A DNA stretch of 36,046 nt from NCBI GenBank assembly GCA_027623655.1, contig JAQBVG010000015.1, forward strand, positions 1 through 36,046, in the 5' to 3' direction. Below the pieces are notes generated by a model, which saw only the letters and a program-made list of their open reading frames with translations, searched no databases and was not told the DNA's origin. This stretch comes from Chloroflexota bacterium (GTDB lineage Bacteria > Chloroflexota > Dehalococcoidia > Lucifugimonadales > Lucifugimonadaceae). Shown piece by piece: positions 1 to 36,046 of this stretch (its first letter is position 1; the number at the start of each line of letters is the position of its first letter). Position numbers and translations under genes: made by a program.

Positions 1-109
1 TGAAAGCGAAAACCGACGCGACAACCACGAAAGCGATGAGAATGATCGCGGTCTCAAGACCGGTAATTCCCTTTTCTTTCTTCGGTGAACCGAAGGAATT
101 TGCGAACAT
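1..109 (-). CDS. archaellin-like protein, N-terminal part (runs off window)
   Basis: This is the first 36 codons of a fourth member of the archaellin-like family that fills the left end of the window; the rest lies outside. The start at 109 is preceded on the minus strand by a GAGGAG Shine-Dalgarno site. The visible protein has a short charged leader (MFANSFGSPKKEKG) followed by ITGLETAIILIAF and a hydrophobic helix. This is the layout of a class III signal peptide, which prepilin/prearchaellin peptidases cut just after the glycine. The DNA of the hydrophobic segment is nearly identical to that of the three complete neighbours, so it is clearly a paralogue. It is likely a secreted filament subunit. 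Confidence is high for the family and low for the exact filament type. Confidence 0.85.
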   Translation of the reverse strand, partial: MFANSFGSPKKEKGITGLETAIILIAFVVVASVFAF

Positions 110-361
110 GTTTTTGGTCTCCTCAAAACCGCCTCTAACGGGCGGGGCCGGACTGGTCTATTTGATACCGCTGACGACTGCTGAACTCTTGTCTGCAGTT
201 CTCTAGTCACTACGGCCATGACTTCAAATCTAGTCGCCAGGGAATCGGTAAGGAATTGCGGTCACCCCAACTTTGAGGGGCGGATAGCCCACACCGTCTG
301 TTAAGCGAAACAGCCACCGAGAAACCGATGGCTGTTTGCATTCTCTGTTCGATTCCTGGAC
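110..361 (-). promoter_or_regulatory. intergenic leader of the partial archaellin gene
   Basis: Read on the minus strand, this spacer holds three things: a terminator-like hairpin at 308-337, the short palindromic block GGGCTATCCGCCCC (277-290), and, just before the Shine-Dalgarno site, a CCGCC/GGCGG hairpin (129-145) preceded by GACCAGTCCGGCC. The same order recurs in front of the next two family genes (1094-1347 and 2071-2348). It therefore looks like a duplicated leader or promoter module rather than random spacer. No coding sequence is seen. Confidence 0.5.
308..337 (-). terminator. hairpin after second archaellin-like gene
   Basis: A 9-bp stem, AAACAGCCA paired with TGGCTGTTT, lies 25 bases after the stop codon of the gene at 362-1093. 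The T-run on the minus strand is weak (GTTTCGCTT), so it may only partly stop transcription. Confidence 0.5.
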
Positions 362-1093
362 TTACTTGAGGTCCATGATCGTATCGAGCCTGGAAGGCGC
401 AGTTCGCTGCACCGTGAGTACAGCTCCGCTCTCCGGTTTCACCTCAATTGTGAATTGATCGTTGGTGCCGATGATCGTGTCGGTTGAAAGCATTCCACGC
501 GCGCCGTTCACGTCAGCGGAAGCGTAGTAGTCAATACCGTTGTTGGCCGTCGGGTCGGTAGCCTGGGCTACGAAGTCCCGCCTGAGTAGCCACACGGTCA
601 CCTCGGCCTTCTCACCTGCTTCTAGAAGGCTGTCTGAGTTGTTATTGCCAACCCAGGCAACCGTCCATGGAACGTCGGAAAGGTACTGGTTTTTGTCTGT
701 GTACGAGATAACAGTCTTGTACTCAGCGCTGGCCACGATGTCTGGATCGCTGCCGGTTCCGCCAGCTGTGTAGGGTGCGGTCAGGTCGACCGGTTCACCA
801 GATACGGCATTCGAAACTACAAACGATACTTTGTAGACGGTGTCCGTCGCACTGGTGGCATCGACTCGCCCTTTATAAGCGATGACTGAACCCCGTGGTT
901 CGATCGAACTCTTCGCTTCTTCAAGTCCAGCGAAGACGGTTTCTTTTGAACGCTCAGAGGCAAAGATACCTGTTGAGAGAACAGTGAAAGCGAATACCGA
1001 TGCGACAACCACGAAAGCGATAAGAATGATCGCGGTCTCAAGACCGGTTATTCCTTTTTCGTGCCTCGGTGCCCCGAGGCTAAGAGTTAGCAT
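362..1093 (-). CDS. archaellin/type IV pilin N-terminal domain protein
   Basis: This is a 243-residue predicted filament subunit. The start chosen is the ATG at 1093, because AGGAGA precedes it by a normal spacing and it gives the class III leader MLTLSLGAPRHEKG followed by ITGLETAIILIAFVV. The longer open frame to 1216 would put 41 unrelated residues before the leader. Residues 15-45 form the hydrophobic assembly helix. The remaining roughly 180 residues, rich in Thr, Ser and Asp, would form the exposed beta domain, ending in the conserved TIMDLK. Archaellins and type IV pilins share this signal type; the long extracellular domain and the GITGLETA motif fit the archaellin-like proteins reported in Chloroflexota. 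It is the second of four tandem paralogues. No assembly ATPase, platform protein or peptidase gene is in the window. Confidence 0.85.
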   Translation of the reverse strand: MLTLSLGAPRHEKGITGLETAIILIAFVVVASVFAFTVLSTGIFASERSKETVFAGLEEAKSSIEPRGSVIAYKGRVDATSATDTVYKVSFVVSNAVSGEPVDLTAPYTAGGTGSDPDIVASAEYKTVISYTDKNQYLSDVPWTVAWVGNNNSDSLLEAGEKAEVTVWLLRRDFVAQATDPTANNGIDYYASADVNGARGMLSTDTIIGTNDQFTIEVKPESGAVLTVQRTAPSRLDTIMDLK

Positions 1094-1347
1094 TATTCGT
1101 GTCTCCTGAATTCCGCCTTCGTGGGGCGGGGCCAGATTGGTCTTCCTCATCGCTGCGACTGTCACCCTGTCTCCGGCCTGGCACAACGCAACAGCAAATG
1201 CAGTTAGGATTACCACGGTATGCTCGGACTTTCGCTATAAGAATTGAGACCACTCCAACGTTCACGGGCGGCTAGCCCGCATATCTCGTTAAGCGAAACA
1301 GCCATCGGAATCCGATGGCTGTCTGCAAATTACTTTTTGTTGTGGAC
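1094..1347 (-). promoter_or_regulatory. intergenic leader of second archaellin-like gene
   Basis: This is a noncoding spacer with the same modules as 110-361. There is a palindromic block GGGCTAGCCGCCC at 1266-1278 with AAGCGAAACA beside it (1291-1300), and a CCGCC/GGCGG hairpin at 1113-1129 directly ahead of the AGGAGA ribosome site. A promoter is expected somewhere between them, but no clear -35/-10 pair could be chosen. Confidence 0.5.
1298..1322 (-). terminator. hairpin after third archaellin-like gene
   Basis: ACAGCCATCGGA pairs with TCCGATGGCTGT, a near-perfect palindrome 25 bases beyond the stop codon of the gene at 1348-2070. There is no strong T-run on the minus strand, so termination strength is uncertain. 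Confidence 0.55.
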
Positions 1348-2070
1348 TTACTTCAGGTCCATGATGGTGTCGAGTCTGGAAGGCGCAGTTCGCTGTATCG
1401 TCAGCACGGCTCCGCTTTCAGGCTTAACCTCTATCGTGAACTGGTCGTTGGTGCTGACGATCGTATCGGTTGACAGCAAGCCACGTGCACCATTGGCGTC
1501 CGGTGCTGCGTAGTAATCGACACCGTTGTTGGCCGTCGCGGCGTAAGTGTTGTCCCGTCGCAGCAGCCATACGCTAACTTCGGCTTTTTCGCCTTCTTCG
1601 AGAAGACTGTCTGAGTTGTTGTTTCCAACCCAGGAGACCGACCACGGAACATCAGCAAAGTACTGGTTCTTGTCCGTGAATGAAATGACCGTCTTGTACT
1701 CGGCACTAGAGACGATGTCTGGATCACTGCCGGCATCGTTCGCCGTGTACGGTGGTGTCAGATCGACTGGCTCACCGGAGACCGCATTCGATACAACAAA
1801 CGAGACCTTGTAGATCGTGTCGGTCGTACTGTCCGTGTCAACTCTTCCCTTGTACGCGATAACCGAGCCGCGTGGCTCGATCGAACTTTTCGCTTCTTCG
1901 AGACCGGCGAATACCGTCTCTTTGGATCGCTCAGAGGCAAAGATACCTGTCGAGAGAACCGTGAAGGCGAATACCGATGCGACAACCACGAAAGCGATGA
2001 GAATGATCGCGGTCTCGAGACCGGTGATTCCTCGTTCGTGCATCGGTGCACCAAGTTTTTGCGTAACCAT
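1348..2070 (-). CDS. archaellin/type IV pilin N-terminal domain protein
   Basis: This 240-residue paralogue starts at ATG 2070 behind an AGGAGA site. Its leader MVTQKLGAPMHERG is followed by ITGLETAIILIAFVV, the class III cleavage and assembly region. From residue 15 to about 70, and again over the last 40 residues, it is almost identical to the neighbour at 362-1093. Differences cluster in the middle, for example the stretches around TDSTTD and NNGVDYYAAP. This pattern fits a filament built from several similar subunits with conserved packing surfaces and variable outer surfaces. The product should be exported, processed and polymerised at the cytoplasmic membrane. It is flanked on both sides by the repeated leader modules. 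Confidence 0.85.
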   Translation of the reverse strand: MVTQKLGAPMHERGITGLETAIILIAFVVVASVFAFTVLSTGIFASERSKETVFAGLEEAKSSIEPRGSVIAYKGRVDTDSTTDTIYKVSFVVSNAVSGEPVDLTPPYTANDAGSDPDIVSSAEYKTVISFTDKNQYFADVPWSVSWVGNNNSDSLLEEGEKAEVSVWLLRRDNTYAATANNGVDYYAAPDANGARGLLSTDTIVSTNDQFTIEVKPESGAVLTIQRTAPSRLDTIMDLK

Positions 2071-2348
2071 TGTGAACGTCTCCTAGAATTCGCCTTCGTG
2101 GGGCGAGGCCAGATTGGTCATCCTCAATACTGCTACCACCGGTGCCCTCTGGCCTTGCGAGCATCCGTGGTCATTACAGCTACAAGAACTACGTTATGAC
2201 TCTGGGTACTTCGTCGGTACCGGGGCCGCTCCATAGCTATGGGGCGGATAGCCCGCACGAGTTCATAGGCGAAACATCCAACGAGGTTAAATAAAAACGA
2301 CCAGCGGGAAATTGCTGGTCGTTTTGCTAAGCTCGCGATTTGGCGCCG
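2071..2348 (-). promoter_or_regulatory. intergenic leader of third archaellin-like gene
   Basis: This is a noncoding spacer with the shared modules: GGGCTATCCGCCCC at 2241-2254, AGGCGAAACA at 2267-2276, and a CGCC/GGCG hairpin at 2091-2105 next to the AGGAGA ribosome site. The block from the GACCAATCTGGCC motif to the ribosome site is nearly the same as in 1094-1140. Confidence 0.5.
2294..2325 (-). terminator. rho-independent terminator after fourth archaellin-like gene
   Basis: AAAACGACCAGC pairs with GCTGGTCGTTTT around an 8-base loop. On the minus strand it is followed by a T-rich run (TTTTTATTT). This is the strongest terminator in the cluster. Confidence 0.75.
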
Positions 2349-3074
2349 CTATCTGAGATCCATGATCGTGTCGAGCCTGGACGGATTGGTCCGCTCGATA
2401 GTCAGCACCGCACCGCTTTCGGGTTTTACCTCAAAAGTGAACTGGTCATTGGCATTCAGCAGCGTGCCGCCTGTCAAAATTCCGCTGCTGCCGTTTACAT
2501 CGGCGCTCGTATATCTGGCGACACCGTTGTTACTTGTCGGATCCGGTACCGCCGCGTCTCGCAGCAAAAGCCACACGCTTATTTCAGCTTTTTCGCCGGC
2601 CTCTAACAGGTAGTCAGAGTTCGACTGGCCAAGAAGGTTTATCGTCCATGGGACGTCGGACAGGTACTGATACTTGTCTACGTAAGAGATGACAGTCCTG
2701 TACTCGGAACCGCTGGCGATATCGGGGTCTGAACCAGAATCGTCTGATGTGTAGGGTGGAGTCATGTCTACGGGCTCGCCCGATATCGCATTTCCAACTA
2801 CAAATGAGACTTTGTAGACAGAATCGTCTGCGGTGGTCGTGCCTGCGCGGCCTTTGAACGCGATGACACTGCCTCGCGGTTCAAGTGAACTTTTCGTTTC
2901 TTGGAGACCTGCATACACCGTTTCTTTCGACCGTTCCGAAGCGAACATTCCGGTAGAAAGCACCGTGAACGCAAAGACCGAAGCGACGACCACGAAGGCG
3001 ATCAGAATGATTGCGGTTTCAAGCCCGGTGATTCCGCGTTGCTGGGCACGATCAGCCAGCTCTTTCGTGATCAT
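2349..3074 (-). CDS. archaellin/type IV pilin N-terminal domain protein
   Basis: This 241-residue member is the most divergent of the set and the first in transcription order. The open frame extends to an ATG at 3095, but a GAGGAG Shine-Dalgarno site lies inside that extension, 10 bases before the ATG at 3074. The start is therefore MITKELADRAQQRG, giving a length and class III leader like the others. ITGLETAIILIAFVV and the hydrophobic helix follow, then a variable Thr/Ser/Asp-rich domain and the conserved end LDTIMDLR. The leader lacks the GACCAATCTGGCC/hairpin module found before the other three, so it may have its own promoter or be expressed differently. It may be a minor or base subunit; that is a guess. 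Confidence 0.85.
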   Translation of the reverse strand: MITKELADRAQQRGITGLETAIILIAFVVVASVFAFTVLSTGMFASERSKETVYAGLQETKSSLEPRGSVIAFKGRAGTTTADDSVYKVSFVVGNAISGEPVDMTPPYTSDDSGSDPDIASGSEYRTVISYVDKYQYLSDVPWTINLLGQSNSDYLLEAGEKAEISVWLLLRDAAVPDPTSNNGVARYTSADVNGSSGILTGGTLLNANDQFTFEVKPESGAVLTIERTNPSRLDTIMDLR

Positions 3075-3506
3075 CTTTAGGTAACTCCTCAACATATGTC
3101 AGCGTGGCCGATCACTCGCACTCCATCTTGAAAAGCAGGAGTGTGTGCAATACCAGACCCGGACCAAACGTCCTAATTTCCGCACTACCTGCAACGATAT
3201 TGGGACAAACATGGACTTGGAATTGGGAACGCACCAAGACCTCTGGCGGGCCTGCCCACATGGGCGGCGGGGTGACGGGTACGACGGCGTTGCGGGAACG
3301 CACACAGGTAGTGCCACTCAGCGTGTCGCGTGGACGACGCTAACGACACACGGATCGTCGCGAGGCACGCTTAGGAGACAGGTACGGTGGACATCGGTCA
3401 GCAATTCCCGGCATCAGTCTTGCGCCTTTAGCCATAACCTTTCAGATACTGATGCAAGCGACAGGGCCCTGCGCGGAGGTCCCTGTCGTAATAATGGGAA
3501 AAATGA
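3075..3506. promoter_or_regulatory. divergent intergenic region, archaellins / response regulator
   Basis: There are 432 bases without a convincing gene between the minus-strand archaellin cluster and the plus-strand regulator, so both promoters should lie here. Hairpins visible are CACTCC/GGAGTG near 3118-3143, GCATCAGT/ACTGATGC at 3411-3418 and 3448-3455, and GACAGGG/CCCTGTC at 3460-3466 and 3481-3487. The last two sit just ahead of the regulator start. Open frames here have no family features. Confidence 0.5.
3411..3487 (+). promoter_or_regulatory. two-hairpin leader upstream of the response regulator
   Basis: Two stems occur side by side: an 8-bp stem GCATCAGT/ACTGATGC with a 29-base loop, and a 7-bp stem GACAGGG/CCCTGTC with a 14-base loop. 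They end 19 bases before the start codon. If transcribed they would form a structured 5' leader. They match no riboswitch class I recognise. Confidence 0.4.
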
Positions 3507-4235
3507 ATGCAAACGATATCTATTCTTATAGCGGATGATCACGAACTAACACGTGAAAGCCTTGCACTGCTGCTCGGGCGGGAACCCGGAATCGAAGTGG
3601 TTGGGCTAGCCGCTGATGGCCGTACTGCCATTTCGATGGCCAAGTCGCTTCAACCGACTGTTGCCATCCTCGATGTCGGCCTTCCAATGATCAACGGTAT
3701 CCAGGTCGCCCGACAGATTCGCGTCGACAGCCCACGTACTGGCCTGGTGATGTTGTCGGCTCACGACCGGGGCGAGTACTTGAAAGAGTTCATGCGTGAC
3801 GATTCAGCAGGAAAGGCCTTCTTGCTCAAGGCCACTCTGCGCAACACACGCGACATCGTACGTTCCATAGAGGACGTCACGGCGGGGCGCACAGTGCTCG
3901 ATCCCATGATGGTTTCGAAACTTACTTCCGATGAAGGGATCCGGCTAAGCGGCGCACTAAAAACGCTTAGCCCGAGGGAGCTGCAAGTTCTGGGCCTGAT
4001 GGCCAGGGCTCACTCAAACCGAGCGATCGCGCAAGCGTTGTTCATTCAGCCACGCACCGTTGAACACCACATCAGCAGTGTGCTGGCAAAACTGGGATTC
4101 AACTCTGATGGCGAACGGCACGGCCGCGTATTCGCAATCCTCACATATCTGGAGTCGACCGGTCAACTACCGGTGCGGGAGACAAATTTCGAGCCTGCAT
4201 CAGGCGTCAATCCGATAGTTCAGATGGTCGCCTGA
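3507..4235 (+). CDS. NarL/LuxR-family response regulator
   Basis: This is a 242-residue two-component response regulator. Residues 5-125 form a receiver domain with acidic pair D10-D11, phosphoacceptor D56 (in AILDVGLP), S84 and K108. Residues 153-198 carry a LuxR-type helix-turn-helix (LSPRELQVLGLMA ... RTVEHHISSVLAKLGF). No sensor kinase gene is adjacent, so the partner is unknown. The gene reads away from the archaellin-like cluster and shares its upstream region, which makes it a natural candidate regulator of filament genes; this is inference. The ribosome site is weak (GGGAAAA) and follows two hairpins that could affect translation. A strong terminator follows. Confidence 0.92.
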   Translation: MQTISILIADDHELTRESLALLLGREPGIEVVGLAADGRTAISMAKSLQPTVAILDVGLPMINGIQVARQIRVDSPRTGLVMLSAHDRGEYLKEFMRDDSAGKAFLLKATLRNTRDIVRSIEDVTAGRTVLDPMMVSKLTSDEGIRLSGALKTLSPRELQVLGLMARAHSNRAIAQALFIQPRTVEHHISSVLAKLGFNSDGERHGRVFAILTYLESTGQLPVRETNFEPASGVNPIVQMVA

Positions 4236-4271
4236 CAAACATCCCCATACCAGGGGCTCATATCAGAATTC

Positions 4272-4301
4272 GGGGCCGATGCACTGCATCGGCCCCTTTT
4301 T
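4272..4301 (+). terminator. rho-independent terminator after response regulator
   Basis: An 11-bp GC-rich stem GGGGCCGATGC/GCATCGGCCCC with a 3-base loop is followed directly by TTTTT. This is a textbook terminator. Confidence 0.92.
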
Positions 4302-4424
4302 CACAAAGAAGCGTGTGAAAACCGACTACGGCACTACGGCGGTCGGCGACTCTGCCCAAGATGCCACGGGTGTCCGATTCAGGTAATAGCAGCTGTCGCA
4401 CGTTCCGCAAATAGCCGATTTGCT

Positions 4425-6455
4425 TCAATCATTGTGGCGGTTCATCCAATCGATCATTCTGCTGAAGTATTGCTGGCGAATGAGCGGGTGTTTCGCTCTG
4501 AAAATACCATGACTGGTACCGGGGAGCCGGACAAACTCAACCTTCTTGCCATGACGTTTTAGCGCCACAAAATACTGTTCACTTTGTTCGATTGGCACAC
4601 GAGCGTCATCTTCGCCGTGGATGAGTAAAACCGGCGTATTGACATTCCGCGCGTACGTTAGTGGAGAGTGTTCACGGTAGTGTTCGATAGCTTCGAACCG
4701 CTCTCCGTTCAACTGTGTTTCGGTGAAATTAACGCCAATGTCCGATGTCCCATAGAAGCTCGGCAAATAGGTCACTGGCGCCGCGATTACGGCTGCGTTG
4801 AACCTGTCGGTATGTCCAACTGCCCAACTCGACATGAATCCGCCGTAACTCGACCCGTGGATCACGACCTTACGCTCGTCGATATAGTCACGTGAGGCCA
4901 CGATTTCCATTGCTTCCATGACGTCTTCGAAATCGCCCCCACCCCAATCGCCATGAACCGCTGTGGCAAAGTCGAGACCGTACGTTGAAGATCCCCGGGG
5001 ATTCGGTGCCACTACAACGTAACCGGCACCAGTTGCAACCTGGTGGATGGGATAGAACGCGTCGTAAAAGGCGCTGTGCGGACCACCGTGAACGTCGAGG
5101 AGAAGAGGATATTTGTTGGTCGGGTCAAAATCGGGCGGGAACCACACCCGTGTTTCGATCTCGAAATGGTCTCGTGTGAACGAAAACTTCTCAAGAGATG
5201 CGACCGAATGGTCGTCAAAGAACCTGGCGTTCAAACGTGTGATGCTGTTAACGTCGCCCGAGTTCAGATCCACCCTGTACAGTTCGCCGAACGAGGTCGG
5301 CGATGTAGCGGCTACAACGACGAATCCCGAATCGGACCTGCCAGCCATTTCATTTATCTGCCACCCTCCCGAAATTTTCCTCAGTTCGGATTTCGATCCT
5401 GGATCGACGATGCAAACGTGTGACTGGCCACGCGAATCCGCTCCAAGAACAATTCCTTTGTCTGTCCAGAGCATGGTCGGGCTGTTGCCACCAACCGGCA
5501 ACCCTGATCCGTTGGAGAGGGGGCGGATAGAGTCGTCGGTCAGTTTTGCCGCACTTGATCCTGGCCCAAGAACGTAGACGCTTGATTGAGTTGTTAGCCC
5601 GTAGCCCCCGACCTCCGAACGATCCCTGCCACCGGTGACTGCAATCCGGTGCGAATCGGGTGACCATGCGATCGACTCGACCATAAACAGGTCGTCCGAC
5701 CATTGACGCGATGAAGATCCATCCACTCCACAGACGTATAGCTCGGTATGTGAGGTCAACTCCCGCTCGTCGTTTCGGTCTGTAATGAAAGCAATGTGCT
5801 GCCCTTCAGGCGACCAGACCGGTGGACCGTCGTCACCCTCGCCCTCTGTGATCTGGCTGACAGCGCCTGAGGAGAGGTCGAGAACGAACAGGTGGTAGAA
5901 CGAGTCACCGCGCCAGCCGACGCCGTCCTGCCGGTATCGAATCCGCCTGGCGACCCTTATTTTCGGCTCGGCCGAGTCGCTGGCTATCGCGTCGAGTTCA
6001 TCAGGCCCCGGCACGAGGCCACGGAATGCGATCTTTTCGCCTTCTGGCGACCAGGCGAAGGCGTCAACATCGGCGACCTGATGCGTAAGTTGCTTTCGAA
6101 TCGCTTCAGGCCGAGACTTTTCTTCTTCACTGGGCTCGCGGTCCATTGCAGATTCAGGTGGTCCCTCTGCTGGGACGACGAAAATCTGCCTCACACCGGA
6201 GTCGTCATGGTCAAGATAGGCCAGTCGATCTCCAGCTGGCGACCAGGCAGGCCTCGAGACATCCCCAGAATCCGAGTATTGGACCGGTTCGCCCGACCCA
6301 TCTGTACGCGCAACGAAAAGATCGGTCGTTGCCTCGTGGGTTTTTCGGTCGAACTGATGAACGGTAAACGCCACCAGAAGACCACTGGGGCTGATCGCCG
6401 GATTGGCGGCCGTTTTCAAATAGTAGTGGTAGTCCGGCTGTATCCTCTTGCTCAC
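4425..6455 (-). CDS. S9 family serine peptidase (acylaminoacyl-peptidase-like)
   Basis: This 676-residue prolyl-oligopeptidase-family enzyme probably releases acylated or short N-terminal residues from peptides. The first 390 or so residues form a PD40/WD40-like beta-propeller with repeated WSP(E/D) motifs (PAWSPAGDR, FAWSPEGEK, PVWSPEGQH, IAWSPDSHR). The C-terminal alpha/beta-hydrolase domain has the nucleophile S536 in GSSYGG, D617 in HGEDDARVP and H649 in GTSHGIF. The start is GTG at 6455 behind a GGGGGA ribosome site. No signal peptide is seen, so it is probably cytoplasmic. It is transcribed divergently from the enolase-superfamily gene, with 189 bases between them. The catalytic triad is complete and the length is normal for the family. 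Confidence 0.93.
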   Translation of the reverse strand: MSKRIQPDYHYYLKTAANPAISPSGLLVAFTVHQFDRKTHEATTDLFVARTDGSGEPVQYSDSGDVSRPAWSPAGDRLAYLDHDDSGVRQIFVVPAEGPPESAMDREPSEEEKSRPEAIRKQLTHQVADVDAFAWSPEGEKIAFRGLVPGPDELDAIASDSAEPKIRVARRIRYRQDGVGWRGDSFYHLFVLDLSSGAVSQITEGEGDDGPPVWSPEGQHIAFITDRNDERELTSHTELYVCGVDGSSSRQWSDDLFMVESIAWSPDSHRIAVTGGRDRSEVGGYGLTTQSSVYVLGPGSSAAKLTDDSIRPLSNGSGLPVGGNSPTMLWTDKGIVLGADSRGQSHVCIVDPGSKSELRKISGGWQINEMAGRSDSGFVVVAATSPTSFGELYRVDLNSGDVNSITRLNARFFDDHSVASLEKFSFTRDHFEIETRVWFPPDFDPTNKYPLLLDVHGGPHSAFYDAFYPIHQVATGAGYVVVAPNPRGSSTYGLDFATAVHGDWGGGDFEDVMEAMEIVASRDYIDERKVVIHGSSYGGFMSSWAVGHTDRFNAAVIAAPVTYLPSFYGTSDIGVNFTETQLNGERFEAIEHYREHSPLTYARNVNTPVLLIHGEDDARVPIEQSEQYFVALKRHGKKVEFVRLPGTSHGIFRAKHPLIRQQYFSRMIDWMNRHND

Positions 6456-6644
6456 GTTTCACGTCCCCCGGTTACGCCATTCGGTCATACCCCCTGGTAT
6501 GCCCGTCGATTGGCTGCGCGAGATTCTATTCTTACCGGCCACACTCGTGGAGACGAAGTAGAATTTTTGTCGTTCAGAATCGAGCCTACGCGACCAGCCA
6601 TTATCACTAACGCCAGCACAGCGAGCAGCGACGGGAGCACCCGA

Positions 6645-7790
6645 ATGAAGATTGTCGATATCAGGACAGTGGTGGTAGGAAATCCATGGAAAAACTGGAT
6701 TTTCGTGGTTGTCGAGACAGACGAAGGGCTTGCGGGGGTAGGCGAGGCGACCGGCGGATCCGAAACACAACCGCGGGTTGCTGCTGTCGAGGAGATCAAG
6801 CATCTCGTAATCGGAATGGACCCTCGTAACGTCCACGAGATATTTCACAAGCTATATCTGACGGCTTTTCTGAGGGTGACGCAGGCAATGGCCGGAATCG
6901 AGATGGCCTGCTGGGACATTCTTGGAAAGTCTCTGGGCGTTCCGGTGCATCGACTACTCGGGGGCAAAGTTCGAGATCGCGTTAGGGTGTACGCCAACGG
7001 CTGGTACTCGGGCGAACGCACACCAGACGGTTTCGCCGAGAAAGTATCCGAGGTCGTTGCCAGTGGCTACACCGCCCTCAAATTCGATCCCTTTGGCGAC
7101 GCACATATGCAACTCTCACGAAGAGAAACACAGGAAACGAAAGCCCTCGTCGGTGCCGTTCGGGATGCCGTTGGACCAAATGTGGACATCCTCATTGAGG
7201 CCCACGACAGGTTCAGTACATACGCAGCGATCGAGATCGGGAACTGGCTGAAAGACTACGAGGTCACCTGGTTCGAAACGCCGGTCCTGTCCACCGATGT
7301 GAGTGCGCTGGTCGAAGTGGCCCGGCGTGTTCCAGTGCGCGTGATCGCTGGCGAACGAATGCACGCGATCCACGAATTTGGAGAGTTTCTCTCGCACAAC
7401 GTGACCGACGTGATCAACCCGGAACCTCTGGGTGTGGGCGGAATATGGCGTTCGCTACAGATAGCCGGAATTGCCGAAGCACATCATGCCGAAATCGCTC
7501 TGCACAACGCAGAAAGCCCGTTCAAAACGATGGTCGCGTTACATATCGATGCCGTGACCCCAAACGTGTTCATCCAGGAATGTTTCGACGACTTTCTGGA
7601 GCCGTGGGTAACGGATGTTTTGAAGGGATTCTTGAGAGTCAAGGACGGATACCTTGAAATGCCCGATGCGCCAGGGATCGGCGTCGAACTGAACGAGGAC
7701 GAGGCCAAAAAGCATCCCTATGGCAAGAGCAATTTCTTGCGTATGTTCAGGCCGGGCTGGGAGAAGCGCGACACGGCAAAGCAGGAGTAG
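6645..7790 (+). CDS. mandelate racemase/muconate lactonizing enzyme family dehydratase
   Basis: This 381-residue enolase-superfamily enzyme resembles galactonate/gluconate-type sugar acid dehydratases. The start at 6645 (MKIVDIRTVVV) follows a GGGAG ribosome site; the open frame upstream to 5892 is antisense to the peptidase gene and is not part of the protein. Visible active-site residues are K146 and D148 (ALKFDPFG), metal ligands E185 (IEAHDRF), E211 (WFETP) and E237 (AGERM), plus H187 and H287 (ALHNAESP). The chemistry would be abstraction of a proton alpha to a carboxylate, followed by loss of water. Substrate cannot be read from the sequence. A second, distant paralogue lies at 20973-22145. 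Confidence 0.9.
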   Translation: MKIVDIRTVVVGNPWKNWIFVVVETDEGLAGVGEATGGSETQPRVAAVEEIKHLVIGMDPRNVHEIFHKLYLTAFLRVTQAMAGIEMACWDILGKSLGVPVHRLLGGKVRDRVRVYANGWYSGERTPDGFAEKVSEVVASGYTALKFDPFGDAHMQLSRRETQETKALVGAVRDAVGPNVDILIEAHDRFSTYAAIEIGNWLKDYEVTWFETPVLSTDVSALVEVARRVPVRVIAGERMHAIHEFGEFLSHNVTDVINPEPLGVGGIWRSLQIAGIAEAHHAEIALHNAESPFKTMVALHIDAVTPNVFIQECFDDFLEPWVTDVLKGFLRVKDGYLEMPDAPGIGVELNEDEAKKHPYGKSNFLRMFRPGWEKRDTAKQE

Positions 7791-7791
7791 T

Positions 7792-7822
7792 GCCAGTCAA
7801 CCGACGAAAGCTGGTGACTGGC
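7792..7822. terminator. possible hairpin between convergent genes
   Basis: GCCAGTCA pairs with TGACTGGC around a 15-base loop, directly after the dehydratase stop codon and before the convergent SDR gene. There is no T-run, so this is a weak call. Confidence 0.35.
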
Positions 7823-7901
7823 GAGATGCAATGCGAATCCGGAGTTGGCGCAGCAGATATCGTGCGACGATTCGGGACGATAGAACAGAAAGTCCCCGAC
7901 C

Positions 7902-8648
7902 CTACCGGGTGCGAACGCTTCCGCGCACCATTCTGGCGTCGTCGCTGGCCAAGAAGGCATACACCTTCGATATCTCATCCGGCGAGACTAGCGCGCCTAT
8001 CTTCTCTTTGAGGTTTCCCTTGCGCCCCCCTGCCTCGTGCATGTCGACGACGTTTGTGACCTTCAGCAGCGTGTCGACAGCTCCGGGTAGCACGTCGTTC
8101 ACCCTGATCCCGTACTTCTCGAGATGAGATTCCATGACCAGCGCGAGGCCATGAACCCCGCCTTTCGACGAACCGTATGCGAGAGAAGAACTTCCCCCGT
8201 GCACGCCAGCGCCCGAAGCGGTAAGGATAATCACGCCGGAACGCTGCTTCTTCATGATGCCCGTTACATACTTTGAGATCGTAAATGAGCCACGCAGGTT
8301 GATGTCGAGCACGGTGTCCCATATTTCTGCCGGGAACTCGTCAAGTTCAACAGCGGCACCCTGGAGAACCCCGGCAACATGGATCAGTACGTCAATCCCC
8401 CCGAGCCACGTCTCGGCGGTAGCAACTGCACCGGCAACCGCGGTTTCGTCTCTGACATCGACGTGCCAGTAGCGTGCATTCCCGCCAGCTTCGTTGGCAT
8501 CACTGATGGTGGCCGCGCCGTCGGCATCGTTCACGTCAAACGCTGCTACTTTGGCTCCGCTGGCAGAAACCCGCAGCGTTGTAGATCGACCGATGCCGGT
8601 TGCGGCACCAGTGACGATTATTCGTTTGCCGGAAAGATCGGCTGGCAT
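7902..8648 (-). CDS. SDR family NAD(P)-dependent oxidoreductase
   Basis: This 248-residue classical short-chain dehydrogenase has the Rossmann motif TGAATGIG at residues 13-20, N117, and the catalytic set S145, Y158, K162 (YGSSK). The usual NNAG loop reads HVAG. The acidic residue at the end of strand 2 (FDVN, D38) suggests NAD preference. The C-terminus is short and ends GSVRTR, without the usual hydrophobic DGG tail. AGGAGT precedes the start. It lies 122 bases downstream of the sugar isomerase-like gene on the same strand, so the two may be co-transcribed for oxidation of a sugar or hydroxy acid. The substrate is unknown. Confidence 0.92.
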   Translation of the reverse strand: MPADLSGKRIIVTGAATGIGRSTTLRVSASGAKVAAFDVNDADGAATISDANEAGGNARYWHVDVRDETAVAGAVATAETWLGGIDVLIHVAGVLQGAAVELDEFPAEIWDTVLDINLRGSFTISKYVTGIMKKQRSGVIILTASGAGVHGGSSSLAYGSSKGGVHGLALVMESHLEKYGIRVNDVLPGAVDTLLKVTNVVDMHEAGGRKGNLKEKIGALVSPDEISKVYAFLASDDARMVRGSVRTR

Positions 8649-8770
8649 CTCTTTACTCCTGGGGATCGAATTAGCAGAAACACTGATTTAGGTGGTGCGG
8701 ACGAGTTCTTCTCGCATGGTCGGTGGAACGGCAATCGACCGCACGGTGGTCAGAACCGGTCAAATGATTC

Positions 8771-9634
8771 CTAATCCCACTCAATGCCGGCTCTACTGGC
8801 AACCCGACGAATCCCGGCTGCGGCGATCGGAATCTTATCGGCGGGTAAATGCTCCACCAGTACGTGGGCCCTCGGGTTTACCTTCTGTAGACCGACAAGA
8901 AGTGCTTCGTTATCGAGCAGGCTCTCAGGTTGATCTATTATCGACTCCTCAAAGTGGGGTAGCAGTCCGTCGATCACCGTGAAGTCCTTGGCATGGGCGC
9001 CGACAATGCGATCCGGGATCAACCGGTAAAACTCGTTTATTAGCGAGGTGGTGTCGTACGCAGTATCGAGATCGCCAACAAAATTGACCGGGTCCATGTT
9101 CAGCCCAAGGTTTTTTGACCCAACGTCGTCGATAAGGTCTTTCATCTTTTGTGGTGAAGACACAGGGCATACCACCCCGCCTTCAACAGCAATCATGATT
9201 CCTTCGTTCTCGGCAACACTGCAAATCTGCTTTGTGCTGTCTACCAGTCGGTCCCAGACCTCCTGTGAGTGGTTTTTGGGATGAGGCATCCAACCGCCTT
9301 TTGGGTTGAGACTCCCCGGGCGGAGATATGTGTTTGGACTGCCGAGTCGAGCCGTCAGATTGACCATCCTTTTGACGAACTTGATCTCTTCCTTGCGCTC
9401 GGCTTCGTTTTCGGCCACTAATTTTCCGCCGTAATTACCGACCGTCTGGGGCATCTCGAAACCACGGGATTCGAACATGGACTTCAACCGGGCGATGTCC
9501 TTGTCCTTCATCGACTGCGGATCGTTGACCCGAATTTGAACCGTCTTAAACCCATGTTCAGCAACATTGTCGAGTACCGCTGCGTCGATCGACTTCCAAT
9601 CACCCGGCACCAGACCAGCAACACCTAGCAGCAT
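8771..9634 (-). CDS. sugar phosphate isomerase/epimerase family protein
   Basis: This 287-residue xylose-isomerase-like TIM-barrel (AP endonuclease family 2 fold) most likely isomerises or epimerises a keto sugar or related compound. The typical metal ligands are visible: E151 (IAVEGG), D181 (NMDPVN), H214 (VGAHAKDF) and E261 (LVEHLP). AAAGG precedes the start at 9634. It is the upstream gene of a likely pair with the SDR at 7902-8648. Together with the nearby sugar-acid dehydratase this fits a small carbohydrate-acid catabolic island, although the pathway is inferred only from families. Confidence 0.88.
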   Translation of the reverse strand: MLLGVAGLVPGDWKSIDAAVLDNVAEHGFKTVQIRVNDPQSMKDKDIARLKSMFESRGFEMPQTVGNYGGKLVAENEAERKEEIKFVKRMVNLTARLGSPNTYLRPGSLNPKGGWMPHPKNHSQEVWDRLVDSTKQICSVAENEGIMIAVEGGVVCPVSSPQKMKDLIDDVGSKNLGLNMDPVNFVGDLDTAYDTTSLINEFYRLIPDRIVGAHAKDFTVIDGLLPHFEESIIDQPESLLDNEALLVGLQKVNPRAHVLVEHLPADKIPIAAAGIRRVASRAGIEWD

Positions 9635-9854
9635 CAGAAAACCTTTCCGAGAATATCCCGTATTCGTGCACGAGACCGTAGGATACGTTGAAATAACTAT
9701 CCCGCGACGGGGCGCACAGCGACTGCGGTTGAATTTGCGTCGACACGACGAACCGTGACCAAGCTTATCTAGGTGTCCGCCACCTGGGAGCTTCGCGGGG
9801 CATTATTTTTATGAGAGACAGCTCGAAATTCAGGGTTATGAGATAAACACGATC

Positions 9855-10709
9855 ATGTCAGTGGAGCGCGAAACGCACCAACCGAATGTGACCATCACCG
9901 GGCTTGCCTGGCAGCGGAATGTCGAGCTCGAACATGAGCAGTCAGACCGCATCCGCGAGGAAGCGGCATCCGATGACTTCTGGAAACCCGTGGCGCAGAG
10001 GTTTGTACCGCCAGAAAAAGGCGACTCGGGCCCTGACAATACGGTAGAACAACTCAAGGAATTCATTGAACCGAAAGACACGGTGCTTGATGTTGGGGCT
10101 GGCGGCGGCCGCCTTGCGATTCCCCTGGCTGAATACTGCGTCCAGGTGACAGCTGTCGAACCGTCTCAAGCTATGCGCGAGCGATTAATCGCGACAGCCA
10201 GAGTCTGGGACGTCGAGAATGTCAGTGTATTGAGCGACAGATGGGAAGATATCGAAGTCGCACCACATGATCTGGTTGTCTGCGCTCACGTTGTATACAC
10301 AGCCACCCATATCGAACACTTCATTGCCAAACTCACGTCGCACGCCCGAAAAACCGTCGCGCTGATTTCGTTCGAGACACCGGCAACCAGCAACTATGTA
10401 CCGCTATGGAAGCTCGTGCACGGCGAAGACCGAATTACGCTGCCTACTCTCCCGAACATCGAGGAACTCCTTTCCGAGATGGCGATCTGGTACCGCAAGA
10501 CACCACTTGAAAGCTGGATTTCCCGGCCATTCGTGAGTAGAGATCAGGCTATTTCAGAATGTGAGTCGCGTCTTTTCATCACCCCGGGGTCCAGGAAGTC
10601 AGAAATGCTGGCGGATGCACTCGACGACTCTCTTGTCGAGGTCGATGGCGGGTACAGACTGGGGTGGGCTGAACCACATAGACCGTGGATCATCAGTTGG
10701 AACGCGTAA
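9855..10709 (+). CDS. class I SAM-dependent methyltransferase
   Basis: This is a 284-residue methyltransferase. The SAM-binding motif I is DVGAGGGRLA at about residues 76-85, motif II acidic residue is in VTAVEPSQAM, and motif IV lies around DLVVCAHVVY. The first 60 residues are hydrophilic, and the last third (KTPLESWISRPF ... GYRLGW) matches no family I recognise. The start at 9855 lacks a clear ribosome site, so an alternative start is possible. The substrate is unknown. It stands alone, between the divergent isomerase gene and the truncated mgtE-like gene. Confidence 0.8.
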   Translation: MSVERETHQPNVTITGLAWQRNVELEHEQSDRIREEAASDDFWKPVAQRFVPPEKGDSGPDNTVEQLKEFIEPKDTVLDVGAGGGRLAIPLAEYCVQVTAVEPSQAMRERLIATARVWDVENVSVLSDRWEDIEVAPHDLVVCAHVVYTATHIEHFIAKLTSHARKTVALISFETPATSNYVPLWKLVHGEDRITLPTLPNIEELLSEMAIWYRKTPLESWISRPFVSRDQAISECESRLFITPGSRKSEMLADALDDSLVEVDGGYRLGWAEPHRPWIISWNA

Positions 10710-10828
10710 CCCACGTAATCTCGTAGCGATCCGACACAGGATGCCCTGTGCAACGGCACTTTATAATCTTCCCCCAGTACGAAATCGCGATCGCTCATCA
10801 TCGCACGCTGTGATTTTGGTACTCCCCA

Positions 10829-11530
10829 ATGTCCAACATGCCCGAAACCGAAACCAACCAGGTCTCCGATACAGAACCACGGATTCAGTCGCCCGGCGCG
10901 CCTGATGCCGACAAGCTTGAGGAAATCCAGGAGTCGATCCAAACTCTCGTTGAGTCGGGAGAGGAACAACGTGCGCTAACTGAGCTGCAGGGACTCCGCA
11001 ACCCTGACAGAGCTGAGATTCTGGCCGACCTTGAACCGGAAAATCGGCGCGCGCTGCTCGGAAGTCTGTCGAACGACGAAATTGCAGACGTTCTCGAACA
11101 CATGGATGTTGACGAAGCGATCGAGGTTACCGGTCTGGTTGACGTCGCTCGAATGGCGGCCGTTCTGGAAACCGTCTCAGCCGACGTGGCTGCCGACGTC
11201 CTGAGGGGCATCGACTGGGCAGATGCCGCAAACATCCTGGTGCGGATGGAAGACAGGTCAGCAGTCGGGAAACTGCTCCTGTACGACGATGACGATGCCG
11301 GTGGTTTGATGTCGACCGAATTCGTCGCCATGCGGCAGACGTGGACGACTACAAGGGCTCTGAGCGTTCTGAGATATTCCGGTGTCGACCCCGAAGACAT
11401 GCGCCAGCTATTCGCCGTTGACAACGAAGGCGTACTGGTGGTTCTGTCAGAACTCAGTGCTCTAGGGCAATTTGGTGCCCAAACGAGTCCGTCTGATATT
11501 CGTCTTCGTTCTCAACAGGTCAACATTTAG
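10829..11530 (+). pseudogene. mgtE-like magnesium transporter gene, cut by a MITE-like element
   Basis: The first 204 codons encode a normal start of a MgtE-family Mg2+ transporter. There is a hydrophilic lead, the superhelical MgtE N domain (about residues 30-140, rich in alternating Asp/Glu/Ala/Leu), then the start of a CBS domain with DDDDAGGLMSTEFVAM and LFAVDNEG. At 11440 the frame enters the 142-bp element and picks up 29 element-coded residues, ending at 11530. The second CBS domain and all transmembrane helices are missing, and no remainder was found in the window. The product could still be made as a soluble Mg2+-sensing fragment, but transport is impossible. The ribosome site is weak. 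Confidence 0.88.
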
Positions 11531-11581
11531 TGCCGACTTAATGGCAAAAAACGAGGTTGTGCGCTGAGTCCTGACAGAACC
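11440..11581 (+). mobile_element. 142-bp MITE-like element, copy 1
   Basis: This short nonautonomous element has 21-bp terminal inverted repeats, GGTTCTGTCAG(A/G)ACTCAG(T/C)GC, with two mismatches between its ends. It is identical over all 142 bases to copy 2 at 14560-14701, in the opposite orientation. It has no transposase. The bases just inside the inverted segment (11582-11590, CCTGGATTC) are the reverse complement of the 9 bases just outside copy 2 (GAATCCAGG). The left flank of this copy has no matching partner. Confidence 0.92.
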
Positions 11582-11619
11582 CCTGGATTCAGAACTTTTT
11601 CAACCGACGACGAACCGAC

Positions 11620-13362
11620 CTACCTGCCGATTGCATAGCTTTCGCGTCGCATGTCTGCTCCTGCCGACATCACACCATCACCCTGGCCTGCGTCAACAGC
11701 ACAAACTGCGCCGGTGCCGGCATCGTAGGTCTGGATCCACTCGACCCGGTGCCCCAGTTTCGAGAGGCCATCGGCCACATGTGAATCGATGGCGCCCTCA
11801 AGTTGCAGCACGCCCGGCCGGTAACTGTGCGGATAAAACGAGTTCGGAAAGCTTGCCGACTGGAATCTTGGAGCCTCGACTGCAGCCTGGACGTTCATCC
11901 CGTTGACGGCCATGTTGAGGAATACCTGTGTCATCGACTGGGGTTGGCTGTCACCACCGGGTGTTCCGAACGGCATCATCAGTTTTCCGTCACGGAAAGC
12001 GATAGCCGGATTCGGAGTCAGCCGCGGTCGCTTGCCGCCTTCGACAGCCGATGGGTGGCGCTTGTCGAGCCAGCTCTGTGCACCGCGGTTGGACGGTACA
12101 AAGCCGAGTCCCGGTACGATGGGTGAACCGCCTGCTCCGTCGCTTGGCGTAGCAGAAAATGCGTTCCCCCAACGATCGACCGCACACGCGTACGACGTGT
12201 CCATTTCGGCAGCCACTGGGAGTGCAGATGGGTGCTCGTATCGCCAGCTATCGGGCTGCGAGCGGCCCTCAAATCTCCACGGGTTCCCGTGCATTGGCAT
12301 CTCCGGAGCGGCACGATTCGGATCGATTTCGGCTCGCCTGGCCTTCGCGAATTCGGCCGAGGTTAGTCCGTCAATTGGTACATCAACGAACTTTGGATCA
12401 CCAACAAAGGCGTCCCGATCAGCAAATGCGAGTTTGAGCGCCTCCGTGACCAGGTGGATGTACTCGACCGAATTGTGCTCTACTCCTCGGAAGTCGTCTG
12501 GCCGGAGTATTTGTAAGGTCTCGGCGAGGACCGGCCCCTGGCTCCAGGGGCCACATGCGACTATTTCGTACTCACCGAAGCTGCCGGCGACGGTATTTTC
12601 GACTTCGACCTCGAAATTTGCCATATCGTCCTGATCCAGCAAGCCGCCTTCGCGTTGAACAAACTGTGCGATCTGCTCTCCAATGCCGCCCCGGTAAAAC
12701 TCGGCACGTGCGGCCCTGATCCCGGCTTCGCGGCTGATCGACGACTGTGATTTTTCCGCCGCAATCAATTTTTCGAACGTGGTAGCGAGATCGGGCTGAG
12801 TGAACCTCTCGCCGAACCGGATTGATCGCCCGGCCGGTGCGAATACCTTCATCGACGAGGGCCAGTCCTTCGACGCCTCGACCACACCTGCCATCCCGGC
12901 TTCCCCGGTGAAGTGGAGGACAAAACCATCGCGTGCCAGTCCCAGCGCCGACTCAACGATTTCGGCAAAACTCTTTGTGCCCCACATTTCGAGCGCTGTT
13001 AGCCATGCACCTGCGGCGACAGGTACGACAACCCGGGGCATACCCGACGGAATGATTCCGCCGTGCTCGCTCATGAAATAATCGACGGAGGCTTTTCTGG
13101 GCCACGTTCCGACGCCGTTCAGCGAAACGACGCGGTCTTCTTCGGCGATGTACACCATGATCGGCGCCACTCCACCGAACCCGCACATTTCGGGTAGCAA
13201 CACGTTAAGGCAGATACCGGCGGCAACTCCCGCATCGATCGCGTTGCCTCCACTCTCCAGGATCCGCATTCCTGCTGCCGATGCCAGGTAATGGCCTGTC
13301 GATACTGCGTGTGTCGTGCCCATAACCGGAGGTCGGTACGATCCGGTGCGTGTGGCAACCAT
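11620..13362 (-). CDS. ggt: gamma-glutamyltransferase family protein
   Basis: This 580-residue Ntn-hydrolase family member would cleave gamma-glutamyl bonds (glutathione-type substrates) or act as a related acylase. It begins with the conserved GGNAIDAGVAAG region (38-49), contains the WSQGPVLAETLQIL segment, and has the likely autoprocessing nucleophile T389 in MDTSYACAVDRWGNAFS. Near the end are RPRLTPNPAIAF and GTPGGDSQPQ. The motif reads DTS rather than the common TTH, so it may belong to the acylase-like branch. No signal peptide is visible. AAGG lies before the ATG. The gene is intact and lies inside the MITE-bounded segment, downstream of the truncated MFS gene on the same strand. Confidence 0.9.
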   Translation of the reverse strand: MVATRTGSYRPPVMGTTHAVSTGHYLASAAGMRILESGGNAIDAGVAAGICLNVLLPEMCGFGGVAPIMVYIAEEDRVVSLNGVGTWPRKASVDYFMSEHGGIIPSGMPRVVVPVAAGAWLTALEMWGTKSFAEIVESALGLARDGFVLHFTGEAGMAGVVEASKDWPSSMKVFAPAGRSIRFGERFTQPDLATTFEKLIAAEKSQSSISREAGIRAARAEFYRGGIGEQIAQFVQREGGLLDQDDMANFEVEVENTVAGSFGEYEIVACGPWSQGPVLAETLQILRPDDFRGVEHNSVEYIHLVTEALKLAFADRDAFVGDPKFVDVPIDGLTSAEFAKARRAEIDPNRAAPEMPMHGNPWRFEGRSQPDSWRYEHPSALPVAAEMDTSYACAVDRWGNAFSATPSDGAGGSPIVPGLGFVPSNRGAQSWLDKRHPSAVEGGKRPRLTPNPAIAFRDGKLMMPFGTPGGDSQPQSMTQVFLNMAVNGMNVQAAVEAPRFQSASFPNSFYPHSYRPGVLQLEGAIDSHVADGLSKLGHRVEWIQTYDAGTGAVCAVDAGQGDGVMSAGADMRRESYAIGR

Positions 13363-13503
13363 GATTCAACCTTTCAGCGCTATTTTTCGCGAGATTGGCT
13401 GAAATATACCTGAACGCCACGTTTATGAGAACGTACTGCCAGCCTGGGATCGAAATGACGGCTGTGCTACGGGCGGGTCGGCGATGGTCGACACACGACC
13501 CGG

Positions 13504-14559
13504 TTATCGATTGAGCTCTGTTGGCGAAACGTCTTCACCTCGTCTCAATGTCGGCCAGATCAGAGCCGCCATGACAAGCGCAATAAGTCCTTCGATAGAA
13601 ACGATCAACACAGCGTCAGACGCACTAAATAAATGCGCCATCAATCCGATATTGAGTATGCCGAGCGGTCCGATCCCGATCCCGACCGCGAGCAGCCCCA
13701 GCATTCGCGAGCGCATCTCAGGTGGCGCAGCCATAAGCATTAGCGCCGACTGAGTCGTGGAAAAAGCGGCAAGTCCAAATCCGCCGATAAATACCAGGGG
13801 GAGCGAGACCACAAACCAATCGGATAGCGAAAAGAGCAGCGCCGGGACCAGGTACAGGAACGATCCGTACAGATACACCCTGCCGTATCGTCTGGGGTCG
13901 GAACGGAGCGCGATGGTGGCTGCTCCTAACAACGACCCAGCTCCCTGGGCCGATACCAGCACTCCAACGAGCAGCGGGCTGAGTCCCAGTTCGTCCTCCC
14001 CGATCACGGGAATCATGCTGCGGACGGGGGTTGCCCAGAGATCAACGATCACAGTGACCATCAGGATGCCAATGATCACTCGTCGCGAGCGCGCATAACC
14101 AATCGCCGAACGAAATTCGGAAGCGAAACTATGTCTGTGAAGTACTTTTACCGGCCGCTGGTACCTCACGGAGATGGCGAGAGCTACACCGAGGGCGTAT
14201 GCGGTCGTAGCGAAAAAATAGACGCCCTGTATGCCGACGAATTGGAGTATTGCTCCACCGATCACTGGTCCGAATGCCAGTGCTGAGATGAGCAGGGCAC
14301 CATCGAGGCCAACGGCTCGCCCCACCTGCGATTCGGCAACACTGTCAGCCAGCATCGGTCGCCGTACCGAGAAATCGGTTGTCCAGACTACACCGTTGAT
14401 AAAAACTCCAATGCCGACGTGCCATACCTGGATACGGTCTTGAGATGCCAGGAGACCGAGTGAGGCTGCGGTGGTTGCAAGGACTACGAAAATAAGGATG
14501 AATATCGCCTTGCGATCGAACCTGTCTGCAAGAACGCCGAACACTAATCCAAACGGAAT
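13504..14559 (-). pseudogene. MFS transporter gene, 5' end removed at a MITE-like element
   Basis: This reads as a major facilitator superfamily protein from IPFGLVFGVLADRFDRK, the loop 2-3 signature that follows the second membrane helix, to its stop at 13504. About 60-70 residues (helices 1 and 2 and the true start) are missing, because copy 2 of the 142-bp element abuts at 14560. A GTG at 14544 could start a 346-residue fragment but has no good ribosome site. The remaining ten or so hydrophobic segments are in frame and undamaged, so the break is recent or the fragment is tolerated. It lies 141 bases upstream of ggt on the same strand. The original substrate is unknown. Confidence 0.85.
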
Positions 14560-14701
14560 GGTTCTGTCAGGACTCAGCGCACAACCTCGTTTTTTGCCAT
14601 TAAGTCGGCACTAAATGTTGACCTGTTGAGAACGAAGACGAATATCAGACGGACTCGTTTGGGCACCAAATTGCCCTAGAGCACTGAGTTCTGACAGAAC
14701 C
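14560..14701 (-). mobile_element. 142-bp MITE-like element, copy 2
   Basis: This is an exact inverted copy of 11440-11581. Its right flank (14702-14710) is GAATCCAGG. Its left flank inside the segment (AAACGGAAT) does not match it as a 9-bp duplication, although the last four bases GAAT happen to repeat. When the segment between the copies is flipped, GAATCCAGG stands on both sides of this copy, as expected of a 9-bp target duplication. Confidence 0.92.
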
Positions 14702-14817
14702 GAATCCAGGCGTTCAAACGAGGCCACGGCTTCGAATTCGACCGCGCCATTTCGCAGAACGGTCTGTCGCGCTTCGCATCCTGCCGGTTCAGACTCCTCG
14801 ATTGTGAGAATATTCAC
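14611..14817 (-). pseudogene. possible small gene remnant ending in the element
   Basis: A frame opens with GTG at 14817, preceded by TAGGAATT, and runs 39 residues (NILTIEESEPAGCEARQTVL ... FERLDS) before entering the element, which supplies 29 more residues. I do not recognise it. When the proposed inversion is undone, the frame would run on antisense to the end of ggt, so no intact ancestor is restored. It may be spurious. Nothing else is seen between 14702 and 14988 except an AT-rich stretch near 14868-14900. Confidence 0.25.
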
Positions 14818-14988
14818 AATTCCTACACGTCGACTGCTTCACCCCGCCGCGTCAACGTGAAACGATCAATAAATAAGGATTAGTTGATCCAAATTTCTGG
14901 CGACTGACCGGCACTACAAATTCGTTCGAATGAGTCCTCGAATGGTCGGCCAGATGTCAAGTTTCGAAGTCGGACGGACCACCAAGTC

Positions 14989-16359
14989 GTGATGAATCTC
15001 AAAACTGCGGTTGATGGATGGGAACACCATCACCCAATGGTCGACGTTATCGAAAAGGTCGAAGCCGGTCTGTTGATCCGGCACCGTTGGCTGGTAGCTG
15101 TCGGCGCAGTGCTTATTCAGATGTCGCTGGGAGCAATCTACGCCTGGGGTGTATTCACCGGCGAACTCACTGATAGAGGCGGGGAGTTCCGTTTTTCGGC
15201 CACCCAAACACAGTGGGTATTCTCTCTTGGACTGGCTTCGTTCGCCGCAATGATGTTGCTGTCGGGCAAAGCGATGGCCGCAGTCGGCCCAAGACCCGTG
15301 GCAATCCTCGGCGGCATACTCCTGGGCGGCGGCTACGCGCTCGCCGGGTTGTTCGGGGAACATTTCTGGGTTCAGATGCTATGTATTGGCGTTTTGGGAG
15401 GTGCCGGGATCGGGCTTGCGTACGTCGTCCCGATAGCGGTCGGAGTGCGCTGGTTTCCTGACAGGAAGGGACTGATGACCGGGTTCGCAGTCGCTGGATT
15501 CGGCTTCGGTGCCCTGTTGTGGGTTCAACTCGCTGGCGACTGGGGACACATGATCGAGCGGATCGGTGTACTCAACACGTTCCTCGTTTACGGTGTTGTG
15601 TTTGGAGTCCTCGTGCACCTCGGCGGGCTGTTGATGACATTTCCGCCAGAGGGCTGGAAACCGGAGCGGTGGAATCCTCCGACCGATGAAATCGGTCTCG
15701 AAGGTGGCGACGAATTTACTTCGCGGTCCATGCTCAGTCGCATCCAGTTCTACCAGCTCTGGTTAGCGTTCGTTTTTCTTGCTCTTGGCGGACTGATGCT
15801 AATCGGAATAAACAAGCTCTACGGGCAGGACGCTCTGATTGCGAGTGGTTCTTTCACCGATCTGACGGCCGCAGGAGCAGCGGCATCTACTGCGTACGCC
15901 GTGTCGTTCGCGCTATCGAACGGTCTTGGCAGAATCGGCTGGGGTTTCATTGCGGATCAGTTCGGATGGCGAAGATCGATGATCGCGATGGCCTTTACCC
16001 AGGGTCTTCTGATGGTCGGTTTTTACTATCTGGGCGGTTCGTTGGTCGCACTTTACGTCTTCCTCGCATTGACCGGATTTAATTTCGGCGGAAACTTCGC
16101 CCTGTTCCCGCTCGCGACCGCCAGTCGGTTCGGCGTCAAGAACCTGGCAACCAATTACGGGCTGATGTTCTCGGCATATGGAGTTGGAGGCATCGCCGGG
16201 CCGATCATGGCGGGAATGTTCAAAGATTCAGGTGCTGGCATTGGGGTGGACGTATGGCTTGCGCCATTTCTAATAGCCGGTGTTTTGTGTCTCATTGCCG
16301 CCGGGTTAGTAGCCACCTGCAGCGACATCAACAGCGAGTCCAAAAAGGCTATAGTTTGA
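14989..16359 (+). CDS. OFA-family MFS transporter (oxalate/formate antiporter-like)
   Basis: This is a 456-residue membrane protein with twelve expected helices. The first helix reads GAVLIQMSLGAIYAWGVF, the hallmark of the oxalate:formate antiporter family, and the loop PDRKGLMTGFAVAGFGFGA is also typical. It probably carries a small monocarboxylate, or exchanges carboxylates, across the cytoplasmic membrane. The open frame starts with GTG at 14989 next to an ATG at 14992; neither has a clear ribosome site, and a later ATG at 15037 is possible. The acetyl-CoA synthetase gene follows 139 bases downstream on the same strand, suggesting joint use for uptake and activation of acetate or a similar acid. 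This link is inference. Confidence 0.88.
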   Translation: MMNLKTAVDGWEHHHPMVDVIEKVEAGLLIRHRWLVAVGAVLIQMSLGAIYAWGVFTGELTDRGGEFRFSATQTQWVFSLGLASFAAMMLLSGKAMAAVGPRPVAILGGILLGGGYALAGLFGEHFWVQMLCIGVLGGAGIGLAYVVPIAVGVRWFPDRKGLMTGFAVAGFGFGALLWVQLAGDWGHMIERIGVLNTFLVYGVVFGVLVHLGGLLMTFPPEGWKPERWNPPTDEIGLEGGDEFTSRSMLSRIQFYQLWLAFVFLALGGLMLIGINKLYGQDALIASGSFTDLTAAGAAASTAYAVSFALSNGLGRIGWGFIADQFGWRRSMIAMAFTQGLLMVGFYYLGGSLVALYVFLALTGFNFGGNFALFPLATASRFGVKNLATNYGLMFSAYGVGGIAGPIMAGMFKDSGAGIGVDVWLAPFLIAGVLCLIAAGLVATCSDINSESKKAIV

Positions 16360-16498
16360 TCGTTTGCTGGTTACTCACGGGCGCGTCGGCCTCCCGCCGC
16401 ACGGCACATTCGTGTAAATTTTGGGCCAACACCGCCAACATGACGAACGATCTCAAACCCCCTTCGCCACGCGAGTTATTAGGTAACTGGAGACACTG

Positions 16499-18478
<1,980 letters not shown>

Positions 18479-18514
18479 GCACCGCTAGCACGTGTCGTTC
18501 CACACACTTCCCCA

Positions 18515-18551
18515 ATGAGAAAAGCCGCCAGTCGAGGGCGGCAGTTCTCAT
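18515..18551 (+). terminator. hairpin after acs
   Basis: ATGAGAA pairs with TTCTCAT, enclosing an inner GCCGCC/GGCGGC stem. The extended hairpin lies 37 bases after the stop codon but has no T-run. Confidence 0.6.
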
Positions 18552-19076
18552 CGTTCCCGCGAACGAAGTAGACGCGGTCAAACGGTTTGAATCAGATCCA
18601 TGCATCAACCTTCCTTCTGGCCTTCCGGCCCCTCTCGAAGGATTCGGGTCTGGACATCGACGTTTCGAAGGGACGTACTTTCGTTGTTGGAACCGAAGCC
18701 GACGTTTCAGGCAAGCCACGAGGACTTGACAGAGACTCAGCAAACGAACGAGGAAGTTGATGTGAAGGTCAGTCTTTCTTCAAAGGAGAAGTCTGGGGCA
18801 CAATCGTGTTGCCCAACAGGCCATCCGAAATTGCGCGGAACCAGTTTGTGACAGCGCAATGTGAGCCGCTCGTTCCCAGCTAATTCACGTTATGCCACAC
18901 GGAATTTAGAATCCGTATGGTTTAATTCAGCGACCTTCGAGCAAAAGGCGATTGCATTCCGTGTAATGTTGGCGTGCGCCGCTATATGGCGAGTTGCTCA
19001 CCGGGTAACGTCTTGTGCATTCCGGCCATCTGTACAGGGGCGAAGTGATTTGAATACGAGGATATAGGAGAGAGAA
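18552..19076. other. 525-base gap without a recognisable gene
   Basis: Short open frames occur (for example 18600-18851) but none has a ribosome site, family motif or plausible composition. The right end supplies the promoter and the ribosome site (GGAGAGAG) of the VWA gene. The stretch 18570-18850 has a codon-like texture in more than one frame and could be an eroded gene. I see no repeat or RNA gene. Confidence 0.4.
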
Positions 19077-20574
19077 ATGCATCTTCCCGCAATAGGATCG
19101 TTGCGAGGGATTAGCCCAAAACTGATCGCGATCGTAACCGCGCTGGCTTTTGTAGGCATGGTGGCAAATGCAGTCGTCCGAGCTGATGTCACGCCGAACA
19201 ATTGGACTGGAGAGTTGGCACCGGGAGAGTCAGTTGACATCAAAAAGACCGTGGAAGTCCCCGACATTCCAGAGAACCCGGACATCTACTTCCTGGCCGA
19301 CACAACGGGCAGCATGGGTTCGGTGATCAATGTTGTAAAAACAGACATTTCTTCGGTGATCAGTCACGGCCGCACAGCCGACGGCCCAGTTTGGACTTGG
19401 TGACTACAAGGACTTCCCGTTCGACCCTTATGCGTTCAACAAGATTAATCCGATCGGGACAGACGACGGACCAGGCGGTGCGGCGGATGTGTCCGACGGT
19501 GTGGCATCACTGTTCGCTTCAGGAGGTGCCGACGGGTCAGAAGGTCAATTGTTTGCCCTAACCAGGATTGCCACTGATCCACTGATTGGATTCCGAGCGG
19601 GATCTACTCGAGTCGTCGTGTGGTTCGGTGACGCTCCCGGTCACGACCCGATTTGCTCTGCCATTTCTGGCGAAGCTGCCGATATTACCGAGGCCACTAC
19701 AATTGCCGCGCTTCAGGCGGCCGGAATTCGGGTCGTCGCGATCAGCACACTGACCGGATTCCCGAATGGATTGGACGACAACCCTGCAGCAAACGCAGGT
19801 AATTACCTCGCAGCCTGCGGAGCAGTTGGTGGGGCGGCCGGACAGGCAACTCGCATAGCCGCAGCCACCGGTGGTGCTCACCTAACTGGCGTAGCCTCAG
19901 GCGACATCGCCGCTAAAATTCTCGAGGGAATTGCGTCCGTAACAGTCGACGTTTCTGCGCACGCGGTTGGCTGTGACCCGCTTGTAATCAGCTGGGCTCC
20001 GGCAACCCACTTTGACGTTCAGGGGCCGACCACCGTTGACTTCCTGGAAACGATAGCCGTTCCAGACGGGACCCTTCCCGGCGAAATTCACTGCACTGTA
20101 GTCTTTACGGCGGACGGTGCGGAACTCGCGAGGCAGACGATCTGGGCCACCGTTACCAGTGGCGAACCCGGAGTGGACGAGCGATTCATGACCGGTGGCG
20201 GAAACATTGCTGTGGGACGTGGTAAGAACGCCGAGCGCTCTACCTGGGGATTCGAAATCCGCTGCGATGCGAGCCACGGCCACTTCCAGTACAACGACCA
20301 CTCAACGGGTGACAATTTCCACCTTGAATCGATTACGTCTGTGACGTGTACCGACTCTGGTGGTGACCCAAGCCCACCTGATGCGTCATTCGACACGCTG
20401 ACGCTTGTCGGCGTAGGGCGACTGAACGGCGTATCGGGCTCGACGGTTGACGTCACCCTCACTGATGCCGGCGAGCCAGGCAAGGATGTCGACTCGATCG
20501 ACCTCGACATTGATGGTGGCACGTTGACTCTGGTTGGCGTGTTGAGCGGAGGTAACCACCAGGCCCACAAATAG
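19077..20574 (+). pseudogene. secreted VWA-domain protein gene with a frameshift
   Basis: The first frame (19077-19403) encodes a signal peptide (hydrophobic residues 15-33) and the start of a von Willebrand factor A domain with metal-site motif D75-T-T-G-S79. Near 19360-19363 the frame shifts by +1. After that the other frame reads VTAAQPTAQFGLGDYKDFPFD and continues to 20574. Removing one base would give 498 residues. The C-terminal 130 residues begin with FMTGGGN and contain GFEIRCD, a domain recurrent in bacterial surface proteins. The product would be an extracellular adhesion or binding protein. Either the gene is broken or the window contains a sequencing error. A good ribosome site and an undamaged second frame argue for a recent event. 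Confidence 0.85.
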
Positions 20575-20610
20575 AGGTCTAACGCAATCACGTTGACCTG
20601 AAATCAGCGA

Positions 20611-20640
20611 AGAAGGCCTCGGCGGAATCACCGGGGCCTT
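20611..20640 (+). terminator. hairpin terminator after VWA gene
   Basis: GAAGGCCTCGG pairs with CCGGGGCCTTC around a short loop, 36 bases after the stop codon, and is followed by TCTCG. It is a stable stem with no real T-run. Confidence 0.6.
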
Positions 20641-20972
20641 CTCGCGCCATGCGCGGCGGCCTCACGACGCTCTGATAGGGATCGCAGTTCAAACAAAAAT
20701 TCACCAGGAGACCACTGATTCTGCTCGATCGTGGACGTGGCAGTCCATCGCCACTCCCTGATAAACCTCCCTGAAAAAAACATCGACAACGTGCTGAACA
20801 ATCAAAACAGAAAGGTCCCGACTTCACCGATGGCGAACGCACAAGCCATACCGCCAGGTCTTGTGCCAAACCTCCAAAGCTGATAGTTACTGTCAGTGCG
20901 TCTCGAACACCAGCAGGTTTCAGTCAAGCACTCCAGGTTCCAATGCCGGGTTCTAACCCCAGGTTCCATTCA
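20641..20972. other. 332-base gap upstream of the second dehydratase
   Basis: No gene is supported. The right end has a short direct repeat, CCAGGTTCCA, at 20933-20942 and 20960-20969, each followed closely by an ATG. This leaves the start of the next gene uncertain. No promoter could be chosen with confidence. Confidence 0.35.
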
Positions 20973-22145
20973 ATGAAGATCACAGAAGTCAAAGCCATCG
21001 CAACCGCCGCGCCCCAGGCCGATATGCGCGGAAATCGACGTAACTACGTTTATGTGAAGATCACGACCGATGAGGGAATCGTTGGCTGGGGGGAATCAAC
21101 CTGCGGACCGCTCACGGTCGCTCACATGGTTGATGAGATAGGCGCAACTCTCATCGGCAAAGATCCCTTTCGTATCGAACAACACTGGCAGGAGCTCTAC
21201 CACCTGTACCACAATGTGCGAGGTGGCGTTATTCAGATGGCCGCTATCAGCGGGATTGAAATAGCGTTGTGGGACATCAAAGGCAAGGCTTTTGGCTGCC
21301 CGGTCTGGGAACTGATCGGCGGCCAGATGCGAGAAAAAATCTGGACATATGGCCGGTTCGATGGCGCGACGCCTGATGACTGTGTTGAGCACGCACTGAG
21401 GGAGACTGCGACCGGCCTCACCGCTCTCAAGGGCGATCCGTTCGGGCACACCGGGCTGTTTCCTTCTGCCGAGGCTGAAGCTGATTCCATCGCCAAGGTT
21501 TACGCCGTTCGGGAGGCGGTCGGCCCCGACGTAGAACTGCTTATCGAATGTCACGGACGTCTAAATCCGTCGTCAGCGATTCGATTCGCAGATGCCGTCG
21601 AAGATATGCGTCCCTACGTATTCGAAGAACCGGTCCCGCCACAGAATATAGACGCCATGGCAAAGGTAGCCGCCGCGGTCAACATCCCGCTCTCGACGGG
21701 TGAACGTCTCTATACCAAATGGGATTTCGTTGAACTGCTCCAGAAGCAGGTGGTGGCACTGATCCAGCCTGATATCTGCCATGCCGGTGGAATATCAGAG
21801 CTGAAGAAGATCGCTGCGATGGCCGAGGCCTACTACGTGGGTGTGCAGCCGCACAACCCGTACGGCCCAGTGAACACGATGGCGGCGATACAGGTTGACG
21901 TTGGAATGCCAAACTTCATGATCCAGGAGGGCGGGCATGGAGTCTGGTTCGACCAGGTCGTTGTTGGAGAGTTTCCGAAACAGACCGACGGCTATTTCGG
22001 CGTTCCTACCGGCCCCGGTATTGGGATCGACATGGACGAAGAAGTTCTGCTGGCAAATCCACCTGTCACGGTTCAACCACCGGAAGGCTATATAAAGTTC
22101 GCCCGGGAACTCTGGGGATCGAAGCAAGAAACGTTCTGGGGCTAG
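20973..22145 (+). CDS. mandelate racemase/MLE family dehydratase, galactonate dehydratase-like
   Basis: This is a 390-residue enolase-superfamily protein. K153 (ALKGDPFG), metal ligands E192 (IECHGR), E218 (FEEPVPP) and E244 (STGERL), and H194 and H294 (VQPHNPYGP) match the layout of sugar-acid dehydratases such as D-galactonate dehydratase. The C-terminal segment (WFDQVV ... GIGIDMDEE) is also typical. The ATG at 20973 is preferred because family members begin MKIT; an in-frame ATG at 20943 would add ten residues. The substrate is not readable. It is only distantly similar to the paralogue at 6645-7790, so the two probably act on different acids. Confidence 0.92.
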   Translation: MKITEVKAIATAAPQADMRGNRRNYVYVKITTDEGIVGWGESTCGPLTVAHMVDEIGATLIGKDPFRIEQHWQELYHLYHNVRGGVIQMAAISGIEIALWDIKGKAFGCPVWELIGGQMREKIWTYGRFDGATPDDCVEHALRETATGLTALKGDPFGHTGLFPSAEAEADSIAKVYAVREAVGPDVELLIECHGRLNPSSAIRFADAVEDMRPYVFEEPVPPQNIDAMAKVAAAVNIPLSTGERLYTKWDFVELLQKQVVALIQPDICHAGGISELKKIAAMAEAYYVGVQPHNPYGPVNTMAAIQVDVGMPNFMIQEGGHGVWFDQVVVGEFPKQTDGYFGVPTGPGIGIDMDEEVLLANPPVTVQPPEGYIKFARELWGSKQETFWG

Positions 22146-22274
22146 ATTTCAGCTAAAAAAGGGCGATCTACACGCTGGAGCATGGTGACAGCGGGAAAAC
22201 TCGCTCCGCACAATGGGGCCACCAGGAGTGTCATTACGACATGACATTTCGGGCAGTTGTGAGTCCCCGGCATC

Positions 22275-23189
22275 GTGTTGAAGGCGTTTGCCCCTGTGCC
22301 GAATGATCAGATCACACATAACCGTGTGGTGCGGCTGGCTGTCGACCTGACACCGGCGTCTTTTGTTTGCCTGGTCACCTACAACCCTGAGTCGAGTTTG
22401 GTGGCTGTCGAATCGGTGTCCGGGACGCGGAGCGCACTGTTCCGGCAGGTCCTCGCGTCTGCTCACCGAACTGACCTCGATTGGAAACCGCTAACGACGG
22501 TTCCCGTCGACGCAAACGCCCAGCTGAGATCAGTGTTCAAAAACTTTTCAACTGTGAGCGCGTGCGTCGGCTCGATCTCAGACGGCGTATTTTCAGAAAC
22601 GTTGCAAAATTCAACCTTCGCGAGGTTCTCAAATCACTGGTGCCTCGCAACGCCAATCGTCGCTAAATTGCAGGTTTACTGCGCTCTATTGTTTATAGGC
22701 CAGCGGCAGTTCACTAGAACCGAGACGGAAAAATGCCTGGCGTTCGCAGATCAGTGTCAACGCTCGATATCCAACATGATCGAAGAACGTGATATTACTG
22801 CCGTGATCGAGGAGTTGATTGAACGGCGACGGCGGAGCCAGTTGGACGATCCACTCGGGCTTACTCAGCGACGCAATGGCATGGTCAGGACTCCGCGTTC
22901 GTTCGGCGATATCAGGCTTTCTCTTGAAACCCAGACAGCCGTCAGAGGTGGCCGAGATCTCGGGCTGACACGAAGGGAATTTGATCTGCTCGACACCTTC
23001 CTGCAGAGTCCGGGAATCGCGTTGTCGAGAATCCAGATTGTTTCCAGGGTTTGGGCTGAACGAACGGGAATCAGTTCTAACGTGTTGAGCGTTACCATCA
23101 AAAACCTGCGCGAGAAACTGGAAGCCGAAAAGGAGTCCAGAGTCATCCATGCGATTCGTGGATTCGGGTGCGTACTGAAGGTTTCGTAA
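22275..23189 (+). CDS. GAF-like plus OmpR-type winged-helix regulator
   Basis: This is a 304-residue probable transcription factor. The C-terminal 85 residues form an OmpR/PhoB-type winged helix (LTRREFDLLDTFLQSPG ... IQIVSRVWAE ... VLSVTIKNLREKLE ... IRGFGCVLKV). The N-terminal 180 residues resemble a GAF sensory domain (YCALLFIGQRQFTRTETEKCLAFADQ), followed by a charged linker. There is no receiver domain or phosphoacceptor aspartate, so it probably senses a small molecule or redox state directly. The GTG start at 22275 has no clear ribosome site and may be off by some codons. It stands between the dehydratase and a lipoprotein gene on the same strand. Confidence 0.75.
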   Translation: MLKAFAPVPNDQITHNRVVRLAVDLTPASFVCLVTYNPESSLVAVESVSGTRSALFRQVLASAHRTDLDWKPLTTVPVDANAQLRSVFKNFSTVSACVGSISDGVFSETLQNSTFARFSNHWCLATPIVAKLQVYCALLFIGQRQFTRTETEKCLAFADQCQRSISNMIEERDITAVIEELIERRRRSQLDDPLGLTQRRNGMVRTPRSFGDIRLSLETQTAVRGGRDLGLTRREFDLLDTFLQSPGIALSRIQIVSRVWAERTGISSNVLSVTIKNLREKLEAEKESRVIHAIRGFGCVLKVS

Positions 23190-23255
23190 GCGGAGTTGAC
23201 TCAATTCGCGGCAGAAACGATTTCGCTTCACGTGGCCCACAGCTAAAGTAATCGA

Positions 23256-23873
23256 ATGCCGAACTTCAAGCGGACTCTTTTCTTCATCGCCATTCTGTCG
23301 AGCCTCGTTCTAACCGCCATCGCCTGCTCAATTGATAGCGACTCCAATTCGGCAACGATCGCCACCGGCGACTATGCGACCTGCGAAGATTTCGTTGATC
23401 GTGAGCTCGTTGAGGAGTTGAGTGGCATTAAGGGGCTGGTCGATCGGGTCCGGGTCCTGGATGTGGCGTCGGTCGATGGTTTTGCAGAGAGCGGAGCTAC
23501 CAACAACTGCCACATCGAAATGTTCCGAACCGTCGACAGCAACGACCAGCCGGCTCCCGGTGACTCCCTGGCAGTTTCAATAGTGAAGTTCGAGTCCAGT
23601 GAGCTCGCATTGGCGGTGTACCACTCAACGCTGGCGGCTGTACTGCTTTCGGCCGAGCAACTGGGTGAATTGGCCAAGATCGAGCAGGAAGTAATCGGTG
23701 CTGATTCGTACCTGATGGATATTGAGGTCGGCGGTATCGGTGCAATTGTTGTCTACGTGTCAGATTCGACCTTTATAACCTTGAGTTCGACATCCGACGA
23801 TAATGGTGATGCTCTGTTGGACGGTCGCACACTGGTCACTGCTGCACAGAGCGTACAATCTCGCCTTCCCTAG
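23256..23873 (+). CDS. hypothetical lipoprotein
   Basis: This is a 205-residue predicted lipoprotein. Residues 5-24 form a lipoprotein signal peptide ending LTAIAC, with the lipidated Cys at 24. A short Ser/Asp linker leads to a compact soluble domain with two further cysteines (TCEDF near residue 43 and NNCHIEMF near 87) that could form a disulfide. I do not recognise the family. It should sit on the outer face of the membrane. It follows the GAF/winged-helix regulator by 66 bases and precedes the broken peptidase-like gene by 47. Confidence 0.75.
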   Translation: MPNFKRTLFFIAILSSLVLTAIACSIDSDSNSATIATGDYATCEDFVDRELVEELSGIKGLVDRVRVLDVASVDGFAESGATNNCHIEMFRTVDSNDQPAPGDSLAVSIVKFESSELALAVYHSTLAAVLLSAEQLGELAKIEQEVIGADSYLMDIEVGGIGAIVVYVSDSTFITLSSTSDDNGDALLDGRTLVTAAQSVQSRLP

Positions 23874-23920
23874 TGATGTTCTCCGCCAGTTGAACTATCC
23901 CAGGATCAGGAACGCTACTG

Positions 23921-25115
23921 ATGCGGCTTTTTGAGTACGAGCGGGCCACCTACATCATGCAGTCGGCAGGAATCGACGTAATTCTTGCGTCGTCAAGGCA
24001 CGGAGTCGGCTACCTGTCGGACTACTGGCACCCGGTGAGCGACGAGTTCTATGTTCTCTGGCACACCGAAGCGACACACATGACCATCGTTGGACTGCCT
24101 GCCCCAGAGCGAACGCGACACATTCATCGTTGCCGGTGCAGGAGAGTCAACGACAATCGGGATTATGGACCTCTGGATCAAGGACCGACGGTTCTGGGGA
24201 CCGGGCTACTACATTCAGACATGGGACAACCCGCTCGAGCCAGACCCGCCGCCCGGCGATCCGATGGCGGTTACTGCCGACGTGCTGAAGGAAAAGGGCC
24301 TGGCAAACGGAACAATCGCGATCGAGAGGCGATACCTCGGCGTCAAATACTCTGAACGGCTACAGGAGCTACTGCCTAGCGCTACATTCGTCGACGCTGA
24401 AGACGCTATTTGGCAACTGCGGACGATCAAGTGCGACGAAGAGATCCGTCGTTCCCGTATTGCATGCAAGCTTGGCAGCAAGATCTGGTTGGACACGGTT
24501 CACGAAGCCGAAGAAGGAATGACTCAGCCCGAGCTCCAGGCCGTATACAGGCGGTTATGTGTCGAGAATGGAGCAGACTATGAGCGGGCTTACGTGATCT
24601 ATGGCCCGGCAGGACTAGATCTTTCCAATGGTTCGCCAGCATCGGGAGACGTTGAGCTCAAGAAGGGGATGTTCATCAGGATCGACGGTCAGGCGAAATA
24701 CGAAGGCTATATCTGCAACCTTTCGCGAATTGTCGGTTTCGGCGAAGTGAGCGACTCGCTTGCAGAAGCCCACGCGATTGAAAAATGGCTGGTTGAACGG
24801 TGCATGGAGGAGATGAAGCCCGGGATGAAATGCTCCGATCTGCGGCAGATTGAACTCGATCTCTATGCCGATACCGGCTATCTGCCTGTTATTCCTTACA
24901 CAGGGCACGGCGTTGGCCGCGTGGTTCACGAACCACCTTACATCGCTCTCAATGATCACACTGTGTTGCAGCCAAACATGATCGAGACGCTTGAGCCGAC
25001 GATCTGTCACTCCGAGGGTGGAGACATATTCGTGTCGATCGAGGATCAATTCTTGATCACGAATGACGGCATAGAGTGGATGACGGAATCGGCGCCGATG
25101 GATCTTTACGTTTAG
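23921..25115 (+). pseudogene. M24 (Xaa-Pro peptidase) family gene with a 4-bp duplication frameshift
   Basis: The first frame encodes a creatinase/prolidase N-terminal domain (MRLFEYERATYIMQSAGIDV) to 24103. There TGCCTGCC, a tandem 4-bp duplication at 24096-24103, shifts the frame; the second frame then reads LPQSERDTFIVAGAGES to 25115. Without the extra four bases the protein is 396 residues, normal for the family. The catalytic pita-bread domain has the first metal Asp (RIDGQ), His (GHGVGRVVHEPP), Glu (TLEP) and last Glu (SIEDQ). The second metal Asp, however, is Asn (YICNLSR), so the parent protein may have been a non-peptidase, metal-free relative such as creatinase. The second frame alone (from 24090) lacks most of the N domain. 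Confidence 0.87.
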
Positions 25116-25517
25116 CGTCGAACTGGCGAAATGCACCGTGTGCAAGCAATCGTAAGCCGCGCTCGCATTGTGGCAGACCGCGCAACTCAAGCGTAGTGCG
25201 CTCGCAGAGGTCTTTCGGCAGGCCTGAATGTGAAAGTGGTGCTGCCAATACTCGAGGCCCCGCACCCGGCTTTGTCGCGTTGAACAACCCCTTGTTCACG
25301 ACAATTTTTTAGCAAGCGCGGGCATTGCTTTCTACCAACTTCCGGCGAATTTCTCGCTTCGATCGGACGCAGATACACAGTGATGCAGGGCGGGAGCAGG
25401 CATGCTCTGCCAACGAGGAACGAGATCATTCTGCCTCGTAGCTATTTATCGACCCATGTCAAAGAAAAACTGCTCTACGTGCAGCGGTTATCTCATGTCA
25501 CGAAGTCCTCATAAAAC

Positions 25518-25535
25518 TTGTGAATCACCTCACAA
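25518..25535 (+). promoter_or_regulatory. CRP/FNR-family operator-like palindrome
   Basis: TTGTGA-ATCACC-TCACAA is a perfect inverted repeat with a 6-base spacer. It contains the CRP consensus TGTGA-N6-TCACA and is close to the FNR pattern. It lies 217 bases before the predicted start of the beta-propeller gene, so regulation of the locus by a CRP/FNR-family protein is plausible. The regulator itself is not in the window. Confidence 0.55.
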
Positions 25536-25561
25536 ACTAATCACCGCCCACCTGAGACATT

Positions 25562-25576
25562 GTTCCTTATAGGAAC
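25562..25576 (+). promoter_or_regulatory. short palindrome, possible operator or -10 overlap
   Basis: GTTCCT and AGGAAC flank TAT. The centre CTTATAGG includes a TATA-like step that could overlap a -10 box. It lies 26 bases after the CRP/FNR-like site. Confidence 0.35.
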
Positions 25577-25751
25577 TGGCTGACTGCGCTTTTGGTTCAG
25601 ATAGTCGGTTCCGCCCGTACGCAAGTCTCTGCCTGCCTGGCATTTTGGAAATTGCCAGTTCTTTCACGAGGAGCACGGGTGAGAGGAAGTTGAACAACCT
25701 ATGCTCCGAGGACCGTGTGTAACGGCGGGGCAGAACACGAGGATAAATCCA

Positions 25752-27383
25752 ATGCTTAAAAGCTGGAAATCTCCGATAAGGCTAGGGTTGGGACGGGCAT
25801 TGCTTGTTTCTGCTATAGCCGGGCTGGTGTTCGGGGTTGCGTGTAGTGGCAGCGACATCTCGCAAGAGGACCTGGACGCTGCAAAGAACCTGGCCGTAAC
25901 ACAGAGCCAACTGGCAACTGCCGAGGCTGGGCTGGCGACAAGCAAGTCGTCACTCACTGTGGCACAGGGGCAGGTCACCGATCTGCAGTCGCAGATTAGC
26001 TCGATGGCCGCAGTCCCACCGCCGATCACCGTGATCCAGGCGGGGCAATCAGTACCGGCTGCACCTGGATCGTCCCCGACAGGCTGGGCCAACCAAGAAT
26101 CGGTGCGAGGGGGACTAACTCTTGTCGCCCAGTACGATTCCAGCGGACCTGATGCCTGGAACCCCTCTGCCCACCCGTTGATTTACATCACGAGCGATGG
26201 AACAGAGAGCTCGAGCCCGACATACGATGCCGACGCGCTCTACTTTGCCGGGATCGACATGATCGACGCGTACAGCAAAGAGGTTATTAAGTCCGTCATC
26301 TTCACGGAAGTGGAAGGCGGCCTGGTAAGTTCCTTCCCGCACGGTGCCGGAGCTTCGCCAGACGGAAAATGGTTCTACGTGGGATTCGGTGTCGGTGACG
26401 ACCGTGAAGGCCATGTGGCAATCATCAATGCGCGGACACTGAAGATCGACAAACTGCTCAAGCAGGAAAGTTACTTCGAGGGCGGGACACGTAGCCAGCG
26501 GCTACACCACATCCAGTCCTGGGTCGACAGCAAAGGTGAAGACAAGGTCATCCTCCAGTGGGGCTTCGGCGCCAACGGTGGACCGCACCACATCCTTGAC
26601 CCGAACGACGACAACAAGGTATGGAAGTCCATCACCTACGACGACATCAAGCCCATGGGACACCCTTTCACGACTCCGTCACCTGACGGTCAGTACGTGT
26701 ACGTCTCGATAGGCGCGAACTGGATTCGGTCGAATCACTCGCCGGCCGCAGGTGTTGCGAAGTACGACATCGAGTCCGGCACGCACGTGGTTATCGAAGG
26801 CACCGGGCATCACCCGATTGGTATTACCCACACGGCTGACGGCAGGTACACCTACGTTGTAGACGGCCACGCCAGTGAGGTTTACAAGATCGACAACGAG
26901 ATCAACGAGGTTATCGGAAAAACGAGTGCTGGTGTTGCCGGACCGTACGGCATTGCCCTGAACTGGGACGAGTCTCGTGCTTTCCTTGTTGGCAAGGGTG
27001 AGGGCAGCCACAACCTGGGCGGAGTGCTCGGTGTCCTGGACACTCAACGGATGCAGCAGGCAAGAGACGTCCACCAGATGCCTCTCTGGCTTGGCGGTTC
27101 TGCTTCAAGTGTTGACCATGCCATTCTCCACCCAGACCCCGAGGTAAATGAACTCTGGGTGAGCAACATGAACGGTTGGGAAACCATCGTTGTTGACCTC
27201 GACACCTACGAGGCAACGGACTGGATTCCAACGGTCGCCGGAGGCAACACTCATAACGGAGCTTTCGTGCGCTACTCCTCTTCGTGGGACGGAACACTGG
27301 AGTCCGACATGGGTGGACCAAAATCCGCTGCAATGTGGGACATGGTGAAGGCCAGCGTCGACAAGGCAGCTGAACCTCGTTAG
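25752..27383 (+). CDS. His-rich beta-propeller lipoprotein of envelope redox locus
   Basis: This is a 543-residue exported protein. The start at 25752 is chosen for the GAGGA ribosome site and a lipoprotein signal ending VFGVAC (Cys 31); the frame extends to 25701 without support. Residues 35-85 form a short coiled coil (alternating Ala/Leu/Gln/Ser heptads). The rest is a seven- or eight-bladed propeller with blade motifs such as GASPDGKWFYVGFG, PSPDGQYVYVSIG, HTADGRYTYVVDG and NWDESRAFLVG, like YVTN or haem-d1-type propellers. Many histidines stand in motifs RLHHIQSW, GPHHILDP, GHPFTTP, GTGHHPIG, VDHAILHP and GNTHNG, suggesting metal or haem binding. It leads the locus, upstream of Fe-S, NrfD, cytochrome and copper-chaperone genes. 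Enzymatic activity is unknown. Confidence 0.8.
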   Translation: MLKSWKSPIRLGLGRALLVSAIAGLVFGVACSGSDISQEDLDAAKNLAVTQSQLATAEAGLATSKSSLTVAQGQVTDLQSQISSMAAVPPPITVIQAGQSVPAAPGSSPTGWANQESVRGGLTLVAQYDSSGPDAWNPSAHPLIYITSDGTESSSPTYDADALYFAGIDMIDAYSKEVIKSVIFTEVEGGLVSSFPHGAGASPDGKWFYVGFGVGDDREGHVAIINARTLKIDKLLKQESYFEGGTRSQRLHHIQSWVDSKGEDKVILQWGFGANGGPHHILDPNDDNKVWKSITYDDIKPMGHPFTTPSPDGQYVYVSIGANWIRSNHSPAAGVAKYDIESGTHVVIEGTGHHPIGITHTADGRYTYVVDGHASEVYKIDNEINEVIGKTSAGVAGPYGIALNWDESRAFLVGKGEGSHNLGGVLGVLDTQRMQQARDVHQMPLWLGGSASSVDHAILHPDPEVNELWVSNMNGWETIVVDLDTYEATDWIPTVAGGNTHNGAFVRYSSSWDGTLESDMGGPKSAAMWDMVKASVDKAAEPR

Positions 27384-27411
27384 TTCGGTAGTAGCCGACG
27401 TTACATAACCC

Positions 27412-27446
27412 GCTGTGCCCCCGATCGAAATGATCGGGGGCACAGC
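27412..27446 (+). terminator. strong hairpin between beta-propeller and Fe-S genes
   Basis: A perfect 15-bp stem, GCTGTGCCCCCGATC/GATCGGGGGCACAGC, has a 5-base loop and is followed by AAACG, not a T-run. It may be a partial terminator or an mRNA-stabilising hairpin that sets a higher level of the first gene than of the membrane genes. Confidence 0.6.
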
Positions 27447-27479
27447 AAACGATTCACATGGTGAGGGGCTGGTCGATAA

Positions 27480-28499
27480 ATGACAGATCGGCGATTATCC
27501 AGCGACGCGAACTCCAGTGCTGTCGCTGCAGAAAACGACAGAAAATTTAAAATAAGTAGACGCTACCTGTTGAAACTTATGGGCGCGACAGCTGCGGCAG
27601 GAGCGGCCGGTCCGCTAATACCCGGGGTGATCGCCAGCGCAGTCGAGTCGATAAACAGCTCTGGTGACGCGACCTCCGATCTCCAGGACAACAATTCACC
27701 TGCTTCGGCACGCGTCCGCCGTTGGATGATGATCATCGACCAGCGGTACTGTGACGGTTGTCAGTCGCAGGGGACCGCTCCTCAGTGCACCCAGGCGTGT
27801 AACGACGGGCACTATGTTCCCGAACCGATGGAGTGGATCGAGGTTTACGAACATGATCTGAGTCCTGAAAAAGAAGCTTATCCCGGCCAGGAACCTTCGA
27901 TTCCGTTCGACGGCACCCAGTTCATTCCCACCCCGTGCCAGCAATGCCAGAACGCACCATGTGTAAATGTCTGCCCGGTGGGCGCTACCTGGACAACGCC
28001 TGAAGGCATAACCCTGATCGACCAGGACAGGTGCATCGGCTACAGGATGTGCATGGCTGCATGCCCCTACGAGCGTAGGTTCTTTACCTGGGGCGAACCG
28101 TCCACTCCCGCGGCAGCTCATCATGTCGCCAGCTCTCCGGAGCACCAGGTCTCTTTGAAAAAAGGTGTCGTCGCCAAGTGCGACTTCTGCCCCGAAATGG
28201 CCCGTGCCGGCAAGTTGCCATTCTGTGCACAGGCATGCCCGCAAAACGCTATCTACTACGGCGATTTCGAAGAAAACCTGGCGACCAACGGTGCCGGAGT
28301 CGTGAGTATCAGTGAGTTCCTCGCCGAGCACTCCGCCACTCGACTCAAGGAAGAGCTCGGCACACGTCCCAGGGTCTACTACATACCCGGACACGGTGAG
28401 CTTGCCGGTCGTGATCCGAAGACATCGGGCCGCAGACCGGTAACCTGGATCGATGACGAAAACCCAGAGACGAAGACGTGGGCGAGGGATGGCCAGTGA
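27480..28499 (+). CDS. Tat-exported four-cluster Fe-S protein (NrfC/PsrB/DmsB type)
   Basis: This is a 339-residue electron-transfer subunit. A twin-arginine signal is visible (S26-R27-R28-Y-L-L-K, then an Ala/Gly-rich hydrophobic stretch), placing it outside the membrane. Four ferredoxin-like cluster sites follow: C91/C94/C103/C107, C153/C156/C161/C165, C185/Y188/C191/C195 and C234/C237/C249/C253. In the third the expected second cysteine is tyrosine (CIGYRMCMAAC), so it may hold a 3Fe-4S cluster, as seen with a comparable substitution in the ActB subunit of Alternative Complex III. It would pass electrons between the NrfD-like quinone site, encoded next, and periplasmic cytochromes. Its stop overlaps the next start (GTGA). 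Confidence 0.92.
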   Translation: MTDRRLSSDANSSAVAAENDRKFKISRRYLLKLMGATAAAGAAGPLIPGVIASAVESINSSGDATSDLQDNNSPASARVRRWMMIIDQRYCDGCQSQGTAPQCTQACNDGHYVPEPMEWIEVYEHDLSPEKEAYPGQEPSIPFDGTQFIPTPCQQCQNAPCVNVCPVGATWTTPEGITLIDQDRCIGYRMCMAACPYERRFFTWGEPSTPAAAHHVASSPEHQVSLKKGVVAKCDFCPEMARAGKLPFCAQACPQNAIYYGDFEENLATNGAGVVSISEFLAEHSATRLKEELGTRPRVYYIPGHGELAGRDPKTSGRRPVTWIDDENPETKTWARDGQ

Positions 28500-29821
28500 C
28501 CACTCGAATCCAGGATGTCGAAACTCGGATTCTTGCGCCGCTGACAGGTAGTTCACGCCCATTCTGGATATGGATTGGTGTCCTTCTGGCGATCATTGCA
28601 TGGGGAGCGGTCGCGTACTTTATACAGGCACGAGAAGGCCTGATCGTCACCGGAATGCGTGACCGCATCATGTGGGGACTCTACATCACGCTGTTCGTCA
28701 TGTTTATTGGAGCCAGCATGGCGGGAACGTTTGTTTCAGCCGTGCTCAGGCTGACAGGAGCGTCCTGGCGCGGTCCGATCGTCCGGAGCGCCGAGATGAT
28801 CACTGTTGCAGCTCTTGTCGTGGCAGCAATCTTCATATTCTTCGATATGGGGCGTCCCGAACGCGCCTTCAATATTGTCCTGTTCGGGAGATGGGAATCT
28901 CCCCTCGTGTGGGACGTTTACGGCCTGGCGACATACCTCGCTGGGAGTTTGCTTTACCTGTACCTGGCCGCAATCCCCGACATTGCAATGATTCGCGACC
29001 TGGTCCCGGCCTCACAGAGGTTGAGGTCGGCCCTGTACCGGGCGTATGCGGTGAACTGGATAGGAACACCGGATCAACGTCGTGTGTTGCTTTCAACGCT
29101 GGGCGCGATGGCGATCATCATGGTCCCTGTCGCAGTCATGATGCACACCGTCACGTCGTGGATTTTTGGCATGACATTGCGAGAGCCATGGAACTCACCA
29201 ATGTTCGGAATCTTCTTTGTCGGTGGAGCCATCTACTCGGGCGTAGGGCTGATCGTAATCATGATGTTTATTGTCAAACGGGTCTACCGGCTGAATGACC
29301 TGATCACCGATCAACACTTCTTGAAGTTGGGATACCTGCTCGCGACTTTCGCCGCACTGATGGTGTTCTTCAACGTCAGCGAATTCGTAACGCTCGGTTA
29401 CAAGACCTCGGTCGACGCATCGTTCTACATCACGCAGATGACCAGGGGGAGCATGGCCCCGGTGTTCTGGATCTACATCTGGGGTGGGCTGATTCTGCCG
29501 ATCATTCTGATTGCACTTCCGTGGACCAGGAATACGAAGGGCATCGTGGTTGCCAGTATCGCGGCTAACACGGGGATGCTTCTCGAAAGGTACTTCATCG
29601 TAGTTGGGGGACTGACGGTCCCGCTGAACCCATATGAACCGGCGAGCTACTTCCCGACCTGGATCGAGTGGTCGCTGATGCTCGCGGGTATCGCGATATT
29701 CGCGCTGATCGTGACGGCCCTCGCAAAGGCTTTGCCAATCGTCGCCATTTGGGAACTCAGGGAGCACGAACAAGAACAAGATCTTGAACATGCCCGAAGG
29801 ATGGCGGAGGTCTCGGCATGA
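28496..29821 (+). CDS. NrfD/PsrC-family quinone-interacting membrane protein
   Basis: This 441-residue protein has about nine or ten membrane helices. NrfD-family features are visible: IMWGLYITLFVMFIGASMAG at the first core helix, FFDMGRPERAFNI (the family's conserved acidic/Arg loop), and WGGLILPIILI near the end. Such subunits oxidise or reduce quinone on the outer side and pair with a four-cluster Fe-S protein. The start is GTG at 28496, which overlaps the previous stop as GTGA and has GAGGGAT before it; an in-frame GTG at 28478 would add six residues. The C-terminal cytoplasmic tail is Glu/Gln-rich. It overlaps the next gene by ATGA, so translation is probably coupled. Confidence 0.92.
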   Translation: MTTRIQDVETRILAPLTGSSRPFWIWIGVLLAIIAWGAVAYFIQAREGLIVTGMRDRIMWGLYITLFVMFIGASMAGTFVSAVLRLTGASWRGPIVRSAEMITVAALVVAAIFIFFDMGRPERAFNIVLFGRWESPLVWDVYGLATYLAGSLLYLYLAAIPDIAMIRDLVPASQRLRSALYRAYAVNWIGTPDQRRVLLSTLGAMAIIMVPVAVMMHTVTSWIFGMTLREPWNSPMFGIFFVGGAIYSGVGLIVIMMFIVKRVYRLNDLITDQHFLKLGYLLATFAALMVFFNVSEFVTLGYKTSVDASFYITQMTRGSMAPVFWIYIWGGLILPIILIALPWTRNTKGIVVASIAANTGMLLERYFIVVGGLTVPLNPYEPASYFPTWIEWSLMLAGIAIFALIVTALAKALPIVAIWELREHEQEQDLEHARRMAEVSA

Positions 29822-30387
29822 CTACCTCCACTACACGAAAAATGACCCGACTGCTTCCTCTTGTCGCATTGCTGGCATGGCTCACCATGACGCAAGTGGT
29901 AAGTGCTCAAGACAGAAGCGCGTCCCTGAGCCTCACAGCTACAGACAGCGTTGTAGCTGGAACAGCAATGGAGGTCACAGCAACCCTCCTGGATGCAGGC
30001 GGAGTTCCGATCGCAGGTGAACTAATCGAATTCAGCATGTCTGTTGAGTTCCTGAGCAACTCAGACGATATCTCGATCGGGAGCGCGTCGACTGATGAGT
30101 CGGGTGTTGCGCGAATCGAATTCACTCCGAAAGCGGAGGGCGATCACTTTTTGACCGCAAGCACTTCCAGCGAGTCCGATCTGGACGAATTTGCCGAGAC
30201 GGAGATAACCGTGACTCCCGGCCCACAGCTTTACAGCGAGTTGAGTCCGATACGGGTGCCGGGCGCAAACGTGTGGATGACGACTGCGGTCCTGTTAGCG
30301 GTCTGGAGCGTGTTTGTGCTGGTCGCACTCCGTATATGGCAAATAGCGAGAATCGGCGAAGATGCAGGAGGCAGCGCCAATGTTTAG
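29818..30387 (+). CDS. membrane-anchored Ig-like domain protein
   Basis: This 189-residue protein has an N-terminal signal peptide (residues 10-30, cut near VVSAQD), one beta-sandwich resembling invasin/Big_1-type Ig domains (SLTATDSVVAGTAMEVTATL ... DESGVARIEFTPKAEGDHFLTAS), a short linker and a C-terminal membrane helix (residues 150-172). The domain would face outside. It has no cofactor motif. Its position inside an overlapping gene string (ATGA with the NrfD-like gene before, 8-base overlap with the cytochrome gene after) suggests a structural subunit of the same complex that holds soluble partners near the membrane. I know no named family for this role. Confidence 0.8.
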   Translation: MTTSTTRKMTRLLPLVALLAWLTMTQVVSAQDRSASLSLTATDSVVAGTAMEVTATLLDAGGVPIAGELIEFSMSVEFLSNSDDISIGSASTDESGVARIEFTPKAEGDHFLTASTSSESDLDEFAETEITVTPGPQLYSELSPIRVPGANVWMTTAVLLAVWSVFVLVALRIWQIARIGEDAGGSANV

Positions 30388-31228
30388 CCGGCTGTCTCGC
30401 GGTATCTCCATTGTTCCGGTCGCGATCACGATTGGGCTGATTGCAGCGATGGTCGTCCTTGTCGGGCAGATCACCTTGAAGCCATGGGCGAGTGCCGATG
30501 CGGGTTTCGATACCCACCTCAACTACTCGACCGTGAGCGACGGCTATGCACGTACGAAGGTCGCTCGAGTTGAAGCCGATCAGCCTCCGTTCGACGGATG
30601 GGTGCCGACTTCGGACGGTGATACTGAAATCCCACTTGCTGCCTGGGCTGGTTATGCATGCGCCAGTTGTCACGGCATAGACGGTACCGGTGGACTCGTC
30701 GGGCCCAACCTCCAGGAATTAACACGCGAGGATTTCACCGAAAAGATCCGGTTCGGTCAGGATGGCATGCCCGCTTTCGGCGAACTGGATCTCACGGACG
30801 AGCATATAGCGGTGCTCTCCGCGTACCTCATAGAGGTGGGTGGCCCGCCCCCTACCGCGACTCCAGTTCCACCAACTCCAACACCGACGCCGACCGCAAT
30901 TCCGACTCCAACAGCGACAGGGCCAGCTCCGACATCGGTTCCAACGCCTGAGGCGACTGCGATCTCTGGTGGCGACGCTGAGTTGATAGCCGCTGGCAAG
31001 TTGCTCTACGAAGAAACCGCTGGAGTAAAAAGGTGCGCAGATTGCCACGGGTTGAGCGCAGAGGGAGGTGGCCCCGGATCGTCTTCCGCACCGGGCATCG
31101 GCGGAGCCACCCGAACGCAGATTCGGCGATCTATCGACGATGCGTTCGAGATGAACGATATCAAGCTGACCTCTGAAGACCTGTTGGCGCTTGAGGCCTA
31201 TCTCGGTCTGTTCAAGTCAGATGAGTAG
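30380..31228 (+). CDS. membrane-anchored dihaem cytochrome c
   Basis: This is a 282-residue cytochrome. A single N-terminal helix (residues 9-30) anchors it; two class I cytochrome c domains follow, with haem sites C94-A-S-C97-H98 and C219-A-D-C222-H223. They are joined by a Pro/Thr-rich linker of about 40 residues (residues 156-195). Likely axial methionines are M130 (QDGMPAFG) and the Met in FEMNDIKL. The ATG at 30380 is chosen because GGAGG lies 8 bases before it, although the frame opens at 30362. It overlaps the stop of the previous gene. It would carry electrons from the Fe-S/NrfD pair to periplasmic acceptors, such as the monohaem lipoprotein or the beta-propeller protein. Confidence 0.92.
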   Translation: MFSRLSRGISIVPVAITIGLIAAMVVLVGQITLKPWASADAGFDTHLNYSTVSDGYARTKVARVEADQPPFDGWVPTSDGDTEIPLAAWAGYACASCHGIDGTGGLVGPNLQELTREDFTEKIRFGQDGMPAFGELDLTDEHIAVLSAYLIEVGGPPPTATPVPPTPTPTPTAIPTPTATGPAPTSVPTPEATAISGGDAELIAAGKLLYEETAGVKRCADCHGLSAEGGGPGSSSAPGIGGATRTQIRRSIDDAFEMNDIKLTSEDLLALEAYLGLFKSDE

Positions 31229-31240
31229 AGGGCAAGAGAA

Positions 31241-31879
31241 TTGAAGAGCTACCCCTGGATTGCGGTTCTGTATGCACAGAAAAAAGATTCTGTGCTGGGT
31301 TTGTTCGTTCTCTCGTTCGCTGTCTTGATTACCGCATGTTCTGCCGACGCGGGCCAACCTGAAGCGACGGCCACCCCCGAAGTGATGCCCGTCGAGACGG
31401 TCGCGGACCCGTTGCAGGGCGTGGCCGATCTGATCGCCGAGGTGCAGGGCGTAGGCGACAACGTATTGCCGCTCATTTTCAACGTGAATCTCACCGACGC
31501 AGGACCGGATCCAGCGCACCTGTTTATCCCTGGTTCACGACCGGTCGAGATCATCCTGAGGAACCGAACCCGAGGAGAAGTTCACTACAGAGTGGTCGGC
31601 CTGCAGCCCGAGCAACTCCGATGGAGTTCTGAGCCTGAAGAAGAAGCCCAGAGGGAGGCCGGAATTTCGGACGAGGATCACGAAGCTCACCACGACAGAG
31701 ATTTCGTGGCGTGGCGCGCAGAATCAATGTCGGGCATTAAGCCAACGGGCGACGAAGTTCATGGTTACACGGGTACCGGAGAAATAGACGCCATTTTATT
31801 CACGGCAACGACTCTGGGCACGTTTGTGGTTGTCGACCCTCTTCACCCCGAGTTCTCTGCTCAACTGACCGTCTTCTAG
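31241..31879 (+). CDS. cupredoxin-like lipoprotein (uncertain)
   Basis: This is a 212-residue lipoprotein with lipobox LITAC (Cys 33). The start is TTG at 31241, supported by AGAGGG at normal spacing. After a Thr/Pro linker, the region HLFIPGSRPVEIILRNRT ... EVHYRVVG and the ending LGTFVVVDPLHPEFSAQLTV resemble the strand pattern of cupredoxins. The ligand loop lacks the usual Cys, and an unusual His/Asp-rich insert (DEDHEAHHDRDF) lies in the middle, so any metal site would be atypical. It follows the dihaem cytochrome by 12 bases and is probably in the same operon. It could be a copper-binding or electron-transfer accessory; confidence in the fold is modest. Confidence 0.65.
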   Translation: MKSYPWIAVLYAQKKDSVLGLFVLSFAVLITACSADAGQPEATATPEVMPVETVADPLQGVADLIAEVQGVGDNVLPLIFNVNLTDAGPDPAHLFIPGSRPVEIILRNRTRGEVHYRVVGLQPEQLRWSSEPEEEAQREAGISDEDHEAHHDRDFVAWRAESMSGIKPTGDEVHGYTGTGEIDAILFTATTLGTFVVVDPLHPEFSAQLTVF

Positions 31880-31993
31880 GAAATTATCACGTTATGAACG
31901 CGACGGCCTTGCCCCTTGTAACAACCGTCACGACACAATTAATTCATCGTACAAAACAACCAATCGGCCAATCACCAGATGAGGGGTGCCGGG

Positions 31994-32554
31994 ATGATCA
32001 AAGTACATATCTCGATGGAGAGAAGCATCGTCGTCTTGACGACGGCCGCGACGCTACTGTTGTTAACCGCATGTGGCGGGTCTGACAACAGCAGTTCTCC
32101 CACCGCAACGGCGACCACCGCTGCCCCAACCGCTACTGCCGTTGTTCTGCCGCCAACAGCCACACCTGAGCCAACGGCGACGCAACAGGCAGTTCCGACC
32201 GCGACCCAGGCTCCTGCGCCGACAGCTACCACGGCTGCTACTTCAGGTGGAGGCGATGGCAATTTCGACGATCCTATGGGTCTGTTCGATCAGGAACTGC
32301 TCGCGCAGGGCAAGGTGATATTTGACGAGACAGCCGGGGGAGTCGGATGTGCGTTCTGCCACGGACTTGATGGCAAGGGCGACGGACCGGCCAACGTCGG
32401 AGCTCCCGCGAACCGCGGTCTCGACCTGGCCAAATTTGAAGCGGCGTTGACCGACGGTGAAAGCGGTGCCATGGAGTTCTTGCAGGGCAAGCTCACGAAA
32501 TCCCAGACAGAAGCTGTTATTGAATACATTGGATGGCTGGGCACACAGCCTTAG
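31994..32554 (+). CDS. monohaem cytochrome c lipoprotein
   Basis: This is a 186-residue exported cytochrome. The signal ends LLLLTAC (Cys 27), followed by a Thr/Ala/Pro-rich flexible linker of about 60 residues and one class I cytochrome c domain with haem site C119-A-F-C122-H123. The most likely axial Met is in SGAMEFLQGKL. The ATG at 31994 has GAGGGG upstream; the in-frame ATG at 31979 has no ribosome site. The long linker lets the haem domain reach partners while lipid-anchored, so it is a likely shuttle between the membrane complex and a terminal acceptor. The 99-base spacer before it holds no clear terminator. Confidence 0.9.
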   Translation: MIKVHISMERSIVVLTTAATLLLLTACGGSDNSSSPTATATTAAPTATAVVLPPTATPEPTATQQAVPTATQAPAPTATTAATSGGGDGNFDDPMGLFDQELLAQGKVIFDETAGGVGCAFCHGLDGKGDGPANVGAPANRGLDLAKFEAALTDGESGAMEFLQGKLTKSQTEAVIEYIGWLGTQP

Positions 32555-32614
32555 AAATCGACTGAGAAATCATTCCTGGACAGATGAACTTCACAGTCCT
32601 GGAGCAGTAGAAAC

Positions 32615-33826
32615 ATGGTCAACGTGAAAATTGCGTCCGACGCGATATCTAATGGCCGCATCGCGTTAGCATTGATTGCGTTGCTTGCTGTCATGCTGAT
32701 CGGAGCATGCGGTGGTACGGAAGTCAGCGAAACACTCGAGCCCGACTCACAGGTCGTCGGAGCGATGAGTTCTCAGAACGAAATTTCCGACGACTCTATG
32801 GCCATGGACATGACCGCCGACAACGTGGCCATGGATATGACCTCCGACGACGTGGAAATGGACATGGCAGGCCACGATTCCGATCATGCCGTCAAAGTAG
32901 AACGCGATCCATTCCTGCGCCGACCGGTGGAACGTCAGGCGGCCGGTTTCACGCTGATCGACCAGAACGGTGAAGCCGTCGGTCTGAATAAATTTCGCGG
33001 CCAGTGGGTTGTGATGGACTGGATCTACACAAACTGCATGACCGTATGCCCTGCTCTGACGAGTGAAATGCTCCAGGTCAGAGACGGTCTGGGGGATCAA
33101 TTCGGATCGAACGTTCATTTCCTGTCGCTGACGTTCGATCCTGATCGTGACAGCGTCGAGACGATGCGCAAGTACGCGGAAAATGTCGAAGCGAACACTG
33201 ATTCATGGTCATGGTTGACCGGCTCAAAAAACGAAACCGATTCCGTTGCCAGGTCGTTCGGCGTCAGCTATTCACCGGCTGAAGCGATGATGGGCGTCGC
33301 TATGTTCGACCACACAGCTCTAACCGTAGTTATAGATCCGGGTGGAATCGAATGCCACCACTACTACGGTGTCGGTTGGTCTGACGACATGATTGTCACG
33401 CTCGACAACGTTCTCCCGGAAATTGTCGACAACACTGGCGACGCGGCAACGGTCGCACCCCTCGCCGGGCTCAGCACCGGGGCGTCTGAGTTGCTGGCGG
33501 AAGCGACGTCTTACTACTGGGAGGACTGGGAACTCGAAGACGGCATCTCGGTGCAGTCGGTCCACAACTTCTCAGGAAAGATACCCACAAAACGGTACTT
33601 CGTCGCCCGGATGGACGGCCTGGAAGAAAACGACTGGATAAACATGGGCAGGGAGGACGCAGGCGGTGAAGCACTTGGCCTGTACTACATGTTCAAGAAT
33701 ACGGACACTGATTACATCGGGGTCGGAACAAACGAAAACGTCATGGTCGAGGTCCGGGGCGAGAATTTCAACGTGACACTCGATGCGTTGTTCTGGTTGG
33801 GTGGCGCGCTTTGTTGTCCCGCATAG
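32615..33826 (+). CDS. SCO1/SenC-like copper chaperone lipoprotein with Met-rich repeat and extra C-terminal domain
   Basis: This is a 403-residue lipoprotein (lipobox LIGAC, Cys 32). Residues 60-91 are a Met/Asp/His-rich stretch built from a short repeat (AMDMTADNV, AMDMTSDDV, EMDMAGHDSDH), typical of exported Cu(I)-binding segments. Residues 105-275 form a thioredoxin-fold SCO domain with C141-x3-C145 (TNCMTVCP) and H233 (FDHTALT), the classical copper-binding set used to load CuA or other copper sites. The last 115 or so residues form a domain I do not recognise, ending in ALCCPA with adjacent cysteines. It overlaps the next gene by 16 bases. Its presence implies that something in this locus, or a terminal oxidase elsewhere, needs copper. 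Confidence 0.9.
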   Translation: MVNVKIASDAISNGRIALALIALLAVMLIGACGGTEVSETLEPDSQVVGAMSSQNEISDDSMAMDMTADNVAMDMTSDDVEMDMAGHDSDHAVKVERDPFLRRPVERQAAGFTLIDQNGEAVGLNKFRGQWVVMDWIYTNCMTVCPALTSEMLQVRDGLGDQFGSNVHFLSLTFDPDRDSVETMRKYAENVEANTDSWSWLTGSKNETDSVARSFGVSYSPAEAMMGVAMFDHTALTVVIDPGGIECHHYYGVGWSDDMIVTLDNVLPEIVDNTGDAATVAPLAGLSTGASELLAEATSYYWEDWELEDGISVQSVHNFSGKIPTKRYFVARMDGLEENDWINMGREDAGGEALGLYYMFKNTDTDYIGVGTNENVMVEVRGENFNVTLDALFWLGGALCCPA

Positions 33827-34320
33827 TCCTGGTTTTCCTGCCGTTTTTGTTGCTCGCCTGCGGATCTGCCGAGGACGCAGCCACGCGCACGGTCGAATAT
33901 GGCACACCGGCGCCACTACTCAACGGGATAGCGATATCCGGGGATCCCGTAAGCACCTCGAGCCTTCGCGGCAACCCCGTAATACTCACGTTCTGGGCGA
34001 CGACCTGTGCTCCGTGTCGGAGGGAGTTGCCGATGTTGCAACAGATTGCCCAGGACCATTCGGAAGAAAACCTCACGGTCCTGGCGGTGAACACAGGCGA
34101 ATCAGAGGATGCAATCCGGGATTTCCTCGATGAGATTTCAGTCGATCTTCCGGTTCTCGTCGACCAGAACGCGAAGTTGATGAACCGGTTCGAGGTTCTC
34201 TTCCTTCCGATGACCTACTTCATCGATGGTGATTGGATACTCCGTTATCGCACCGTCGGTGAACCGAATGAAAAACAACTGGATCACGGTCTCTCCGCAA
34301 TTCTTGCCGACCGGGGTTGA
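33811..34320 (+). CDS. TlpA/ResA-like thioredoxin lipoprotein
   Basis: This is a 169-residue lipoprotein with lipobox LLLAC near residue 17 and a thioredoxin fold carrying the active site WATTCAPCRREL. It would reduce disulfides outside the membrane, as needed to keep cytochrome haem-binding cysteines or SCO copper ligands reduced. The start is TTG at 33811 (or the next TTG at 33814), with GGGTGG upstream. It overlaps the end of the SCO-like gene by 16 bases, so the two are almost surely translated together. It is the last gene of the locus; a long inverted repeat follows at 34445-34486. Confidence 0.9.
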   Translation: MLSRIVLVFLPFLLLACGSAEDAATRTVEYGTPAPLLNGIAISGDPVSTSSLRGNPVILTFWATTCAPCRRELPMLQQIAQDHSEENLTVLAVNTGESEDAIRDFLDEISVDLPVLVDQNAKLMNRFEVLFLPMTYFIDGDWILRYRTVGEPNEKQLDHGLSAILADRG

Positions 34321-34444
34321 ATGCCCCCCCGGAGCAGAACACAACACAGATGCGCTGCCTCTGTGCACCACGTTCCGACCCGAAGCGCTCATGTGCGGTT
34401 TTGACGGGACTGGACTTCCGAACGAGCTGCAGAGCGTCTGGCGT

Positions 34445-34486
34445 CCGGTACCGGGCGAAGTCGGTTTCAGCATCGCCCGGTACCGG
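34445..34486. terminator. inverted repeat between convergent genes
   Basis: Perfect 14-bp arms, CCGGTACCGGGCGA and TCGCCCGGTACCGG, are separated by 14 bases between the TlpA-like gene and the oppositely oriented DUF4349/PKD gene. It could act as a bidirectional terminator, though neither side has a T-run. The stretch 34321-34444 shows nothing else. Confidence 0.65.
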
Positions 34487-34497
34487 CCATTTGTTGA

Positions 34498-35994
34498 CTA
34501 CGAATTCTCGACTGTGCGTCTCGGAATTCTGATTGCGTTTCGGCGCCTGATCAGCACGAACACGATCGCTCCAGCGACCAGCCATGCCGGACTCAGGATC
34601 AGCAGCCACAGTCCGGCCGTCGCCAGGAACACCCCGATCGACTCAAGGGTTCGCAAAGCGTCACGGGACACACTGCCAGCGTCAAGATCGGCCGAAGCCA
34701 CTCCGATTGTTTCACGCACGAACACGAGTACTTCGCCGCGGGACTTGACCTCACCGACCTCGGTTTGGCCGGTTATCGTCAAAACCACGATGTACGGGTT
34801 CGGTCGGAAATTCTCGAATACGTGCTGCGTTTCAACCTGGGCGGCGCCTTCAGCACCGTCGATCACGCCTGTTTCGGGTGCCGTACCATCTCCAAAATTC
34901 CATGAGTAAGAAACTTCTGAAACACCTTCGGGTCGCGTGAACGATGATTTGAACCTGACCTTACTGCCAGCCTCAACCGTTTGATATTCACCAGCGAACA
35001 CCTCGATTACCGGAAGTCTGCTCACTGTTGTCACCAGCGTGTCTTCGCCTTCGGCAATTCCAGCATCGCCGGTACCCCGAAGCTCAACCGTCACGATGAA
35101 CGGGGAGTCCTCGTCCCTGTCGAAAAAGTGGATGATTGGGGCCGTAATTACCTGATCCGCGTTACCCGTGGGTGCGACTCGGTCGGTCGATTCCTCACGA
35201 GTTCCATCACCGAAGTTCCACGTAATGTAGAAATCCTCGATGCCTTCAGGTGGAGTGAACTTCGCCCTGTAAGTAACGGGATGACCAACGGCGGCTGCGA
35301 TGTCTTCACCTGCGTCGATTGCCAGTTCGATCGGAACCGATTCAAGAGATACGGAGATGAACGAAAACGCCGAGCTCTGTGAAAGGAATTTCAGGCGGGC
35401 TTCGAGCGATTCAAGATTGCTCTGAATATTGGTGATTTCTTTCTGAATCGTGATCGCATCTTCCACACTGAAGGCGCGGTCGTAAAGCACGCGGAGTCGT
35501 TCCAGCGTGTCCCGCAATGTCTGCGAGCGCGCAGTAACGTCGGTGAACTCTTCCGTGAAGTCTTCACTGCGGGTTGTCACGAAATTGACCTTAGCTGCCA
35601 GATCCGTCAACTGTTCGATCACATCGTCGAACCGGTCGGCGGGGACACGTACCGAAATGCTGCCCTGGAACTGGCGTGATTGGACCGAGGACACGACCCA
35701 CCCGCCAGCGGCTGTCGCGATTTTCGAAATGTCGTCGAGTGAATCGGTTACGCTGCCCACATTGATGCCGAGGTCCGCGGTCCTGACGATCACCCGGCCA
35801 TCAGTGGCAGCCGCGATTTCGTCCTCCACCGACGCCGATCCGCTGCCCGAACTGCCTTGGTCGTTTCCATCACTCCCTGAGGAGATGGAAACGCGAGGGG
35901 GCGCGGGCCTTGAAGCCACGGCGGTCGCTGCCGGAGCCGCAGTAGCGGCCGCAGCCGGAACACCTCCGCCAGAAGCACTAGTTGTACTTCCCAC
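34498..35994 (-). CDS. DUF4349-type membrane protein with two PKD domains
   Basis: This is a 498-residue protein. After an Ala/Pro/Ser-rich lead, residues 65-218 match the DUF4349 layout (RTADLGINVGSV ... AGGWVVSS ... GSISVRVPADRFDDV, then a coiled-coil helical hairpin over about 155-205). Two PKD beta-sandwiches follow at about 225-325 and 328-428, each with WNFGDGT. A membrane helix lies at 453-483, then a basic tail. PKD domains normally extend from the surface, so the bulk should be outside. The GTG at 35994 gives no signal peptide or lipobox, and an in-frame stop lies 9 bases upstream (36004-36006). The true 5' end may therefore be shifted or lost. No ribosome site is evident. Confidence 0.8.
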   Translation of the reverse strand: MGSTTSASGGGVPAAAATAAPAATAVASRPAPPRVSISSGSDGNDQGSSGSGSASVEDEIAAATDGRVIVRTADLGINVGSVTDSLDDISKIATAAGGWVVSSVQSRQFQGSISVRVPADRFDDVIEQLTDLAAKVNFVTTRSEDFTEEFTDVTARSQTLRDTLERLRVLYDRAFSVEDAITIQKEITNIQSNLESLEARLKFLSQSSAFSFISVSLESVPIELAIDAGEDIAAAVGHPVTYRAKFTPPEGIEDFYITWNFGDGTREESTDRVAPTGNADQVITAPIIHFFDRDEDSPFIVTVELRGTGDAGIAEGEDTLVTTVSRLPVIEVFAGEYQTVEAGSKVRFKSSFTRPEGVSEVSYSWNFGDGTAPETGVIDGAEGAAQVETQHVFENFRPNPYIVVLTITGQTEVGEVKSRGEVLVFVRETIGVASADLDAGSVSRDALRTLESIGVFLATAGLWLLILSPAWLVAGAIVFVLIRRRNAIRIPRRTVENS

Positions 35995-36046
35995 GAACGT
36001 TGTTTACAGCCTTGAGGCCGGGGTGGCTCCGTCTATACCACCGTGT

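Follow-up and report, generated by a model that had tools for sequence, protein, structure and literature searches.

The window, meaning the whole stretch of 36,046 bases analysed here, is an entire contig (C86) of a 2.77 Mb assembly in 216 contigs that is 91% complete (G000), and whose source shares its genus with Candidatus Lucifugimonas marina JH1073 (G014; CP046147.1; SAR202, Dehalococcoidia, Chloroflexota). At its left end three complete archaellin genes and the beginning of a fourth lie in tandem, adjoined by a divergently oriented response regulator gene and the conserved flank of the locus:

2349..3074, minus strand: archaellin a1, 241 aa, array position 1, adjoins the response regulator; PF01917 E 2.3e-21
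2281..2330, minus strand: terminator-like hairpin after a1, with a conserved stem and compensatory changes; equivalents after a2 and a3
1348..2070, minus strand: archaellin a2, 240 aa; PF01917 E 6.2e-22; top Foldseek match the Litorilinea aerophila archaellum
362..1093, minus strand: archaellin a3, 243 aa; PF01917 E 1.6e-20
2..109, minus strand: archaellin a4, first 36 codons only, cut at the contig edge; ATG, ribosome-binding site, archaellin leader and helix
3507..4235, plus strand: REC-LuxR response regulator, divergent from the array; PF00072 and PF00196
4425..6455, minus strand: S9 prolyl oligopeptidase (PF00326, synteny), conserved flank of the archaellum locus

The archaellin array

Each of the four archaellin genes has its own AGGAG-type ribosome-binding site and ATG (for a1, the ribosome-binding site favours the start at 3074 over a longer frame reaching 3095). 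The leaders are of class III, short and charged, and end in Gly (HEKG, HERG, QQRG and KEKG), with ITGLETAIILIAFVVV and a hydrophobic helix following; cleavage is predicted to occur after the Gly, and the mature N-termini are nearly identical (ITGLETAIILIAFVVVASVFAF...). The original prediction, of three complete and one partial tandem archaellin-like genes with a class III leader containing Gly and then one hydrophobic helix, is borne out, coordinates included, with leader and helix being evident in all four genes. Less can be said for the variability it attributed to a 'long variable' exterior domain, since over its whole length a2 shares 86% identity with a3 and 69% with a1. The array copies have diverged strongly at synonymous sites, and dN/dS is about 0.04-0.06, so that a chance reading frame is not at issue; by this measure the array is under strong purifying selection.

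The inter-archaellin spacers, of about 250 bases, contain a terminator-like hairpin and then a conserved upstream region. In a comparison of 17 spacers from four genomes, compensatory changes are found at several base pairs of the hairpin. Each archaellin is thus probably transcribed as a unit of its own. A sigma-70 promoter scan returned no candidate, and Rfam gives nothing at E <= 1 for the conserved upstream region and leaders. The idea of a riboswitch in the leaders was set aside, there being no such match, and the compensatory changes backing, besides the terminator hairpin, just a short stem of 5 bp close to the start codon. Neighbouring copies are alike in patches, their DNA identity in G010 ranging from 100% to below 60% by 15-codon blocks, a pattern that may reflect gene conversion.

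Archaellin identity

All three complete proteins match PF01917 (Arch_flagellin) over its full length, at 74.5-79.1 bits against a cut-off of 29.5, and the window archaellins also pass the cut-off of NCBIfam TIGR02537 (archaellin/pilin N-terminal domain), which places them, in agreement with the original prediction, with archaellins and not with bacterial type IV or Tad pilins. When PDB was searched with an archaellin profile, the best match was a chain common to 9i5h, 9sie and 9sii (E 5.5e-46), and 9SIE and 9SII are models of the archaellum of the Chloroflexota member L. aerophila (Sivabalasarma et al. 2025, PMC12488501). The fold points the same way. The AlphaFold prediction for mature a2, with a moderate pLDDT of 71.8, has an N-terminal helix and a beta-rich head and is nearest to solved archaellins; Foldseek puts the same L. 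aerophila entry on top (E 8.7e-15) with archaeal archaella next, and every one of the 17 PDB matches at E <= 0.001 is an archaellum filament subunit. The L. aerophila archaellum is thus the best match in both sequence and fold, and the residues given for its metal site, D127, E131 and E134 (PMC12488501), align with D140, E144 and E147 of mature a2, as read from the alignment. The exterior domain is the larger in the window archaellins, which have 226-229 mature residues compared with 183 in L. aerophila. With the archaella of Archaea (Methanospirillum, Aeropyrum, Halobacterium) the family PF01917 and the fold are held in common, but here the host is bacterial.

Apart from the locus, on contig C38 of the same assembly (L008 5285-6016), there is a divergent, intact archaellin-like protein with a GAVAIEVAIISIAG leader that falls below the PF01917 threshold; it is perhaps a separate pilin.

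The chromosomal locus and its host

The flank from 4.4 to 11.4 kb is collinear with the one beside the complete archaellum loci of five congeneric genomes (G014, G005, G010, G015 and G007), in all of which the REC-LuxR regulator is at the same position with 86-87% identity. The order in such loci is S9 peptidase, divergent response regulator, archaellins (5-6 where the array is whole) and arlCDE, then arlG/F (two or three genes), arlH, arlI, arlJ and a hybrid histidine kinase, and then two response regulators, a cupin gene (absent in G010) and a stretch with GroEL at its end. For arlCDE and arlG/F the naming relies mainly on position and weak matches. ArlI of Ca. L. marina scores 618.8 bits with the NCBIfam archaellum ATPase model (cut-off 550) and its ArlH passes the FlaH subfamily cut-off; for both ArlH and ArlJ archaellum models are the best match, yet under their equivalog cut-offs. 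In a tree, a1 clusters with the position-1 archaellins of the same five genomes with 100% support.

An archaellum cluster in Ca. L. marina, with six tandem flaB genes and six scattered copies, was described by Lim et al. 2023 (PMC10444878). The window represents the same chromosomal locus, with equal gene order as far as it reaches and orthologous position-1 archaellins; it differs in that the array is assembled as three complete archaellins and one partial one, and in that the motor is missing from the assembly. Cultured Ca. L. marina cells had no visible archaella (PMC10444878), and an assembled, rotating filament and swimming were shown in 2025 for L. aerophila, making its archaellum a functional one in Chloroflexota (PMC12488501). 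SAR202 archaella, and archaellum function in Chloroflexota, had thus already been published.

Archaellum genes are normally archaeal, and archaeal contamination of a bacterial bin might be thought of on that account. It is vanishingly improbable, given that about 6-7 kb of the contig shows collinearity to the closed Ca. L. marina JH1073 chromosome and to four further genomes of the genus, and synteny with a closed bacterial chromosome refutes it. The original prediction had itself pointed to Chloroflexota, to which the host genome belongs, and had described the remainder of the window as bacterial, in line with the S9 peptidase, enolase superfamily, short-chain dehydrogenase, MFS and acyl-CoA synthetase genes found there. 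A class III leader and N-terminal helix are common to archaellins, ordinary type IV or Tad pilins and archaeal type IV adhesion pilins, so these features would also suit an array of one of the pilin classes. Against pilins of any such kind are the full-length PF01917 matches far beyond cut-off, the top solved relatives all being archaellum filaments, and the collinearity of the locus with arlCDE-GF-H-I-J clusters whose ArlI passes the archaellum ATPase cut-off; there is very little chance of such an array, and the profile and synteny results refute it. That the window genes are genuine archaellins in a bacterium is confirmed.

Prepilin peptidase and apparent repeated loss of the locus

Processing of class III leaders calls attention to contig C191, where positions 4681-5439 encode an intact A24 prepilin peptidase of 252 aa (75.6 bits against a cut-off of 26.5); a search for such a class III enzyme elsewhere in the genome had been part of the original prediction. 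Within the genus an intact A24 peptidase is present only in G014, G005, G007, G010, G015, G013 and G000; G009, G004 and G016 have a broken copy, and none was found in the nine other genomes. According to PMC12488501, SAR202 members have an archaeal-like PibD and others a bacterial-type PilD.

In eight genomes of the genus (G001, G011, G018, G012, G003, G002, G006 and G017) the flanks of the locus are joined without an archaellum between them. Several keep remnants: G001 and G011 still have a C-terminal portion of response regulator 2, and G012 has the final 13 codons of the cupin gene. A truncated divergent response regulator is seen in G009 and G016, and G009 also has response regulator 2 broken into pieces. 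A tree built from six flanking proteins, with G000 taken as a motor bearer, calls for eight losses by Dollo parsimony or six changes by unordered parsimony, the exact number being uncertain because several internal branches are weak (34-73%). Genomes that lack the locus, at 1.6-2.6 Mb, are mostly smaller than those with it, at 2.5-3.1 Mb. Repeated loss was judged likelier than a separate horizontal gain in every lineage, because the locus is at one position and several of the losing genomes carry scars. The loss series did not come up in a term search of the accessible text of papers on bacterial archaella.

A different type of example is the occurrence of archaellin genes where no motor was detected. 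G008 (L111) and G009 (L102) have intact archaellin genes of this sort, under slightly relaxed selection (dN/dS about 0.10-0.12). In another genus, G036, which is 94% complete and in which no ArlI was found, has four tandem archaellins on contig C101 (L079 397-4319) and then at least 15 kb in which no motor genes are recognised.

The motor: assembly gap or deletion

No ArlI was found in the 91%-complete G000 assembly with the Pfam T2SSE profile or by direct ArlI protein search, and the whole motor region of Ca. L. marina used as query has no DNA match in it; the entire stretch from the end of the array to the cupin gene is missing. The one match to PF04659 (ArlD/E) is below threshold and has an internal stop; this profile is uninformative here since the Ca. 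L. marina protein taken as arlCDE by position is also unmatched. The original prediction had named absence of motor genes from the genome as what would count against it, and this literally holds for the assembly, but the gap sits at just the position of the motor.

That position is the one the motor occupies in the five relatives. On one side of the gap the window ends inside a4, where the array is most repetitive. The opposite flank is on contig C71, which from GroEL reaches as far as the cupin gene, with just its last 17 codons present (in relatives this gene is situated beyond the motor), and then has tRNA-Pro and, at its broken end, a 112-base repeat. As C71 ends in a dispersed repeat and the window in an archaellin repeat, both contig ends are typical assembly breaks. 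Comparable interruptions are seen in G013, where there is a similar gap and a contig starts within arlJ, keeping its C-terminal half at 97% identity, and in G007, where a break inside the array leaves the motor on a separate contig. Two other contigs of G000, C48 with an intact archaellin and C1 with an archaellin C-terminus, were considered as a continuation of the array and rejected, both running into unrelated genes.

A recent deletion of the motor in this lineage, with the array left as an orphan not yet decayed, would fit with the lack of motor genes from the assembly, with the loss of the locus about eight times in the genus, and with C71 itself, where the truncated cupin gene and unfamiliar junction, with tRNA-Pro and a dispersed repeat, could be a deletion scar. 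Such a deletion is nonetheless unlikely. G000 has an intact array, an intact response regulator and an intact prepilin peptidase, yet in relatives whose locus is decayed or deleted the response regulator is truncated or absent wherever visible and the peptidase is in every case either broken or undetected; also, both contig ends are repeat-induced breaks. With the array, response regulator and peptidase intact as in motor-bearing relatives, and the assembly broken at that point, we infer that the motor was very probably missed by the assembly and not recently deleted.

The 112-base repeat (L096 7014-7125, at the end of C71) has many dispersed copies across genomes of the genus, and is also at the broken end of C48. 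In the window, perfect 142-base inverted repeats (11440-11581 and 14560-14701) surround a 2,978-base segment with gamma-glutamyltranspeptidase and MFS genes and no visible transposase. The outer 23 bases of the 142-base repeats equal the end of the genus-wide 112-base repeat, and this common stretch suggests a transposon-like family.

Proposed working of the locus

It is highly probable that the window contains the first genes of a chromosomal archaellum locus whose motor falls in the assembly gap beyond the left edge. Archaellin identity, synteny, the intact peptidase and purifying selection form the groundwork, and from there the presence of the motor, filament assembly, rotation and mixed composition are what we infer. 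The archaellins would be inserted in the membrane and their class III leader cut after the glycine by the A24 prepilin peptidase of C191. ArlI and ArlJ would then polymerise them into a filament, which ArlI would rotate to give swimming, with arlCDE, arlG/F, arlH, arlI and arlJ presumably situated just past the left edge of the window. Given that each archaellin is probably on its own transcript, the filament would probably be of mixed subunits.

Regulation may be of a bacterial kind. Directly 3′ of arlJ a hybrid histidine kinase and two response regulators are present in all 14 family clusters that have downstream sequence (G014, G005, G010, G015, G007, G013, G021, G030, G079, G084, G086, G088, G096 and G097), as exemplified by Ca. 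L. marina:

L070 9619-12955, Ca. L. marina: kinase and two response regulators, after arlJ

The cassette is gone or broken in every lost locus with a visible site. In PMC12488501, CheF is described as absent in Chloroflexota and another component is suggested to link signalling and motor. A histidine kinase was not mentioned in the accessible text of papers on bacterial archaella, as searched by term. One could guess that the cassette is this linking component. A broader proposal, which is tentative and rather doubtful, is that the cassette and the divergent regulator together are the archaellum's bacterial control module and do the job of archaeal CheF chemotaxis coupling. Transcriptional control of the archaellins is a simpler role than CheF-like coupling, as two of the three regulators near the locus are of the DNA-binding LuxR type.

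The archaellum is then an inherited trait with a fixed locus in this SAR202 genus, and not a curiosity of one isolate. Its repeated loss with scars, the co-loss of the peptidase and the two-component cassette offer testable handles on how bacteria regulate, and discard, an archaeal organelle.
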